Below the pieces are notes generated by a model, which made no database searches, had not been told where the DNA came from, and saw only the letters and a list, made by a program, of their open reading frames with translations. Shown in pieces: positions 1 to 64,000 of a stretch of DNA of 64,000 nt. Numbering within the stretch: the stretch's first letter is position 1; each line of letters opens with the position of its first letter. The translations under genes were made by a program, and so were the position numbers. The stretch is from Gallionella sp. (lineage in GTDB: Bacteria; Pseudomonadota; Gammaproteobacteria; Burkholderiales; Gallionellaceae): contig JAQTWT010000010.1 in NCBI GenBank assembly GCA_028689145.1, positions 1 to 64,000 of the forward strand, given 5' to 3'.

Positions 1-76
1 GCTCAACTCAATCCGGAAAGGAGGCCAAAAACAGAAAACTATCCACAACCTGAACCGTTAAGATATAAACTTAGGG

Positions 77-122
77 TGGGTCAAAATTCAATGCAATTGC
101 TGGGTCAGATTTAAACGCAATT
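77..122. repeat. tandem 22-bp terminal-type repeats, possible IS remnant
   Basis: Two imperfect direct copies of a unit that starts TGGGTCA and ends GCAATT lie at 77-98 and 101-122. Repeats of this form are known at the ends of IS21-family elements, so this may be the scar or edge of such an element whose body lies outside the window. No transposase reading frame is visible. The rest of 1-327 shows no gene; it has only a small GC-rich hairpin near 199-224 (TGCGC...GCGCA). Confidence 0.35.
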
Positions 123-327
123 CAACAGACTATGAGCACTAGAAATGCTTGAGCCTAACCCTACGGTCAAGTTCGCTCCGCTTTGCTACGCTGGGACTGC
201 GCTAAAGCGCAGCCCCTTACCTTCACGTTGAACGACTGCTTTTGGGAAGGTGCGAAGGTCTGCAACGGTCGTTTTGAGACGCTCCCAAAAATCTAAATCA
301 ACCACAGATTTCGGATACCCCAAATTT

Positions 328-1476
328 TTATAGCGTCACGTTTTGCGAGTGATGCGGCTGTTCCATGTAATGTTTTGATTGCATCTCGGATAGGCGGCTG
401 GCGGTGCGGGAGAATTCGCCGCAGGCCATCGCGCCGCTGCACAGTTCTCCTGGTATGGCTGCCGCTGAAGCCACCAGTCTGACATTGTTGTCGTAAAACA
501 CATCCACCAGCCAGGTAAAACGCCGCGCCTCGGCGGCATGCTCGGCGGTCATTTGCGGAATGTGCGACAAGAACACAGTCGGGTAGCGGTGCGCGATGGC
601 CAGATAATCTTCCTGCGCGTGCGCGCCGCCGCACAGTTCGCTGAACTCGAACCATGCCACGGTGCGCGCGGCTTTCTTGACCGGGATATGTCGCCCCGGA
701 ATTTCGATGTGGTGTTCGATATGCCGCATCCCGGCGGCAATGCGTTTAAACAATACTTCCATGCGTGCCTCGCTGGCGGTATCGTCATCAACACTTTCCG
801 CCACGATGAACATCGGCTCGCGGGCTATCGCGCGCAACCGGTAATCGTTGCCGCCATCCACGTTCAATACCTTTAATTTTCGCTTGAGCAGATCTATCGC
901 GGGCAGGAAGTTTTGCCGTTGTAGGCCGTGCGGATACAGGCCGTCGGGCGGATAGTTGGAGGTGGTCAGTAGCACCACGCCGCGCTCCAGCATCGCCGCG
1001 ACCAGCCGCCCGAGGATCATCGCGTCGGCGATGTCATCGACATGGAATTCGTCCAGGCACAACACGCGGGTATGTGCGGCGATGTTGTCGGCCAGTGCCA
1101 TCAGCGGGTCTTTATGCTCGGCCAGCAATTTCATCTCGTGATGGACTTCGGCCATGAAATTGTGAAAATGGATGCGGCGTTTGCGCTGATATGGCAGGCA
1201 GTTGTAAAACGCATCCATCAGGAAAGTCTTGCCGCGCCCGACCCCGCCCCACAGATACAAACCGTCCGGCACATCCGGGCTGCGCAGGCTGCGTCCCAGA
1301 AACTGGTTGCGTTTGGCCTTGAACTCCATCAACTGGTGCCAGAGCGCATCCAGCTTGTCGATTGCGGCGGCTTGCGCGGCATCATGGACAAAATCCGGCA
1401 GTTCGCTGGCGGCCTGATACCAGCCCTTGGGGCTCATGCTGCCGTCGGCGGGAATATCAAAGGTGTGGTGGGACAT
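328..1476 (-). CDS. zapE: cell division ATPase ZapE (AFG1 family)
   Basis: The 382-residue product matches the AFG1/ZapE family of P-loop ATPases in length and motifs. Walker A is GGVGRGKT at residues 77-84 and a Walker B-type LDEF follows at 141-144. In this family the protein acts at the cytoplasmic face near the division ring, where it affects FtsZ assembly; the mitochondrial homologue handles respiratory-complex subunits. It lies 14 bases after the ABC exporter gene on the same strand, so the two may be cotranscribed. The start MSHHTFDIPAD is the first good ATG of the frame. The family call is sure; the role in this organism is inferred. Confidence 0.93.
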   Translation of the reverse strand: MSHHTFDIPADGSMSPKGWYQAASELPDFVHDAAQAAAIDKLDALWHQLMEFKAKRNQFLGRSLRSPDVPDGLYLWGGVGRGKTFLMDAFYNCLPYQRKRRIHFHNFMAEVHHEMKLLAEHKDPLMALADNIAAHTRVLCLDEFHVDDIADAMILGRLVAAMLERGVVLLTTSNYPPDGLYPHGLQRQNFLPAIDLLKRKLKVLNVDGGNDYRLRAIAREPMFIVAESVDDDTASEARMEVLFKRIAAGMRHIEHHIEIPGRHIPVKKAARTVAWFEFSELCGGAHAQEDYLAIAHRYPTVFLSHIPQMTAEHAAEARRFTWLVDVFYDNNVRLVASAAAIPGELCSGAMACGEFSRTASRLSEMQSKHYMEQPHHSQNVTL

Positions 1477-1490
1477 GCTCGGTTTAATGA

Positions 1491-3287
1491 TTAGACATCG
1501 AATTGCAAACTTGCCAGCCGCGCATAAAGCCCGCCCTGATTGCGCAAGTCAGCGGGCGTGCCGGTTTCGACGATGCGCCCGTGTTCCAGTACCACGATGC
1601 GGTGGGCCTTCTGCACGGTGGCGAGGCGGTGCGCGATGATCAGCGTGGTGCGCCCCTGCATCGCGGCGTTCAAGCCTTGCTGCACTAATATCTCGGATTC
1701 CGCATCCAGTGCGCTGGTCGCTTCGTCCAGCAATAACAGCGGCGCGTCTTTCAGTATCGCCCGCGCGATGGCGATGCGCTGGCGCTGCCCGCCGGACAGA
1801 CGCGTGCCGCGTTCGCCGAGGAAGGTTTGATAGCCTTGCGGCAGGCGCTCGATGAACTCTTCGACTTGCGCCGCTTGGGCGGCGGCGATCACTTCCGCGT
1901 CGCTCGCGGCGGGGCGGCCATAGCGGATATTCTCCAGCGCATTGGCCGAGAAGATCACCGGGTCTTGCGGCACGATGGCGATCATGCCGCGCAGGTCGTG
2001 CAACGACAGCTGGCGGATATCCTGCCCGTTGAGGCGGATGCCGCCGCCGGTCACATCGTAGAAGCGCAGCAGTAGTTGGAATAGCGTGGTCTTGCCCGCG
2101 CCGGAAGGGCCAACCAGCGCGACGTTTTCGCCGGGGGCGATATCGAGGCTGATGTCATCCAGCGCCGCAGTTTGCGGGCGCGCCGGGTAGTTGAAGGTGG
2201 CGTGTTCGAAACTGAGAGCCGCTTGTTTTGGTTGCATCAGCGCTTGCGGCGCGGCGGCTTCGGCAATGGCGGGCTGCGCATGCAGCAATTCCAGCAGCCG
2301 TTCGGTCGCGCCCGCCGCGCGCATCACGTCGCCCCACACTTCCGCCATGGTGCCGACCCCGCCCGCCACCAGCGCCGCGTACAGGACGAACGAAGCCAGT
2401 TGTCCGCCGGTCATGCTGCCTGCATGCACCTGGTTCGCGCCGATCCACAGCACGAAAATGATAGTGCCCATCACCGCGGTGATGATCAATGCCGTCATCG
2501 CCGAACGCACGCGGCTGCGCTGGATCGCGGTGACGAAGCTCGCTTCCGCGCGTCCGGCGAACCGTGCGGTTTCGCGCTGCTCCTGGGTATAGGCCTGCAC
2601 CGTCGGCACGGCGTTGAGTATTTCTCCAGCCAGCGCCGAGGCATCGGCGATTTTGTCCTGCGATTCGCGCGAGAGTTTTTTTACTTTGCGGCCGATGGCG
2701 ATGATCGGCAGCATCAGCAAGGCCATCAGGCCGAGGTTCAAGGTGAACAAATAGAAGCTGGTCACCGCCAGCATGATCATGCCGCCGATGAATTGGAACA
2801 GGCTGCGCAAGCCCATCGAAATGGAACTGCCGATCACGGTCTGGATCAGCGTGGTGTCGCCGGTCAGCCGCGACAGCACTTCGCCGGTTTGCAGGGTCTC
2901 GAAAAACTGTGGTGACTGCACCAGCACCCGCGCATAGACCGCGCTGCGCAGGTCGGCCGTGACTCGCTCGCCGACCCATGCCACGGTGTAAAAACGCGCC
3001 GCAACCGTCACCGCCCACAGCGTCGCCAGCCCGAACAGCAGCAGAAAATGGCTGTTCAACCCCGAGGTGCCAAACAGACCGCTGCCGGAATTTTCCCGCT
3101 GGCCGAAACCGAAATCGATCAGGTCGCGGAACGCCAGCGGCACCAGCAGTATAGTGGTGGAACCGAGGCACAGCAGCACGAAAGCTAGCGCGACCCGCCC
3201 GCGATAGGGGCGCAGGAACGGCCACAGGTCGCGCAGCGGGGATAAACGCCGTGTGACGGCCGGTTTGCTTGGTTCGGAACGGGGCAT
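1491..3287 (-). CDS. ABC exporter, fused membrane and ATPase domains (MsbA/ABCB type)
   Basis: This is a half-size ABC exporter of about 598 residues. Hydrophobic spans fill the first 320 residues. The ATPase domain has Walker A GPSGAGKTT near residue 390, the signature LSGGQRQR near 497 and Walker B LLLLDEATSALD near 520. Such proteins work as homodimers in the inner membrane and export lipids, lipid A precursors or drugs. The substrate cannot be read from sequence. The frame stays open upstream to 3416, but the residues before MPRSEPSKPAV are Cys/Arg-rich and unlike the family, so I place the start at 3287. It sits just upstream of zapE. Confidence 0.88.
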   Translation of the reverse strand: MPRSEPSKPAVTRRLSPLRDLWPFLRPYRGRVALAFVLLCLGSTTILLVPLAFRDLIDFGFGQRENSGSGLFGTSGLNSHFLLLFGLATLWAVTVAARFYTVAWVGERVTADLRSAVYARVLVQSPQFFETLQTGEVLSRLTGDTTLIQTVIGSSISMGLRSLFQFIGGMIMLAVTSFYLFTLNLGLMALLMLPIIAIGRKVKKLSRESQDKIADASALAGEILNAVPTVQAYTQEQRETARFAGRAEASFVTAIQRSRVRSAMTALIITAVMGTIIFVLWIGANQVHAGSMTGGQLASFVLYAALVAGGVGTMAEVWGDVMRAAGATERLLELLHAQPAIAEAAAPQALMQPKQAALSFEHATFNYPARPQTAALDDISLDIAPGENVALVGPSGAGKTTLFQLLLRFYDVTGGGIRLNGQDIRQLSLHDLRGMIAIVPQDPVIFSANALENIRYGRPAASDAEVIAAAQAAQVEEFIERLPQGYQTFLGERGTRLSGGQRQRIAIARAILKDAPLLLLDEATSALDAESEILVQQGLNAAMQGRTTLIIAHRLATVQKAHRIVVLEHGRIVETGTPADLRNQGGLYARLASLQFDV

Positions 3288-3442
3288 TGATTTTTGCGCT
3301 TGGACGACAGGTGCGCATTTTCCCATTTTCTGCCGCTTGGCGTTGCTGCAATTTGAGCATCTTTGTTGCCTGCGATTCCCCTCTAAACTTCTGTTGATCA
3401 TTGCCGATAACTTCACAAGTTGAAAACGATTAGGGAGTAATC

Positions 3443-3592
3443 ATGAGAGTGCAATTCAATAGGGAAGGCCACATATATTCCGCCACCAGTAACCGTTATT
3501 TTCGTGATAACGCCGAAATATCGCTGAAGGAGTTTTACCGGGCCTATTCCAAACAGCTTAGAACATTATCAAGTGAACAATCTTCCAGTTAG
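3443..3592 (+). CDS. small hypothetical protein, 49 aa
   Basis: A short frame begins MRVQFNREGHIYSATSNRYF and ends with a serine-rich tail. It is preceded by AGGGAG about 6 bases before the ATG, a believable ribosome binding site. It is divergent from the ABC exporter and lies 116 bases before the phosphatase gene. It is polar, without a membrane segment or known motif. I do not recognise it. It may also be chance, but the good initiation site and open spacing favour a gene. Confidence 0.4.
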   Translation: MRVQFNREGHIYSATSNRYFRDNAEISLKEFYRAYSKQLRTLSSEQSSS

Positions 3593-3708
3593 TTACTCCG
3601 CGGTAGTGACTGCAAAATCGGGTGTTAGCCAAGTAACAACCGGCACCGAACTGACAGCACCCAGCCATAGCCTTGCATAACAAACGAAGATAGTTATCGC
3701 TGCCTGTA

Positions 3709-4212
3709 ATGAACAATAAAAAAAATGTAGCGGTTTTATTCGTCTGTATGGGCAACATCTGCCGTTCTCCCACCGCGGAGGCGGTGTTCCGCCATTATGT
3801 CGAGAATGCCGGTATGGCAGAGCAAATCCTGATTGATTCGGCGGGTACGCACGATTACCACATCGGCGATGCGCCGGACATGCGTACGCAGCGTGCGGCA
3901 CAGCAGCGCGGCTATGATATGGAGGATTTGCGCGGACGGCAGGTGGAGGCGCTCGACTTCCGGCGTTTTGATTATGTGCTGGCGATGGATGAAACCAATC
4001 TTGCCATCCTGCAACGCCTTGTGCCGCCAGTCGGTGGTGCCAAACTGCAGTTGTTTCTCGATTACGCGCGGCATCATGCCGAGCGCGAAGTGCCCGACCC
4101 TTATTACGGCGGCGCGGACGGCTTCGAGCGCGTGCTGGATATGGTGGAAGATGCGGCGGAAGGGTTGTTGCAGCACATCAGCCAGCGGCATTTCGCGCAC
4201 ATTAATACTTGA
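3709..4212 (+). CDS. low molecular weight protein-tyrosine phosphatase
   Basis: The 167-residue protein has the family P-loop C-x5-R at residues 13-19 (CMGNICR) followed by Ser20, and the late general-acid motif DPYY near residue 129. The enzyme removes phosphate from tyrosine side chains in the cytoplasm. In bacteria, family members regulate tyrosine kinases and polysaccharide export, or are arsenate reductase-like. No kinase or exopolysaccharide gene is adjacent, so the substrate is unknown. The gene stands alone and ends at the bidirectional terminator shared with rne. Confidence 0.92.
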   Translation: MNNKKNVAVLFVCMGNICRSPTAEAVFRHYVENAGMAEQILIDSAGTHDYHIGDAPDMRTQRAAQQRGYDMEDLRGRQVEALDFRRFDYVLAMDETNLAILQRLVPPVGGAKLQLFLDYARHHAEREVPDPYYGGADGFERVLDMVEDAAEGLLQHISQRHFAHINT

Positions 4213-4279
4213 GTGGAAGCACGAATATACCGTTAGCCGGTTGTCCACAAGCCACCCGGACAGTATTAAATTTGTAACC

Positions 4280-4317
4280 AAAAAAAGCCGCACGGCTCTC
4301 GCCGTGCGGCTTTTTTT
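4280..4317. terminator. bidirectional intrinsic terminator between phosphatase gene and rne
   Basis: A perfect 10-bp stem GCCGCACGGC/GCCGTGCGGC with loop TCTC is flanked by seven A on the left and seven T on the right. It therefore works as a rho-independent terminator in both directions and ends the two convergent genes. Confidence 0.93.
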
Positions 4318-4330
4318 ATGGCCTCCCGAA

Positions 4331-6829
4331 TTATGCTTGCGGGCGCTGTGTTTCTACTTGCTGCAGCGGTTCATTCTCCACATACACTTCCTTCTGGCGC
4401 ACGCGGCGGCGCGTTGTAGGTTGCGCCGCTTGCTCGGTTGGCACATTTACCACCGTGCTGAATTTACCCGGATCGGTCTCGATTTGTACCAGCCCTTCGC
4501 CGCCCGATGCCAATGGCGACGGAGCCTTGTTTACGGTCGCAACGTTCACTGCTGGCGCAGCAACGGGTTGTGCAGCGGCCTTGGGCATGGCGACGTATTC
4601 GCTCGGCACCAGCGGTGGTGTCCAGCCGGCCGGGTAGGCGATGTACTCGGAAGGTTGCAGTTTGGCCGGAACAGTATTGACCGGCGCAGCGGCTGCCGGT
4701 GCGGCAACTTGTTCAGCGGCGGCTGTTTCGCCGTTACCTGCCGGCATTTCTCCGCCCGGTGCGGACTGTTCACGGCGCTGGCGTTCGCGTTGACCACCGC
4801 GACGACCGCGGCGGCGTGAACCTTCGCGCGGCGCACCGCCTTCTTCGGTTTGCTCGATAGCAGCGGTGGCAACCTGGGTTTCCAGTACCGGCTTTTCCTC
4901 GGCAACACGCGGTTGACGCGGTGGCCTTGGCTGGCGCGGCTCGCGGGGTTCACGCGGTTCCTGCGATTTTGCCGCGGCTTCGGCCTGTGCCGGTTTGTTG
5001 CGCTCGCGTCCGGTGCCGCCTTCGCTGCGTTCGCCGCGCGCGCCGCGTTCACGGCGTTTGCCGCCTTCGCCGCGTTCACTACGTTCGCTGCGTTCGCGGT
5101 GCGGGTTGTTGCGTACCTTGCTGGCGGTTGGCTTGGCTTTCGGCGGTTCTTCTGCGCTCAGTGTTTTGATCCAGCCGAAGAATTTGCCGAGGATCGAAGG
5201 TTTAGCTTCTTCGGTCTTCATCGGTGCCGGTTGCATCGGGGTCACGCCCTGTACCACAGCTTGCGCGCGGGTAGCTTTTTGCTGTTCCTGTGCGGTATGC
5301 GGCTTGTTCTCTTCCGGCTTTTCCACCAGCTTGTAGCTGGCCTGCAGCAAGTCGCCGGTCAGGTCGTCTTGACGCAGGCGGTTGATGGTGTAGTTCGGCG
5401 TTTCCAGATGCGGATTGGGGATCAGCGTGATCGCCACTTTCAGGCGCGATTCGATGCGATGGATGTCGGCGCGCTTTTCGTTGAGCAGGAAGGTGGCAAC
5501 ATCCACCGGCACCTGCACGTGGATCGCCATGCTGCTTTCCTTCATCGACTCTTCCTGAATGATGCGCAGGATATGCAGCGCGGAAGACTCCGTGCCGCGA
5601 ATATGGCCGATGCCGCTGCATCGTGGGCAGGCGATGTAGTTGCTTTCGCCTAGGCTGGGCGCCAGACGCTGGCGCGACAGTTCCAGCAGGCCGAAGCGCG
5701 AGATCTTGGCGGTCTGCACGCGGGCCCGGTCGTAACGCAGCGAGTCGCGCAGGCGGTTTTCGACATCGCGCTGGTTGCGGCTGCTTTCCATATCGATGAA
5801 GTCGATCACAATCAGGCCGCCCAGATCGCGCAGGCGCAACTGGCGGGCGATTTCTTCCGCCGCTTCCAGGTTGGTGTTGAGCGCGGTAGCCTCGATGTCC
5901 GAACCTTTGGTGGAGCGCGCCGAGTTGATGTCGATGGAGGTTAATGCTTCGGTATGGTCGATCACGATCGCGCCGCCGGACGGCAACCGTACCTCACGAG
6001 CATGCGCCGATTCGATCTGGTGTTCGATCTGGAAACGCGAAAACAGCGGCACATCGTCGACATAGCGCTTGATGCGGTTCACGTTGTTCGGCATCACCGT
6101 GCTCATGAACGCCAGAGCTTGCTGGTAAACTTCTTCGGTGTCGACCAGAATCTCGCCGATTTCCGGGTTGAAGTAGTCGCGGATCGCGCGCACTACCAGA
6201 CTGCTTTCCAGATAGATCAGCGACGGGGCTTTTTCGGCACTGGCCGCGCCTTCGATCGCATCCCACAGTTGCTTGAGGTAGTCCAGATCCCACTGCAACT
6301 CTTCCTCGTTGCGTCCGATACCGGCGGTGCGCGCGATGATGCTCATGCCCTGCGGCACGTCAACATGCGACAGCACTTCGCGCAACTCGTCGCGTTCTTC
6401 GCCCTCGATGCGGCGCGATACGCCGCCGCCGTTCGGGTTGTTCGGCATCAGCACGATGTAGCGGCCGGCCAGACTGATGTAGGTGGTGAGCGCCGCGCCC
6501 TTGTTGCCGCGTTCGTCCTTTTCCACCTGCACCAGCAATTCCTGACCTTCGCGCAAGGCTTCCTTGATCGAGGGGCGGTTGCCGCTGCCGGGTTGGTAAT
6601 ACTGGGGAGCTACTTCCTTGAAGGGCAGAAAGCCGTGCCGGTTGCCGCCGTATTCGACGAAACAGGCCTCAAGGCTGGGTTCAAGGCGGCTGATGACTGC
6701 CTTGTAGATGTTGCTTTTGCATTGTTCCTTACCGGCGGTTTCAATGTCGAGGTCGATGAGTTTCTGACCGTCAACAATGGCGACGCGTAGTTCTTCCGGC
6801 TGCGTCGCATTGAATAGCATGCGTTTCAT
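4331..6829 (-). CDS. rne: ribonuclease E
   Basis: This 832-residue protein is RNase E, the endonuclease that starts mRNA decay and processes rRNA and tRNA, anchored at the inner membrane as the degradosome core. The N-terminal catalytic half starts MKRMLFNATQPEELRVAIVD, with an S1 domain near 37-119, metal-binding Asp in SIDINSA (about 301) and VIDFIDM (about 344), and the Zn-link CPRCSG near 402. The C-terminal part from about 500 is low-complexity and Arg/Glu/Pro-rich, as expected for the disordered scaffold. It ends KEVYVENEPLQQVETQRPQA. The 460-bp space upstream leaves room for a long autoregulatory leader. Confidence 0.97.
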   Translation of the reverse strand: MKRMLFNATQPEELRVAIVDGQKLIDLDIETAGKEQCKSNIYKAVISRLEPSLEACFVEYGGNRHGFLPFKEVAPQYYQPGSGNRPSIKEALREGQELLVQVEKDERGNKGAALTTYISLAGRYIVLMPNNPNGGGVSRRIEGEERDELREVLSHVDVPQGMSIIARTAGIGRNEEELQWDLDYLKQLWDAIEGAASAEKAPSLIYLESSLVVRAIRDYFNPEIGEILVDTEEVYQQALAFMSTVMPNNVNRIKRYVDDVPLFSRFQIEHQIESAHAREVRLPSGGAIVIDHTEALTSIDINSARSTKGSDIEATALNTNLEAAEEIARQLRLRDLGGLIVIDFIDMESSRNQRDVENRLRDSLRYDRARVQTAKISRFGLLELSRQRLAPSLGESNYIACPRCSGIGHIRGTESSALHILRIIQEESMKESSMAIHVQVPVDVATFLLNEKRADIHRIESRLKVAITLIPNPHLETPNYTINRLRQDDLTGDLLQASYKLVEKPEENKPHTAQEQQKATRAQAVVQGVTPMQPAPMKTEEAKPSILGKFFGWIKTLSAEEPPKAKPTASKVRNNPHRERSERSERGEGGKRRERGARGERSEGGTGRERNKPAQAEAAAKSQEPREPREPRQPRPPRQPRVAEEKPVLETQVATAAIEQTEEGGAPREGSRRRGRRGGQRERQRREQSAPGGEMPAGNGETAAAEQVAAPAAAAPVNTVPAKLQPSEYIAYPAGWTPPLVPSEYVAMPKAAAQPVAAPAVNVATVNKAPSPLASGGEGLVQIETDPGKFSTVVNVPTEQAAQPTTRRRVRQKEVYVENEPLQQVETQRPQA

Positions 6830-7290
6830 TATGTTGTCTCCCGCGCTCTGACACGGGCGAGACCAAGCTACGCGCGGTTAGGCGCGAGAGATGAGCAATC
6901 GTGCAATAAGTCTTGAATTGTGCAAACGGTTGGTCAATTAAGCTCTCTAGTTAATAGTCGGTCATCAAAAATAGTTCTTGGGGTTTCTGTATCAGCGGTT
7001 GGGGCGATGCACTGCATCCCGACTTTTCGGCTGTTTCAGAAGCTCCTCAGGGGGTGAGTCAGCAATGGCTGTCTCACGAAAATCCACAGGTGCTTTGAGC
7101 GCATAAATCAATTACTATCGCTGCTGGTTCCGGTGAGCGATATTAACCGGGCTGCGGCTGGAAGGGTGGCGGCGCATTGCGCCGTCGCTTTTGCCAGGTA
7201 ATCTCTGGCGGCCAGTTTCATGGCGAAGGACTGAATTACATCCTAAATTTACCCAATTCCAAAACACGCGAACGGCGAAGTATAAACAAA
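6830..7290. promoter_or_regulatory. intergenic region between divergent rne and rluC, probable rne leader
   Basis: No gene is visible in this 461-bp space. In enterobacteria rne has a leader of several hundred bases that RNase E cleaves to control its own synthesis, and the rne/rluC divergent arrangement is conserved. I could not identify the regulatory hairpins or the start point by eye, so the assignment rests on position only. Confidence 0.4.
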
Positions 7291-8241
7291 ATGAATGGCT
7301 TAAGCAAAGATTCTGTGAATTTTGTGGAAATCGACGAAAGCGGCGAGGCGCAGCGTATCGACAACTTCCTGTTCAAATGCCTCAAGGGCGTACCCAAGAG
7401 CCATATTTACCGGATATTGCGCGGCGGAGAGGTGCGGGTGAACAAAAAACGCATCGACCAGACCTACCGTTTGAAGCTCGGCGACCAGCTGCGCATTCCG
7501 CCAATCCGCGTGGCGGAAAGACACGAACCGGAACAGGTGCATATCCCGGCGGTGGAATTTCCGATTATTTACGAGGACGAAGCGCTGCTGGTGGTCAACA
7601 AACCGTCCGGCATTGCGGTGCACGGCGGCAGCGGGGTCAGCTTCGGTGTCATCGAACAACTGCGCCGCGCCCGTCCGCAGGCCAAATTCCTCGAACTTGT
7701 GCACCGCCTCGACCGCGAAACCTCCGGCGTGCTGCTGCTGGCGAAAAAACGCTCCGCGCTCACCGCGATGCACGAGATTATGCGCGAGGGCAACAGCGAC
7801 AAGCGCTATTTCGCCTTGGTGCTGGGGCAGTGGAAGAACGCCAAACAGCACGTCAAGCTGCCGTTATTCAAATTTGACACCCCGCAGGGCGAAAAGCGCG
7901 TGATGGTCAGGGAAGACGGGCAGGCCTCGCATACCATTTTCACCCTGCAAAAGAGCTGGCCGGAGTTTTCTTTACTGGAAGCGCAGCTTAAAACCGGACG
8001 CACCCACCAGATTCGCGTGCACCTGTCGCATCTCGGCTTCCCGATAGCCCAAGACGATAAATACGGCGACTTCGCGCGCAACAAGGTTTTGATGAAGCAG
8101 GGGCTGAAGAGGATGTTCCTGCACGCCCACAGCATCGCCTTCGCGCATCCGCTGACCGGGGAAGCGATGTGTCTGACCGCGCCGCTACCGAAGGAGTTGG
8201 AGAGTTTTATTGCGAAATTGGATGCCGCCGCCAACTCTTAA
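7291..8241 (+). CDS. rluC: 23S rRNA pseudouridine synthase RluC
   Basis: The product (316 aa from the ATG at 7291) has an N-terminal S4 RNA-binding domain at about 20-80 and an RluA-type catalytic domain with the motif HRLDRETSGVLLL near residue 137, including the catalytic Asp. RluC makes pseudouridines 955, 2504 and 2580 (E. coli numbering) in 23S rRNA. The frame is open upstream to 7177, but that extension does not resemble the family; MNGLSKDSVNFVEIDE gives normal length. Divergent pairing with rne is the conserved order. Its last 70 bases are repeated downstream of the transposase gene at 8950-9020. Confidence 0.93.
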   Translation: MNGLSKDSVNFVEIDESGEAQRIDNFLFKCLKGVPKSHIYRILRGGEVRVNKKRIDQTYRLKLGDQLRIPPIRVAERHEPEQVHIPAVEFPIIYEDEALLVVNKPSGIAVHGGSGVSFGVIEQLRRARPQAKFLELVHRLDRETSGVLLLAKKRSALTAMHEIMREGNSDKRYFALVLGQWKNAKQHVKLPLFKFDTPQGEKRVMVREDGQASHTIFTLQKSWPEFSLLEAQLKTGRTHQIRVHLSHLGFPIAQDDKYGDFARNKVLMKQGLKRMFLHAHSIAFAHPLTGEAMCLTAPLPKELESFIAKLDAAANS

Positions 8242-8276
8242 CTCGTAGGATGGGTTGAGCGCAGCGATACCCATCG
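8173..8276 (+). repeat. direct repeat, copy 1: rluC 3' end plus REP
   Basis: This stretch covers the last codons of rluC and the following REP unit. A close copy lies at 8950-9052. The two copies bracket the RAYT gene, as expected if a segment was duplicated when the REP/RAYT module arrived or expanded. Confidence 0.85.
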
Positions 8277-8347
8277 TCACCAACAGATACGCATGACCAA
8301 TTACCGCAGCTGGTCGTAGGATGGGTTGAGCAAAGCGATACCCATCG
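8244..8347. repeat. REP elements, two direct copies upstream of the RAYT gene
   Basis: Copies of a unit CGTAGGATGGGTTGAGC followed by CGATACCCATCG lie at 8244-8276 and 8315-8347. The first copy is followed at 8293 by a truncated repeat of the RAYT gene start (ATGACCAATTACCGCAGC, then stop), so the unit duplicated includes REP plus the first codons of the gene. Further copies are at 8914-8945 (inverted) and 9021-9052. Confidence 0.88.
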
Positions 8348-8367
8348 CCAACTATCAACAGGCAAAT

Positions 8368-8898
8368 ATGACCAATTACCGCCGCAGCAATAATGCCGGA
8401 GCCAGCTATTTCTTTACGGTCAATCTAGCCGACCGTTCGCAAACCCTGCTGACCGGGCATATTGACCTGTTGCGCAGCGCTTTTGAATATACCCGCGAGC
8501 GTCATCCTTTCGTTATAGATGCCATCGCGGTTTTGCCGGAACACCTGCACGCCATCTGGACAATGCCTGACGGGGACAACGATTTCGCACTGCGCTGGCG
8601 GCTAATCAAAACCGTCTTCTCGCGCGGTTTGCCGCATGGCGAGTCGCGCTCCGACAGCCGGCAACGCAAAGGGGAGCGTGGAATCTGGCAGCGCCGTTAT
8701 TGGGAGTACCTCATCCGCGACGAAGCGGATTTTTCACGGCATGTCGATTACATCCATATCAACCCGGTCAAGCACGGATTGGTGCTATGCGTTGCAGATT
8801 GGCCGAATTCTTCATTTCATCGTTATGTACAAGCCGGTATTTTGCCGAAGGATTGGGCGGGTGATGCAGGAGTTGAGTTGGATTGCGGAGAGCGGTGA
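8368..8898 (+). CDS. REP-associated tyrosine transposase (RAYT, HUH/Y1 family)
   Basis: The 176-residue protein begins MTNYRRSNNAGASYFFTVNL, a start characteristic of RAYTs. It has the HUH-type pair H59-x-H61 in PEHLHAIW and the catalytic tyrosine at 128 in VDYIHINPVKHG. RAYTs are single-copy domesticated relatives of IS200/IS605 transposases that cut single-stranded REP hairpins and are thought to spread or maintain them. REP copies lie on both sides, inverted downstream, matching a typical RAYT/REP module. An in-frame ATG-like start at 8326 lies inside the REP repeat and is unlikely. The gene appears intact. Confidence 0.92.
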   Translation: MTNYRRSNNAGASYFFTVNLADRSQTLLTGHIDLLRSAFEYTRERHPFVIDAIAVLPEHLHAIWTMPDGDNDFALRWRLIKTVFSRGLPHGESRSDSRQRKGERGIWQRRYWEYLIRDEADFSRHVDYIHINPVKHGLVLCVADWPNSSFHRYVQAGILPKDWAGDAGVELDCGER

Positions 8899-8913
8899 GT
8901 ATGTGTGTTGATT

Positions 8914-8945
8914 GATGGGTATCGCTGCGCTCAACCCATCCTACG
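8914..8945 (-). repeat. REP element, inverted copy downstream of RAYT gene
   Basis: This is the reverse complement of the REP at 8244-8276, with only small differences. Together with the upstream copies it frames the transposase gene with oppositely oriented REPs. Confidence 0.88.
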
Positions 8946-8949
8946 CGGG

Positions 8950-9052
8950 CTGACCGCGCCATTGCCGAAGGAGTTGGAGAGTTTTATTGCACGGCTGGAT
9001 GCCGCCGCCAATCCTTAACCCGTAGGATGGGTTGAGCATAGCGATACCCATC
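8950..9052 (+). repeat. direct repeat, copy 2: duplicated rluC 3' end plus REP
   Basis: The sequence repeats the last codons of rluC, including LPKELESFI, LDAAAN and a stop codon, followed by another REP at 9021-9052. It has diverged by a few substitutions from 8173-8276. It has no start codon and is not a gene. Confidence 0.85.
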
Positions 9053-9126
9053 ATGTTTATACCGTCACTTTCAGAGTGGCATTTGGAGTTAGGTTCGAAA
9101 ACAATAAGGGACAGCGTTTTTTAATC

Positions 9127-10284
9127 TCAACCCTTGGTTTTCGTCAAAAACACCGTAACTTCTTCCCGGTCGTGGTAAAGCTGCTTCGCCATCATCCGGT
9201 AATTGATGCCTTCTTCATCGAGCCGTTTGCGGATGCCACCTAATGCGCTGTCGAGTGCGACGAGGCGTTGTTTCATCGGCAGTTTCAGGTTGAAGATGGC
9301 GTGTTTGACCAAGCCAGCCGCGAACCATTCGCCGATCAGGGTGGCGACTTTGGAGGGTTTTTCCACCATGTCGCATACCAGCCAGTCTACCGCTTTGCGC
9401 GGTGCGTATTTGAAGCCGTCCTGTTTCAGATGCTGCACCAGTGGATGATTTGCCAGTACGCCCTTCATCGGGCCGTTGTCCACTGCGGTGACGCGGATGC
9501 CGCGTTTGACCAGTTGCCAGGTCCAGCCGCCGGGTGCGGCGCCGAGATCGACTGCCTGCATGCCTTGCCGTAACAAACGCGTCTGTTCACTGCGATCCAT
9601 GAATACTTCGATGGCTTCGGCCAGCTTTAGCGTGGAGCGGCTCGGCGCTTCGGCGGGCATGGACTGGCGCACGATGCCCATGATGGCTGCCGCGCTGTTG
9701 TGCGGATCGCTGCTGCCGATTAGTGCGGATGATTTGTCGGGGAAGAAGATGTGCAGGCGCGGTAGCTTTTCCGTTCGGGCTGAGCTTGTCGAAGCCTTTT
9801 GTGAGCGATCAGCAGTTTTTTCATCATGCCCTTCGACAAGCTCAGGGCGAACGGTACTTTGAGTGTCTTCCTGCAAGCGCCCTTGTTCCCGAAGTTTTTC
9901 TTCCAGCAGCGGCTGGAAGCGGCGGGTGAAGGCGGACAGGGTCTTGCCGTCGTTGGTGTCCGGCACTTCCAGCCACAGCGCGCCGAACGTGCCGGGCAGG
10001 TCAGCGACGGCGGCGAGGATCGGGGTCAGGCGGTCGCGTTCGGACAGCGGTTCGATGCTGTGGTGCAAGCGGATTGCCTGACGCGCGAAGATCAGTTCGC
10101 GATAGTTCAGGCGCTGCTCGTTCAGCGCGACGATGACATAGCCGCTGTCGGCGAGGATGGCGGGTTGCTCGATACCGATGATGGGCTTCTGTTGCTTCGC
10201 CTGGCGCAACGCTTCCTGCGCGCAATCCTGCTCAAAGCCGGGGCGGCAATACAGCAACCAGTTGGTGTTTTTAGATTTGTGCAT
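9127..10284 (-). CDS. rlmM: 23S rRNA 2'-O-ribose methyltransferase RlmM
   Basis: The protein (385 aa from MHKSKNTNW) has the Rossmann methyltransferase core VDLGAAPGGWTWQLVKRG and a following VDNGPM typical of RlmM, which methylates C2498 of 23S rRNA. The frame extends upstream to 10368, but those residues do not match the family and overlap the divergent gene. Residues about 138-173 are an insertion coded by a REP-type inverted repeat (9771-9854) that keeps the frame open. The insertion falls between the N-terminal THUMP-like region and the catalytic core, so the enzyme may still work. Confidence 0.9.
   Translation of the reverse strand: MHKSKNTNWLLYCRPGFEQDCAQEALRQAKQQKPIIGIEQPAILADSGYVIVALNEQRLNYRELIFARQAIRLHHSIEPLSERDRLTPILAAVADLPGTFGALWLEVPDTNDGKTLSAFTRRFQPLLEEKLREQGRLQEDTQSTVRPELVEGHDEKTADRSQKASTSSARTEKLPRLHIFFPDKSSALIGSSDPHNSAAAIMGIVRQSMPAEAPSRSTLKLAEAIEVFMDRSEQTRLLRQGMQAVDLGAAPGGWTWQLVKRGIRVTAVDNGPMKGVLANHPLVQHLKQDGFKYAPRKAVDWLVCDMVEKPSKVATLIGEWFAAGLVKHAIFNLKLPMKQRLVALDSALGGIRKRLDEEGINYRMMAKQLYHDREEVTVFLTKTKG
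9771..9854. repeat. REP pair (BIME-like) inserted within rlmM
   Basis: Two inverted arms, GAGCTTGTCGAAGC and CCTTCGACAAGCTCAGGGCG, flank about 32 bases. This sequence type is a common intergenic REP in proteobacteria. Here it lies inside the rlmM reading frame, and its length and phase preserve translation. Confidence 0.85.
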
Positions 10285-10360
10285 GCGCGTATTGTGGCAC
10301 AGGTTGGGAAGCCAAGCCCGAAGGTGGTAATATTCGCGCCTGTTTTTCACCGCAATTTTG

Positions 10361-11017
10361 ATGAGCAAACGTTACGATTTGATCGTGTTCGACTGGGACG
10401 GCACGCTGATGGATTCGACCGCGGTGATTGCCGGTTCGATTCAGGCCGCGTGCCGCGATCTGGGTTTGACGGTTCCCGATGATGCGGCTTCGCGCCATGT
10501 GATCGGTCTGGGTTTGTCGCAGGCGTTGCGCTACGCGGTGCCGGATGTGCCGGAGTCGATGTATGAGCCGCTGGTGGCGCGCTACCGCCAGCATTTTCTG
10601 GCGCAGGACCAGGCGATCCCGCTGTTTGACGGGGCGCGCGAGACGATCGAAGAGTTGCACGGCGCGGGCTACTGGCTGGGCGTGGCGACCGGCAAAAGCC
10701 GCATGGGGCTGGAGCGGGCGCTGGAATCTTCCGGTTTGAAAGGATATTTTCACGCCACACGCACCGCGGATCAGACTTTTTCCAAACCCGATCCGGCGAT
10801 GCTGCTGGAACTGATGGATGAACTGGCGGTCAGTAACGGGCGCACCCTGATGATCGGCGATACCACGCACGATGTGCTGATGGCGCAGAACGCCAAGGTG
10901 GATGTGGTCGCGGCGGGATACGGCGCGCATCCGCAGCAGCAGTTGCAGGAATTGAACCCGCTCGCGCTGGTGAAGGATTTTGCGGAATTGAGAGCATGGT
11001 TGCAAGCCAACGCTTAA
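10361..11017 (+). CDS. HAD-family phosphatase, phosphoglycolate phosphatase-like
   Basis: The 219-residue protein starts MSKRYDLIVFDWDGTLMDS, with the nucleophile D11 and acid/base D13 of HAD hydrolases. Later motifs include ATGKS, KPDP and MIGDTTHDVLMA, the order seen in subfamily IA. The closest general description is Gph-like, which clears 2-phosphoglycolate, but substrates vary widely within the family. It ends 22 bases before sppA and is probably cotranscribed with it. The ATG at 10361 is preferred over TTG at 10358. There is no clear ribosome binding site. Confidence 0.88.
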   Translation: MSKRYDLIVFDWDGTLMDSTAVIAGSIQAACRDLGLTVPDDAASRHVIGLGLSQALRYAVPDVPESMYEPLVARYRQHFLAQDQAIPLFDGARETIEELHGAGYWLGVATGKSRMGLERALESSGLKGYFHATRTADQTFSKPDPAMLLELMDELAVSNGRTLMIGDTTHDVLMAQNAKVDVVAAGYGAHPQQQLQELNPLALVKDFAELRAWLQANA

Positions 11018-11039
11018 CAAATTATTTAAAGGAATTGTG

Positions 11040-11987
11040 ATGGCTGAAGAAAATAACAACTGGGAACGCGGCGTGCTGGAAAAACTGGCACTGTCGGCTT
11101 TGCAGGAGCAACGCCGCGCGCGGCACTGGGGCATCTTTTTCAAGGTGCTGACGTTCGGTTACCTGTTCGTCCTGCTGTTTGTTTTCATGGGTTGGGCCGA
11201 CTCGAAAGACGGCGCGTTGAGCAGCGGCAAACATACCGCGCTGGTGGACATGCAGGGAGTGATTTCGTCGGATAGCCGCGCCAGTGCCGACACCATTATC
11301 CCCAGCTTGCAGGAGGCGTTCAAGGACAAGGGAACGCAGGGCGTGATCCTGCGCATCAACAGCCCCGGCGGTAGCCCGGTACAGTCGGGGCAGATTAATG
11401 ATGAGATTCGCCGTCTGCGCGCCAAACATCCGAATATTCCGCTGTATGTGGTGGTCGAGGATATTTGCGCCTCGGGCGGCTATTACGTGGCGGCTGCGGC
11501 CGACAAGATATTCGTGGACAAGGCCAGCCTGATCGGTTCGATCGGTGTGCTGATCGACGGCTTCGGTTTTACCGGCACGATGGACAAGCTCGGCGTGGAA
11601 CGGCGTCTGGTAACGGCCGGCACCAATAAGGGCTTCCTCGACCCGTTCTCGGCAGTCAATCCGTCGCAGCAGGAATACGCCAAACAGATGGTGGCGCAGA
11701 TTCATCAGCAGTTCATCGACGTAGTGCGAAAAGGACGCGGTCAGCGCCTCAAGGAAACGCCGGATACCTTCAGCGGTCTGGTGTGGAACGGTCAGAAGGG
11801 CGTGGAACTCGGCCTGGCGGATGGTTTCGGCAGCCTGGAATCGGTGGCGCGCGATGTAATCAAGGCCGAAGAAATCGTGGACTTCACCGTCAAGGAAGGC
11901 TTCGCCGACCGACTGGCAAAACGCTTCGGCGCGGGTGTGGCTAGTTCGCTGGGGTTCTCAACTCAGGCTGGTGTTTCGTTGCGCTAA
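11040..11987 (+). CDS. sppA: signal peptide peptidase SppA, short form (S49 family)
   Basis: This 315-residue protein has one membrane span at about 35-50 and then a periplasmic S49 peptidase domain. Ser145 in ICASGGYY fits the nucleophile and Lys197 in AGTNKGFLDPF is in place for the general base. It degrades cleaved signal peptides in the inner membrane. The ATG at 11040 follows AAGGAAT. The preceding HAD gene is the likely operon partner. Downstream are two REP-type palindromes. Confidence 0.92.
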   Translation: MAEENNNWERGVLEKLALSALQEQRRARHWGIFFKVLTFGYLFVLLFVFMGWADSKDGALSSGKHTALVDMQGVISSDSRASADTIIPSLQEAFKDKGTQGVILRINSPGGSPVQSGQINDEIRRLRAKHPNIPLYVVVEDICASGGYYVAAAADKIFVDKASLIGSIGVLIDGFGFTGTMDKLGVERRLVTAGTNKGFLDPFSAVNPSQQEYAKQMVAQIHQQFIDVVRKGRGQRLKETPDTFSGLVWNGQKGVELGLADGFGSLESVARDVIKAEEIVDFTVKEGFADRLAKRFGAGVASSLGFSTQAGVSLR

Positions 11988-12001
11988 ATCACAATGATTT
12001 T

Positions 12002-12114
12002 GTAGGGTGGGCTGTGCCCACCATGCCTGTCCTGAGCATTGATTATAGTGTGCCGTTCGCCCTGAGGTATCGAAGGGCATCTCGGTAGGGGCTTCGATAC
12101 CTCAGCCCGAACGG
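12002..12114. repeat. intergenic REP palindromes
   Basis: GTAGGGTGGGCTGTGCCCACC at about 12002-12022 is a short palindrome of a common REP class. A second element at 12052-12114 has long inverted arms: CCGTTCGCCCTGAGGTATCG and its complement. The latter is related to the REP inside rlmM. They lie between convergent sppA and tesA. Confidence 0.8.
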
Positions 12115-12134
12115 ATTTTTGATGGCGAACTAGG

Positions 12135-12755
12135 TTAGCGCAGCAGCGGCTTCAATTCTTTTAGCACACTGCGCATGATCTGCGGTTGTGCGGCAGCAAC
12201 CGGGTGCAGGTTGTCGGGCTGAAACTGTTCGGCCGCAACGTTTTTCAGCAAAAACGGCAGCAGCCTGATGCGGTGCTTGGCTGCCAGTCGCGGGTAGATA
12301 TTCTGAAACTGGGTGACGTAAGGCTCGCCGTAATTCGGCGGCAACTGCATGCCGATCAGTAGCACTTTGGCTCGGGCACGGGTCGCCTGTTCGATAATCT
12401 CGTTGAGGTTGGCTTCGATATCCGCCGTGCTGAAACCGCGCAGTCCGTCATTCACGCCGAGCTCCACAATCACAATCGCCGGACGATGTTGTTGCAATGC
12501 CTTGCTGATGCGCTGCCGTCCGCCCAGCGCGGTTTCGCCGCTGATGCTGGCATTGACGATGACGAATCCGGAGCGCGTGCGTTTTAATTCCTGTTGCAGC
12601 AGGCTGGGCCAACTTTCTGCTACTGCGATGCCGTATCCGGCTGATAGACTATCGCCGAACACTAGGATGTTTCTTGCGGCATGAGCGGAACAGGGCAGCC
12701 ACAGCGCGGCAACCAGCAACATAACTTTCAATATTGGCAAGGATAAATTTTTCAT
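12135..12755 (-). CDS. tesA: TesA-type GDSL esterase/lysophospholipase, exported
   Basis: The product has a signal peptide (residues 1-26, ending SAHA) and the GDSL block FGDSLSAGYG with catalytic Ser36. ELGVNDGLRG supplies the oxyanion Asn, and the C-terminal PDNLHP supplies Asp and His. In E. coli TesA is a periplasmic thioesterase I/protease I/lysophospholipase L1. The start MKNLSLPILK is chosen because the longer frame upstream overlaps ybbA and lacks the signal peptide. Its ATG overlaps the ATG of the divergent ybbA by two bases. Confidence 0.93.
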   Translation of the reverse strand: MKNLSLPILKVMLLVAALWLPCSAHAARNILVFGDSLSAGYGIAVAESWPSLLQQELKRTRSGFVIVNASISGETALGGRQRISKALQQHRPAIVIVELGVNDGLRGFSTADIEANLNEIIEQATRARAKVLLIGMQLPPNYGEPYVTQFQNIYPRLAAKHRIRLLPFLLKNVAAEQFQPDNLHPVAAAQPQIMRSVLKELKPLLR

Positions 12756-13437
12756 GGCAGCGATTGTGCAGTCTATCGGATTGAGTAAGCAAGTGTTGAG
12801 CCCATCAATAGATGGAAAAGGACAGCCACTGACCATCCTGCACGAAGTAAGTTTCACTGTGGATGCAGGAGAAAGTCTGGCGATACTCGGCGCGTCCGGT
12901 TCCGGCAAATCCACCCTGCTCGGTTTGCTGGCCGGGTTGGATGTGCCGAGCGGCGGCAGCGTATTGCTCGACAGCGCCGACCTGTTCGCGCTGGATGAAG
13001 ACGGGCGCGCCAGATTACGCGGCAAACTGGCCGGCTTCGTGTTCCAGTCGTTCCAGTTGCTGCCGTCACTGAACGCGCTGGAAAATGTCATGCTGCCGCT
13101 GGAATTGCGCGGTGCAACCGACGCGCGCGAACGCGCCGCAGAATCGCTGCGTCAGGTCGGATTGAGCGCACGCGCGCACCACCTGCCCAAACACCTGTCC
13201 GGCGGAGAGCAACAGCGCGTCGCACTGGCGCGCGCCTTCGTCACCCGCCCCAAGATACTGTTCGCCGACGAACCCACCGGTAACCTCGATGCCGCCACCG
13301 GCGCGCAAGTCATCGAACTGATGCTGGAACTCAATCGCGCGCAAGGCACCACCCTGATTCTGGTCACTCACGACGAAGTGCTGGCCAAGCAGTGCGGCAG
13401 GCAGCTAAGGCTGGAGGCGGGTAGGGTGGTGTCTTAA
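12754..13437 (+). CDS. ybbA: ABC transporter ATPase, YbbA family
   Basis: The 227-residue ATPase has Walker A GASGSGKS at 46-53, signature LSGGEQQRVALARAF and Walker B ILFADEPTGNLD, as in the LolD/MacB-like group. It would power the FtsX-type permease encoded at 13884-16367. The tesA/ybbA/ybbP order is conserved in proteobacteria. The function of YbbAP is poorly known; a role in export or lipid handling in the cell envelope is inferred from tesA. The ybbA-ybbP link is split here by the DUF559 cassette. Confidence 0.92.
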   Translation: MAAIVQSIGLSKQVLSPSIDGKGQPLTILHEVSFTVDAGESLAILGASGSGKSTLLGLLAGLDVPSGGSVLLDSADLFALDEDGRARLRGKLAGFVFQSFQLLPSLNALENVMLPLELRGATDARERAAESLRQVGLSARAHHLPKHLSGGEQQRVALARAFVTRPKILFADEPTGNLDAATGAQVIELMLELNRAQGTTLILVTHDEVLAKQCGRQLRLEAGRVVS

Positions 13438-13440
13438 TTT

Positions 13441-13480
13441 TCCCCTCGCCCGTTTACGGGAGAGGGGTAGGGGAGAGGGG
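13441..13480 (+). repeat. 40-bp inverted repeat, left arm of DUF559 cassette
   Basis: The arm begins TCCCCTCGCCCGTTTACGGG and ends in G-rich GAGAGGGG. Its outer 27 bases are perfectly inverted in the right arm at 13838-13877; the remainder differs slightly. The arm carries its own small hairpin CCCGT/ACGGG. Confidence 0.92.
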
Positions 13481-13482
13481 CT

Positions 13483-13887
13483 ATGAGCCTGCTGGACAAC
13501 GCAAAAGCATTACGCAGCAACCTGACCGATGCGGAGCAGAAGCTCTGGTATCACCTGCGTGCGCATCGTTTCATGGGAAGAAAATTCAAGCGGCAAAAAC
13601 CAATGGGACGCTATGTGGTGGACTTTGTTTGTCTGGAAGAGAAATTGATTATCGAGCTGGATGGAGGACAACACTCTGAGAGCGTTGAATACGACCAGGT
13701 GCGAGATTCGTGGTTGAGAAGTGAGGGCTATACGGTGCTGCGTTTCTGGAATAACGAGTTGCTGAATGAAATGGAGGGGGTGTTGGAGCGGATAATGTTT
13801 GCAGTTGATGCTGGCTCACAGACCCTTTCTAACGAAACCCTCTCCCCCAGCCCCTCTCCCGTAAACGGGCGAGGGGAGCGCGAATGA
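13483..13887 (+). CDS. DUF559 protein, PD-(D/E)xK nuclease-like
   Basis: The 134-residue protein matches DUF559, related to very-short-patch repair endonucleases. The likely active-site residues lie in VVDFVC (D47) and IIELDGGQH (E58 to H64). Such genes occur widely as single cassettes with C/G-rich flanking repeats. Here it sits between ybbA and ybbP inside a 40-bp inverted repeat. The last residues, PSPSPVNGRGERE, are coded by the right repeat arm, and the stop overlaps the ybbP start (ATGA), so it is translated as part of the operon. The true function is unknown. Confidence 0.85.
   Translation: MSLLDNAKALRSNLTDAEQKLWYHLRAHRFMGRKFKRQKPMGRYVVDFVCLEEKLIIELDGGQHSESVEYDQVRDSWLRSEGYTVLRFWNNELLNEMEGVLERIMFAVDAGSQTLSNETLSPSPSPVNGRGERE
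13838..13877 (-). repeat. 40-bp inverted repeat, right arm of DUF559 cassette
   Basis: This is the reverse complement of the left arm at 13441-13480, with an identical outer 27 bp. It is translated as the tail of the DUF559 protein. Confidence 0.92.
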
Positions 13888-16367
13888 ATCTCTTTTTCTT
13901 ATCCCTCAATCTTCTCCGTCGTGACTGGCGTGCCGGAGAATGGCGCGTGCTGCTGCTGGCTTTGGTGCTGGCAGTGGGCAGCCTGTCTACTGTCGGCTTG
14001 TTTGCCGACCGGGTGCGGCAGGCGTTGCAGCAGCAGGCGCAGAGCCTGCTCGGGGCGGATTTGCGCATCGCTTCGTCGCGTCCGCTGCCGCCCGCTTATC
14101 GTGCCGCAGCCAAGGAGCGCGGTTTGCAAACCACGCAGAGCCTGAATTTTTTGAGCATGGCGCAGCACGGCGAGCAGGCTGTGCTGAGCGAGATACAGGC
14201 GGTGGAATCCGGCTATCCGCTGCGCGGCAAGATCGTGATCAGCGACGGCAGCGAACATGCGGCGCAAGGTAGTCCACGGAGCGGCACTGTCTGGGTGAGC
14301 GGCAGAATGTTGCGCCGCCTCGAGTTGAGCGTGGGCGATGAGGTCGGCATCGGCAAACAGCGTTTCAGAGTGGCGGCACAGATCGTGCGCGATCTGGATC
14401 ATGCCGTCAGCTTTGCCAGTTTCGCGCCGCGCGTGGTGATGAACGCCGACGATCTTGCCGCGACAGGTTTGTTGCAGGAAGGCAGCCGCATCAGTTACCG
14501 GCTGATGGTTGCCGGAGAGGCCAAACAGGTTGAAGCGCTGCGCGAAGAGCTGAAAGCCAAATTGTCCGGCAACGAAAAACTGGAGGACGTGCGCGATGCG
14601 CGGCCGGAGATTCGCACCGCGCTGGAACGCGCCGAGCACTTCTTCGGGCTCGCCGCGCTGACCGCCGCGATTCTGGCGGGCGTGGCGATGGCCCTGGCGG
14701 CGCGGCGCTTCGTGCTGCGCCATCTGGATACTTGTGCGATGCTGCGCTGCCTCGGCGCGCAACAGGATCAGGTGCTGCGCCTGTTCCTGTACCAGTTCCT
14801 GTTGCTTGGCGTGGTTGCGGCCCTGCTCGGTTGCGCGCTGGGTTACGTCACGCAGGCCGCTCTGGTTGCATTCATCGAGTCGATGCGCGATGCGGAATTG
14901 CCGCCGCCATCGGTGTTGCCCGCGCTCAAGGCGGCAGCGAGCGGCTTTGCATTGCTGCTGGGCTTTGCCTTTCTGCCGCTGCTGCAATTGCGCAGCGTGC
15001 CGCCGTTGCGCGTGCTGCGCCGCGAACTGGGTGCGCCGCAGGCGAGCACCGGTGCGGCTTACGGCGCGGCGCTGCTGGTGTTGGCGGGGCTGTTTTTGTG
15101 GCAGGCAGGTTCGGTCAATTTGGGGCTGGCGATGCTGGGTGGGCTGCTGGTAGGCTTGCTAGTTTTCTTTGGCAGCGCCTGGCTGCTGTTGCGCAGCATG
15201 GAACGGCATGCCATGCGCTTGTCCGCGCACTGGCGGCATGCGTTTGCCAATCTAGCGCGGCATGGGCGCGCCAATGCAATGCAGATCGTCGCGCTGGGTT
15301 TGGGCGGCATGGCGCTGCTGTTGCTGACGCTGGTGCGAGCCGATCTGCTGCAAAGCTGGCAGGGCAAGCTGCCGCCGGATACGCCGAACCGTTTTGTGGT
15401 GAACATTCAGCCGGATCAACGCCAGCCGCTGCTGGATTTTTTTGCGCGCGTGTCTGTGCCGCAGCCGAAATTGTTGCCAATGGTGCGCGGACGATTGGTT
15501 GCTATCAATGCACGCCCGGTCAATGGAGACAGTTATGCCGAGCCGCGTACCCGAGAGCTGGTGGAGCGCGAATTCAACCTGTCTTATGCCGAAAAAATGC
15601 CGGAGTGGAATGAGCTGTTGCAGGGACAGTGGTGGCCTTCTGCATCGGGCAGGGAAGGGTTTGCGCAGCTTTCGGTGGAGGATGGTATTGCCACGAAGCT
15701 CGATATTCACCTTGGCGACGAACTCACCTATAACGTTGGTGGCACGCCTTTTACCGCGCGCGTGACCAGTTTGCGCAAAGTGCAATGGGATTCGATGCAG
15801 GTGAATTTTTTCGTGATCACCACGCCGGAGTTGCTCAATGATTCCCCGGTGAGTTACATCACCAGTTTTTATTTACCGTCTGAAAAAATACGTGCGGGCG
15901 ACCAGCTGGCGCGTGAGTTCCCGAATCTACTGCTGATCGATACAGGCGAGATGATCGCGCAGGTGCGCGGCATCATCGAGCAGGTTTCGCAGACCATCAG
16001 TATTGTATTTTTATTCACCTTGTTAAGCGGCATCGCGGTGTTGTATGCCGCGATGCTTGCCGCACAGGACGAACGGGTACACGAGGCGGCGATTCTGCGC
16101 ACGCTGGGGGCGGACAGCGCTTATCTGCGCAGTTTGCATCTCTCCGAATTTGCCGTGCTGGGCTTGCTGAGCGGCCTGCTGGCCGCCGGTGGCGCGGTGT
16201 TGCTCGGCTGGGTGCTGGCGCATTTCGTGCTGGAAATTCCGTATCGTGCCAGTCTCATCATCTGGCCGGTCGGCGCATTGGGCGGAATGCTACTGGTGAT
16301 GCTGGCGGGATGGCTGGGGACGCGGCGCTTGACGGTGTTGCCGCCGCTGGCGATCTTGCGCGAGTAG
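13884..16367 (+). CDS. ybbP: FtsX-like ABC transporter permease, YbbP family
   Basis: The 827-residue membrane protein starts MNLFFLSLNLLRRDWRAGEW. It has an N-terminal span, a periplasmic part, several spans in the middle (about 255-480) and a final FtsX-type bundle of spans with TLGADSAYLRSLHLSEF. This is the ten-span YbbP layout. It pairs with the YbbA ATPase in the inner membrane. The start overlaps the DUF559 stop, so expression probably depends on readthrough of the cassette. Substrate unknown. Confidence 0.9.
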   Translation: MNLFFLSLNLLRRDWRAGEWRVLLLALVLAVGSLSTVGLFADRVRQALQQQAQSLLGADLRIASSRPLPPAYRAAAKERGLQTTQSLNFLSMAQHGEQAVLSEIQAVESGYPLRGKIVISDGSEHAAQGSPRSGTVWVSGRMLRRLELSVGDEVGIGKQRFRVAAQIVRDLDHAVSFASFAPRVVMNADDLAATGLLQEGSRISYRLMVAGEAKQVEALREELKAKLSGNEKLEDVRDARPEIRTALERAEHFFGLAALTAAILAGVAMALAARRFVLRHLDTCAMLRCLGAQQDQVLRLFLYQFLLLGVVAALLGCALGYVTQAALVAFIESMRDAELPPPSVLPALKAAASGFALLLGFAFLPLLQLRSVPPLRVLRRELGAPQASTGAAYGAALLVLAGLFLWQAGSVNLGLAMLGGLLVGLLVFFGSAWLLLRSMERHAMRLSAHWRHAFANLARHGRANAMQIVALGLGGMALLLLTLVRADLLQSWQGKLPPDTPNRFVVNIQPDQRQPLLDFFARVSVPQPKLLPMVRGRLVAINARPVNGDSYAEPRTRELVEREFNLSYAEKMPEWNELLQGQWWPSASGREGFAQLSVEDGIATKLDIHLGDELTYNVGGTPFTARVTSLRKVQWDSMQVNFFVITTPELLNDSPVSYITSFYLPSEKIRAGDQLAREFPNLLLIDTGEMIAQVRGIIEQVSQTISIVFLFTLLSGIAVLYAAMLAAQDERVHEAAILRTLGADSAYLRSLHLSEFAVLGLLSGLLAAGGAVLLGWVLAHFVLEIPYRASLIIWPVGALGGMLLVMLAGWLGTRRLTVLPPLAILRE

Positions 16368-16387
16368 GGATTAGCGAATCACGTAGG

Positions 16388-16436
16388 TGTGGATTTATTC
16401 GCACGCAATCTGTTGGGCGAATGAATTCGCCCCTAC
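16388..16436. repeat. REP-type inverted repeat between ybbP and rlmB
   Basis: A degenerate inverted repeat has arms like GTAGGTGTGGATTTATTCGC and GCGAATGAATTCGCCCCTAC. It belongs to the same class as the element at 35017-35096. It lies between convergent genes. Confidence 0.6.
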
Positions 16437-17176
16437 AAAACTGCACTCCGTTGCCGCCTCGCCTCGAACAGGCAGATACCCGCACTGACCGATACATTCA
16501 GGCTTTCCACGTTGCCCAGCATCGGGATACGCACCAGTTCGTCGCAGGTGTCGCGGGTCAGGCGGCGCAATCCTTCGCCTTCCGCGCCCAATACCAAAGC
16601 CAGCGGGCCGGTGTGCTTGAAGCCGTGCAAATCCCGCTCCGCTTCGCCTGCCATACCGACTACCCAGATGTGGCGTTCCTGCAATTCGCGCAGGGTGCGG
16701 GCGAGGTTGGTGACGGTGATGTAAGGCACGGTTTCCGCCGCGCCGCAGGCGACTTTTTCCACAGTGGCGGTGATGCCGACCGCGCGGTCTTTCGGCGCGA
16801 TCACCGCATGCACGCCGAACGCATCTGCGCTGCGCAGACACGCGCCGAGGTTATGCGGGTCCTGCACGCCGTCCAGCACCAGCAGCAACGGCGGTTCGTC
16901 GAGCGTATCCAGCACATCGTCCAGATGCTGCACGCGCTGCGCCGCATCCACGCGCGCAGCGACACCCTGATGCCGGGCATTGCCCGCCATGCCGTCGAGG
17001 CGTGCTGCTTCGATCGGGATGATGCGCACGCCGTTGGTTTCGGCGAGCTTGATCAGGTCGCGCATGCGCGGGTCGTTGCGTTGCGCTTGCAGATAGATTT
17101 CCAGCACCCCGTCCGGGTTCTGGCGAATCCGCGAGGTGACGGCGTGAAAACCGTAAATCAGGCGCAGATCAGCCAT
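16433..17176 (-). CDS. rlmB: 23S rRNA (guanosine-2'-O)-methyltransferase RlmB
   Basis: The 247-residue SPOUT enzyme begins [20 protein letters not shown], with an N-terminal substrate-binding domain. The knotted SAM-binding motifs are [16 protein letters not shown] and [20 protein letters not shown]. RlmB methylates G2251 in the peptidyl-transferase loop of 23S rRNA. Its ATG lies within the last codons of rnr (8-base overlap), so the two are translationally coupled, the same order as in E. coli. Confidence 0.95.
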
Positions 17177-19487
17177 GACGTTTCTTTCCTCCGGATTTAT
17201 GCCCGCCGCTTTTACCCTTGGCCGGTTTCTTTTCGGACGGGGCGTGAGTGTCGCGACCTCCCGAACGTTTAGCGGCTTTTTCCGGCAAACTATCCGCGCC
17301 GGCATGCCGCCCGGATTGTTCGATGATTCCATCCAGCACGAAGTCGATCTTGGTGCTTTCCATATCGACTTTGACTACCCGCACCTGCACGCGGTCGCCG
17401 AGGCGGTAGCGATTTCCGGTGCGTTCGCCGAGCAACTGGTGTTTGGCGGCATCGAAGTGGTAATAGTCCTTGCCGAGTTCGGAGATATGCACCAGCCCTT
17501 CGACATACAGATCGTCGAGCGCGACAAACATGCCGAAGTTGGTGACGGAAGAAACCGTGCCGGTGAACACGCTGCCGAGATGGTCGCGCATGTAGAAGCA
17601 TTTCAGCCAGGCTTCGACATCGCGCGTGGCATCGTCGGCGCGGCGTTCGGTCATCGAGCAATGCGTGCCGAGTTCGGCCCATTTTTGCGCGGGCTTGTAT
17701 TGCTTGCCTTGCAGCACCGCCTTGATGGCACGGTGCACCAGCAGGTCGGGGTAGCGGCGGATCGGCGAGGTGAAGTGGGTATAGGCATCGTAGCCCAGCC
17801 CGAAGTGGCCGATGTTCTCCGGCTCATACTTGGCCTGGCGCAGCGAGCGCAGCATCACGGTTTGCAGCAGACCCGCATCGGGGCGGCCCTTGATGCGCTT
17901 GAGCAGCTTGGAATAATCGGCGGCCTGCGGCTCTTCTTCGCCGGTGAGCTGCAAACCGAATTCCTTCATGAATTCGCGCAGCGCTTCCAGCTTCTCCGGT
18001 GTCGGCCCCTGATGGATACGGTACAGCACGGTGTGCTGATGTTCCCGCAGGAAGCCTGCCGCGCATACGTTGGCGGCCAGCATGCACTCCTCGATCAGTT
18101 TATGCGCGTCGTTGCGGATCACCGGCACGATGCGTTCGATCTTGCCCTGATCGGTGAAAATCATCTGCGTCTCGACCGTCTCGAAGTCGATTGCGCCACG
18201 CTTCTCGCGGGCTTTCAGCAGCCTCTGGAACAGCTCGTAGAGATTCTGCAGATGCGGCACGATGGCGGCGTTGCTCTTGGCCAGCTTGCCGTCCGGTTCC
18301 GCCAGCATTTCGGCGACCTGCGTGTAAGTCAGGCGCGCCTGCGAATGCATCACCGACGGGTAGAAACGGTATTTGCCGATGTCGCCGTTGCTGCCGACAA
18401 ACATGTCGCACACCATGCATAGCCGATCCACCTTGGGATTCAGCGAGCACAGGCCGTTGGACAGTTCTTCCGGCAGCATCGGGATTACGCGGCGCGGGAA
18501 ATACACCGAGTTGCCGCGCAGGATTGCCTCGCGGTCCAGCGCGTCGCCGGTCTGCACATAATGGCTGACATCGGCGATCGCCACCACCAGCCGGTAGCCG
18601 CCTTTTTCCGGCGCACAGTACACCGCATCGTCGAAATCGCGTGCGGTTTCGCCGTCGATGGTGACCAGCGGCAGGTTGCGTACATCTTCCCGTCCGGCCC
18701 AATCATCGGCGGAGACTGTGGGGGGAATCGCCTTGGCCTGTTTTTCCACATCCTTGGGGAATTCATGCGGCAGGTCGTGCTTGCGCAGCGCGATTTCGAT
18801 TTCCATGCCGGGGTCGGCATAGTTGCCCAGCACCTCGGTGATGCGCCCAATCGGCTGGGCATGCTTGTCCGGATGTTTCATGATTTCCAGCACCACCACC
18901 TGTCCGGCCTTGGCTCCGCCGGATTGGCCGGGGGCGACCAGAATATCCTGGGTGATGCGGCGGTTTTCCGCCACCACGTACTGGATGCCGTGTTCTTCAA
19001 ACAGGCGACCGACCACGCGGTTATTGGCGCGCTCCAGCACCTCGACGATCTTGGCTTCGGGACGGCCGCGCCGGTCCACGCCGCTCTGCCGCACCATCAC
19101 CACGTCGCCATGCAGCACCTGATGCATTTCCTTCTCGCTGAGGAACATGTCGGGGCTGCCGTCCTCGGGAATCAGGAAGCCGAAGCCGTCCGGATGCCCC
19201 TGTACCTTGCCTCTGGTCAGGTCGAGCTTTTCCATCACGCAGATCGCGCGTTTGCGGTTGCGCATGATCTGCCCGTCGCGTTCCATCGCGCGCAGGCGGC
19301 GGGAAAACAGGTCTTCCTCGTCCTTTTCGATGAGCAGCATATCCAGCAGCTCGTCCTCGGACATAGGGGCACCGTGCTCGGTCAGTATCTGCAAAATGAA
19401 TTCGCGGCTCGGCAGCGGAAACTCGTATTGTTCGCGCTCGCGCTCCAAAAACGGGTCCTGCAGGCGTAAGTTATTTTTCTTTTTCAT
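17169..19487 (-). CDS. rnr: ribonuclease R
   Basis: The 772-residue product starts [19 protein letters not shown]. Its domain order is an N-terminal winged helix, cold-shock domains, an RNB catalytic domain with [10 protein letters not shown] and [10 protein letters not shown], a C-terminal S1 domain, and a basic Lys/Gly tail ending SGGKKRHG. This 3'-5' exoribonuclease degrades structured RNA and takes part in trans-translation quality control. The upstream ATG at 19508 is less likely because it overlaps the tRNA-Leu promoter and breaks the family start. It forms an operon with rlmB. Confidence 0.95.
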
Positions 19488-19515
19488 TGACAATAAATCC
19501 TTTAACAATTAAATT
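19487..19515 (+). promoter_or_regulatory. sigma-70 promoter of tRNA-Leu
   Basis: TTGACA at 19487-19492 and TAAATT at 19510-19515 are separated by 17 bases. The predicted start near 19522 is about 15 bases before the tRNA. The -35 box touches the rnr start codon on the other strand. Confidence 0.72.
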
Positions 19516-19536
19516 GCGCGCCTTCAGCAAATCTAT

Positions 19537-19621
19537 GCCCAGATGGCGGAATTGGTAGACGCGCACGGTTCAGGTCCGTGTGCCGCAAGGTGTGGAGGTT
19601 CGAGTCCTCTTCTGGGCACCA
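19537..19621 (+). tRNA. tRNA-Leu (CAG)
   Basis: This is an 85-base class II tRNA with a long variable arm. The acceptor stem GCCCAGA pairs with TCTGGGC, the CCA end is encoded, and the anticodon loop TTCAGGT gives anticodon CAG for leucine. Confidence 0.97.
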
Positions 19622-19632
19622 AATAACAAAAC

Positions 19633-19676
19633 AAAAACCGCACCACAGCTTGATTTCAGACTGGTGCGGTTTTTTG
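19633..19676 (+). terminator. terminator after tRNA-Leu
   Basis: The stem ACCGCACCA/TGGTGCGGT is preceded by A residues and followed by TTTTTTG, a rho-independent terminator directly after the tRNA. Confidence 0.85.
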
Positions 19677-19793
19677 TTACCCGTAACACAACCCACATAT
19701 TTTTGCCGGCCTGCTTAAACCTGAAATCCGGCAGCATTCTACACTATCGCCAGTGCATACCCGGACTGCTTTAAGGACTTTCCAAGGAAATTT

Positions 19794-20348
19794 ATGGCTA
19801 TCAAAGCGACCATCTTCAAAACCAATCTGCAAATCGCGGATATGGAGCGCCATTACTACAAGGATCATGCGCTGACGCTGGCGCGCCATCCGTCCGAGAC
19901 GGACGAGCGCATGATGGTGCGCCTGCTGGCGTTTGCGCTGCACGCGCATGAATATCTGGAGTTTGGCCAGGGTATGACGGACGATGACGAGGCGGACTTG
20001 TGGCAGAAAGACCTGACCGGCGTGATTGAGTTGTGGATCGATGTCGGCATCCCCGACGAGAAACTGATCCGCAAAGCCTGCGGCCGTGCCGGTCAAGTGG
20101 TGGTGTATTGCTATGGCGGGCGCGTCGCCGAGATGTGGTTCGCGCAGAACAGCGCGCAGTTCGAGCGCCAGAAAAACCTCACCATCATCAATCTGCCGCA
20201 GGAAAGCACCCGCGCGCTGGCCAAGCTGGCGCAGCGCACCATGAATTTGCAATGCACCATTCAGGACGGGCAAGTATGGCTGGGCGATGGCGATGCCAGC
20301 GTGCAGGTGGAGCGGGTGACGCTGAAAAAGGCTGGCGGCTGGAAGTGA
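19794..20348 (+). CDS. yaeQ: YaeQ family protein
   Basis: The 184-residue protein begins MAIKATIFKTNLQIADMERH and has the YaeQ features LARHPSETDERMMVRLLAFA and DLTGVIELWIDVG. YaeQ has a PD-(D/E)xK-like fold of uncertain biochemical role; it was first noted as a suppressor of rfaH loss. The gene starts after AAGGAAAT. It stands alone between two tRNA genes. Confidence 0.93.
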   Translation: MAIKATIFKTNLQIADMERHYYKDHALTLARHPSETDERMMVRLLAFALHAHEYLEFGQGMTDDDEADLWQKDLTGVIELWIDVGIPDEKLIRKACGRAGQVVVYCYGGRVAEMWFAQNSAQFERQKNLTIINLPQESTRALAKLAQRTMNLQCTIQDGQVWLGDGDASVQVERVTLKKAGGWK

Positions 20349-20404
20349 TAACCGGCCTGTTGCACCGGCCCGATCTATCGGTGAAAGCGGGGCGCGATTT
20401 TAGT

Positions 20405-20433
20405 TTGAAGCCCGCTAAGCTTTCGGATACAAT
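20405..20433 (+). promoter_or_regulatory. sigma-70 promoter of tRNA-Val
   Basis: TTGAAG at 20405-20410 and TACAAT at 20428-20433 have a 17-base spacer. The predicted start is near 20440, just before the tRNA. Confidence 0.78.
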
Positions 20434-20445
20434 GCGCACCGTTTT

Positions 20446-20522
20446 AGGCGCGTAGCTCAGCTGGTTAGAGCACTTGGTCGACATCCAAGGGGTCGTTGGT
20501 TCGAGTCCAATCGTGCCTACCA
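20446..20522 (+). tRNA. tRNA-Val (GAC), with C at position 33
   Basis: This 77-base tRNA has acceptor AGGCGCG/CGTGCCT, a normal D-arm and T-arm, and encoded CCA. The anticodon stem CTTGG/CCAAG encloses TCGACAT, giving GAC for valine, but position 33 is C where U is nearly universal. The 3' end is the target of the island at 20523-21640. Confidence 0.9.
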
Positions 20523-20527
20523 ATCAA

Positions 20528-20578
20528 GTCAATGGGTTAGAGCAGAAATGTTCTAACCCATTTTTCTTTTGACGGTGA
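20528..20578 (+). terminator. terminator after tRNA-Val
   Basis: The stem ATGGGTTAGA...TCTAACCCAT with a small loop is followed by TTTTTC. A degenerate copy lies at 21593-21640. Confidence 0.88.
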
Positions 20579-20607
20579 ATTCTGGGTGGGTTTTCTCAAC
20601 TTATTGA

Positions 20608-20775
20608 TCCGGCACGAATAGCCGCTACGACATAGACCGCATCACCGAAGCGCAATTTGACTTGGGTTCGCGTGGGCGTGTCCTGAAAATCTTCTCGGCA
20701 TTCGCAGCAAGCGCGCAATGGATGAGCTGGAAGCCGCCAAGCTGGCGGATGCAACCAATTGGGCGAGTGAGTGCC
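20608..20775 (+). pseudogene. remnant of a Fic-family gene (N-terminal fragment, frameshifted)
   Basis: Translation gives RYDIDRITEAQFDLGSRGRV and, after one missing base near 20683, LLGIRSKRAMDELEAAKLAD and ATNWASE. This is the N-terminal region of Fic (cell filamentation/AMP-transferring) proteins as I know it. There is no start codon, an in-frame TGA lies just upstream, and the catalytic HPFREGNGR region is absent. It is a decayed fragment inside the tRNA-Val island. Confidence 0.75.
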
Positions 20776-20855
20776 GGGAGGTAGATAGCAGGATAGACAC
20801 TTGCAGTTTTTCAGCAAATTGCTAAAGCTATTGAAATCAGCTTAAACTGTACAGC

Positions 20856-21128
20856 ATGGAACTGATATACAGACAGCACGCGGTAAAGCGGATGCACGAA
20901 CGATGCATCACGGAAGAAGAAGTGGAGCACGCTATAGCAAGCGGGAACGCCATTGAAAGTTATCCAGACGATACGCCATACCCCAGCACATTGCTGCTCG
21001 GACATGCCGGAACCAAAGCAATTCACGTTGTATATGCAGATGACATAACAGAAGATATAAGAATCATCATTGCGGTTTACGAGCCCGATCCGAAAATCTG
21101 GCACGATGACCTGAAGACAAGGAGATAA
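20856..21128 (+). CDS. DUF4258 protein, probable toxin of a toxin-antitoxin pair
   Basis: The 90-residue protein begins MELIYRQHAVKRMHERCI and carries the DUF4258 pattern: HAVKRMHERCITEEEVEHAI, followed by a beta-rich VVYADDITEDIRIIIAVYEP. The family is a compact RelE-like fold found next to antitoxins. The zinc-finger gene starts two bases after its stop, so they form a two-gene operon. RNase activity is inferred from the family and not shown. It belongs to the tRNA-Val island. Confidence 0.82.
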   Translation: MELIYRQHAVKRMHERCITEEEVEHAIASGNAIESYPDDTPYPSTLLLGHAGTKAIHVVYADDITEDIRIIIAVYEPDPKIWHDDLKTRR

Positions 21129-21130
21129 AA

Positions 21131-21358
21131 ATGAAATGCCCAATTTGCAAACATGGAAACACACACGCGGGCGTTGCCAGTATCACATTGGAACGCGGTC
21201 ACACTACTGTGATGTTCAAGTGTGTACCGGCTCAAGTGTGCGAAAACTGTGGTGAAATCTACCACGATGCCAAGGTAACGAGTTCATTGCTAAAGCAGGC
21301 TGATCAAGCAGCAAAAGGCGGCGTTGAGATAGACGTAAGACGGTACGCGGCCGCCTAG
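21131..21358 (+). CDS. YgiT-type zinc-finger protein, probable antitoxin
   Basis: The 75-residue protein has two CxxC pairs, CPIC at residues 3-6 and CENC at about 37-40. These make the zinc knuckle of the MqsA/YgiT N-terminal domain. The C-terminal helix-turn-helix of full MqsA is missing; it ends VEIDVRRYAAA. With the DUF4258 gene it forms a common type II-like pair. The ribosome binding site AAGGAG overlaps the end of the upstream gene, so translation is coupled. Confidence 0.82.
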   Translation: MKCPICKHGNTHAGVASITLERGHTTVMFKCVPAQVCENCGEIYHDAKVTSSLLKQADQAAKGGVEIDVRRYAAA

Positions 21359-21540
21359 TGATTTTAGCGTGCATTAAACGAAAGCCCTCTTCGGACTGGC
21401 CGTTCCGCAAAGGTGTGTTGATTTCGAGTTGAGGTAGCGTAGCATCCTCTCAAGCAAAAGCAAGAGAGCTGCATTTAGAATGCTTTTGAGTTTGGCGAAC
21501 ACTGGTAATATATTGATAAATAAAGATACTGTTTTTTATG

Positions 21541-21642
21541 AACTCTCTCGATATCCAAGGGGGGCGAGTCCAATCGTTCTTGCCAATAAAGTCAATGGGC
21601 TAGATCATAAACGGTCTAGCACATTTTTCTTTTGACGGTGAT
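21541..21642 (+). repeat. degenerate copy of tRNA-Val 3' end and terminator (island right end)
   Basis: ATATCCAAGGGG, GCGAGTCCAATCGT and the following GTCAATGGG...TTTTTCTTTTGACGGTGA repeat the tRNA-Val 3' half and its terminator (20477-20580), with deletions. It is the expected attR-like scar of insertion at the tRNA, or of a tandem duplication. Apart from this copy, 21359-21718 holds nothing I recognise. Confidence 0.82.
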
Positions 21643-21718
21643 TTTTCTCACCAAGCTGTTCCCGTGGAATCATTACGAGTCTGCGATTGACCCGATTGCC
21701 ATGTCAGGAATCGGTTGC

Positions 21719-23323
21719 TTAGACCGTAAACACAGATACAGCACTTTTCACCTGAGCCGCTTTGCTCTCCAGGTCATTCGCCAAATTGAGCAAACTTTGC
21801 GCCGCGCTGGAATTTTCTTCGGACATTTGCGCCACGCGTTCGGTATTTTTCGCCAAGTCGGTCGAGGCAACATTCTGCTCGATCAGCGCGGCGGAAATAT
21901 CTTCGATGACATTCGCCACATCACCAAAACTTTGTTGGATGCTGGTGATGGAATTTTGCGCGGTCTCCGCATCAATCACTCCCTGACGCGTGGTTTCCAC
22001 CACCTTGTCCATGCTGCTTAGCGCATGGCTGATCACTTCGCCGATCTTGCCGGACATTTCATTGATCTCATTGGTGGCATTGCCGGTACGTTCGGCCAGC
22101 TTGCGCACCTCGTCCGCCACCACGGCGAAACCCCGTCCCTGCTCACCGGCCCGCGCAGCTTCGATGGCGGCATTCAATGCCAGCAGGTTGGTCTGGTCGG
22201 CGATTTCCTTGATAACCTTCACCACATCAATGATGCGCGAAGCATCCTCGCTCAGTCGTGATACTTCGCCGGATGCGCTTTGAATATCCTGAGCGGTCAT
22301 CAGCAGCCCGGATACGGTTTTGTTCACAACTTGCGCGCCCTGTTCGGCGTTGCTGCGCGAAGCCTCAGCGATCTGTTTTGCATTGCCGCCGCGGTCGCTG
22401 ATGTGCGTAGTGGATACACTCATTTCCTCGATTGCCGAAGCCATGCTGCTCACCGCATCCGACTCGTGGTTCACGTTTTCGGCAATTTGTCTGGAGGCGG
22501 AAGCCAGACTGCGTGCCATATCCTCAAGCTGGTTGGCCTGATCCTTGACCTGGGCAATCATGTCGCGCAAACCGGATTGCATCTGGTAGGCATTCGCCAA
22601 CAAGCTGCCGGCCACCGGTGAATGGTTCGGGCGCAGCGAAAAATTGCCGGAGGCCATGGTGTTGACCACTTGTGCCACGTCTTTCGGTTCACCGCCCAAC
22701 TGGTTCAATACGCTGCGCGTGATACCCAGTCCGAGCAGTACTGCCACGACCAGGATGCTTCCCCCTGCGACGAGCAGCATGGTGATGGTTTGGCTGTCCG
22801 TGGCATCGAACTCTTCATCCGATTCTTTTGATTCATTTTCCAGTGACACCGCTATCTTGTTCATATTGACATGAATCTTTTCGATCTCGGCATCGATCTT
22901 GTCGTCAACGGTGCTGATTGCCGCAGCATTTTTCGATTCCGCACGCAACAAGGGTAGCATTTCCTTCTCGTAAATATTGACCAGATCGTTATAGGCCAAG
23001 CGTGCTGCCTTGACGAAATTTCTCTCTTCATTCGTATCCACGGCATGCTCTACTTGTTCCAGTGACTTGGAGGCCTTTGCTTTCTCTTCCTGCCAGTCCT
23101 TGGCGCTTTCCGTAAGGTTGTTGTTGATGACGCTGTCGGCGATGATCTGATACAACTCTGCACCGATAGCCGCGGCCTCGGATGCGTGCACACTGTCTTC
23201 TCCACGCATAAAGCCTTCATTCTGCAGCTTGCCGAGTGTGCTCATCCCGGCCCATGACAGCGCAATGATGATTACGATTGCGAACGCAAACAAACCTATC
23301 AGTAGATACATTTTCTTGACCAT
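21719..23323 (-). CDS. methyl-accepting chemotaxis protein
   Basis: The 534-residue receptor has a membrane span at about 6-25 and a periplasmic four-helix-type sensor to about 180. A second span at about 182-205 leads into a HAMP-like region and the cytoplasmic signalling domain. Its hairpin tip contains QTNLLALNAAIEAARAGEQG and VVADEVRKLAERT. The ligand domain looks like a helical bundle and its ligand is unknown. The C-terminus lacks a CheR-binding pentapeptide. It is divergent from the hemerythrin fusion gene, which may share signals with it. Confidence 0.93.
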   Translation of the reverse strand: MVKKMYLLIGLFAFAIVIIIALSWAGMSTLGKLQNEGFMRGEDSVHASEAAAIGAELYQIIADSVINNNLTESAKDWQEEKAKASKSLEQVEHAVDTNEERNFVKAARLAYNDLVNIYEKEMLPLLRAESKNAAAISTVDDKIDAEIEKIHVNMNKIAVSLENESKESDEEFDATDSQTITMLLVAGGSILVVAVLLGLGITRSVLNQLGGEPKDVAQVVNTMASGNFSLRPNHSPVAGSLLANAYQMQSGLRDMIAQVKDQANQLEDMARSLASASRQIAENVNHESDAVSSMASAIEEMSVSTTHISDRGGNAKQIAEASRSNAEQGAQVVNKTVSGLLMTAQDIQSASGEVSRLSEDASRIIDVVKVIKEIADQTNLLALNAAIEAARAGEQGRGFAVVADEVRKLAERTGNATNEINEMSGKIGEVISHALSSMDKVVETTRQGVIDAETAQNSITSIQQSFGDVANVIEDISAALIEQNVASTDLAKNTERVAQMSEENSSAAQSLLNLANDLESKAAQVKSAVSVFTV

Positions 23324-23605
23324 ATTCCCGCCTTTAGTGTTTTGGTTGTTTGGATTACCCGATATCGCTTGAATGTTCTTGATTGAATCAAGGACTCGGC
23401 ATATATTTCATAATGTTAAATTCATGGCAAATAGAACGGCTACCAGCCTGCGCCTGATAAAATTGCCCCGGTTATTTCGTCTTCCGGCAGATGTACTACC
23501 GGCCTTTCGTCTCATCGGATATTAATCCTACCCTATAAAACGCGGAAGTTGGAATTAACATGCGGATTTTCAGAGGTTTTTTAATTTTAGAGCAAAAGGC
23601 GATAC

Positions 23606-26215
23606 ATGGGTATCCACAAAATTGATGTTGCACGCGGAATTCAGTGGGTAGAGGTTCCCGAAGCCAATTTGCGAGTGCTGTGCGGATGCCCCGCGGATGC
23701 CGTCAAACATCTGATCAAACGCGGGTTGATTCTGGCCCAGGAGGTCAAAGGAGTTACCTGCGAAACTGGTCCCAACGCCATCCTGCTCTCGGATATTTTG
23801 TTGCAGAACGGAGAGTTCGCCAATCTCGCCGAATTTCCGGTCTTGCAGATGCTTTACAAGCAGGGGCTGATTCTGCCCGGACACCCCAATAACACCGGGC
23901 ATAAACCGATGCTGATCGGCTCGGCCAATCAGGTCGAGTCGCAGATGCGCTATATCTACCGTGGAAATTACGGTCTGGTCTCGCGCGAGGAAATGATTGA
24001 GGCGGGCGTGTCAGGGGAGCAGGCTACCGAGATGATGCGCCTGAAGCTGAAATTCGCATTTGGGCGTATTCGCCCGACCAGCGATTTTATTGATACCCGC
24101 GTCGTCGGCGACGGCATGACGGAAATCGCGGACGGTGTAAATCTGCGCCGGTTACGCTCCAACGTTTTTGAATTTTCCTATAACGGCGAGACGGTGACGG
24201 TCGATCTCAATCTCCCCCCCGGCGTTACCTACGAATGCGCTTATCCGCTGGGTTTCCGCAGGTTCGAACCGGAGTATTTCGCCGTTATTCACTCGGGCGA
24301 GGGGGATGGTTGGGATGTCAATCGTCCCTGTATGTCGAGCATCATTACTTATCAGGGAAGCCTTTACCTGATCGATGCCGGCCCGCATCTGGTCAACGCC
24401 ATGTCGGCTCTGGGTATCAGCATCGACCAAGTGGACGGCATTTTTCATACCCATGCGCACGACGATCATTTTGCCGGTCTTTCCGCGCTGATGCGTTCAG
24501 GTCGGCGCATCCGTTACTTTGCGACCCCGTTGGTGCGTGCTTCGGTGGAAAAAAAACTGGCCGCATTAATGGGTATGGAAGAAGAGCGTTTCAACGATTT
24601 CTTCGATGTTCGCGATCTGGTGTTCGATACTTGGAACGATGTCGAGGGGCTGGAGGTTATGCCGGTTTTCTCGCCGCATCCGGTGGAGACAAATATCTTC
24701 GTATTTCGCACCCTGTGGGGTGACGGCTACCGCACCTATGCCCATTTTGCGGATATCGTGTCGTTGAATGTTCTTAAGGGTATGGTTACCGACCGGCAGG
24801 AAATGCCGGGACTCGATCAGGCAGCGTTTGAACGTATTCGTGCCGCCTATCTGGTTTCGTCCGACCTGAAAAAAATCGACGTGGGGGGCGGCATAATCCA
24901 CGGTGATGCGAAGGACTTTAGGGAAGATACATCCACCCGCATCCTGCTTGCCCACCGCGCCAGCGAGCTGACTCCGGAAGAGAAGGAGATCGGCTCCAGC
25001 GCCGCATTCGGCACCGTTGACGTGCTGGTGGAAGGACAGCTGGAGGTATTGCGCCGACATGCTTTTACCTGTCTGCAGGCCAATCTTCCGGGCGTGGCGT
25101 TCCACGATTTGCGCATGCTGCTCAACCATCCCATGACGGAAATTAATCCCGGTGCCATTATTCTCAAAGAAGGTGAAACATCCCAGGAGATACTGTTGCT
25201 GGTAAGCGGAGGGGTTGAGAAAATACGCACCCGCGATAATTTATTCGGAAGCCTGTCTGCCGGGTCGCTTATCGGTGTCGGTGCCATGCTGGATCATCGC
25301 CCTTCCCGTCACACCTACCGCGCATCATCCTTTGTGCGGGTATTGCGGCTCCCTGTCGGCCTGTATGCCGAAGTCGTGCGGCGCAACGGATTGTTGGAAC
25401 GCATGCGTCGCACTGCCGATCTGCGCGCTTTTCTGGATGCAACCAACCTGTTCAGCGAAGGTATTCCGATCGACGTATTCGGCCGCATCGTCGACAATGC
25501 ATTGGAACAGCGCTTCCAACCCGGTGAAATTATCGATGGTAATAATCTCCGGGTTCTCAACATCATCCGCACCGGTGTCGTTGAACGCTCGGTAGGCAAC
25601 AAGGTGCTGGACGTACTGAAGCAGCGGGATTTCTTCGGTGAAGAAGGCGCAGTTCTCAAGATTCCCGGCCTGTTTCGCCTGCGCGTGCTGGAAGAGACTG
25701 TAGTTGTGCAGATTCCCGGAAAATTTCTGGAGGATGTGCCGGTCCTGCGCTGGAAAATTTTTGAAAACCACCAGCAACGGGCTGCACACGCTGCGCACGA
25801 CGATCAGTCGGAAATATTTGCCTGGCGTGACAGTTTCGATGTCCGTGTGGCGCAAATGGATGGACATCACAAAAAACTGATCGAAATCTCCAACACGATC
25901 ACAGAATATTTACACAAAAAGTCTGAGCGCGAATTGCTTGCCAATGCTTTTGATGCGCTGGTAGATTTTACGCGCCATCACTTTGCTGCAGAGGAAAAAC
26001 TATTGGCGCTTTACAGTTATCCGGACATAGAGATACATCGAAAAAAGCATGGCGAACTGCTCGATCAAATTGTCGAATACAGAAAGCAGGTGCTGGGCGG
26101 CGATGTGCCCGACAAGGCGGGCTTTTTGAATTTCATGGAACGCTGGCTGATCCGCCACATTCTCGACGAAGACCGCAAGTACGGCGGATTTCTCAATGAC
26201 AAGGGCGTGTATTAG
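23606..26215 (+). CDS. multidomain protein: metallo-beta-lactamase fold, cyclic-nucleotide-binding, hemerythrin
   Basis: The 869-residue protein has a unique N-terminal region (1-200), then a metallo-beta-lactamase fold with HTHAHDDH at 281-288. Two cNMP-binding-like beta-barrels follow (about 505-620 and 630-725; for example GAIILKEGETSQEILLLVSG). The C-terminal hemerythrin (about 738-869) has ligands in MDGHHK, HHFAAE, HRKKHGE and HILDED. Hemerythrin di-iron sites bind O2 or NO. MBL domains hydrolyse many substrates or, in flavodiiron proteins, reduce O2/NO. There is no membrane span. The combined function is unknown; a cytosolic oxygen- or redox-responsive enzyme is my inference. Confidence 0.85.
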   Translation: MGIHKIDVARGIQWVEVPEANLRVLCGCPADAVKHLIKRGLILAQEVKGVTCETGPNAILLSDILLQNGEFANLAEFPVLQMLYKQGLILPGHPNNTGHKPMLIGSANQVESQMRYIYRGNYGLVSREEMIEAGVSGEQATEMMRLKLKFAFGRIRPTSDFIDTRVVGDGMTEIADGVNLRRLRSNVFEFSYNGETVTVDLNLPPGVTYECAYPLGFRRFEPEYFAVIHSGEGDGWDVNRPCMSSIITYQGSLYLIDAGPHLVNAMSALGISIDQVDGIFHTHAHDDHFAGLSALMRSGRRIRYFATPLVRASVEKKLAALMGMEEERFNDFFDVRDLVFDTWNDVEGLEVMPVFSPHPVETNIFVFRTLWGDGYRTYAHFADIVSLNVLKGMVTDRQEMPGLDQAAFERIRAAYLVSSDLKKIDVGGGIIHGDAKDFREDTSTRILLAHRASELTPEEKEIGSSAAFGTVDVLVEGQLEVLRRHAFTCLQANLPGVAFHDLRMLLNHPMTEINPGAIILKEGETSQEILLLVSGGVEKIRTRDNLFGSLSAGSLIGVGAMLDHRPSRHTYRASSFVRVLRLPVGLYAEVVRRNGLLERMRRTADLRAFLDATNLFSEGIPIDVFGRIVDNALEQRFQPGEIIDGNNLRVLNIIRTGVVERSVGNKVLDVLKQRDFFGEEGAVLKIPGLFRLRVLEETVVVQIPGKFLEDVPVLRWKIFENHQQRAAHAAHDDQSEIFAWRDSFDVRVAQMDGHHKKLIEISNTITEYLHKKSERELLANAFDALVDFTRHHFAAEEKLLALYSYPDIEIHRKKHGELLDQIVEYRKQVLGGDVPDKAGFLNFMERWLIRHILDEDRKYGGFLNDKGVY

Positions 26216-26240
26216 CTGCAGTAGTCGTGATTGCTACAAA

Positions 26241-26495
26241 TTACGGCAATGCCACCGGAGCCTTGGGTTTTCTGCCCGGCGATGCCGGAGGAATATATCC
26301 CGCTGGACGACAAGTCATTCCCACGACTTTTTTGCCCTTTACGAATCTGGTCGTATGGCATGTCACCACCTCGCATTTGCCGGCAAGTTCTTCCAAATGT
26401 AAACGCACGGTAGCAAGCGGGATGCCGGTAGCTTCAGCGATGTCGGTGTCCAGACGTTCGCCATGTTTTTTCAGATACTGCAGAATTTCTTTCAT
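26241..26495 (-). CDS. small winged-helix DNA-binding protein
   Basis: The 84-residue protein begins MKEILQYLKKHGERLDTDIA and has a helix-turn-helix with ATGIPLATVRLHLEELAGKC. A basic beta-wing with two Cys (CEVVTCHTTRF, MTCRPAG) and a Pro/Lys-rich tail follow. It resembles small MarR/ArsR-like or FaeA-like regulators. The Cys residues might sense metal or redox state, but this is inference. The gene ends 25 bases from the convergent hemerythrin gene and lies 13 bases after the GST gene on the same strand. Confidence 0.7.
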   Translation of the reverse strand: MKEILQYLKKHGERLDTDIAEATGIPLATVRLHLEELAGKCEVVTCHTTRFVKGKKVVGMTCRPAGYIPPASPGRKPKAPVALP

Positions 26496-26508
26496 AGGTT
26501 TTTAGTTT

Positions 26509-27117
26509 CTATTGAATCAAGCCTTCGGCCTTCATTGCGGCCTGCACGCACGGACGAGCGGCAATTCGCGCCATATATTTATTGATAATCGGGAATTGGC
26601 CGAGATCGAAGCCAACATGGCCGCTCCAGTTCAATACGACAAACATATACGCATCTGCCACTGTAAAGCCGTCACCCATCAGGTACGGTTTGTTTGCCAA
26701 CTGAGTTTCCACATAGCCGAGACGTTTGGCAAGCAAATTGAGCATATGATTTTTTACACCGTCGGACGCGGTTTTGCTGAACAGCGGACTAAAAGATTTA
26801 TGAATTTCGGTTGCAATAAAATTAAGCCATTCCTGCAAGCGGTAGCGTTCCAGCGTGCCAGCTTTGGGAGCCAGAGCAGCATCGGGTTTCCGGTCGGCAA
26901 TATATTGCAGAATTGCGACACCTTCGGTCAGGATGCTGCCGTCGTCAAGCCTGATTGCAGGCACATAGCCTTTTGGATTGATTTGCATGAAGTCTTCGCC
27001 AGCAGCAGTTTTTTTGTCGGGCACATTCAATTTGTCAATTTCAAACGGCAATCCTGTTTCGTGCAGTGCAATGTGCGAAGCCAGTGAGCAGGCGCCGGGA
27101 GCGTAATAGAGTTTCAT
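26509..27117 (-). CDS. glutathione S-transferase
   Basis: The 202-residue protein starts MKLYYAPGACSLASHIALHE, the hallmark of the bacterial beta-class (GstA) enzyme with the conserved Cys/Ser near residues 10-12. It has a thioredoxin-like domain with DGSILTEGVAILQYIADR and an all-helical C-terminal domain. It conjugates glutathione to electrophiles and may also protect against oxidants. The start at 27117 is set by this motif; an ATG at 27192 adds an unrelated extension. It probably shares a transcript with the downstream winged-helix gene. Confidence 0.93.
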   Translation of the reverse strand: MKLYYAPGACSLASHIALHETGLPFEIDKLNVPDKKTAAGEDFMQINPKGYVPAIRLDDGSILTEGVAILQYIADRKPDAALAPKAGTLERYRLQEWLNFIATEIHKSFSPLFSKTASDGVKNHMLNLLAKRLGYVETQLANKPYLMGDGFTVADAYMFVVLNWSGHVGFDLGQFPIINKYMARIAARPCVQAAMKAEGLIQ

Positions 27118-27427
27118 GCGAGCCTCTGTTTGTTGAAAATTACCCAAATTTGCGCTTAGTTTACGCCTATACGGGTAGTCTGGCTTGGGCATATAACCAT
27201 GCTGGGCATGCTGACTTTGGTAAAAATGAGGATTTCATAATTTATTACCCCCGTTCACTCTGAAGAGCATCGCGAATCATGGTTGCCACTTATCACGAAA
27301 ACTTGACCATTTATCAGCATCTTTTGCCAATCGTCCAAATGCCCAACCATTAGACCTAAATGGCTTTGACCCAAGTGGAATCACATTTCAATATGCAACC
27401 ACTTGCAGCAAATAGGAGCAATTGAAA
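27118..27427. other. gene-free spacer upstream of gst and small membrane genes
   Basis: I see no gene, repeat or structured element in this AT-rich 310-bp space. It should hold the promoter of the gst gene on the minus strand and that of the small plus-strand genes. Confidence 0.5.
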
Positions 27428-27565
27428 ATGATTACCACCATTATCGGCATAGCCATCACAGCCATTGCCATTGAAACAGACAAATTTACACAATACAGAC
27501 ACCACGGTTTGCCCCTGATCGCTTTTGCCGGGGTACTGACGGTCATTGTATCCATTGTGCTGTAG
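27428..27565 (+). CDS. small membrane protein, 45 aa
   Basis: A 45-residue frame has two hydrophobic stretches, MITTIIGIAITAIAI and LIAFAGVLTVIVSIVL, separated by a polar HH-containing loop. A good AGGAG lies about 9 bases before the ATG. It has no known family in my memory. It is followed by another small membrane gene at 27611. Confidence 0.5.
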   Translation: MITTIIGIAITAIAIETDKFTQYRHHGLPLIAFAGVLTVIVSIVL

Positions 27566-27610
27566 ATGTGCTTTTACAGAACGTTACTAACCTTGCGGAG
27601 CATTGCCGAC

Positions 27611-27760
27611 ATGAAGAAGAATCTTAACGACGATACTCGCTATATGAAGAGGTGGGAAGATACTCCAGTGGGGAATGAATTGGAGTGGGCGACTATGGCT
27701 CTCTTGATGCTGGCAATCTTATTGTCAGGTTATTTTATTTTAGGGCCAGTGATATTCTGA
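27611..27760 (+). CDS. small membrane protein, 49 aa
   Basis: A charged N-terminus (MKKNLNDDTRYMKRWEDTPV) is followed by one span, ATMALLMLAILLSGYFILGP. The ATG follows GCGGAG. After its TGA the same frame stays open for 37 more protein-like codons to 27874. I do not recognise it. Confidence 0.5.
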   Translation: MKKNLNDDTRYMKRWEDTPVGNELEWATMALLMLAILLSGYFILGPVIF

Positions 27761-27972
27761 CGTGCTGGCCAATGGATAGTTTGGCATTACAAACAATATG
27801 AACGTGAACATCCGGAAGCAGACCGCAGCGGCTCACCCTGGATAGGGCACTACAGGGCATCTGCCGAAACTTGATAGCCAATTTGAGGGGGAGTACCTCA
27901 GACTGGAGGGTGAATGCCATCCGTGAGGTTTAAAAACAAACACAGGCTGGATTCAGGGATGTGCCGACAAGT

Positions 27973-28899
27973 TTAAGTACCGTAAGTCTGGTTGTAAGCG
28001 GCTAACGCCCGAGCTGCCTGCACTACAGGTTTGGTAGTGTCGCCAGTGCCGAATTCTTTCTGCAATGAATCTTTGTTATCTGTAATGTAATGGATAGCGC
28101 TATTCAGGTTGTCGAGCCGTTTCAGAATAAAGTTACCGTCTGAATTGAGCAAGCTTGCCGATTTGGCAAAATTTGCGCCGAATTCCTGTAGCGTATCGAC
28201 AGCGCCTTGCTTGTTGGTCGTCAACAGTGCGTCCAGTTTGGCAGTATCCAGAGTAGCCAAGCGGGTGTCAGGGTCAATAGTGATACCCATCTCGCCCAAG
28301 CCATGCACACCACCCTTGATTCCAAAGAAACGGTTATTAATGTTCTGCTCCAACTCAAACCGGGAAACCTGCGCTGCCTGCGTGCCAGCTAGCCCCCCGC
28401 CTTGTTGAAAGTCGGGGTCAAACCGCTGAATCCAGGTGTTGTATTGCCCCACAAACTGTTGCAGCCGAGATTTTATACTGTCATTGTCGGCGGATAATGC
28501 AATGCTGCCCAAGCTCGATCCTGCCTCCTGCATCTGCGATATGGAAGATTTCATCTCGCTTAGTTTAGAGAACTGGGTTTTATAGTAAACATCAGCCTTG
28601 TTGATAGAGGTCATCATCTTGTAGGCAGACTCTGGATCGGCCAGCGTCATATTGAAGCCGGCAGGAGAAAGGCTTGTTATGTTATAGCTCTGGTTTATGT
28701 TGCTGCTTTGAGTGAGTCGTGACAACAGGTCGCTGGATAAGTCGACGGCAGGCAACCGGTTAAGCTGAGTGCCGTTTGAAGCAAGAAGCGAAAACATCGT
28801 TGCGAACGAGTCGTCAAGCTTTACGTTCACTGGTGAACTTGTCAGCGAACCTAGCATCTGTGATTGCACAAGCGAGATAGAAACGGGCGAAATATTCAT
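27973..28899 (-). CDS. FliD-like flagellar cap/hook-associated protein, atypical
   Basis: The 308-residue protein resembles the C-terminal part of FliD (hook-associated protein 2). It has LQQFVGQYNTWIQRF, GEMGITIDPDTRLATLDTAKL and DNLNSAIHYITDNKDSLQKE. Normal FliD is longer (about 450-600 aa) and is encoded with flagellin genes; neither holds here. The N-terminal third is Ser/Leu-rich and unusual. It may be a diverged cap-like protein with another use. Confidence is moderate. Confidence 0.6.
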   Translation of the reverse strand: MNISPVSISLVQSQMLGSLTSSPVNVKLDDSFATMFSLLASNGTQLNRLPAVDLSSDLLSRLTQSSNINQSYNITSLSPAGFNMTLADPESAYKMMTSINKADVYYKTQFSKLSEMKSSISQMQEAGSSLGSIALSADNDSIKSRLQQFVGQYNTWIQRFDPDFQQGGGLAGTQAAQVSRFELEQNINNRFFGIKGGVHGLGEMGITIDPDTRLATLDTAKLDALLTTNKQGAVDTLQEFGANFAKSASLLNSDGNFILKRLDNLNSAIHYITDNKDSLQKEFGTGDTTKPVVQAARALAAYNQTYGT

Positions 28900-29300
28900 G
28901 CGATTTGCTCCTAATGACTATCAGCTTATTTACTAATCATATATATAAATTTGACCAGTCTGGCACAAATTAGTTTCATGACGGGATATAAGCCAGTTGC
29001 AAGCTGGCGGATTGAAGAGGAATTACGCCACCGGACTAAAGCCATCATCCGGCAGAGGTAGTCAATCATCATCAGCACTTCAAGTTTTTTAGCAGTCCCT
29101 TCACCTACCCCAAAAAGCCGAGCCTCGCACGACTTGTCCAGTAGTTCGATCGCTGGGCTTAGAAGAATTGACCTTTAGGGTGGATAATTCAAATATTATC
29201 CCCGTGCTGTTTCTAGAGACTTACTTGGATTTGACCCATGCAGAACCCCACTGGAATTTTTATACCGACCCGCGGACTTTCGGTATCCCGACCCATCAGA
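28900..29300. other. gene-free region
   Basis: No convincing gene, tRNA or repeat is visible in this stretch. It contains scattered stops in all frames and may hold remnants of a lost gene. Confidence 0.45.
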
Positions 29301-29304
29301 AAGC

Positions 29305-29328
29305 AAAAAAGCCACCTGTTTGGGTGGC
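29305..29328 (-). terminator. terminator of tRNA-Asn
   Basis: On the minus strand the stem GCCACC(C)/GGTGGC with a short AAACA loop is followed by TTTTTT, about 54 bases after the tRNA. Confidence 0.82.
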
Positions 29329-29381
29329 CTCATAGTACGCGTATCACTAGGTAACTACATGAAACTAATTGAAAATTCTCT

Positions 29382-29457
29382 TGGCTCCCCGACCTGGACT
29401 CGAACCAGGGACCTGCGGATTAACAGTCCGTCGCTCTACCGACTGAGCTATCAGGGA
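29382..29457 (-). tRNA. tRNA-Asn (GTT)
   Basis: This 76-base tRNA has acceptor TCCCTGA/TCGGGGA, anticodon loop CTGTTAA with anticodon GTT, a canonical T-arm and encoded CCA. Confidence 0.97.
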
Positions 29458-29471
29458 ATGAAGAGGTGCGC

Positions 29472-29500
29472 ATGATAGTGATTTTGGTCTATCCGGTCAA
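29472..29500 (-). promoter_or_regulatory. sigma-70 promoter of tRNA-Asn
   Basis: On the minus strand TTGACC (29500-29495) and TATCAT (29477-29472) are 17 bases apart, just upstream of the tRNA. Confidence 0.75.
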
Positions 29501-29518
29501 TCTTAAATTTGGCTTTTT

Positions 29519-31264
29519 ATGCGGTGGTTAAAGCGCCTTCTGGTTGGTTTACTCGCCTTAGTGACGGTGGCGATGGTCGCGGTTTACCTGACTCCGCTGG
29601 ATACCTATGTGCCGGAACTTGAGCGGGTTCTGAGTCGCCAACTGCACGAGCCGGTCAAGATCCGGCAGATCAGCATTGCAATGGTGCCTTTGCCCCATCT
29701 TGAACTGCAGGATGTGCGTCTGGGCGGACAGGAGGCAATTGATATCCGCTCGGTTGATGTGGAATTTGATTTGCCAGGATTGCTGTCGGGTCACAAGGTA
29801 TTGCAGCGTGTCACGGTGAAAGACGGCACCGCGCATCATGCGCTGGTGCGCAAACTGGTTGATTTTCTGGTTAATACTCCTGTTACCAGTCAACTGATGA
29901 GAATGCGCGAGTTGCAGTTTTCCGGGATAACTTTGCTGGTTCCGGAAATGACGTTGGCACCAGCCGAAGGCAAGCTGGAATTCGCGCAGACCGGGCAGTT
30001 GGAGCGGGCGTGGTTTGCGATGGATGAACAAAAAGTCACTGCAACTCTGGTGACGCTGCCGGATTGGCACTTTGCGTTAGCGTTGCGGGCGCATGGCTGG
30101 ACTACTCCAAAATTCCAACAATTTCCGCCAATACCGCTGGACGATCTGCAGCTGGAGGGAGTGTTGGGTGAACATGATCTTGTCGCACAGAACTTTGCCG
30201 TTGCCTCGCGCGGCATGCGTATAGCCGGTTCAGCCAAGGTGGAATTAGCGGATGGGTGGCAGGTGCAGGCGACGCTGACGCAGGCCGATGCCCAACTGGA
30301 GCAGGTGATGGCATTGCTGGGCAAGCCGCTCGGCTTGACCGGTGCGCTGTCGGTTAAAGGGGAGTTAAGCGGCAAGGCAAGCGCATTATCGGCACTGAAG
30401 GAGAATTTTAGTTTTTCGGGTAATGTGCATATTAATCATGCAACCGCGCACATTGTTACCGAGTTAAAGCATCCGCTGATATTCGATCAGATCAGCGCGC
30501 ACGTCGTGGTACATCCGGATCGCCTGGAGTTGAGTTCATTGGAGGCGAAACTATACGGCGGAAAACTGTCCGGAACGGCGAAAATAAATCGCAAGACAAC
30601 CATGCTGGTAGCGGATGCGGCGGTGACCGGGATCGCCATGCAACCGCTGGTGGAGGCGTTGAGCAACGAAGTGTTGTTCACCGGCAATATGGATAGTGTC
30701 GCCAAACTTTCCATGCGTCTGGACGCGTTCAAACAGTTTCCGAAAAATTTGCAATTGGATGGCAACTTTCATTTGCGCGACGGGGTGCTGTCCAAAGTGG
30801 ATTTGCTGCAAGCGGCAAGCAATCCGGGCAAGACTAACCTCAAGGAAGGCACGACCCGTTTTGACGATTTGACCGGCTTGCTCAACGTGGATGCGAGTGG
30901 TTATCATTTCAAAAAATTAAAGATCACTTCCGGCTCGCTAAATGCCGATGGCAAGGTGAATATCAGTCCCGCATTGCAGATCAGCGGGAAGCTGGAGGTC
31001 AATATTAAAGGAACGGCCGGTCTGGTCAGTATGCCGCTGGTGATTTCGGGAACATTGGATAAGCCGGTGGTCAGGCCAAGCGGATCGGTATTGGCGGGTG
31101 CTGCGGTAGGGACGGCTATTTTGGGGCCGGGACTCGGGACGGCGATAGGAGTGAAAATCGGCGGGTTTCTGAATAAATTATTTGGTAACGACGACGACAA
31201 GAGCGACAACGGGAAGGTTGAGCCAAAATCACCTGTAACGAAGAAATCAACGATAAAAAATTGA
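29519..31264 (+). CDS. AsmA-family protein
   Basis: The 581-residue protein has an N-terminal membrane anchor (MRWLKRLLVGLLALVTVAMV) followed by a long periplasmic beta-rich region. Typical AsmA features are PVKIRQISIAMVPLPHLELQ early and, late, GTTRFDDLTGLLNVDASGYH and LQISGKLEVNIKGTA. AsmA-like proteins are elongated grooves thought to move phospholipids between the two membranes or affect envelope assembly. The next gene, 24 bases on, carries a related AsmA-like part, so the two probably act together. Confidence 0.88.
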   Translation: MRWLKRLLVGLLALVTVAMVAVYLTPLDTYVPELERVLSRQLHEPVKIRQISIAMVPLPHLELQDVRLGGQEAIDIRSVDVEFDLPGLLSGHKVLQRVTVKDGTAHHALVRKLVDFLVNTPVTSQLMRMRELQFSGITLLVPEMTLAPAEGKLEFAQTGQLERAWFAMDEQKVTATLVTLPDWHFALALRAHGWTTPKFQQFPPIPLDDLQLEGVLGEHDLVAQNFAVASRGMRIAGSAKVELADGWQVQATLTQADAQLEQVMALLGKPLGLTGALSVKGELSGKASALSALKENFSFSGNVHINHATAHIVTELKHPLIFDQISAHVVVHPDRLELSSLEAKLYGGKLSGTAKINRKTTMLVADAAVTGIAMQPLVEALSNEVLFTGNMDSVAKLSMRLDAFKQFPKNLQLDGNFHLRDGVLSKVDLLQAASNPGKTNLKEGTTRFDDLTGLLNVDASGYHFKKLKITSGSLNADGKVNISPALQISGKLEVNIKGTAGLVSMPLVISGTLDKPVVRPSGSVLAGAAVGTAILGPGLGTAIGVKIGGFLNKLFGNDDDKSDNGKVEPKSPVTKKSTIKN

Positions 31265-31288
31265 ATACGCTATCAGTTAGAATACGGC

Positions 31289-34200
31289 ATGGACGGTAAA
31301 ACAACTTTTGTCAGAACCAATAAGGGCGAGGATGAGGCGCGCAGCAAAACCTCGCATTTGTCGGGAGATATTAAACGCGCCTTGCTGATGGTGGATGGCT
31401 CCGCAACTTTTGCCGAAATCAGTAAACGTGCCGCGCCCAGCTTGCGCGACAACCTTGAGGACATGCTCAAGAATCTGGAAAAGGGCGGTTTTGTTCAGGA
31501 TAAATCCAGAGTCGGCAACATTCCAAAAATGGTTGTGCCGCCAAAAATGAGCGCACCGGTCAAGAAACCCACTGCGGATGAGGGTGTCGATGAACTGGAT
31601 TTTACCGCTGCGTTTCGCCCCCCCTCTCAGGAAGAACTCGCCAAACAGAATATTGAAGCGGCAAAATTAAAGGCGCAACAGGAAGCGGAGGCAGCGCGGC
31701 AGAAGGCCGAGCAGGAAGCTGCGCGGGGGCGCGCCGAACTTGATGCCGCCAAGGCCAAGGCCGATGCCGAGGCTAGAGCGCGAGCATTGGCCGAAGCAAA
31801 GGCAAAGCAGGAAATAGAGGCCGCGCGTCTCAAGGCCGAGGCTGAAGCGAAGGCGCGTGCCGAGGTTGAGGCAAAAGCCCGGATTGAGGCGGAGGCCAAA
31901 GCCAGACGTGAAATCGAGGCGGCGAAGTTAAAGGCGCAGCAGGAAGCGGAGGTGCGCCTCAAGGCTGAACGGGAAGCCGCCATAGCGCGTGAAGAAGCCG
32001 AACTTGCCAAACAGAAAGCGCTGGCCGAGGCAAAGCTGCGCGAAGAGGCCGAACGCCACGCCAGAGAAGCGGCGGAAGCCGCGCGAATAAAGGCGGAACA
32101 GGAGGCCGCGCGGGTGCGAGCCGAACTGGCTGCGGTAAAAGCACAAGCCGAAGCGGAGGCGAAAGCCAGACAGGAGGCGGAGCATCGGGCGCGTGAGCAA
32201 GCCGAAGCTGCCAGATTGAAGGCGCAACAGGAAGCCGAGCAAAACCGTCTCAAAGCCGAGCAGGAAGCCGCCCAAGCGCGTGAAGAGGCGGCACTCGCCA
32301 AACAAAAAGCAGAAGCGGAAACCAGAGCGCGCGAAGAGGCAGAACGCCGGGCCAAGGCTGAAGCGGAAGCCGCGCGCGTGAAAACGGAACAAGAAGCGGC
32401 GCGGGTGAGGGCTGAGTTGGATGCCGCTAAGGCGAAAGCCGATGCCGAGGCTAAGGCAAGAGAAGAAGCGGAGCGTCGCGCGCATCAAGAAACCGAGGCG
32501 GCAAAATTAAAGGCGCAACGGGAAATCGAGGTGGTGCGTCTCAAAGCAGAACAGGATGCTGCCCAGGCGATCGAGGAAGCCGAAACTGCCAAGCAAAAGG
32601 CAGAAACTGAAATCAGGGCGCGTGAAGAATCTGAACGGCTGGCCCGGCAAACAATGGAGTCCTCCGCCGGGTTGAAGGCGCAACAGGAAACCGTTAAAAC
32701 GAGGTCGGGAGCATACTCTGCCGCGCGTTCCACCAGTGCGACGGTGCTGTTTTTTGATGTGGTCGGTTATACCAAACAACCGGTCAATAAACAGATCGAG
32801 ATCAAACAACAATTCAATCGTCTGGTGTCGGATTGTCTGGCGATGCAGGGGGACAGCGAACGCATCATTCTGGATACCGGCGACGGCGCAGCTATCGGTT
32901 TTATGCAACACCCGGAAGACGCGCTGGAAGTGGCAATGCAGTTTCGCCGGACCGTTATGGACAACCGGCACAATGATTATCCCGATCTGAAAGTACGCAT
33001 CGGTATTCATCTCGGCCCGATCAATGTCGCCAATGACATGAATGGCCGCAGCAACATGGTCGGCGACGGGATTAACGATGCGCAACGTGTGATGAGCTTC
33101 GCGGGCATTGACCAGATATATATTTCCCGTTCCTATTACGATTTTGTTTCGCGTCTCAGCGACGAATATGCAAACCTGTTCCACTATCGCGGTGCGCTAA
33201 AGGACAAGCATGGCCGCGAACATCCGGTCTATGAGTTGGTGGATGGCGCAGCGCCTGTTGCGGAGGCCGTGCCGTCGCAAGCCGGTGAAGCATCCTCCGC
33301 CGTCACGCTGGAACCGTTCAGTTTTGTGATGCAGGAGGCAGCAGCGGTTCCGCCAATCTCATCCGAACCGGCATCTGTGGCTGCGTATGAAAAGCCGGAA
33401 ACACTGCAGCGGGATGATGAGGCTGCGCTGTTTAAGGATATCGCGCAGATGAATTGGGAGGAAGAAACCAGCAAGCCGGTTGCAGCAGAAACAATCTCGC
33501 GGCAGCAGATATCTCCAGCATCGCCTCCGCCTGCGGCCAGTGTTCCGGAAGCAGCAGCGCCTTCCGAAAAGAACGCACCTTCCGCAGCGGCGGAAATAAA
33601 AGAATCCCCCGAACCTGTCGCACCGGCACGTATGCCTTCTGCCGAAGATGTGGCAAAACTTGCGGAAACTCAGGCCAAAGCCTGGGCCGATGCCGAACAA
33701 CGCGGAGTTGAAACTGCCAAGGTTAAGGCCGAACACGCCGCCCGGCAGCACCACCACCCTGCGCCCGCTGCGAAGGATATTCTGGCTGAACGCGGCAGGA
33801 GCAAACCGCTACCCTGGGGCAAGCTGGGGGTGGGATTATTTGCGCTGATAGTGGGCGCGTTGTTTGCCGTGCCGCCCTTGTTGCCGATGCGGGGTTCCGC
33901 AGACAATATCGAACAATTGCTTACCGCCAGACTGCAACAACCGGTGCATATCGGGCGTATGGCGGGGCGTCTGCTACCCACTCCGCGTCTGGAGATGAGC
34001 GATGTATCGGTTGGTGAAACAAAGCAGATTCAGGTGCAACAGGCACGCGTGAATTTTGCGCTGTCCGCATTGTTCTCCTCGAGCAAACCGATCACCGGCA
34101 TCGAATTGGACGGTGTGCAGGCCGACGGCGCGGCGTTGCAGCAAGCAACCGTGTGGCTGCAGAAGATCGCCGCCGACACGCAGTATCCGGTTGAGCGTAT

Positions 34201-35002
34201 TACGTTGAACCAAGGCAAGCTGGAAGCGGACGGTGTGCAATTGTCCGATATAGGCGGCGAACTGAGTTTCGGCGGGGACGGGAAATTCGCCAAAGCGAAA
34301 TTACATGCCGACGGGAATAAACTCGGGCTGGATATCAACGCCACTCCGGAGGGAAAAATGGCGGTGTCGATCGCGGTACGCGGTGGTTCATTGCCGCTAC
34401 TGCCGAATTGGGTTTTCGACGATTTGACCGCAAAGGGCGAGTTGACCGGGGACGAACTGGTGATCACCGATCTGGATGGCCGCATCATGGGCGGCATGCT
34501 GCTCGGCGATGCGCGCATCGCTTGGCGTTCCGGCTGGCGCGCCCAGGGTGCTCTGACGGCAAAAACCATCGCTACGCAAAATCTCAGCCGGGCATTAAAC
34601 GGCGATATGGATGGCATGGCACGCTTCCAGATGCAGTCGAGCAGTTTGGCAAAACTTACCGAAGCGGCGACGCTGGACGGAAATTTTGTCATTAAGAAGG
34701 GTGTCATCAACGGTTTTGATGTCATCGAAACAGCCCGTCAGCGCAGCAGGGAAAACCTGCCGGGGGGGCGTACCAATTTCGAGGAATTGAGCGGAGAGTT
34801 ATCCGTTGCAAATGGCATCTACAACTTCAGGCAACTGAAGATGTCTGGCGGGGTCTGGAATGCGACCGGTACATTGGGCATTACCAAACAGCAGTTATCG
34901 GGAAGAATTTCGGCCGATCTGACCAAGTTCTCCGGGATGGGAACGGTTGCGTTGCAACTCAATGGAACGACCGACAATCCGGCACTCCGCGCAGCGCATT
35001 AA
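31289..35002 (+). CDS. coiled-coil / class III nucleotidyl cyclase / membrane / AsmA-like fusion protein
   Basis: The 1237-residue protein has five parts. Residues 1-110 are a small helical domain. About 112-470 are a long Ala/Glu/Lys heptad coiled coil. About 482-650 are a class III cyclase with metal Asp490 (FFDVVGYT), Asp532 (TGDGAAIG) and Asn596/Arg600 (INDAQR). A Pro/Ala linker leads to one span at about 838-862 (LGVGLFALIVGALFAVPPLL). AsmA-like sequence fills 863-1237. The cyclase would face the cytoplasm and the AsmA part the periplasm. The usual base-recognition Lys before GDG appears to be Leu, so the product (cAMP, cGMP or none) is uncertain. Confidence 0.88.
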   Translation: MDGKTTFVRTNKGEDEARSKTSHLSGDIKRALLMVDGSATFAEISKRAAPSLRDNLEDMLKNLEKGGFVQDKSRVGNIPKMVVPPKMSAPVKKPTADEGVDELDFTAAFRPPSQEELAKQNIEAAKLKAQQEAEAARQKAEQEAARGRAELDAAKAKADAEARARALAEAKAKQEIEAARLKAEAEAKARAEVEAKARIEAEAKARREIEAAKLKAQQEAEVRLKAEREAAIAREEAELAKQKALAEAKLREEAERHAREAAEAARIKAEQEAARVRAELAAVKAQAEAEAKARQEAEHRAREQAEAARLKAQQEAEQNRLKAEQEAAQAREEAALAKQKAEAETRAREEAERRAKAEAEAARVKTEQEAARVRAELDAAKAKADAEAKAREEAERRAHQETEAAKLKAQREIEVVRLKAEQDAAQAIEEAETAKQKAETEIRAREESERLARQTMESSAGLKAQQETVKTRSGAYSAARSTSATVLFFDVVGYTKQPVNKQIEIKQQFNRLVSDCLAMQGDSERIILDTGDGAAIGFMQHPEDALEVAMQFRRTVMDNRHNDYPDLKVRIGIHLGPINVANDMNGRSNMVGDGINDAQRVMSFAGIDQIYISRSYYDFVSRLSDEYANLFHYRGALKDKHGREHPVYELVDGAAPVAEAVPSQAGEASSAVTLEPFSFVMQEAAAVPPISSEPASVAAYEKPETLQRDDEAALFKDIAQMNWEEETSKPVAAETISRQQISPASPPPAASVPEAAAPSEKNAPSAAAEIKESPEPVAPARMPSAEDVAKLAETQAKAWADAEQRGVETAKVKAEHAARQHHHPAPAAKDILAERGRSKPLPWGKLGVGLFALIVGALFAVPPLLPMRGSADNIEQLLTARLQQPVHIGRMAGRLLPTPRLEMSDVSVGETKQIQVQQARVNFALSALFSSSKPITGIELDGVQADGAALQQATVWLQKIAADTQYPVERITLNQGKLEADGVQLSDIGGELSFGGDGKFAKAKLHADGNKLGLDINATPEGKMAVSIAVRGGSLPLLPNWVFDDLTAKGELTGDELVITDLDGRIMGGMLLGDARIAWRSGWRAQGALTAKTIATQNLSRALNGDMDGMARFQMQSSSLAKLTEAATLDGNFVIKKGVINGFDVIETARQRSRENLPGGRTNFEELSGELSVANGIYNFRQLKMSGGVWNATGTLGITKQQLSGRISADLTKFSGMGTVALQLNGTTDNPALRAAH
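31640..32700 (+). repeat. internal repeats coding for the coiled coil
   Basis: This DNA repeats blocks coding for AAKLKAQQEAE, REEAERRA and AKAKADAEAKA many times with variation, as if built by internal duplication. Its length probably varies between strains. Confidence 0.8.
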
Positions 35003-35016
35003 TTGTCTTTTTTCGG

Positions 35017-35096
35017 TAGGGGCGCGATTTATCGCGCCCTTTTTCTTGTGCCTGAATAAATCAGGGCGTGATGAATCACGCCCCTACGATATTCCG
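35017..35096. repeat. REP-type double hairpin, also terminator of the cyclase gene
   Basis: The first hairpin, GGGCGCGAT/ATCGCGCCC (35020-35039) followed by TTTTTC, can end the upstream operon. The second hairpin, GGGCGTGAT/ATCACGCCC (35064-35083), completes an inverted repeat with outer ends GTAGGGGCG and CGCCCCTAC. A related element lies at 16388-16436. Confidence 0.78.
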
Positions 35097-35112
35097 CTAT
35101 CGATGCAGAAAA

Positions 35113-36306
35113 TCAACCCAATGCTTTGGCAAGCCGTTCCAGCGCCTGCTTGAGATTTTCCATCGACGTGGCGAACGACAGGCGGACATAGCCCTCGCTG
35201 CCAAAAGCCGAACCCGGCACTACCGCCACACCGCCGTGCTCCAGCAGGTATTCCGAAAGCGCGATATCGGTCGCGGCCTTGATCGTGCCGCGCTGATGCA
35301 GCCGGGCGATCGCCGCGCGCATGTCCGGGAAGGCATAGAATGCGCCGCCAGCCATGATGCACTGCACGCCGGGAATCTTGTTTAACTCGTTCACCACGAA
35401 CACATGCCGTTCGCGGAACGCCTTCAGCATCGGCGTGATGCAGTTTTGGTCGCCGTTCAGCGCGGCTTCCGCCGCCACCTGCGAGATCGAGGTCGGGTTG
35501 GAAGTGCTCTGCGACTGCACGTTTTCCATCGCGGTGATGATGTTCTCCGGCCCGGCCGCATAGCCGATGCGCCAGCCGGTCATCGAGTAGGCCTTGGACA
35601 CGCCGTTCAGCGTCATGGTGCGCGGATACAGGTCGGGGCAGGCATTCAGGATGTTGACGAACTTCGCATCGGTCAACGCGATATGCTCGTACATGTCGTC
35701 GGTGGCGATCAGGATGTCCGGATGTTTGCGCAGCACCTCGCCCAATGCCTTCAACTCCTCTAGCGTGTATACCGCGCCGGACGGGTTGCTCGGGCTGTTG
35801 ATCACCACCATTCTGGTTTTCGGCGTGATCGCGGCGGCGAGTTGCGCGGCAGTCATCCGGAAGCCCTGCTCGATGCCAGCTTCCACAATTACCGGCTTGC
35901 CTTCGGCGATCAGCACGATATCGGGATAAGACACCCAGTAAGGCGCGGGGATGATTACCTCATCGCCGGGATCGATCACCGCCAGCGCGAGGTTGAAGAA
36001 ACTCTGCTTGCCGCCGCAGGAAACCAGAATCTGCTTTGCGGTATAGTCCAGCCCGTTGTCGCGCTTGAACTTGGCGATAATCGCCGCCTTGAGCGACGGT
36101 GTGCCGCCGACTGCGGTGTATTTGGTAAAGCCCTTGTTGATCGCGCCGATGGCAGCGTCCTTGATGTGCTGCGGCGTATCAAAATCAGGTTCGCCGGCGC
36201 CCAGCCCGATGATGTCCTTGCCTTCGGCTTTCAGTTTTGCCGCGCGGGCGGTAACGGCGAGGGTGGGGGAGGGCTTGATGGCCTGTACGCGAGTCGAGAG
36301 TTTCAA
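35113..36306 (-). CDS. aspC: aspartate aminotransferase (class I, type Ib)
   Basis: The 397-residue PLP enzyme begins MKLSTRVQAIKPSPTLAVTA and has the expected GAGEPDFDTP. The PLP-binding Lys is in NGVSKAYSMTGWRIGY, and the substrate Arg region is near the C-terminus in GYVRLSFATS. It interconverts aspartate and oxaloacetate with glutamate and 2-oxoglutarate in the cytoplasm; some members also use prephenate. It has no operon partner in the window. The symbol is by family; aatA would be an alternative. Confidence 0.93.
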   Translation of the reverse strand: MKLSTRVQAIKPSPTLAVTARAAKLKAEGKDIIGLGAGEPDFDTPQHIKDAAIGAINKGFTKYTAVGGTPSLKAAIIAKFKRDNGLDYTAKQILVSCGGKQSFFNLALAVIDPGDEVIIPAPYWVSYPDIVLIAEGKPVIVEAGIEQGFRMTAAQLAAAITPKTRMVVINSPSNPSGAVYTLEELKALGEVLRKHPDILIATDDMYEHIALTDAKFVNILNACPDLYPRTMTLNGVSKAYSMTGWRIGYAAGPENIITAMENVQSQSTSNPTSISQVAAEAALNGDQNCITPMLKAFRERHVFVVNELNKIPGVQCIMAGGAFYAFPDMRAAIARLHQRGTIKAATDIALSEYLLEHGGVAVVPGSAFGSEGYVRLSFATSMENLKQALERLAKALG

Positions 36307-36477
36307 GATATTTCCTAGTTGATTAAACGTGAGGGCGAATTATACCCCTGTCGGGGAAAGAGTGAATGCCGATGCCGGACAAGAAAAATGGTTTGCAGGT
36401 TACGCAAACAAGAGGATGTCCCTAACTTTAGTTGTAGCGCTAAAACTTTTGCGGCGCGATAAAATTGTCCGCAGCAG

Positions 36478-36963
36478 TTAGTGACAACACTTTTTCTTCT
36501 TTTCAACTTCAAGACTATTGATTTCGATTTCTTCCAGATTGTTGATGAATGCCAATTTGAGGCGTTCTACCCATCCCCCGCCGAGATCGGCTCCGATCAA
36601 TGCCAATTTGTCTGCAATCTGTTCGGCGGTCACTTGTATGAGGTCATACTGGATTTCAAGTTTGTCGCCATCAATACAAATCTCAAGTATTCCCATCATT
36701 TCAAGTAATGCATTTTTTACTTGTTCGGCCTGTATCATATCTAGCGGCACCGATAGCAAAAGGCGGCGGCATTTGATGACCTGCTTTCCCTCTTGCCCGG
36801 GAGCTTTGCGACCGGGGAATCCAATGTATAAATGCGGGTTTGCCAGAAAGCGTTCCTTGCACTGCGCCGAACAAAATGCGTAATCGCCGCCAGCGTATTT
36901 AGTGGCAAATGAGGTCGATGGGACTTGCATGTGGCAAACGTAGTCTTCGACTGTTTCATTCAT
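36478..36963 (-). CDS. YHS-domain and metal-associated-domain protein
   Basis: The 161-residue protein has an N-terminal YHS-like domain (VCHMQV ... YAFCSAQCKERFLANPHLY) and a second half that resembles an HMA ferredoxin-like fold without a CxxC. It ends in KKKKCCH, a possible metal site. YHS domains accompany copper ATPases and are thought to bind copper. It lies in the same orientation as copA, 225 bases after the small gene that follows copA, so a copper-handling role is likely. Confidence 0.72.
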   Translation of the reverse strand: MNETVEDYVCHMQVPSTSFATKYAGGDYAFCSAQCKERFLANPHLYIGFPGRKAPGQEGKQVIKCRRLLLSVPLDMIQAEQVKNALLEMMGILEICIDGDKLEIQYDLIQVTAEQIADKLALIGADLGGGWVERLKLAFINNLEEIEINSLEVEKKKKCCH

Positions 36964-37188
36964 GATGTCTCTCCTTGAATTAAATAAACGTGTTTGTATT
37001 CACCTGCAATTACTTCGAAGTACCGCTCTGTGGTTCGGTTCTGGTGCAATGCGGTATAAACCCCGGTGTATGGGTGGCATATTCGCGCCAGAGTTTACCG
37101 AAGTACGCTTCAGCATCCCACGCCGCAGACTAGCTTGAGCATCTGTACTGTGAAGCCCGGCAGCAGCGATAAATCAGTTTGTATGAGG

Positions 37189-37521
37189 CTAAATTGCCTC
37201 ATCAACATGCTCCGTCTCGTCATCTCCTCTTTGTTTATGCCGTCGCCGATCGGCTAGCGAGCGCAACTCGATCAGGATAGGCAAGTGTTCAGTGCGGCGG
37301 CAGTAGATTCGGCGTTCTCCGTGCACATGGGGATCGTGACGCTTCTCCTGCGGCTCGGTAAAGTCGGAAGGTATTTCAGGTTGCTCGTGCCGTTGTGTTA
37401 CCAGCGGCGGCAAATTGCGCTCTTGAACCGGCTTGACCGGTTTAATGCGGGTCAACGCTTTCACCCCAAAATTATCTTTCTCTATGGTTATGGGTGGGGG
37501 AAGGCCGGGCATTATTCTCAT
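37189..37521 (-). CDS. conserved hypothetical protein downstream of copA, 110 aa
   Basis: The basic 110-residue protein begins MRIMPGLPPPITIEKDNFGV and contains ERRIYCRRTEHLPILIELRS. GGAG lies about 9 bases before the ATG. It starts 47 bases after the copA stop on the same strand. I recall similar small proteins in other betaproteobacteria, but without a known function. There is no membrane segment or signal peptide. Confidence 0.6.
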   Translation of the reverse strand: MRIMPGLPPPITIEKDNFGVKALTRIKPVKPVQERNLPPLVTQRHEQPEIPSDFTEPQEKRHDPHVHGERRIYCRRTEHLPILIELRSLADRRRHKQRGDDETEHVDEAI

Positions 37522-37568
37522 GGTTTTACTCCCGAAGGCTCCTTGCGTGAGTCTGCGCCGATACCGAT

Positions 37569-39863
37569 TTACAGCTTCACCCGGCGCAATCTCAGTGCAT
37601 TGGTAATCACCGACACCGAGCTGAAACTCATCGCGGCAGCGGCAATAATCGGCGAGAGCAATAAACCGAAAAACGGATACAGCACGCCCGCCGCAATGGG
37701 GATGCCGAGCACGTTGTAGATAAAGGCGAAGAATAAGTTCTGGCGGATATTGCGCATGGTGGCGCGGCTCAGACGCACGGCGCGCACGATGCCGTTCAGG
37801 TCGCCCTTGACCAGCGTGACCCCCGCGCTTTCCATCGCCACGTCGGTGCCGGTGCCCATCGCGATGCCCACCTGTGCCAGCGCCAGCGCCGGTGCATCGT
37901 TGATGCCGTCACCCGCCATCGCTACGATGCGGCCTTGCGCTTGCAGTTGTTTGACGATGCTGGCCTTCTGCTCGGGCAGCACTTCCGCTTCGACACGGTC
38001 TATGCCCAGCTTGCGTGCCACAGCCTCCGCCGTGGTGCGGTTGTCGCCGGTGAGCATGATGACCTGTACGCCTTCTTCATGCAGGGCGCGGATCGCCTCC
38101 AGCGTGGAGGCTTTGACCGGGTCGGCCACGCCGATCAGCCCCGCTGCCTTGCCGTCTATCGCGAGCAGCATCACCGTTTGGCCGTCGCCGCGCAGTGCGT
38201 CGGCGCGCGCGGCCAGTTCCCCTGCATCAAGATGTAATTCTTCGAACAGCTTGAGATTGCCCAGCGCGACTGCGCGGCCTTGAACCGTTCCAGTTACACC
38301 TTTTCCGGTGATCGAACGGAACTCGCTCACCGCAGTAAGCACGATGTTTTTTTTCTGCGCGCCGTTCACGATAGCTGCTGCCAGCGGGTGTTCGCTGGCA
38401 CGTTCCAGACTGGCACCCAGCTGCAGCACTTCGTCCTCGTCGAATCCGGCAAGCGGAACGACTGAGGTCAGTTTTGGTTTACCCTCGGTCAGCGTGCCGG
38501 TCTTGTCCACTACCAGCGTGTTTACTTTTTCCATCGTTTCCAGCGCCTCGGCATTCTTGATCAGCACACCGGCTTGCGCACCGCGTCCGGTGCCGACCAT
38601 GATGGACATTGGCGTGGCTAATCCCAATGCGCAAGGACAGGCGATGATCAGCACTGCCACCGCGTTGACCACGGCGTGTGCCAGACGCGGCTCTGGCCCC
38701 CAGAGACCCCACACGGCCAATGTGGCAAATGCGGCTAACACTACCGCCGGGACGAAATATCCGGCCATAACATCGGCCAAACGCTGGATCGGTGCGCGCG
38801 AACGTTGCGCCTCGCTCACCATGTGCACGATTTGCGCGAGCAGTGTGTCGGCACCGACGCGCTCGGCGCACATCAGCAAGCTGCCCGTGCCGTTCACTGT
38901 CGCACCGATCAGCCGCGCATCCTTGGTCTTTTCCACCGGGATGGATTCGCCGGTGACCATGGATTCGTCCAGCGCGCTTGCGCCTTCCAGCACTACGCCG
39001 TCCACCGGCACTTTCTCGCCGGGGCGCACACGCAGCACATCGCCCGGCTGTACTTTCTCCAGCGGGATGTCTTCCTCGTTGCCGTCGGCACGCACGATGC
39101 GCGCAGTTTTCGGCGCAAGCCCCAACAGCAGTTTAATTGCCGCGCTGGTCTGGCTGCGCGCGCGCAGTTCCATCACCTGCCCCAGCAACACCAAGGCCAT
39201 GATGACGGCCGCTGCCTCGAAATACACTGGCACCAGACCGCCCATCGTGTGCATCGTGGGCGGAAATATTCCGGGCAGCAGCATCGCCACCACGCTATAC
39301 GTCCAGGCGACGCCGACGCCGAGCGAGATCAGGGTGAACATGTTGAGATGGCGATTAACCAGCGACATCCAACCGCGTTGAAAAATCGGCCAGCCGCTCC
39401 AAAGCACCACCGGAGTCGCCAGCGCGAATTCCAGCCATTGCAGCGTGAGCATCGAAAGGGATTCCGGCATGGCTTGCGGCAACAGGTCGGTAGCCATCGC
39501 CATCACGAACACCGGCGAGGCCAGCGCCGTGCTGATCCAGAAGCGGCGCGTCATATCGTTCAATTCGGCATTGTCTTCCGCCGGAGCGTTGCGCGGCTCC
39601 AGTGCCATGCCGCAGATCGGGCAATCGCCCGGTTCGTTGCGCATGATTTCGGGATGCATGGGGCAGGTGTAGCTCACGCCGGAAGAGGATGGCGGAACAG
39701 CGGGAGCCGCAACATCCGCTGTGAGATATGCGGCAGGATTCGCCTGAAACTTTTCCAGACAATGGCGTGAACAAAAGCGATAGTGCTGACCAGCGTACTC
39801 CAAGTGATGCGGCTTATCTTCGGCAACGGTCATGCCGCAAACGGGATCAATGTTGGATGCCAT
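37569..39863 (-). CDS. copA: copper-translocating P1B-type ATPase CopA
   Basis: The 764-residue pump starts with a YHS domain (residues 5-45, DPVCGMTV). A heavy-metal-binding domain follows ([19 protein letters not shown] at about 64-95) in place of the usual HMA domain. The membrane metal site is CPCALG near 404 and the phosphorylated Asp is in DKTGT near 452; [10 protein letters not shown] marks the hinge. It exports Cu(I) from the cytoplasm using ATP. The N-terminal YHS plus HMBD layout is typical of a CopB/SilP-like subgroup, so silver is also possible. Confidence 0.93.
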
Positions 39864-39995
39864 AATCAGCTCCTTTCATTTACGTTTGGCGTGATGGCTA
39901 GATCCTATTGCTGCATGTACTTGGCTCCACCATTACACGCAAAGTTTACTCCCACCTCAGCCATTCCACCACCGTATAGCCCCCGCCGGAACGGA

Positions 39996-41285
39996 TTATT
40001 TCAACTGCCGGGCAATCGCCTCGATGGCTTTCATGCCATGTCCAAACCGGGAGATGTTTTCGCGATGCGTTTCCAGATCACTGTATGCGATAAACCGCAC
40101 ATTCATATCCGCGACACGGCTGAAGGCGGGGCGCAACAATTGATTACGGACATCGCTTTCCCTTGCATCCGGAGCAACCAAAAACAGGGCATGCGCTGGT
40201 TGGGTCGGCAACCCCAGCGCCAAATCCAGCATCCGCACAATCCCAGAGTAAATGGACGTAGTATGCTCAACCTCGAAGGCCGCCGCCACCCGTCCGGTAC
40301 CGGCTTCGATCCACAGCACATCAATCAGGCGAATCGCCTCGACGGCTGGCGCATTCTCCATCGCTTCTGGCAGGCAATCGCGGCAACCGTCTGCCAACCG
40401 CCCTCCAGCATACGCACGATTCCGGTCATTGCTCGCTACCCATACCTCAAAACCAAGGGCGCGCCCGAGGTCGCGCAACCATCCCTGTATCTCGGTATGA
40501 GTGCGGTCTTCCTCCCGAGCCGCACGCATGGCTTTGTTCGCCAAGTCTGCCTCCGCGCGAACGTGCGCCAAGTCTGCTTCCCATTCCGCAATCCCGGCTT
40601 CGCCGGGAGGTGGCGGATAGCGGCCCGTGCCGATGTCGAACAGCACGCCTGCAATCGCCCCCAAGTCGTTGGAAAGCAAGTCACGATATTTATCATTCAA
40701 CGCCAAAATGCCTCGGCGCATGGCCAGGTATTCGTCCCAGCGCCCGAGCTTCACCTTCGCGCCGCATAGTGCGTTGTAACCCTTCACGATCGCGGTATTG
40801 AATGGCGGCACCAAGGTGGGGTGCAGAAAATAGAGGAGGTTGGCCGCCGCCGGCCCCAGCCCTTTGATCTTTACGCGGTCAAGCGCCTGAATCGCGCCGA
40901 TCACCTGAGCATCACCCGTGCAACAAGAACAGGTCTGAAGGAAGTGTGCGAACGCAAGCTGGTTCTCGCGGTTCTCGTAAATGTCCGGGATACGGAGCTT
41001 GGGCTTCCACAGAAAGGCGTGATCCGCGCCTTTAAAGATTTGCCGCTGTTCCGCAATGGAACCGACGACTGTCTCCAGCGAGGAACCCTTGTAGGCATTT
41101 CCGAAGTTTCCGGCTTCGATCTCGGCGACTACCGCAGCGATGCCACGGCGAATGGAGCGGAAGTTCTTCAGGCGCTCCTCCCAGAGAAACCAACTCTGGT
41201 AGGTGCCGCCGGCATCGTCGCGCCAACGGGTAAGCAGGTAACGCACCGGATCGCTATGTGTTGCGGGGTTCAGAGCGGTAGACAT
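39996..41285 (-). CDS. hypothetical protein with helix-hairpin-helix and nuclease-like C-terminus
   Basis: The 429-residue protein has, near residues 140-180, [20 protein letters not shown], a helix-hairpin-helix as in HhH-GPD DNA-binding proteins. The C-terminal third has IDVLWIE followed by [20 protein letters not shown], a D...ExE pattern like PD-(D/E)xK nucleases. The middle is a helical, possibly coiled region. The start [18 protein letters not shown] follows AGAGG. There is no methyltransferase beside it. It could be a restriction-like or repair nuclease. I do not recognise the exact family. Confidence 0.6.
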
Positions 41286-41499
41286 TAAGGCAACCTCTTG
41301 AGCATTATCAATCTCGCATAGTGCCATTGTATTCCATGGCGTTCCTTGTAAATATTGCCACGTCTAAAAATACTTGCCGGTTCTTGCGAAGAAAGGGGAG
41401 AAAACGTGACTAATCGGCAAATAACAAACTTGCAACATGATTCAGAATTCCAGTCATGTTAAGAGGCATTATGCGTCAGCAGACAAGAAGGAGGGTGTG

Positions 41500-41898
41500 A
41501 TGATCAATAAACTAGACGACTCCATGGAATTCCAGCGAATAGCATTAAATTTGCTCGCGGCGCGCCAAGAGTTACTGGCCTCCAACATCGCCAACGCCGA
41601 TACGCCAAACTATAAAGCGAAGGACATCGATTTTGCCAGCGCGTTGAAGAACGCAATGGCCGGCAAGTCCGATCCGTTGCCGGTAGTGAAAACATCACCG
41701 ATGCATTTGGAGGGTTACACAGGCGCTTCGATTCTTGGCTCTCCAGTAATGTACCGCAAGCCTGTGCAACCGAGCGCCGATGGCAATACGGTTGATATGG
41801 ATGTAGAGCGCGCACAATTCGCCGCAAACGCTTTGCGTTATGAGGCCGCCGTGAACTTTGCTGGGATGAAAAGCATGATGTTGGTGTTGCAAGGTTAA
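41500..41898 (+). CDS. flgB: flagellar basal-body rod protein FlgB
   Basis: The 132-residue protein starts MINKLDDSMEFQRIALNLLA and has the rod signature LLASNIANADTPNYKAKDID. It ends in the conserved SMMLVLQG. A strong GGAGG lies before the ATG at 41500. FlgB forms the proximal rod of the flagellar basal body. Normally flgC and other rod genes follow it, but here the next gene is on the other strand. It is a stand-alone copy, perhaps left from an operon break. Confidence 0.92.
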   Translation: MINKLDDSMEFQRIALNLLAARQELLASNIANADTPNYKAKDIDFASALKNAMAGKSDPLPVVKTSPMHLEGYTGASILGSPVMYRKPVQPSADGNTVDMDVERAQFAANALRYEAAVNFAGMKSMMLVLQG

Positions 41899-41927
41899 CC
41901 AACATCATGCTGAGCTTTGTTCAGCGC

Positions 41928-42155
41928 TTACTTCAACGCCTTCTTTAACAACTCCAAGGTGTTATCCTCATGCAGCACCACTCGATCATGAATAGGCAGC
42001 TCTTCTGGTGAAGGTAATTGCCCATGATTGCAGTGCATCCCCCAACGGCGTTGCAGGACTTTCCTGCAATAATCATAGCGACACGTACCAGGCTCTCCCG
42101 TCACAGCCATGCTCAATATCTGGCAACTGCACTTGTCTCCGTGAGGGCTTTCCAT
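41928..42155 (-). CDS. small Cys-containing hypothetical protein
   Basis: The 75-residue frame MESPHGDKCSCQILSMAVTG has several Cys (CSC, CRYDYC, HC) that might bind a metal. It ends LELLKKALK. It ends near flgB and starts 15 bases after the HD-GYP gene on the same strand. I do not recognise it. Confidence 0.5.
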   Translation of the reverse strand: MESPHGDKCSCQILSMAVTGEPGTCRYDYCRKVLQRRWGMHCNHGQLPSPEELPIHDRVVLHEDNTLELLKKALK

Positions 42156-42170
42156 TGTTTTCCTTACGAA

Positions 42171-43439
42171 TTAAAAATACTTGCTGATTATCCTTTTCAG
42201 CGCCGCCTGCAAGTAACTTTGGTCAACTTGGCCAATTTCGCTATATAGCGCACGGACAACAGGTTCAAAGGCACTGACAACTTCAGGATCGAAATGTTTA
42301 CCCGTGCCGTTCCGTAAGACTTCCAGTGCTTTTTCAAGCGATAATGGTTCCTTGTAAGGTCGTTTTGACACCAACGCATCGAATACATCAACTACCGCAA
42401 ACAATCGTGCGCAAAGCGGAATATCCATACCGTGAATGCCATGCGGATAACCGCTGCCATCAAATTTTTCATGATGAAACAGCACCACGTCTCTGGCGCG
42501 CTTTAACCAGGTGGAATCCTGAATTATCTCGCCGCCAAATACCACATGGCGTTTCATGATCTCAAACTCTTCTGCAGTCAGTCGCCCGGGCTTGAGTAGT
42601 ATCTGGTCGGGAATGCCGATTTTTCCGACATCGTGCAGAAATGCTCCGAGGATCAGGGATTCAATGTTGTCCCGGTTCAGCTTCATCGCCTCTGCAAGCC
42701 TGACTGCATACAGTGTCACCCGATAATTATGCGTGTCGGTATCGGCGTCTCTTTTTGCGATGGCACTACCCAATGATTGCAGCAATTCAAGGTTCGAATC
42801 CAGAAGCGACTTGGATAAGGACAGGGAGCGTCGCGTCAATCCCAGCAAAACGGGGTAGAGCAAAATTAATGACAAAATCACCGCAGCAAAAGAAGTCAGC
42901 ATTGCACTGCGCGCCTGATGTTTCCTGGCGTATTGCGTTCCGGCATCGAGACGGTAGATGCCTTCGAAATACGCCTCTGTCGTGCTCTTCGAATCCGGCA
43001 GCGGTATGACCACTTGCACGAAGTCTTCGCCATCATGCGTTAACCAATTATTGTGATGATTGCCCGGTTTCGGGAAATCATGCCGATGCGCTTGCACGGA
43101 AGATCGAAGGCTTGTTGTCTCGCTTCCCCATGTCTCCATCAACACATTTTCGGAATGATCGAGCATACGAATGCCAATAAAGTTTGAATTCTCCAATAGT
43201 TTGGCAAGTTCCGGATGGTTCGCCGGACTGTCCGTTACCAGCAGTTTGCGCATTTCAGGAGAATCAAAATGCCTTGCGCTGACTACTGCCCGTTCAAAAG
43301 CCATTTGTTCGACTCGCCAGCTTTCCCAGTAATAAACCAGCGCACCGACCAGCACGCTGATCACCATTTCCGCAACCAGAAATCTGGTAAGCAGGTGGAG
43401 GTGAAGTTCTCTAGGGTTATTGGGAATAGTGGCGAACAT
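42171..43439 (-). CDS. HD-GYP domain protein, c-di-GMP phosphodiesterase-like
   Basis: The 422-residue protein has an N-terminal span (about 18-38), a periplasmic sensor and a second span at about 180-205. The HD-GYP domain follows with HDVGKIGIPDQILLK, RHVVFGGEII and HHEKFDGSGYPHGI. Such enzymes hydrolyse c-di-GMP to pGpG or GMP and so lower biofilm formation and favour motility. The metal residues look complete. The stimulus is unknown. It may be cotranscribed with the small gene downstream. Confidence 0.92.
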   Translation of the reverse strand: MFATIPNNPRELHLHLLTRFLVAEMVISVLVGALVYYWESWRVEQMAFERAVVSARHFDSPEMRKLLVTDSPANHPELAKLLENSNFIGIRMLDHSENVLMETWGSETTSLRSSVQAHRHDFPKPGNHHNNWLTHDGEDFVQVVIPLPDSKSTTEAYFEGIYRLDAGTQYARKHQARSAMLTSFAAVILSLILLYPVLLGLTRRSLSLSKSLLDSNLELLQSLGSAIAKRDADTDTHNYRVTLYAVRLAEAMKLNRDNIESLILGAFLHDVGKIGIPDQILLKPGRLTAEEFEIMKRHVVFGGEIIQDSTWLKRARDVVLFHHEKFDGSGYPHGIHGMDIPLCARLFAVVDVFDALVSKRPYKEPLSLEKALEVLRNGTGKHFDPEVVSAFEPVVRALYSEIGQVDQSYLQAALKRIISKYF

Positions 43440-43601
43440 TATGTGTTTCCGCGATTCAATAATTTCCCAAATGAATTTTAACTGACCAGCGAAAACCCGG
43501 CTTTCAGATCATGCGGAAAACCGGGCTACCATTTAAAGTCAATAAAATACTCGGCGCGCCAAGGAATGCACTGTTCTTGACGCACCGCCGAGATTGATAT
43601 T

Positions 43602-44009
43602 TCAGTGTTTCTCTTTCACATGGTCGTGCCGGTCTTCAGGCAGCTTTTTGTCCGCGTGCGGTGTAGCTTCCGGCATCGGCATATTGGTTTTTTCTTCCAT
43701 GTGGCTGTGCTTCTTTACCTTTTTCTTTGCCGGTTCTGCCGTTTCGCCAGTCCCTGTTTTGGCTGCCTTGCCATGCACATCATGTACATCATCATGTTCA
43801 TCTGTCTTGGCCGCCTCAACTTTTCCCGCTGGCACATCACGAACATCATGCACAGCATCATATTTATTTGTCTTGGTTTCCTTAACTTTTCCCGCTGGCG
43901 CATTATGCGTATCATGCACAACATCATGCTCTTCGGCAGCAAATACGGTTGTAGTAGAAGCGGCAAACAACGCCAGCATGGCGGCAAGTAATGTAGATTT
44001 TAGTTTCAT
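43602..44009 (-). CDS. exported His-rich repeat protein
   Basis: The 135-residue product has a signal peptide (MKLKSTLLAAMLALFAASTT, cut after FAA). Three repeats of about 22 residues follow, with the pattern VHD-x-H/R-APAGKV-K/E-x-TK, and then a His/Met/Lys-rich tail (KKHSHMEEKTNMPMPEATPH). Such periplasmic proteins bind Cu or other soft metals. The gene follows the Cus cluster on the same strand. A GGAG precedes the ATG at 44009. Confidence 0.75.
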   Translation of the reverse strand: MKLKSTLLAAMLALFAASTTTVFAAEEHDVVHDTHNAPAGKVKETKTNKYDAVHDVRDVPAGKVEAAKTDEHDDVHDVHGKAAKTGTGETAEPAKKKVKKHSHMEEKTNMPMPEATPHADKKLPEDRHDHVKEKH

Positions 44010-44137
44010 TTTATTCTCCAATAAGTTGATTGATGTGCTGCGATAAGTTTAGACCCTATACGTGTTGAGATACCTCCTTTCTTAAATTAAAACCAATAAC
44101 TTCGTGCTTGCGAACATGCTTGTGTCCGCCATCATTG

Positions 44138-44839
44138 CTAATCTTTGTGCGGCGGTGTGCCCGGCGCGTGGGTGTGTCCGGCCTTTTTGGGCGCCGTGCC
44201 TGCTCCGTCCGTAGCGGGAGTTTTTCGATCTGGTTCCGCATCATGTGGGGGTTCGCCGTTCGCGGTGTCATCGTGGCTATGTGCAGGTGCATCCTCATGC
44301 GGCATATCTGCCCCTTGCATGGGCATAACGCCATGGCCTGCGCCGTGCTCATGGGGATTCCCCGACCCCTCCGGTTTGGGCAGGGCCATCACGCCCAGCC
44401 CATAGCGATACACCAGTTCCGCACCGTGCCACGCCGTGCTTGTCACCAGCAGCCATGCCGCAACCAGCAAAACCAGAAAGCCCGGTGATGGAACATTGGG
44501 CGATGGCATCTTGACGGAACGTCCGCGCCACACATCCCAAGCTGCGAGCGCAAGTAATACACTCAAGGTGCCCATTGCCCAGTTGCGGTGCAGAATCATG
44601 GCGGCATGGCTCACCTCATCATGTGCAACGCTGTTGAAGGCAAACCAGCCGAACACGGCGGCGATGAGCGCAAACAATGCCGCGCCCCATAACATCCAAC
44701 GCCCGGTAGTCAAGCACTGCGCCGCACAAGGCCAGCTTCTGAATACCGTGCCGGCGGCGATGAAGGCCAGCGCAGCCGTAGTAAACGCGATTGGAAAATG
44801 CACCAATGCCGGATGCAAATTTGGAATAATTTCGATCAT
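44138..44839 (-). CDS. DUF2231 membrane protein with His-rich tail
   Basis: The 233-residue protein begins MIEIIPNLHPALVHFPIAFT, the start of DUF2231 proteins (LHPxxVHFP). It has four spans to about residue 150 and then a His/Met-rich soluble tail (NPHEHGAGHGVMPMQGADMP) likely to bind metal. DUF2231 proteins are often found next to copper or cytochrome genes. Here the context is copper efflux. The reaction, if any, is unknown. Confidence 0.82.
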   Translation of the reverse strand: MIEIIPNLHPALVHFPIAFTTAALAFIAAGTVFRSWPCAAQCLTTGRWMLWGAALFALIAAVFGWFAFNSVAHDEVSHAAMILHRNWAMGTLSVLLALAAWDVWRGRSVKMPSPNVPSPGFLVLLVAAWLLVTSTAWHGAELVYRYGLGVMALPKPEGSGNPHEHGAGHGVMPMQGADMPHEDAPAHSHDDTANGEPPHDAEPDRKTPATDGAGTAPKKAGHTHAPGTPPHKD

Positions 44840-44912
44840 TGCTGTTTCTCCCTTGCAGAAAATTTAATTTCGCGCGCCTTGACCAACGCAGACAGTACCG
44901 TAACAATCAGCC
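44840..44912 (-). pseudogene. duplicated 3' fragment of cusA
   Basis: On the minus strand this stretch reads LIVTVLSALVKAREIKFSAR, close to the CusA C-terminus LIVIPVLYALVKAREIKFST at 45497. It is a partial copy that lies on the other side of the lipoprotein gene, a scar of a duplication or of recombination between two cus clusters. Confidence 0.78.
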
Positions 44913-44917
44913 ATCCT

Positions 44918-45349
44918 TTAATGCTGATCAAAACTTACGGGAAACGCTGTGCCTTCCTGATCCGTGCAAACGCCAGCCGGTTTTGCGCCAGATTTCCATA
45001 TCAAGCTGCATGAAATTTCATGTCCATCTGTAGATTTGGCAACTGTTTCGAAGGAATAAACCACATGCTCGGTATTGAGGCCGGAAAAGACCTGATCCCA
45101 GTGTTTAGGATTGGTGCTGTAATAGCGCTTGCGCAGAGCCTCCACGTTGTTCTGGCGCTCGACAGCAAATCCATGAGCTTCGTAACGTCGGTTCGACATC
45201 TCCAATACGAGGCGATTGTTCTCTCCACGGTCATGAACCAGTTCCCCGGCAGTGAATTGAACCCCGTCTTCCCTGATCATTTGATGAACATAGCCGACGC
45301 AGCCGGTTAGCCACAAAATGGTTAGCATGCTTAAATAAAATGTTTTCAT
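44918..45349 (-). CDS. putative lipoprotein in copper cluster
   Basis: The 143-residue protein begins MKTFYLSMLTILWLTGCVGY, a lipoprotein signal with lipobox LTGC. The rest is a polar domain with EISCSLIWKSGAKPAGVC, whose two Cys may form a disulphide. I do not recognise the family. It lies between cusA and a second fragment of the cusA end, so it may have been inserted or exposed by duplication. The start at 45349 is chosen for the lipobox. Confidence 0.7.
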   Translation of the reverse strand: MKTFYLSMLTILWLTGCVGYVHQMIREDGVQFTAGELVHDRGENNRLVLEMSNRRYEAHGFAVERQNNVEALRKRYYSTNPKHWDQVFSGLNTEHVVYSFETVAKSTDGHEISCSLIWKSGAKPAGVCTDQEGTAFPVSFDQH

Positions 45350-45496
45350 CGCATTTCCTTTCATTAAAAATCTGTAGTGCGGCGGCGCAAGGTTTGATCG
45401 GTGTCGAGCGCGCGCCGGATAGCGCTGTACCGTAAGTAAAGGCATGGCAACCATGTTAAGCCTGGTCGAATAAATCAGCACACATAATTTTGATCA

Positions 45497-48400
45497 TTAA
45501 TTTTTCTTCCCGGTAGAAAATTTAATTTCGCGCGCCTTGACCAGTGCATATAAAACCGGAATCACGATCAAGGAAAGGAAGGTGACCGAGATCATGCCGC
45601 CTACCATCGGCGCGGCGATGCGGCGCATCACTTCGGAGCCGGTGCCGCTGCCCCACATGATGGGCAGCAGCCCGGCGATGATGGCGCACACCGTCATCAT
45701 GATCGGACGCACGCGCAGCAATGCCCCTTGCGTTACCGCCTCGTGCAGGTCGTCCACCGAGAACAGCTCGCCGCTGGCCTCACGCTTTACCTTGAGTGCC
45801 TGATGGGCGTGGCCGATGTAAATCAGCATGATCACGCCGATCTCCGCCGCCACGCCGGATAGCGCGATGAAGCCGACCGCCGCCGCGACCGACAGGTTGT
45901 AGCCCAGCGACCACAGCAGCCACACCCCGCCCACCGTGGCGAACGGCACCGAGAGCATCACGATCAGGGTTTCGGTGACCCGCCTAAAGTTGAGATACAG
46001 CAATAAAAAGATGATCAGCAGCGTGATCGGTATCACGATCTTCATCTTGGCGGCGGCGCGCTCCATGTATTCGAACTGTCCGCTCCAAGTGGCGTAGTAA
46101 CCGGGCGGAAATTTTACTTTTTCCGCCACTGCCTTGCGCGCATCGGCCACATACGAACCGATGTCGCGGTCGCGGATGTCCACGAAGATGTAGGCGGAGA
46201 GCAGCGCGTTCTCGGTGCGGATGGCGGGCGCGCCCTTGACCACTTCCACCTTGGCAAGTTGACCGAGCGGGATCATCGCACCGCCCATGCTCGGCACCAG
46301 CACTTCTCTTGCGATCTGCTGCGGGTCGCTGCGCAACTCGCGCGGATAGCGCACGATCACGCCGAAGCGTTCGCGCCCCTCCACCGTGGTGGTCACCATC
46401 TCGCCGCCCAAGGCGGTTGCGATGACATCCTGCAAGTCGCCTATTGCCATGCCGTAGCGCGCCAGCGCTTCACGATCCGGCACGATGTCGAGGTAATAGC
46501 CGCCGGTGATGCGTTCGGCAAACGCGCTGGTGGTGCCCGGAACCGTCCTGACCGCAGCCTCGATCTCCTTGGCCACGCGCTCGATGCCTTCCAGGTCCTT
46601 GCCGAACACCTTGACGCCTATCGGCGTGCGGATGCCGGTGGCGAGCATGTCGAGGCGCGCCTTGATCGGCATGGTCCACGAGTTGGCCACGCCCGGAATT
46701 TGCAGCGCCTTGTCCATCTCGGCGATCAGTTTGTCGGTCGTCATGCCGGGCCGCCACTCGGCCTCCGGCTTGAGGTTGATCACCGTCTCGAACATCTCCG
46801 GTGGCGCAGGATCGGTGGCGGTCTGTGCCCTTCCAGCCTTGCCGTACACCGATGCGACTTCGGGGAAGCTCTTGATGATCTTGTCCTGCGTCTGCAACAA
46901 CTCCGCCGCCTTTGTCATGGACATCGCGGGCAGCGAGGCGGGCATGTAGAGCAGCGTGCCCTCGTTAAGCGTCGGCATGAATTCGCTGCCCAGGCGCATC
47001 GCCGGATAGGCAGTCAGCCCAAGCAGAATCAGGGCTGCCATGATGGTGGTTTTCTTGTAGCGCATCACCGCCGCGATAAGCGGGCGATAAGCCCAGATCA
47101 AAAATCGGTTCAGCGGATTCTTGTGTTCCGGCATGAGTTTGCCGCGAATGAACAGTCCCATCAGCACCGGCACCAGCGTGATAGACAGCAACGCCGCACC
47201 CGCCATGGAGAACGTTTTGGTAAACGCCAGCGGCGAGAACAGCCGCCCTTCCTGCGCCTCCAGCGTGAACACCGGCAGGAAGGATACGGTGATGATGAGC
47301 AGCGAGAAAAACAGCGCGGGGCCGACTTCCTTGCACGCCTCCAGCATCGCTTCAAAGCGCGACTCGCCCTCCTTGAGTCGCTCCAGATGTTTGTGCGCGT
47401 TCTCTATCATCACGATAGCCGCATCTACCATCGCGCCAATCGCAATCGCAATGCCGCCCAGGCTCATGATGTTGGAATTCATGCCCAGCGCGCGCATGGC
47501 GGTGAAGGCGATCAGCACGCCGATGGGCAACATCACGATGGCCACCAGCGCGCTGCGCACGTGCATCAGGAACACGATGCATACCAGCGCGACGATAGCG
47601 CTTTCCTCCAGCAGCGTGCCTTTCAGGTTGGCGATGGCACGGTTAATCAGGTCGGAGCGGTCGTACACCGATTGAATGGTTACGCCCTCCGGCAAGCCGG
47701 GGGCGATCTCGGCAATCTTAGACTTGATGTTGCGGATCACCTCCAGCGCGTTCTCGCCAAAGCGCGCCATCACGATGCCGGACACCACTTCACCCTCGCC
47801 GTTCAGTTCGGTGAGGCCGCGCCGCTCGTCCGGGCCAAGCTCGACCCGCGCGATGTCGCGGATCAGCACCGGCGTACCCATCTCCGACTTAACCACCAGA
47901 TTCTCGAGGTCGCCCTTGCCGCGCAGATAACCCCTGCCTCGCACCATGTACTCGGTCTCGGCCATTTCCACCACGCGCCCGCCGACATCGCGATTGGAGT
48001 CGCGGATCACCTGCGTCACTTTCATCAGCGGGATGTTATAGGCGCGCAGCTTCACCGGATCGACCGTCACCTGATACACCTGCACGAAACCGCCGACGGA
48101 AGCCACCTCGGCCACGCCATGCGCCTTGGTAAGCTGATAACGCAGAAACCAATCCTGAATCGTGCGCAGTTCGGCCAGCGTCTTGTTCACGCCGATCACC
48201 GCGTACTGATACACCCAGCCCACGCCGGTCGCATCCGGGCCGATCTGCGGCGTTACGCCCTTGGGCAATTTGCCGGAAGCGAAATTGAGGTACTCCAACA
48301 CCCGCGAGCGCGCCCAGTAGAGATCGGTGCCGTCCTCGAAAATCACATACACGAAGGACGCGCCGAACACCGAGAAGCCGCGCACCACCTTGGACTTCGG

Positions 48401-48628
48401 CACCGAAATCATCGAAGTGGTCAGCGGGTAGGTGACCTGGTCTTCCACCACTTGCGGCGCTTGGCCGGGATATTCGGTAAAGACGATCACCTGCACGTCT
48501 GACAAATCCGGCAGCGCGTCCAGCGGCGTTTTCACCACCGCGTAGATGCCCGCCAGCGTGATGAACAGCGTGGCGAGCAGCACCAGAAAACGGTTGCGCG
48601 CCGACCAGTCTATGATGGCATTCAACAT
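45497..48628 (-). CDS. cusA: CusA heavy-metal RND efflux pump
   Basis: The 1043-residue pump has 12 spans and two large periplasmic loops. It carries the heavy-metal RND signature around IGAMVDAAIVMIENAHKHLE. The Met-rich central cleft region YMPASLPAMSMTKAAEL fits the copper/silver type. It uses the proton gradient to export Cu(I)/Ag(I) from periplasm and cytoplasm through CusC. It starts one base after the cusB stop, in the operon cusC-cusB-cusA. Its final codons are duplicated at 44840-44912. Confidence 0.96.
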   Translation of the reverse strand: MLNAIIDWSARNRFLVLLATLFITLAGIYAVVKTPLDALPDLSDVQVIVFTEYPGQAPQVVEDQVTYPLTTSMISVPKSKVVRGFSVFGASFVYVIFEDGTDLYWARSRVLEYLNFASGKLPKGVTPQIGPDATGVGWVYQYAVIGVNKTLAELRTIQDWFLRYQLTKAHGVAEVASVGGFVQVYQVTVDPVKLRAYNIPLMKVTQVIRDSNRDVGGRVVEMAETEYMVRGRGYLRGKGDLENLVVKSEMGTPVLIRDIARVELGPDERRGLTELNGEGEVVSGIVMARFGENALEVIRNIKSKIAEIAPGLPEGVTIQSVYDRSDLINRAIANLKGTLLEESAIVALVCIVFLMHVRSALVAIVMLPIGVLIAFTAMRALGMNSNIMSLGGIAIAIGAMVDAAIVMIENAHKHLERLKEGESRFEAMLEACKEVGPALFFSLLIITVSFLPVFTLEAQEGRLFSPLAFTKTFSMAGAALLSITLVPVLMGLFIRGKLMPEHKNPLNRFLIWAYRPLIAAVMRYKKTTIMAALILLGLTAYPAMRLGSEFMPTLNEGTLLYMPASLPAMSMTKAAELLQTQDKIIKSFPEVASVYGKAGRAQTATDPAPPEMFETVINLKPEAEWRPGMTTDKLIAEMDKALQIPGVANSWTMPIKARLDMLATGIRTPIGVKVFGKDLEGIERVAKEIEAAVRTVPGTTSAFAERITGGYYLDIVPDREALARYGMAIGDLQDVIATALGGEMVTTTVEGRERFGVIVRYPRELRSDPQQIAREVLVPSMGGAMIPLGQLAKVEVVKGAPAIRTENALLSAYIFVDIRDRDIGSYVADARKAVAEKVKFPPGYYATWSGQFEYMERAAAKMKIVIPITLLIIFLLLYLNFRRVTETLIVMLSVPFATVGGVWLLWSLGYNLSVAAAVGFIALSGVAAEIGVIMLIYIGHAHQALKVKREASGELFSVDDLHEAVTQGALLRVRPIMMTVCAIIAGLLPIMWGSGTGSEVMRRIAAPMVGGMISVTFLSLIVIPVLYALVKAREIKFSTGKKN

Positions 48629-48629
48629 G

Positions 48630-50231
48630 TCAGTGTCCCTCGTGAGGTGCGGGCTGCTTCGCTTGCAGTTTGGTAATTACATATTCGCCAGGCTTGCGTT
48701 CAACCAGTTCGAAGCTAATCGCAATCCCCGGCTTGATGCCTTGTGCCAGAGAGGAATTGGCGAGCGCGAAGTCCATGGTCATGCCAGGCCACCCCAGCGA
48801 TGTGATCGGGCCGTGTGTGATGGTCACGCGTTCTGCTTTGCTATCTAGGGCATCCAGCGTGCCTTGAGCCTGATGTCCTACCACCTTTGCTGGTTGTTTC
48901 GATGTGTCCGGTTTCTTTCCCCCGACCTCTGCGGGCACACTGCCGCCGTGTGCCGCATGGCCTCCAAGTCCGCCGAGCGCCGCCTTGAGGTTGCTCTCGG
49001 CATCGATCAGGAAGTTGGCCGCCACGACCACCTGTTCTCCTTCGGTAACACCATTCACTACTTCCACATAATTGTCGCTGCGGCTGCCCAACCTCACTTC
49101 GCGCGGCTCGAAGCGCCCTTCCGCCAGTTGCACCAAAACGATCTGGCGCGTGCCGCTATCGATCACCGCAGAGGTCGGCACAGCCAGCACTTTGTTATTG
49201 CCGCTCGCCGGCATTTCCACCTGTGCAAACATGGCGGGCTTGAGCAAGCCTTGCGGATTAGATATTTCCAACCGCACTGAAACGGTACGGGTTGCCGGAT
49301 TCAGGGTCGGGTAAACGTAAGCGACGACGGCATCGAACTGCTTGTCCGGGTAAGCGTTGATTCTCACCTTGGCCTTGGCTCCGGTTCTTACCAGCGCAAT
49401 ATCCTGTTCAAACACATCGGCCACCACCCACACCGAGGACAGGTCGGCGATCTGATACAGCATTTCGCCGGGCATGAAGCGCATCCCCTGCAAGGCTTTT
49501 TTCTCCAGCACGATGCCGTTCACCGGGGAATGGAAGGTCAGGCTGCGCCTGGTTGTTTCGGATTTGGACAGGTCTTGCAGCTGCTGTTCGGAAATATCCC
49601 AGTTCTTCAGGCGCAGCAGGCTGGACTCGGCAAGCTGTTGCATGCTGCGCCTGGTATCGCCATCTGCGCCCTTCAATGACGCGATACCTTCTGCCGCAAT
49701 CTCATATTCGCGTTGCGCGGAAACCAGTTCCGGGCTATAGGCATCGAACAGCGCTTGCCCTTTTTTTACCGGCTCGCCGGTGGTGTTTATATGCAACTTC
49801 TCTATCCAGCCCTCGAACTTGGGCGAGATGCTGTAGATGTGCCGTTCGTTGGCTTCCACCCTGCCTGCGGCGCGCACCGTTTTATCCAGCATGCGCAACG
49901 CCGCTTGTTCGGTTTTGACTCCCAGCTTCTGCACTTTCTCGACGCTGATGGTTACCTGCCCTGGGGCTGCCGAAGGGGCATTGCCCGGTTCATCTCCACC
50001 TTCATATACCGGAACATAGTCCATCCCCATCGAATCTTTCTTGGGCACTGGCGAGGTATCGGGCAAGCCCATTGCATTGCGGTAATACAAAATTTTGCGG
50101 GCCGGTTCTTTTTGCTGCGCAGCCTCAGTTTTCTGTCCGGCGCTCACCGCCTTCTGACCACCCAGCCAATACCCGCCTGCCGCAGCCACCACGACCAGCA
50201 CCCCGGCCACTATCACGTTTGCTTGTTTCAT
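48630..50231 (-). CDS. cusB: CusB membrane-fusion protein with fused CusF-like domain
   Basis: The 533-residue adaptor has an N-terminal span, then a heavy-metal-binding domain (YYRNAMG ... DSMGMDYVPVYEG at about 47-83). HlyD-type barrel and hairpin regions follow. A C-terminal CusF-like domain (about 455-525; LGWPGMTMDFAL) contains the Trp and Met residues of a Cu/Ag site. It joins CusA to CusC across the periplasm. The fused chaperone domain is in addition to the separate CusF-like protein. It overlaps the cusC stop by four bases. Confidence 0.94.
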   Translation of the reverse strand: MKQANVIVAGVLVVVAAAGGYWLGGQKAVSAGQKTEAAQQKEPARKILYYRNAMGLPDTSPVPKKDSMGMDYVPVYEGGDEPGNAPSAAPGQVTISVEKVQKLGVKTEQAALRMLDKTVRAAGRVEANERHIYSISPKFEGWIEKLHINTTGEPVKKGQALFDAYSPELVSAQREYEIAAEGIASLKGADGDTRRSMQQLAESSLLRLKNWDISEQQLQDLSKSETTRRSLTFHSPVNGIVLEKKALQGMRFMPGEMLYQIADLSSVWVVADVFEQDIALVRTGAKAKVRINAYPDKQFDAVVAYVYPTLNPATRTVSVRLEISNPQGLLKPAMFAQVEMPASGNNKVLAVPTSAVIDSGTRQIVLVQLAEGRFEPREVRLGSRSDNYVEVVNGVTEGEQVVVAANFLIDAESNLKAALGGLGGHAAHGGSVPAEVGGKKPDTSKQPAKVVGHQAQGTLDALDSKAERVTITHGPITSLGWPGMTMDFALANSSLAQGIKPGIAISFELVERKPGEYVITKLQAKQPAPHEGH

Positions 50232-51493
50232 AACTCTTCTCCCAACAGTCGTTCGATTTCGGCCAGACGCATCTGTGCTTCGGTCTGGGCTTTCAGCACT
50301 TCCAGCCTGGCATTCAAAACTTGCCGTGCAGCATCCAGCAGCGTCGCAAAATCCACCTTGCCGGTCTGATAGCCGATCAGCGCGGATTCAAAGGTGACAT
50401 TCGCTTGCGGCAGCAGGCCCGTTTCGCTCAGTTGCCCGGTACGCTGTGCCGCCTCGATTCCCGACAGGCTCTCGGCCAATGCAGACAGAATGCGGTTGGC
50501 GGTCGCCTCCTTGCGCGCCCTGGCTACCGCCAGCATGGCTTCGGACTCACGTTCCTGCGAGCGGCGCGACTCCTGCTGCAAGGGGATATTGAGTTCGACC
50601 ATCAGGCCCCACTCACGAACAGCTGTGCCAAACTGAGTCGGGGAGAGGCCCAGCGTAAAATCGGGATAGCGGTTTTTGTAAACGAGGTCACGGTTTTTTT
50701 CACTCGCACGGATACCCGCTTCATCCACAAACAAATCCGGGTTATGTTCGCGAATCCGGGCTTCCAGCGCCGCATAATTTTCCAAACTGGCCGTTGTGGG
50801 AATGTTGCGCAAGCTTTGCGGCGTGACCAGCGGCATAGTCGCCGGGCGCGACAACAAAGCATTCAGCCGTGCCCCGATTTGCTGCCTAGTATTGTTCAGC
50901 ATGACCAGCTCGGTTTTCATGACGGTTTGTTCAACTTGCGCGCGCACTGCGTCTTGCTGCGCGGCGAGACCGTTGGCATAACGAACTTGCGCAACTTTTT
51001 CCATCCGCACCACCAGATCAAACAGGTCGCGGGTGATTTTTTGACTGCCGGCAACGTAGTAATACTGCGCATAAGCCGACTTGATTTGCATCGCCAATTC
51101 CGCCCAGGTTGCAGCGGCACGCCCCTGAACCTGTTCTGCGCCCGCCTCGGCTGCACCACGCCGCAAATCGCGCTTGCCGAGCCACGGCAAGCTTTGCATC
51201 AGCGTGTAGCGCGTACTGCCGACCTGTGACGGCAGCAGGCTGGCAGCCTTGTCCATGCCCTGGTTGGTGACATCCATCAACTCTGTGCGCAACACAGGAT
51301 CGGGCAGGGCTGCAGCGGGTTGTACACGTTGTGTTGCGGCCTCCGCCTCGTAGCGCATTGCCGCAAATTCTGGATTGTGTTCGCGCGCATAGCTCAGCAA
51401 ACCCCGCAGATCCGTACCCAAAGTCAGTTCGGCGGCCTGTGCCGTCCAACTTGAAAAGCAGCCGAGCAACAACAATGCAATAATATTTCTCAT
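50228..51493 (-). CDS. cusC: CusC/TolC-type outer-membrane efflux protein
   Basis: The 421-residue protein has a signal peptide (MRNIIALLLLGCFSSWTAQA) and the TolC/OEP helical repeats with LPDPVLRTELMD and TLMQSLPWLGKR. It forms the outer-membrane channel of the Cus pump. The stop overlaps the cusB start (ATGA), showing operon translation. It has no lipobox Cys of the CusC type, so it is close to the CzcC/TolC-like family. Copper context comes from its neighbours. Confidence 0.9.
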   Translation of the reverse strand: MRNIIALLLLGCFSSWTAQAAELTLGTDLRGLLSYAREHNPEFAAMRYEAEAATQRVQPAAALPDPVLRTELMDVTNQGMDKAASLLPSQVGSTRYTLMQSLPWLGKRDLRRGAAEAGAEQVQGRAAATWAELAMQIKSAYAQYYYVAGSQKITRDLFDLVVRMEKVAQVRYANGLAAQQDAVRAQVEQTVMKTELVMLNNTRQQIGARLNALLSRPATMPLVTPQSLRNIPTTASLENYAALEARIREHNPDLFVDEAGIRASEKNRDLVYKNRYPDFTLGLSPTQFGTAVREWGLMVELNIPLQQESRRSQERESEAMLAVARARKEATANRILSALAESLSGIEAAQRTGQLSETGLLPQANVTFESALIGYQTGKVDFATLLDAARQVLNARLEVLKAQTEAQMRLAEIERLLGEEL

Positions 51494-51561
51494 GATTTAA
51501 TTCCTTTGTGATTAGAGATGCGCCGAGCTTTGCTCAACGTATCCTGCTACCCACTTCTGAA

Positions 51562-51939
51562 TTACTTGGCCATTTCAATATGCGTCACGATGTAATCGTC
51601 ATTCACCCTATCCATTGCAAAGCGCACTTTATCCCCCGCGTGTATGGATTTCAGTTGTTGCGCCTGTTTGATGCGATAGCTCATGGTCATGGCTGGCATC
51701 TTGACATTGGCAATCTCGCCATGTGCCAAGGTGATTTTTCCATTTTGCACGTCGACCTTCTTGACAACGCCATCGCTCAACGGCATGGTTTGTCCGTCGT
51801 CGTGCATCGCCTTCATGCTTTCTGGATTCATTTGTGACATGCCATCGTTGCCCATGCCGTGATCATGTTGCTCCGCCGCAAATGCGCCGGTATTGACCAG
51901 AAAGGCTAAAAACAAGCTGCCCGTTAATATTTTTTGCAT
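51562..51939 (-). CDS. CusF-like periplasmic copper chaperone
   Basis: The 125-residue exported protein (signal MQKILTGSLFLAFLVNTGAF) has a Met/His-rich linker and a small barrel with IANVKMPAMTMSYRI. This is the CusF MxM site. The Trp that caps copper in E. coli CusF is Met here, so the site may differ. It probably delivers Cu(I)/Ag(I) to CusB. It lies 68 bases upstream of cusC, in the same operon. Confidence 0.87.
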   Translation of the reverse strand: MQKILTGSLFLAFLVNTGAFAAEQHDHGMGNDGMSQMNPESMKAMHDDGQTMPLSDGVVKKVDVQNGKITLAHGEIANVKMPAMTMSYRIKQAQQLKSIHAGDKVRFAMDRVNDDYIVTHIEMAK

Positions 51940-51982
51940 GATTTACTCCATAAAAATGTGTGTGCTTTGTGCTCGCGCCGAT

Positions 51983-52438
51983 TCAATGACGCGCGAAAAC
52001 TTTGGCATTGCCATCCTCCTTAACCAGCAAGGTGTCGTACGGAACACTGCGTTCGCCTTCCATGCCGGGCGATCCGGGTGGCATCGAAGGCACGGCCAGA
52101 CCGAGGGCCTTGGGATGTTGTTTTAGCAAGCGCTTGATGTCCGCCGCAGGCACATGCCCCTCAACCAGATATTTCCCGACCTTGGCGGTGTGACAGGCGC
52201 CGAACCGGCTGGGCATGCCGAGTTTCTTGCGCGCCGCAGGCACATCGTCCACATCGTGCAGGCTCACCGTAAAACCGTTCTTCTGCAGATGCTCTGCCCA
52301 GGCTTTGCAACAACCGCACTGCGGGCTTTTGTACAGCTCCACCACGGGCAGCGCCTGTCCTGAGTCTGTACCTATGGGCTGCGCCATGACCGGACTGGCC
52401 GCAGCCAGCACGGCATACAGCGCCAGATTGCGCAACAT
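51983..52438 (-). CDS. DUF411 periplasmic protein
   Basis: After a signal peptide (MLRNLALYAVLAAASPVMA) the mature part has the DUF411 pattern VELYKSPQCGCCKAWAEHLQ, with a CGCC thioredoxin-like pair, and VEGHVPAADIKRLL. DUF411 genes are linked to copper resistance and the protein probably binds metal. It lies 43 bases before the CusF-like gene. The start at 52438 is preferred because it gives a clean signal peptide; the frame opens earlier at 52489. Confidence 0.9.
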   Translation of the reverse strand: MLRNLALYAVLAAASPVMAQPIGTDSGQALPVVELYKSPQCGCCKAWAEHLQKNGFTVSLHDVDDVPAARKKLGMPSRFGACHTAKVGKYLVEGHVPAADIKRLLKQHPKALGLAVPSMPPGSPGMEGERSVPYDTLLVKEDGNAKVFARH

Positions 52439-52609
52439 GGCACAGTCCCTAAAGGATGCTTTAGTGAAATTTGATTTGCTCGTATTCATGATCCGAATCC
52501 TTGAATAGGTGGCGAACAGGCGGTCGCAAGCGACTGCCTATCGATTCGGGACGAGAGCTGTTATGCCGGAAAAATCGGCGTGAAAACTGTGGAAGCGGCT
52601 CGCCCCGTG

Positions 52610-53029
52610 TCAGGAGCGGGCGAGGGGAGGCGGGTCGAACAGCGGCAGGGTAAGCGTGTAGAGTGTTACCAGATAAGGGGTAAAGGCGTGATCCGGCTGT
52701 TGTTCGGCAAGCGGCATCGCTACCGAATTGGCCATGTACCCGCAGCATGCCAGATGGCAGATCGCATGGTTGTTGCAGGAGGAGTTCGACTGGTCATGCT
52801 GACCGGAAGGCATCTCGTGATGCGCGGCAAGCTGCTCGTGCTGCGCGTGATCGATCATGGTGGTGTTCTGGGTATGCTGCGAGTGGTGTTCGTTTTGCTG
52901 CATCGCCGCCGCATGGCAGTCACCGCCCATCGACTGCATGGCAACCACCCCGGCCAGCGCATTGCCGCTAAACAACGGCAACCAGACGGCCAAAAACAAT
53001 GCGATAAATTTTCTGATGGGACGTGACAT
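52610..53029 (-). CDS. exported His-rich protein, DUF2946-like
   Basis: The 139-residue product begins MSRPIRKFIALFLAVWLPLF, a hydrophobic leader. His/Gln-rich segments follow (NEHHSQHTQNTTMIDHAQHE) with a CxxC-like NNHAICHLACCGY region. It resembles DUF2946 proteins, which sit at the head of copper operons. The gene is the first of the cluster on this strand; its promoter should lie in 53030-53160, next to the nasT control region. Confidence 0.7.
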   Translation of the reverse strand: MSRPIRKFIALFLAVWLPLFSGNALAGVVAMQSMGGDCHAAAMQQNEHHSQHTQNTTMIDHAQHEQLAAHHEMPSGQHDQSNSSCNNHAICHLACCGYMANSVAMPLAEQQPDHAFTPYLVTLYTLTLPLFDPPPLARS

Positions 53030-53161
53030 GTGCGTCAGCTTGGCAAAACTTGGGAGCGATGTCAATAGTTAGCATATATAAAACCGGACTGATGTGGCGA
53101 AGCTCGGCTAACGGCCATTCATAAAATTCCGAGCATGCACTCAGCCCAAATTCGTGCGTGA

Positions 53162-53178
53162 GGCACTATTCTTGTGCA
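53162..53178 (+). promoter_or_regulatory. NtrC-type enhancer site upstream of nasT
   Basis: GGCACTATTCTTGTGCA has the NtrC half-sites GCAC and GTGC separated by seven bases, as in the known consensus. It lies about 78-94 bases upstream of the predicted sigma-54 start, a usual enhancer distance. Confidence 0.7.
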
Positions 53179-53229
53179 TTGCTCCGATATGGTCATCAAG
53201 TTGGCCCATATCCATGGGGGATTTTGATG

Positions 53230-53245
53230 TGGCTCGCTTATTGCA
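53230..53245 (+). promoter_or_regulatory. sigma-54 promoter of nasT
   Basis: TGGCTCGCTTATTGCA matches TGGCACG-N4-TTGCA with one mismatch, and GG and GC are exactly 10 bases apart. The start is expected near 53256. Confidence 0.82.
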
Positions 53246-53275
53246 GCGTCATATTGAAAAATGCAAGGAGCCAAA

Positions 53276-53851
53276 TTGAAACGAATTCTGATAATTGATG
53301 ATGTGAGAGATCGTGCGGTCTGGCTGAAGGCCAGTCTCGAGCTTGCCGAATTCGATGTCGTCGGGGTGCTTGCTTGGGAGCAGGTGGATGAGCGCTCGAT
53401 ACAGGCCGCCTTGGCGGACGTGATCATTGTCGATGCGAATGCGCCCGGCCGGGATACGCTGGAGCAGATCAGCCTGATGTCCTCGACGCTGGAAAAGCCT
53501 GTCGTTGTGCTGGGCGGGCAGAAGGACCAGCACAGCATCCAGGAAGCCATGCGCGCGGGAGTCAGTGCTTATGTGGCGCATACGATACAGGGCGAGGATC
53601 TGAGCGGCATCATTCAGGTGGCTGCCGCCCGTTTTTCCGAGCACAAGCGGTTGCGCGACGAGTTGAAGGAGGCGAAGGATCAGCTGGCGGAACGCAAGCT
53701 TGTGGATCGCGCCAAGGGCATATTGATGACGGATCACGGCTATAACGAGGCGGATGCCTACAAGCGGATGCGCAGCATGGCGATGAGCAAGGGCAAGCGG
53801 ATGGCGGAAATCGCCGAAGCCCTCATTCTGGCCAAGGAGCTTAGCGCATGA
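53276..53851 (+). CDS. nasT: NasT, ANTAR-domain antitermination regulator
   Basis: The 191-residue protein has an N-terminal receiver-like domain (KRILIIDDVRDRAVWLKASL) and a C-terminal ANTAR domain (KLVDRAKGILMTDHGYNEAD ... MAEIAEALI). NasT binds RNA hairpins and lets RNA polymerase pass a terminator when nitrate or nitrite is present. The sigma-54 promoter start near 53256 leaves ATG 53261 almost without a leader, while AAGGAG at 53264-53269 fits TTG at 53276, so I choose TTG. The usual partner NasS is not in the window. Confidence 0.93.
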   Translation: MKRILIIDDVRDRAVWLKASLELAEFDVVGVLAWEQVDERSIQAALADVIIVDANAPGRDTLEQISLMSSTLEKPVVVLGGQKDQHSIQEAMRAGVSAYVAHTIQGEDLSGIIQVAAARFSEHKRLRDELKEAKDQLAERKLVDRAKGILMTDHGYNEADAYKRMRSMAMSKGKRMAEIAEALILAKELSA

Positions 53852-53974
53852 ACATGCATGAATTTGTACGGGCGCTGCACCAAAGTCGCACAGGGATGAG
53901 ACTGAATCGCCCATTCGATGCGACAAGATTGTGTAATAGTATGATTATTAATTGATATATTTATAATTTTATTC

Positions 53975-53990
53975 TGGCATGACTGTTGCT
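53975..53990 (+). promoter_or_regulatory. sigma-54 promoter of nrtA operon
   Basis: TGGCATGACTGTTGCT matches the -24/-12 consensus, with GG and GC 10 bases apart. Transcription should start near 54001, six bases before the first ANTAR hairpin. A weak NtrC-like match (TGCACC...) is near 53875. Confidence 0.82.
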
Positions 53991-54006
53991 TTGTAATAAC
54001 CATCAA

Positions 54007-54097
54007 CGAGCCAACGGCGGTTCGGAGAAGCTTAAGTAAGCGGCAATAAAGGACAAAGGCGTCCCACTGCGCAAAAGCGCAGTCGGACGCCTTTTTT
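54007..54097 (+). promoter_or_regulatory. ANTAR-target leader with overlapping terminator
   Basis: Hairpin P1, CGAGCC-AACGGC-GGTTCG (54007-54024), and P2, GGAC-AAAGGC-GTCC (54051-54064), each have a six-base loop with A at position 1 and G at position 4, the known ANTAR target. P2 overlaps the 5' strand of an intrinsic terminator (54055-54093: AAAGGCGTCC...GGACGCC, then TTTTTT). NasT binding P1/P2 would block the terminator and allow nrtA expression. Confidence 0.9.
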
Positions 54098-54145
54098 ATT
54101 TTGCAGATTCAATTCGCGGAACTGTTACGTAAAGGAGAGCAGGAA

Positions 54146-55453
54146 ATGGAAAATATTAAAGTAGAAATCACCGGCACTGAAAAATCCGCTGCAGTGGAAA
54201 ACAGTGCTCCAGAACAAACCAGCCGGAGGGACTTTATGAAACTGATGGGAGCAAGTTTGGGGGCTGCCGGGATTATGTCCATGGTGCCGATGGGAACGCG
54301 TGCGTCTGCCTGGGCAGGCGGTTCGGATGCACCGGAGCTCAAGGAGGTCAAGGTGGGCTTCATTCCGCTGACTGATTGCGCCTCGGTAGTGATTGCCTCG
54401 GTGATGAAGTTCGACGAGAAATACGGCATCAAGATCATCCCATCCAAGGAAGCATCCTGGGCGGCGGTGCGCGACAAGATGGTCAACGGCGAGCTTCACG
54501 CGGCTCATGTGCTATATGGACTCGTTTACGGCGTACACCTCGGCATAGGCGGGCAGAAGAAAGACATGTCGGTGCTGATGACGTTGAACAACAACGGTCA
54601 GGCTATCACGCTTTCCAACCAGCTCAGGGACAAGGGGGTGACTACCGGTGCTGCCCTGAAGAAGCTGGTGGACACCGAGAAGCGCGACTATACCTTCGCC
54701 CAGACTTTCCCCACCGGCACCCATGCCATGTGGCTGTATTACTGGCTGGCAAGCAACGGCATCAACCCGCTGAGCGACGTCAAGACCATCACCGTGCCGC
54801 CGCCGCAAATGGTGGCCAATATGCGGGTCGGCAACATGGACGGTTTCTGCGTCGGCGAGCCCTGGAATAACCGCGCCATCTACGACAAGATCGGTTTCAC
54901 TACGGCGACTACGCAAGATATCTGGAAGGATCATCCCGAAAAAGTGCTGGGCTGCACCGCGGAGTTCGCGCAGCGATATCCTAATACCGCACGCGCATTA
55001 ATCATGGCGGTGCTGGAGGCATCGAAGTTTATCGACGAAATGTCGAACCGTCGCAAGGTCGCTGAGATCATCGCCGACAAGTCCTATGTGAACTGCCCGG
55101 TCGATGTGATCGATCAGCGTCTGGAAGGCAAGTATGAAGACGGCCTGGGCAAGAAGTGGAACGACCCGAACTACATGAAGTTCTGCAACGACGGCGCGGT
55201 GAACTTTCCCTACCTCTCGGACGGCATGTGGTTCCTTACCCAGCATAAACGCTGGGGCTTGCTTAAGACTGATCCGGACTATCTGGGGGTCGCCAAGCAG
55301 ATCAACCGGATCGACCTCTATAAGCAGGCGGCGTCGCAGGTCAAGGTGCCCGTACCCAAGGATGCGATGCGCAGTTCCAAGCTGATAGACGGCAAGGTGT
55401 GGGACGGCAAGGATCCCAAGGGCTATGCAGCCAGCTTCAAGGTGCGGGCATGA
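54146..55453 (+). CDS. nrtA: nitrate ABC transporter, substrate-binding protein NrtA
   Basis: The 435-residue protein starts MENIKVEITGTEKSAAVENS and has a Tat signal, SRRDFMKLMGASLGAAGIMS. The mature part is a CmpA/NrtA-type binding protein with VKVGFIPLTDCASVVIASVM and LHAAHVLYGLVYGVHLGIGG. It captures nitrate (or nitrite) in the periplasm. AAAGGAGAG precedes the ATG. It heads the operon nrtA-nrtB-nrtC and is controlled by the upstream sigma-54 promoter and leader. The stop overlaps nrtB. Confidence 0.93.
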   Translation: MENIKVEITGTEKSAAVENSAPEQTSRRDFMKLMGASLGAAGIMSMVPMGTRASAWAGGSDAPELKEVKVGFIPLTDCASVVIASVMKFDEKYGIKIIPSKEASWAAVRDKMVNGELHAAHVLYGLVYGVHLGIGGQKKDMSVLMTLNNNGQAITLSNQLRDKGVTTGAALKKLVDTEKRDYTFAQTFPTGTHAMWLYYWLASNGINPLSDVKTITVPPPQMVANMRVGNMDGFCVGEPWNNRAIYDKIGFTTATTQDIWKDHPEKVLGCTAEFAQRYPNTARALIMAVLEASKFIDEMSNRRKVAEIIADKSYVNCPVDVIDQRLEGKYEDGLGKKWNDPNYMKFCNDGAVNFPYLSDGMWFLTQHKRWGLLKTDPDYLGVAKQINRIDLYKQAASQVKVPVPKDAMRSSKLIDGKVWDGKDPKGYAASFKVRA

Positions 55454-56223
55454 TAAAAGCCAGGAAATTCTTCGGGGAGCACATTCTTCCGCCGCTGCTG
55501 GGGTTGGGGATGTTCGTCCTGGTCTGGGGGCTGATATCGCAGACCAGCGAGAGTCTGCCGGGTCCGCTCAAAACTTGGAACTCGGCGGTGATCCTGTTCA
55601 CCGATCCGTTTTACCAGAACGGGCCGAACGATCAGGGTATAGGCTGGAACGTGATGTACTCCCTGGGTCGGGTCGGCATCGGTTTCGGCCTCGCCGCGCT
55701 GATCGGCATCCCGCTCGGCTTCATGATCGGCCGCTTCGACTTTCTCAACAAGATGGCGGCACCTATCGTGAGCATGCTCAGGCCGGTATCGCCGCTGGCC
55801 TGGCTGCCCATCGGCCTGCTGGTATTCAATGCATCGAATCCGGCGGCCATCTGGGTGATCTTCATCTCCAGCATCTGGCCGATGATCATCAACACCGCGG
55901 TGGGCGTGCGCCAGCTGCCGCAGGATTACCTCAACGTGGCGCGGGTGCTTAACCTGTCCGAGTGGAAGATATTCACCAGGATATTGTTTCCCGCCACGCT
56001 GCCCTACATGCTGACCGGCATACGCCTCGCCATCGGCACGGCATGGCTGGTGATCGTCGCGGCGGAAATGCTGACCGGCGGAGTTGGCATCGGGTTCTGG
56101 GTCTGGGACGAATGGAATAACCTCAATGTCGAGCACATCATCATCGCAATTTTCATCGTCGGCATCGTCGGGCTGCTGCTGGAAATGATGCTGGTCAGGC
56201 TTGCCAAACGCTTCAGCTATTGA
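55450..56223 (+). CDS. nrtB: nitrate ABC transporter permease NrtB
   Basis: The 257-residue permease has about six spans and the EAA loop region (LNLSEWKIFTRILFPATLPY). It forms the membrane channel with NrtA and the ATPase. ATGA overlap with nrtA. The next gene starts 11 bases after its stop. Family members also carry sulphonates or cyanate, but the nirB-nasA context points to nitrate. Confidence 0.92.
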   Translation: MIKARKFFGEHILPPLLGLGMFVLVWGLISQTSESLPGPLKTWNSAVILFTDPFYQNGPNDQGIGWNVMYSLGRVGIGFGLAALIGIPLGFMIGRFDFLNKMAAPIVSMLRPVSPLAWLPIGLLVFNASNPAAIWVIFISSIWPMIINTAVGVRQLPQDYLNVARVLNLSEWKIFTRILFPATLPYMLTGIRLAIGTAWLVIVAAEMLTGGVGIGFWVWDEWNNLNVEHIIIAIFIVGIVGLLLEMMLVRLAKRFSY

Positions 56224-56234
56224 TCGGAAATGCC

Positions 56235-57026
56235 ATGAAAAGTTATGTACAAATCGAAAGCGTGCAAATGTCGTTCTCAACCAGGCAGGGTGAGTTTGTC
56301 GCACTCAGGGATATCGATCTGAAGATTGAGCGCGGCGAGTTCATCACGCTGATCGGTCACTCGGGTTGCGGCAAATCCACCCTGCTCAACCTGATAGCCG
56401 GACTGCTGCTGCCGACCGCAGGTGTGATGCTCTGCGCGGATCGGGAGATCGCTGGACCCGGCCCGGACCGCGGCGTGGTGTTCCAGAACCACTCACTGCT
56501 GCCCTGGCTGACCTGTTTTGACAACGTCTATCTCGCGGTCGAGCGGGTGTTCAGTGCGACGGAAGACAAGGCGCTACTCCAGCAGCGCACCCGGGAAGCG
56601 CTGGCGCTGGTGCACCTGACTCATGCGGAACACAAATATCCGCATGAAATTTCCGGCGGTATGAAGCAGCGCGTCGGCATCGCCCGTGCTCTCTCCATGC
56701 AACCCAAGGTACTGTTGATGGACGAGCCGTTCGGTGCGCTGGATGCGCTGACCCGAGCGCATCTGCAGGACGAACTGATGAAAATCGTTGCGGCAACGAA
56801 CAGCACGGTGGTGATGGTCACGCATGATGTGGACGAGGCGGTATTGCTGTCCGACCGCATCGTGATGATGACCAACGGCCCGGCAGCGACCATAGGCGAG
56901 ATACTGACGGTCGACCTGCCCAAGCCGCGCAATCGACTGGCGCTGACGAACGATGCGCGTTACCACGCCCTGCGCGGCGGGGTGCTGGAGTTCCTGTACC
57001 AGAAGCAGGCCAAGGAAGCGGCTTAG
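56235..57026 (+). CDS. nrtC: nitrate ABC transporter ATPase (NrtC/NrtD type)
   Basis: The 263-residue ATPase has Walker A GHSGCGKST, signature ISGGMKQRVGIARAL and Walker B VLLMDEPFGALD. It is a single-domain ATPase of the NrtD/SsuB class; no C-terminal NrtA-like domain is fused, unlike cyanobacterial NrtC. The start MKSYVQIESVQMSFSTRQGE at 56235 fits better than TTG at 56220. The product powers NrtAB. Confidence 0.9.
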   Translation: MKSYVQIESVQMSFSTRQGEFVALRDIDLKIERGEFITLIGHSGCGKSTLLNLIAGLLLPTAGVMLCADREIAGPGPDRGVVFQNHSLLPWLTCFDNVYLAVERVFSATEDKALLQQRTREALALVHLTHAEHKYPHEISGGMKQRVGIARALSMQPKVLLMDEPFGALDALTRAHLQDELMKIVAATNSTVVMVTHDVDEAVLLSDRIVMMTNGPAATIGEILTVDLPKPRNRLALTNDARYHALRGGVLEFLYQKQAKEAA

Positions 57027-57093
57027 CGCCATGGGAAAGCCGTTCGCTGCAATGTTTCAGGCCTAGCTCAAGCGCAGACACGAGGTTGCGATC

Positions 57094-57198
57094 ATGTATT
57101 TCGGCCGAACCAGCGAGTTTCTGGTGACGATATCGGACCGCATCGAGGCCGGCAGCGAGGTGGAGGCTTCTTCGCGCAAGTCCGTATTCGAGGCGTGA
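57094..57198 (+). CDS. possible small peptide between nrtC and nirB
   Basis: A 34-residue frame MYFGRTSEFLVTISDRIEAG ends SRKSVFEA. There is no clear ribosome binding site. It may be a remnant or a chance frame. I report it with low confidence because the composition is protein-like. Confidence 0.25.
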   Translation: MYFGRTSEFLVTISDRIEAGSEVEASSRKSVFEA

Positions 57199-57263
57199 GC
57201 GGCTTCTGACCGAGTCGTGTTTTTCGTGGATGGAATGAAGGTTTTTAGGATTTTGAGGAATAT

Positions 57264-59729
57264 ATGATGACGAAAAATAAAATGCGGCTGGTCGTGGTGG
57301 GCAACGGCATGGCCGGGATAAGGGCGGTTGAAGAGCTGTTGAAGCTTTCCCCCGATCTCTATGACATCACGGTTTTCGGTGCAGAGCCGCATCCGAATTA
57401 CAACCGCATTCTGCTGTCTCCGGTGCTGGCCGGGGAGATGACGATACAGGATATCATCCTGAATCCGCTCGACTGGTATCGCGATAACGGCATTACATTG
57501 CACCTTGGAAAGCGTATCGAGCGCATTGATCGCGCAAGACGCAAAGTGATCGCCGCCGACGGCTTCGAGGCCGACTACGACCGCTTGCTGCTGGCAACGG
57601 GATCGACGCCGTTCATCCCGCCGATTCCGGGCAACGACCTGCCTGGGGTGATCGGTTATCGCGACATTCGCGACACCGATGAAATGATCGCAGCGGCACG
57701 CGAACATCGCCATGCGGTGGTGATCGGCGGCGGCTTGCTGGGGCTGGAGGCCGCCAACGGCCTGCGCCAGCGCGGTATGGCTGTGACGGTCGTACACCTG
57801 ATGCCCTGGCTGATGGAGCGCCAGCTCGACAAGGCAGCAGCCGATATGCTGAAGACCTCGCTCGAAGCGCGCGGTCTCAAGTTCCTGCTGGAGAAGCAGA
57901 CCGAGGCACTGATACGCGGCGAGTCGGGCCGTGTGGCCGCGTTGCGTTTCAAGGATGGCCTGGAGATTCCCGCCGACCTCGTGGTGGTAGCCGCCGGCAT
58001 CCGCCCCAGCATGGCGCTGGCCGAATCCGCCGGTCTGTACTGCAATCGCGGCATTGTGGTGAACGATACGATGCAGACCTACGATCCCCGCATCTACGCC
58101 GTCGGCGAATGCGTGTCGCACCGCGGCATCGCCTATGGGCTGGTCGCGCCGCTGTTCGATCAGGCCAGGGTCTGCGCCAATCATCTGGCGCACTACGGCA
58201 TCGCGCGTTACACGGGTTCTGTGACCTCGACCAAGCTCAAGGTGACCGGTATCGACCTGTTTTCCGCAGGCGACTTCATGGGCGGCGAGGGCACCGAAGA
58301 GATCGTCCTGCATGATCCGGCTGGCAATGTGTACAAGAAGCTGGTGGTGAAGAACGACATCCTGGTCGGCGCCGTGCTGTACGGCGACACGGCGGACGGG
58401 GCCTGGTATTTCCAGCTGGTCAAGGACGGGCAAAACATCCACGAGATACGCGACCATCTGATGTTCGGCCAGAACCATATCGGCGACGTCGGCCATGCCG
58501 GCCAGTCCAAGGCGTCCGGCATGCCGGACGAGGCCGAGGTGTGCGGCTGCAATGGCGTGTGCAAGGGCGACATCGTCAAGGCGATCAAGAGCCACGGCCT
58601 GTTCACGCTGGATGACGTGCGCAAGCACACCAAGGCATCCTCTTCGTGCGGATCGTGCACCGGTCTGGTCGAGCAGATTCTCGCCTCGACGGTGGGCGGG
58701 GCTTACACGCCGTCGCAATCGAAGGACAAGGCGGTGTGCTGCTGCACCGACCATTCCCATGGCGTGGTGCGCGAGGCGATCCGCAGCCAGCACCTGATCG
58801 CGATCCCCGACGTGATGAAGGCGCTGGAGTGGAAGACACCCAACGGCTGCGCATCCTGCCGTCCGGCGTTGAACTACTACTTGATCTCGACCTGGCCGGG
58901 CGAGGCGAAGGACGACCCGCAGTCGCGCTTCATCAACGAGCGCGCGCACGCCAACATCCAGAGGGACGGCACCTATAGCGTGGTGCCGCGCATGTGGGGT
59001 GGGTTGACCACGCCTGCCGAGCTGCGCGCGATTGCCGATGTGGCGGAGAAATATCGCGTGCCGACGGTGAAGATGACAGGCGGCGCGCGTGTCGATCTGC
59101 TCGGCATCAAGAAGGAAGACCTGCCGAAAATCTGGGCCGAACTCGGCGCAGCCGGCATGGTTTCCGGCCATGCCTACGGCAAGAGCATACGCACGGTGAA
59201 GACCTGCGTCGGCGCCGAGCATTGCCGTTTCGGCACCCAGCGTTCGATGGACATGGGCGTCAAGCTGGAGAAGATGCTGTTCGGCATGTGGAGCCCGCAC
59301 AAGGTCAAGCTCGCGGTTTCCGGTTGCCCGCGCAATTGTGCCGAGGCCGGCATCAAGGACATCGGCATCATCGGCGTCGATTCCGGTTACGAGCTGTATG
59401 TCGCCGGCAATGGCGGCATCAAGACCGAGGTGGCCGAATTCCTGTGCAAGGTGAAGAGCGACGATGATGTCATGGAGTATTCCGGCGCTTTCCTGCAGCT
59501 CTATCGCGAGCAGGGCTACTACATGGAGCGCACCTGCCATTACGTCGCCCGCGTCGGACTCGACCATGTCAAGGCGGCGGTGGTGAACGATGCGCCGGAA
59601 CGCCGGGCGCTCTACGAACGCCTGCTGTTTGCCCTGCAGGATTACGAAGACCCCTGGCAGCAGGCGGTGCAGCAGCCGGCGGTGCGGCGCGAATACGAAG
59701 TCATTCAAATTAAGGGAGTAACGGCATGA
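57264..59729 (+). CDS. nirB: assimilatory nitrite reductase large subunit NirB
   Basis: The 821-residue enzyme starts with FAD and NADH domains (VVGNGMAGIRAVEELL). Two BFD-type [2Fe-2S] stretches follow (CGCNGVCKGD, CGSCTG; VCCCTD, CASCRP). The sirohaem/[4Fe-4S] part has TCVGAEHCRFG and SGCPRNCAEA. It reduces nitrite to ammonium with six electrons from NAD(P)H in the cytoplasm. The next gene, nirD, overlaps by ATGA. The two sets of BFD cysteines look complete. Confidence 0.96.
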   Translation: MMTKNKMRLVVVGNGMAGIRAVEELLKLSPDLYDITVFGAEPHPNYNRILLSPVLAGEMTIQDIILNPLDWYRDNGITLHLGKRIERIDRARRKVIAADGFEADYDRLLLATGSTPFIPPIPGNDLPGVIGYRDIRDTDEMIAAAREHRHAVVIGGGLLGLEAANGLRQRGMAVTVVHLMPWLMERQLDKAAADMLKTSLEARGLKFLLEKQTEALIRGESGRVAALRFKDGLEIPADLVVVAAGIRPSMALAESAGLYCNRGIVVNDTMQTYDPRIYAVGECVSHRGIAYGLVAPLFDQARVCANHLAHYGIARYTGSVTSTKLKVTGIDLFSAGDFMGGEGTEEIVLHDPAGNVYKKLVVKNDILVGAVLYGDTADGAWYFQLVKDGQNIHEIRDHLMFGQNHIGDVGHAGQSKASGMPDEAEVCGCNGVCKGDIVKAIKSHGLFTLDDVRKHTKASSSCGSCTGLVEQILASTVGGAYTPSQSKDKAVCCCTDHSHGVVREAIRSQHLIAIPDVMKALEWKTPNGCASCRPALNYYLISTWPGEAKDDPQSRFINERAHANIQRDGTYSVVPRMWGGLTTPAELRAIADVAEKYRVPTVKMTGGARVDLLGIKKEDLPKIWAELGAAGMVSGHAYGKSIRTVKTCVGAEHCRFGTQRSMDMGVKLEKMLFGMWSPHKVKLAVSGCPRNCAEAGIKDIGIIGVDSGYELYVAGNGGIKTEVAEFLCKVKSDDDVMEYSGAFLQLYREQGYYMERTCHYVARVGLDHVKAAVVNDAPERRALYERLLFALQDYEDPWQQAVQQPAVRREYEVIQIKGVTA

Positions 59730-60040
59730 GCGGCTGGATCGGGGTCTGCGCGCTGGAAGATATCGCCCCGCAGGGCAGCCGCGTCGTGGTGTCGGAACAG
59801 GGCGACATCGCGCTGTTCCGCACCGCGGATGATCGGATATTCGCAATGCACGACAAATGCCCGCACCGGGGCGGGCCGCTGTCGCAGGGCATCGTTCACG
59901 GCGAGACCGTCACCTGCCCATTGCATGGCTGGAAGATCGGCCTGAAGGATGGCGAGGCGGCGGCGCCGGACCAGGGCTGTGCCAGGAGCTTCGAAGCCAG
60001 ACTGGATGGCGGCCTGGTCTGGCTGAAGTTCGAGCGATGA
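59726..60040 (+). CDS. nirD: nitrite reductase small subunit NirD
   Basis: The 104-residue protein is a Rieske-like small subunit with CPHRGGPLSQG and CPLHGWKI, so the [2Fe-2S] Cys/His ligands of a real Rieske site appear to be kept. Some NirD proteins have lost them. It completes NirB. It overlaps the nirB stop and lies 271 bases before nasA. Confidence 0.94.
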   Translation: MSGWIGVCALEDIAPQGSRVVVSEQGDIALFRTADDRIFAMHDKCPHRGGPLSQGIVHGETVTCPLHGWKIGLKDGEAAAPDQGCARSFEARLDGGLVWLKFER

Positions 60041-60314
60041 GTGTGAGTCTGCCATGCAAGCAGGCCGGGACATGATCCTAGAAACCTCAGTTGACCGCTC
60101 CACTTGGTACGCATGATCTTGAACAGAAAAATGTTTTCTGGTTTATCCACGCTCACCGTTTGGGTGAGTCGCTACAGCACGTATTGCACGTCCCTCCCGG
60201 CGCATGGCGGCGTTGCTTCTCCTCGGAATGGAACGACCATTCCTCGTCGTCGCGCCTTGCCCTGCACCGCGATGAACGCACACTACATGCCGTCCAACGG
60301 AGGATTCTAGGATG

Positions 60315-63032
60315 ATGGAAACGAAATCGACCTGTCCATACTGCGGCATCGGCTGCGGCGTCATTATCGAGCACGATGGTGCAAGGATTAGCGGCGTGCG
60401 CGGCGATCCGGACCATCCGGCCAACTTTGGACGGCTCTGCACCAAGGGAGGTTCGCTGCACCTGACCATGACGGCGCAGGCGATGTCGGTCAGGTTGCGC
60501 TATCCGGAGTTGCGCGCCACGCGTGCCGCGCCGCGCCAGCGCGTGAGCTGGGAAGCAGCACTCGAACAGGCGACGGAGCGCTTCGCCGAGGCCATCGCGG
60601 AGCATGGCCCGAATAGCGTTGCCTTCTACATCAGCGGCCAGTTGCTGACCGAGGACTATTACGTTTTCAACAAACTGGCGAAGGGGCTGATAGGCACCAA
60701 CAATATCGACACCAACTCGCGCCTGTGCATGAGTTCGGCAGTGGCGGGCTACAAGGCAACACTGGGTTCGGATGCGCCGCCTTGCTGCTACGAGGACATC
60801 GATCATGCCGATTGCCTGCTGGTCGCCGGTTCCAACACCGCGTGGGCGCATCCGGTGCTGTTTCGCCGCATCGAGGATGCGAGAGCGGCGCGTCCGCAGA
60901 TGAAAATGATCGTCGTCGATCCGCGCCGCACCGACACTGCCGAGGCCGCCGATCTGCATCTGGCCATACTGCCCGGCACGGACATCGCGCTCTACAACGC
61001 GATGCTTCATGTGCTGCTGTGGGAAGACTTGATAGATGACGATTACATCCGCGACCATACCGAGGGATTCGATGCGCTGAAGCGCAAGGTGCGCGAATAC
61101 ACGCCGGAAATGGCTGCGGCGATATGCGGGGTGAAGGCCGAGGATATCGTCACCGCCGCGCGCTGGTTCGGCGAAGCCGGAACCTCGCTTTCCCTGTACT
61201 GCCAGGGGCTGAACCAGTCGAGTCACGGCACGGACAACAACGCGGCGCTGATCCATTTGCATCTCGCCACCGGCAAGATCGGCAAGCCCGGTTGCGGGCC
61301 GTTCTCGCTGACGGGGCAACCCAATGCGATGGGCGGGCGCGAGGTCGGCGGCATGGCGAATCTGCTCTCCGCGCATCGCGACATGAACAACGCCAAACAT
61401 CGGGCCGAGGTGGCTCGGCTCTGGGATGTGGTCGATGTGCCGGACAAGCCGGGGCTGACCGCGGTGGAACTTTTCGATGCGATGCATCGCGGCGAAATTA
61501 AGGCGCTCTGGATCGCCTGCACCAACCCGGCGCAATCGTTGCCCGATCTGAATCATGTGCATGAAGCGCTGGCGGCCTGTCCCTTTGTGGTGGTGCAGGA
61601 GGTGACACCACATACCGATACGGCCGCCTATGCTGATCTGCTGCTGCCTGCCGCAGGCTGGGGCGAGAAGGACGGGACGGTCACCAACTCGGAGCGGCGC
61701 ATCTCGCGCGTGCAAGCCGCCGTGCCGCCGCCCGGCGAGGCCAGAGCCGACTGGAGCATTGCCGCGGACTTCGCGCGGCGATTGGAGCTGCGCATAGCCG
61801 GACGAGGCGCTATCGGCGGTGCGACATTGTTTACTTATCGTTCCGCCGAGGAAATCTTCAACGAACATCGCGCCACGACGGCGGGCCGCGATTTGGATAT
61901 CAGCGGCCTGTCCTATGCGCTGCTGGAGGCAGTCGGCCCGCAGCAATGGCCTTTCCCTGTAGATGCTGCGCAGGGATGCCCGCGCCTGTATGCGGACGGC
62001 CGGTTTCAGACCGCCAGCGGCCGAGCCCGATTCGGCGCAGTCGAGCATCGTCCGACCGCCGAGGCCACCGACGCACGTTATCCGCTGCATCTCAACAGTG
62101 GCCGCCTGCGCGACCAGTGGCATGGCATGAGCCGTACCGGTGTGGTGCCGCGTCTCTATGCCCATGCACCCGATCCGGTCATCGAAATGAGTGCGCGCGA
62201 CATGGAGCGGCGCGGGATAGTCGACGGCGACCTGGTGTGCGTCAAAAGCAGGCGAGGCACGTTGATTTTGCGCGCGACGCAATCGACCACCTTGCGTCCT
62301 GCGCAAAGCCATATTCCGATGCACTGGGGAGGCCGCTTCATGCGCGGCCTAGGCGTCAATGCGCTGACATCCGCCAGTGTCGATCCGGCCTCATTCCAGC
62401 CCGAACTTAAGCATGCCGCAGTCCAGGTCGAGAAATTTGCAACGGCCTGGCAACTGGTTGTCATGCGGCGAGACGATCAGGGAGGGCTGCGCGAGTCGTT
62501 GCAACCCTGGCTGGCCCGTTTTGATTATGCGACGCTGACTTCGACGGGGCGCGATGAAGATATCGTTCTCATGCATGCATGGGGGCAATCGGAGGGCACG
62601 TTGCCCTCAGCCGATATATTGAACGAATTGAGTGCAGACATGGGGTTGGATGATCCGGCGATACTGATGTTCAGCGATACGCGCCGCGGCATTGCCAAAC
62701 GCGCCTTGATCCGGGACGGTCGTTTGGTCGGAGCCCTGCTGTGCCATGAAACCCGATCTGCCGACTGGCTGATCGACATCATCGTGCGAGGCAGCGATAC
62801 TCAGGCGCTACGCAAATGGCTGCTGGCACCACTGAGCAGTCCGCCAAGCTCCGCTCCGGCTCGGGGGCGGGTGGTATGCAACTGCTTCGACGTTTCGGAA
62901 AACGAAATCGCTGCCGACCTCGCAGCCGGCCTCGATCTGGCCGCGCTGCAAAGCAAGCGGAAATGCGGAACCTCTTGCGGCTCTTGTCTGCCAGAGTTGC
63001 GGCGCATGACTATTCAATGCAATGGCGCATGA
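60315..63032 (+). CDS. nasA: assimilatory nitrate reductase catalytic subunit NasA
   Basis: The molybdopterin enzyme (about 905 aa) has an N-terminal [4Fe-4S] motif CPYCGIGCGV, bis-MGD domains (NTNSRLCMSSAVAG, CTNPAQSLPD) and a C-terminal BFD-like [2Fe-2S] domain (VVCNCFDVSENE, KCGTSCGSCLPEL). It reduces nitrate to nitrite for NirBD in the cytoplasm. GGAGG lies before ATG 60315; ATG 60312 is also possible. No separate NasB/NasC electron-transfer subunit is in the window, so the C-terminal domain probably receives electrons from another reductase. Confidence 0.96.
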   Translation: METKSTCPYCGIGCGVIIEHDGARISGVRGDPDHPANFGRLCTKGGSLHLTMTAQAMSVRLRYPELRATRAAPRQRVSWEAALEQATERFAEAIAEHGPNSVAFYISGQLLTEDYYVFNKLAKGLIGTNNIDTNSRLCMSSAVAGYKATLGSDAPPCCYEDIDHADCLLVAGSNTAWAHPVLFRRIEDARAARPQMKMIVVDPRRTDTAEAADLHLAILPGTDIALYNAMLHVLLWEDLIDDDYIRDHTEGFDALKRKVREYTPEMAAAICGVKAEDIVTAARWFGEAGTSLSLYCQGLNQSSHGTDNNAALIHLHLATGKIGKPGCGPFSLTGQPNAMGGREVGGMANLLSAHRDMNNAKHRAEVARLWDVVDVPDKPGLTAVELFDAMHRGEIKALWIACTNPAQSLPDLNHVHEALAACPFVVVQEVTPHTDTAAYADLLLPAAGWGEKDGTVTNSERRISRVQAAVPPPGEARADWSIAADFARRLELRIAGRGAIGGATLFTYRSAEEIFNEHRATTAGRDLDISGLSYALLEAVGPQQWPFPVDAAQGCPRLYADGRFQTASGRARFGAVEHRPTAEATDARYPLHLNSGRLRDQWHGMSRTGVVPRLYAHAPDPVIEMSARDMERRGIVDGDLVCVKSRRGTLILRATQSTTLRPAQSHIPMHWGGRFMRGLGVNALTSASVDPASFQPELKHAAVQVEKFATAWQLVVMRRDDQGGLRESLQPWLARFDYATLTSTGRDEDIVLMHAWGQSEGTLPSADILNELSADMGLDDPAILMFSDTRRGIAKRALIRDGRLVGALLCHETRSADWLIDIIVRGSDTQALRKWLLAPLSSPPSSAPARGRVVCNCFDVSENEIAADLAAGLDLAALQSKRKCGTSCGSCLPELRRMTIQCNGA

Positions 63033-63247
63033 AATTCAACCCCGGGACATGGTGGGGATTTCATGTGTCGCTATTAGACGAGAGTCCGATTTTGACCTTG
63101 GATTCAAAATTTGAACTGGGAATGTAACTTTTATCACAGACTATATGACGAATAGTTCTTAATATTGCAAACTGCGGTATTTACCATAATGAGTTAAATA
63201 GATATTTTTCAATACCGTTCCACCACCATATTTTTGAAGGAGTTTTT

Positions 63248-63811
63248 GTGAAGACATTATTGATAGCTGCAGCAGCTTTTATAACTCCATTTATTAGCAC
63301 ACTGGCCAATGCTGGTGATGACGCGTTGCTGGGCGAGGCACGCAATGTGGCAACAACATTGCCCCCAAAACTGCTTGCTTCTTTGCAAGAAGAAATCAAA
63401 AAATCAGGCTTGGAAGGAGCAATTCCCGTCTGTAAAGATATGGCACCAAAGATGGCTGGCGAGATATCCAAACAGACCGGCTGGAAAATAAAGCGTGTTA
63501 GCCTCAAAGTACGCAATGATGCGCGCGCGATCCCGGATGAATGGGAAAAATCAGCTCTCGAAGACTTTGACAAGCGGGCTGCTGCCGGCGAATCACCCGC
63601 ACAAATGGAAAAGGGCGAGAAAGTTGGCTCTGAATATCGCTACGTGAAAGCACTGCCGGTGCAGCAGCTTTGCCTCAATTGTCATGGCCCCGCAGATCAG
63701 CTTAGCCCTGCTGTCAAATCCGTTCTTGGCCAACACTACCCAAACGATCACGCAACCGGTTACTCGGTAGGCCAGATTCGGGGCGCAATCAGTGTGCGTA
63801 AACCACTCTAA
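63248..63811 (+). CDS. DUF3365 c-type haem protein, exported
   Basis: The 187-residue protein has a signal peptide (MKTLLIAAAAFITPFISTLA, cut near ANA) and a single haem motif CLNCH at about 141-145. DUF3365-type features are VSLKVRNDARAIPDEWE and GYSVGQIRGAISV. These monohaem proteins are often sensors, or electron carriers next to respiratory or signalling genes. It is preceded by GAAGGAG. It follows nasA by 215 bases and probably has its own promoter. Confidence 0.88.
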   Translation: MKTLLIAAAAFITPFISTLANAGDDALLGEARNVATTLPPKLLASLQEEIKKSGLEGAIPVCKDMAPKMAGEISKQTGWKIKRVSLKVRNDARAIPDEWEKSALEDFDKRAAAGESPAQMEKGEKVGSEYRYVKALPVQQLCLNCHGPADQLSPAVKSVLGQHYPNDHATGYSVGQIRGAISVRKPL

Positions 63812-63875
63812 GCGCAAAGTAACACTAAAACCACCAGGGACGAGGTGCGCTCCAAGGGGGACTTCGCTGCTTGGA

Positions 63876-63986
63876 TTATTCCTTGCCGCAAGCTGTTTTC
63901 CACAGCGTTTCCGCAATGCTTAGGGGCTGGACTGGCTCCCAATTCTCGATTTTATAATCCGAGCCTACTTTTTTACCTCTACCCAT
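63876..63986 (-). CDS. C-terminal part or small hypothetical protein at window end
   Basis: A minus-strand frame reads MGRGKKVGSDYKIENWEPVQ and ends LWKTACGKE. It is open to the window edge in the same frame (HSGN before the Met), so it may be the end of a longer gene outside the window. I do not recognise it. Confidence 0.35.
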   Translation of the reverse strand: MGRGKKVGSDYKIENWEPVQPLSIAETLWKTACGKE

Positions 63987-64000
63987 ATTTCCAGAATGGG

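Follow-up and report, generated by a model that had tools for sequence, protein, structure and literature searches.

A class III nucleotidyl cyclase domain joined across one membrane span to a periplasmic AsmA-like domain in Gallionella

The window, the whole stretch of DNA that we analyzed, comprises 64,000 nucleotides (nt) of a Gallionella sp. genome. Its plus strand contains an open reading frame of 1237 aa (31289..35002), which runs in a single frame without internal stop. The encoded protein carries an N-terminal domain, a charged helix rod, a class III cyclase, and a linker, followed by a membrane span and an AsmA-like domain in the periplasm. The initial annotation had proposed that one protein joins a class III cyclase across a single membrane span to an AsmA-like periplasmic part. 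The uninterrupted frame and the Pfam profile matches bear this layout out. The second AsmA gene, said to lie 24 bases upstream, was also found (29519..31264, plus strand). It encodes a 581-aa AsmA-like protein with an N-terminal membrane anchor (Pfam AsmA, 58.5 bits). No terminator-like site was found in the 24-base gap between both AsmA genes, and the two genes are likely cotranscribed. A terminator-like hairpin with a 10-pair stem directly follows the stop of the fusion gene (35018..35041, plus strand). This hairpin is weak on its own; terminator-like sites in the region numbered 6, vs. 8.6 in shuffled sequences. A coiled coil as in TolA was considered and rejected (TolA equivalog score of 14.6 bits, cut-off of 59.45).

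Since the assembly is a draft in 23 contigs, two genes could have been fused by an assembly artefact or a sequencing error. However, a fused cyclase is present in 55 of the 158 Gallionellaceae genomes, in two further Burkholderiales families, and in many independent database proteins. In family f37, the fusion is rod-less, yet the N-terminal domain, cyclase, span, and AsmA domain follow each other in the same order. The identical single-frame domain order in many independent genomes refutes an artefact, the probability of which is negligible, and on this basis two genes separated by a frameshift were rejected. Thus, the fusion is conserved and not an artefact. Three findings had been named beforehand as refuting the initial annotation (a frameshift, misaligned cyclase residues, or failure of the AsmA part in a profile search), and none of them was obtained.

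The N-terminal domain (residues 1-75; 31289..31513, plus strand) occurs with and without the cyclase. An alignment of 58 members revealed 7 invariant residues. In the AlphaFold2 model, the domain is winged-helix-like, with pLDDT values of 85-90 over residues 1-70. Foldseek matches were weak: GATOR1/KICSTOR-type subunits, which presumably contain winged helices, were on top, and a named winged helix (2yu3) was found at rank 7. Because the best E value was 0.16, winged-helix-like is used as a description and not as an assignment. No second copy of the domain was found in the same genome with the single sequence as query.

Residues ~116-468 (31634..32692, plus strand) correspond to a charged helix with a single-alpha-helix pattern. 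This part had been annotated as a 360-residue coiled coil, a reading that its charge pattern favors less. The charge period is 8.75 residues and a heptad peak is absent, both favoring a single alpha-helix. K/R-to-D/E pairs at i,i+4 numbered 62, vs. 17.4 ± 3.3 in shuffled sequences, and in 83 of 92 members the charge peak of the rod rose above that of every one of 50 shuffles. By the general criterion for a single alpha-helix, applied here to charge periodicity, the rod sequence is more consistent with a single alpha-helix than with a coiled coil. As one continuous helix, it would be ~53 nm long. A tandem DNA repeat within the rod (2.5 copies of a 291-base unit; 31910..32628, plus strand) may account for differences in rod length.

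The class III nucleotidyl cyclase domain (residues 477-652; 32717..33244, plus strand) matches Pfam Guanylate_cyc over residues 480-621 with 30.9 bits (cut-off of 21.9), as a cyclase homology domain should. Two metal-binding Asp residues, D490 (codon 32756-32758) and D532 (codon 32882-32884), and the transition-state Asn and Arg, N596 (codon 33074-33076) and R600 (codon 33086-33088), all on the plus strand, are located where the initial annotation had placed them and are in register with the homologues. All four were identical in 120 of 120 homologues among the matches listed (the window's protein included), and in 14/14 and 93/93 proteins of further sets. Together with the Pfam match, they support the earlier prediction of an apparently active class III cyclase. 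Among the family loci, the four residues are intact in 50 of 53. The dN/dS of the cyclase did not exceed 0.09 in 14 of the 16 close pairs compared. In the remaining two pairs, it was 0.34 and 0.48, exceeding the values of their AsmA parts; AsmA parts gave 0.07-0.27 in 22 of the 23 pairs with a value. Judged from these comparisons, the cyclase, where present, retains mostly intact catalytic residues under strong purifying selection and is probably a working enzyme.

As a degenerating or structural passenger, the domain would be a dimerization block or on its way out, with no enzymatic use. This would suit its repeated clean absence (see below), the substituted catalytic residues in 3 of 53 loci, and the unusual residues at the base-recognition positions. 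The invariance of the catalytic residues in all three protein sets and the low dN/dS in 14 of 16 pairs argue against such a role, which we consider improbable.

The unusual base-recognition residues are L528 and N589. Adenylyl cyclases canonically use Lys with Asp or Thr, and guanylyl cyclases use Glu with Cys or Ser. Alignment to rhodopsin-guanylyl cyclase chains revealed neither pair in the cyclase domain: N589 aligned with the Asp/Cys position, and the Lys/Glu position aligned with L528 (ungapped) or with D529 (with HMMER's gap). The residue numbers behind these two positions are those that we take to apply to rhodopsin-guanylyl cyclase. Because the residues are nonstandard, no substrate or product is predicted. 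A base-recognition pair is a subtype feature and is not demanded of every class III enzyme. Pycsar pyrimidine cyclases share the class III catalytic motifs with the fusion, and the sections of the Pycsar paper available to us name Y50, D94, and R97 (BcPycC) and F100, R142, and Q144 (EaPycC) as base-recognition residues (PMC11224242). Searching the PADLOC defense models at E 0.01 retrieved no family for the fusion, the upstream AsmA protein, or the standalone cyclase, and a Pycsar or other defense role was rejected.

The linker that follows the cyclase (33245..33811, plus strand) is mostly disordered, with pLDDT values below 50 over residues 654-782 (one residue aside) and 820-841. It contains a conserved juxtamembrane helix (residues ~785-819; pLDDT ~65-84). 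The helix, with the motif QAKxWAEAEQR, also occurs in cyclase-less members; the motif is visible in some but not all sequences (it is absent, e.g., from L067). The membrane span (residues ~844-864; 33818..33880, plus strand) is preceded by basic residues, consistent with an N-in, C-out orientation. Hydropathy analysis revealed one hydrophobic span at ~843-864 and the AlphaFold2 model a helix at 843-860, confirming the annotated single span. According to hydropathy, sequence, and model, its position places the cyclase on the ATP side of the membrane.

The span directly precedes the periplasmic domain, as in the AsmA-like clan. This beta-rich domain of ~373 residues (33881..34999, plus strand) was modeled with long strands and pLDDT values mostly above 90. 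Because the Pfam scan of the whole 1237-aa protein reported no AsmA match, the domain had to be scanned in isolation. The C-terminal part alone (window positions 33809-34999) matched Pfam AsmA with 45.6 bits (cut-off of 29.8), in line with its annotation as AsmA-like. In 45 orthologous C-terminal parts, AsmA was matched in 42 and YhdP in 44 (E 0.01). BLASTP aligned the domain with the upstream AsmA protein at E 1e-28. A chance match was rejected based on this alignment and on the Pfam results for the orthologues. Whole-model fold searches gave only cyclases among the matches listed, and searching the PDB by sequence found no AsmA relative.

Class III receptor cyclases (CHASE2-type and others) have a sensor outside, one or more spans, and a catalytic domain inside. 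In contrast, the outside domain of the fusion is located C-terminally to the cyclase and is of AsmA type. The closest cyclase relatives include cyclase-span-PEGA proteins, showing that this enzyme subfamily carries different periplasmic domains. One of them is encoded beside a Ser/Thr kinase in the same genome (contig C12, locus L086, 7578-8852), and its relatives occur elsewhere in the order. They share with the fusion the cyclase subfamily (~50% identity), the LDTGDG and NxVGDGIN signatures, and the order of cyclase, membrane span, and periplasmic C-terminal domain. Unlike the fusion, they have no N-terminal domain, no rod, and a PEGA-type instead of an AsmA domain, and they form a separate clade (100/98). 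Pfam did not report PEGA in the L086 protein at E 0.01, whereas some of its relatives carry PEGA in their names or precomputed annotations.

In members of the AsmA-like clan (AsmA, TamB, YhdP, YdbH, YhjG, and YicH), a membrane span likewise precedes an AsmA domain in the periplasm. According to a paper on the clan, they combine a span at the N terminus with a chorein-N-like region and AsmA domains (PMC8593681). The fusion differs from them by its large cytoplasmic part and its periplasmic part of only ~370 residues. With regard to the long beta-taco groove by which clan members could bridge the periplasm, the model of the fusion offers confidently predicted long strands, yet within this short length. 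PA2708 of P. aeruginosa, similar in size with a total of 361 aa, has been considered probably not long enough to reach across the periplasm (PMC10900882). In mammalian membrane adenylyl cyclases, lipid signals act on a class III cyclase via its membrane part, as stated in an excerpt of PMC11606603. These eukaryotic enzymes have two hexahelical membrane domains and no periplasmic AsmA domain, and they provide an analogy only. The initial annotation knew of no described system of this layout. In agreement, no description of an AsmA-cyclase fusion was found in the open-access literature, the search covering few subscription papers, nor did we find one for AsmA scaffolds that carry long charged-helix rods in the cytoplasm.

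Orthologous scaffolds without a cyclase were found in 6 of the 11 Gallionellaceae genera read and in part of two others. In addition, other families of the order have rod-AsmA proteins that lack a cyclase. The stable unit is the scaffold, composed of the N-terminal winged-helix-like domain, the long charged helix, the span, and the short AsmA domain; between rod and membrane, the cyclase forms a detachable module. On a scaffold tree of 99 of the 101 loci, cyclase presence changed 12 times, and at least 9 of these changes have good support. In one pair of closely similar proteins, the cyclase is cleanly missing in frame from one member. The tree omits L142 (a contig-end piece of 405 aa) and the truncated L126, and two fusions at contig starts (G016 and G056) are outside the 101 loci. 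Long branches (L111, L084, L136, and L065) and an unconverged bootstrap call for caution in reading the tree. Since the scaffold is kept without the cyclase and cyclase presence changed 12 times, the AsmA part does not exist solely to control the cyclase. L107 and L091 have cyclases that are 88% identical and AsmA parts that are 58% identical (the AsmA part of L107 holds two runs of unread bases), and the cyclase may have recombined between relatives instead of being purely lost. In the cyclase tree, standalone cyclases and three other proteins split from all fused ones with a branch support of 97/85. This tree lacks an outside root, and thus a single origin of the fusion is not established.

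A constant AsmA scaffold with an optional cyclase is expected for a regulator that was added to an existing machine. Control could accordingly run in the reverse direction, with a cyclic nucleotide or the nucleotide-bound cyclase conformation acting on the AsmA domain or a partner. However, Pfam found no cyclic-nucleotide-binding domain in the fusion protein, and the disordered linker separates the cyclase from the membrane. We regard this direction as unlikely.

A search of other genomes for the same fusion with an AsmA neighbor had been suggested. The fusion recurs, but the neighbor adjoins only 20 of the 44 cyclase-bearing loci with room upstream and is missing at 24; two of the 20 genes (at L089 and L094) are fragments of ~100 aa. 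None of the 39 cyclase-less loci with room upstream has it. Among contig-broken cases, one cyclase-less and one cyclase-bearing locus have the gene. With phylogeny controlled, the link between upstream AsmA gene and cyclase was not significant (median p 0.25, 8 independent pairs): the gene changed in the same way as the cyclase in ~2.5 of the 8 pairs and in the opposite way in none. This test used 83 rows, with L062, a contig-broken case, entered as present by hand. An obligate upstream partner was rejected as a rule, and the upstream AsmA protein is a possible partner of the fusion. The initial annotation had suggested that periplasmic lipid or envelope state controls cytoplasmic cyclic nucleotide output, or the reverse. 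Such coupling is plausible, but this interpretation is only partly supported, being weakened by the cyclase-less scaffolds, the 12 changes, and the often missing upstream gene. The scaffold therefore probably serves a function independent of the cyclase.

Active sites of class III cyclases form between two domains, and the AsmA domain could therefore gate the enzyme through scaffold pairing. The protein is a member of an inner-membrane AsmA scaffold family found across the order, into which a class III cyclase is inserted between rod and membrane in this lineage. Acting by itself or together with the upstream AsmA protein, the AsmA domain would draw two scaffolds together or apart, following envelope or lipid state, and the cyclase would turn the pairing state into cytoplasmic cyclic nucleotide. 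We give an even chance to such signaling from periplasm to cytoplasm, our preferred explanation, in which the periplasmic AsmA part sets the cyclase dimer state. Counted in its favor were the single frame, the span topology, the catalytic conservation, the low cyclase dN/dS, the PEGA relatives, the rod-less f37 form, and the absent terminator between both AsmA genes. Counted against it were the cyclase-less scaffolds, the 12 presence changes, the 3/53 substituted cyclases, the two high-dN/dS pairs, the upstream AsmA gene absent at 24/44 loci, the median p of 0.25, the contig-broken cyclase-less scaffold with the gene, and the long disordered linker.

Instead of sensing, the AsmA scaffold could serve placement, bringing the cyclase to envelope sites such as poles or lipid-transfer sites and creating a local cyclic-nucleotide pool without gating. 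Rod-AsmA scaffolds are distributed more widely than their cyclase-bearing forms, and a linker with pLDDT below 50 over most of residues 654-782 would be a poor lever for a signal. However, as the PEGA paralogue demonstrates, cyclases of this subfamily are also combined with other periplasmic domains after the span, and a layout of cyclase, span, and periplasmic domain is typical of receptor cyclases. Moreover, the rod-less f37 form retains its cyclase on the membrane side. Placement is also in line with AsmA-superfamily proteins at the poles of E. coli, reported in the available portion of a 2026 paper (PMC12977461). On balance, we find it rather unlikely.

Gating by the AsmA part can be specified further as a receptor with a lipid-transfer domain as sensor. 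Phospholipid loading of the AsmA groove, or contact with the AsmA protein of the same operon, would set the cyclase dimer, reading intermembrane lipid traffic out as a cyclic nucleotide, possibly other than cAMP. The N-terminal domain would be held tens of nanometers off the membrane on the rigid charged helix. This version is tentative and, taken as a whole, doubtful. AsmA-like proteins are named as leading candidates for carrying lipid traffic to the outer membrane in the accessible text of PMC8593681. How Gram-negative bacteria sense this traffic is an open question that the fusion touches, with an AsmA-type domain wired to an enzyme that has an easily measured product. Because of this product and of close relatives with and without the enzyme, a direct test is possible. 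The finding also exposes an AsmA scaffold family with long cytoplasmic charged-helix rods across the order. Proteins of this kind are already deposited in public databases, where automatic annotation has labeled them, e.g., "AsmA-like C-terminal region-containing protein" or "adenylate/guanylate cyclase domain-containing protein."

The ORF at 31289-35002 (+) of the window encodes a fusion protein of 1237 residues (N-domain, charged helix rod, class III cyclase, linker, membrane span and AsmA-like domain). Its central part has the cyclase fold, and D490, D532, N596 and R600, the four catalytic residues named in the initial annotation, were found at the positions given there. The C-terminal part matched the AsmA profile, as had been proposed, and the protein has the membrane span of AsmA-like proteins. 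The catalytic residues were identical in all 120 homologues listed (the window's protein included), in 14/14 fusions lacking the rod and in 93/93 standalone-type proteins, and were intact at 50 of 53 host-family loci. Three fused cyclases (L102, L120 and L124) carry substituted catalytic residues in proteins that otherwise appear whole; they are possible natural pseudo-cyclases.

Similarity to the window was higher for the cyclase (57-92%) than for the AsmA part (34-81%) at all 52 other loci, and the N-domain exceeded the cyclase at 7 of the 47 loci allowing this comparison. Of 16 close pairs, 14 had a cyclase dN/dS of 0.09 or less; the other two were L047/L021 (0.48, at a dS of only 0.03) and L107/L051 (0.34). 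For the AsmA part, 22 of the 23 pairs yielding a value lay between 0.07 and 0.27. The canonical base-recognition pair of class III cyclases is absent from the window cyclase. Its base-choosing positions hold Leu528 (or Asp529, depending on the placement of a one-residue gap) and Asn589, and thus the product cannot be predicted. A published study describes a Xanthomonas class III cyclase whose residues are non-standard and which, when purified, used GTP as substrate (PMC3770947), so odd residues are no sign of inactivity.

The rod had been annotated as a 360-residue coiled coil, a reading that we replace. No heptad peak for large hydrophobic residues was seen in it; instead, it shows a charge period of 8.75 residues and 62 Lys/Arg-to-Asp/Glu i,i+4 pairs (17.4 ± 3.3 in shuffled sequences), and 83% of its residues are Ala, Glu, Lys, Arg or Gln. 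Charge periodicity combined with i,i+4 ion pairs is the criterion for a single alpha-helix, and the pattern is that of a predicted helix of this kind. The N-terminus is intact in 92 of the family members analysed; in 83 of these (42/48 with and 41/44 without the cyclase), the charge peak was above that of every one of 50 shuffles. Rod lengths were 124-894 residues, the linker being counted in for cyclase-less members, and the rod of the window gene contains a tandem repeat with a 291-base unit. At one extreme of the family, the L097 protein is 1724 aa long and has nearly 900 residues in its rod; at the other, L084 encodes 707 aa without N-domain and rod, with cyclase and upstream AsmA present.

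Any match to the cyclase was obtained in 134 of 158 genomes of the host family, the Gallionellaceae, which include Gallionella and Nitrotoga (PMC10734462). The remaining matches among those listed, beyond the fusions (frames of 715-1725 aa), were standalone relatives (294-481 aa). When 101 scaffold loci were read, 53 had the cyclase and 48 did not (including L142, too short for a call). The cyclase-less scaffolds whose sequences were inspected retain rod, span and AsmA domain, as well as the N-domain unless a contig end cuts it off, and none of nine scanned gave a Pfam cyclase match. A maximum-likelihood tree was built from 99 sequences of the AsmA part, with warnings for long branches and bootstrap; on it, cyclase presence required 12 changes, at least nine of them forced by well-supported branches. 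Compared with the otherwise closely similar L107, L118 is missing precisely the cyclase and the sequence immediately on either side of it, and L056 and L133 form a second such case. The cyclase is therefore detachable from the scaffold. The family's fused cyclases formed one clade against three standalone cyclases (100/100), which favours a single putative gain and many losses; exchange of the cyclase between relatives is a possible alternative.

Many loci share a convergent flanking gene for a 397-aa aminotransferase. In a g14 genome, the scaffold at L083 (3744-7946) lies just downstream of cytochrome c maturation genes that look like ccmF, ccmG, ccmH and ccmI, and the same clusters recur upstream at several other loci. 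L142 (G127 contig 108, also g14) is a contig-end AsmA piece with 69% identity to the window's, alongside the genome's own g14-type scaffold (L143); it reflects transfer or contamination.

Across the order, cyclase relatives were found in 65 of 399 genomes (host family included) and AsmA-part matches in 160. A fusion with rod is present in G286 of family f48, and a rod-less fusion of about 730 aa in genus g51 of family f37 (two loci read); 14 database proteins are of the latter type. Twelve loci newly found through the AsmA part were read. Nine (L186, L190-L193, L195-L197 and L200) have a rod ahead of the span with no cyclase between; the other three (L187, L189, L204) are AsmA proteins of plain type. 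On this evidence the broader form seems to be the rod-AsmA scaffold, with the cyclase as the special case. Most of the nine sequences were cut off before the N-terminus; L192 is complete, N-domain included. These nine proteins, from several families, have very long charged helices. An open-access literature search found no description of the cyclase-AsmA combination or of the rod-AsmA scaffold; such proteins are already in databases under automatic names.

The initial annotation had linked the fusion with the AsmA gene 24 bases upstream (29519-31264, +). The fused cyclase is present in 55 of the 158 family genomes. Among loci where the upstream sequence leaves room for it, this neighbour adjoins 20 of 44 that bear the cyclase (two as fragments) and none of 39 that lack it. 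Its relatives at E 1e-60 occur in 23/158 genomes. In G157 the scaffold is split between two contigs: its N-terminus, at the edge of one, lies next to this gene, and its C-terminus on the other lacks the cyclase, which argues against an absolute rule. In a phylogeny-controlled test, the AsmA gene followed the cyclase in about 2.5 of 8 independent pairs differing in cyclase presence, and never went the opposite way (median p 0.25). The link to cyclase presence is only suggestive.

Class III cyclases work as dimers, and each fusion chain is held by a single span beside its AsmA domain. We think that the AsmA part, alone or with the neighbouring AsmA protein, would set how two cyclase chains meet. 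The standalone relative in the same genome (C12, L086 7578-8852), which directly adjoins a Ser/Thr kinase, likewise has a cyclase, a span and a periplasmic domain at the same place, PEGA-type rather than AsmA; this supports exchangeable periplasmic inputs. PEGA itself was not reported for this copy and is carried by part of its relatives. Tight coupling is made less likely by the disorder of the linker and by the occurrence of scaffolds that lack the cyclase. Both leave room for the scaffold merely positioning the cyclase, with the AsmA domain as no gate, which we consider unlikely, and for control from cytoplasm to periplasm, with the cyclase acting on the AsmA side, which seems less likely still. 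Candidate cyclic-nucleotide receptors are present in the own genome, where the cyclic-nucleotide-binding family gave 16 matches, 14 above the cut-off.

The standalone cyclase of L086 has the same non-standard signature as the fusion, and its pairing with a kinase (L086 6277-8852) is apparently repeated in L087 and L088. In the window, an 869-aa protein (23606-26215, +) has an unusual domain make-up: two stretches of the cyclic-nucleotide-binding type occur together with a hemerythrin domain and a metallo-beta-lactamase fold, the last with an Apyc1-like match below threshold. The sole match of a 308-aa protein (27973-28899, -) was to the FliD C-terminal domain.
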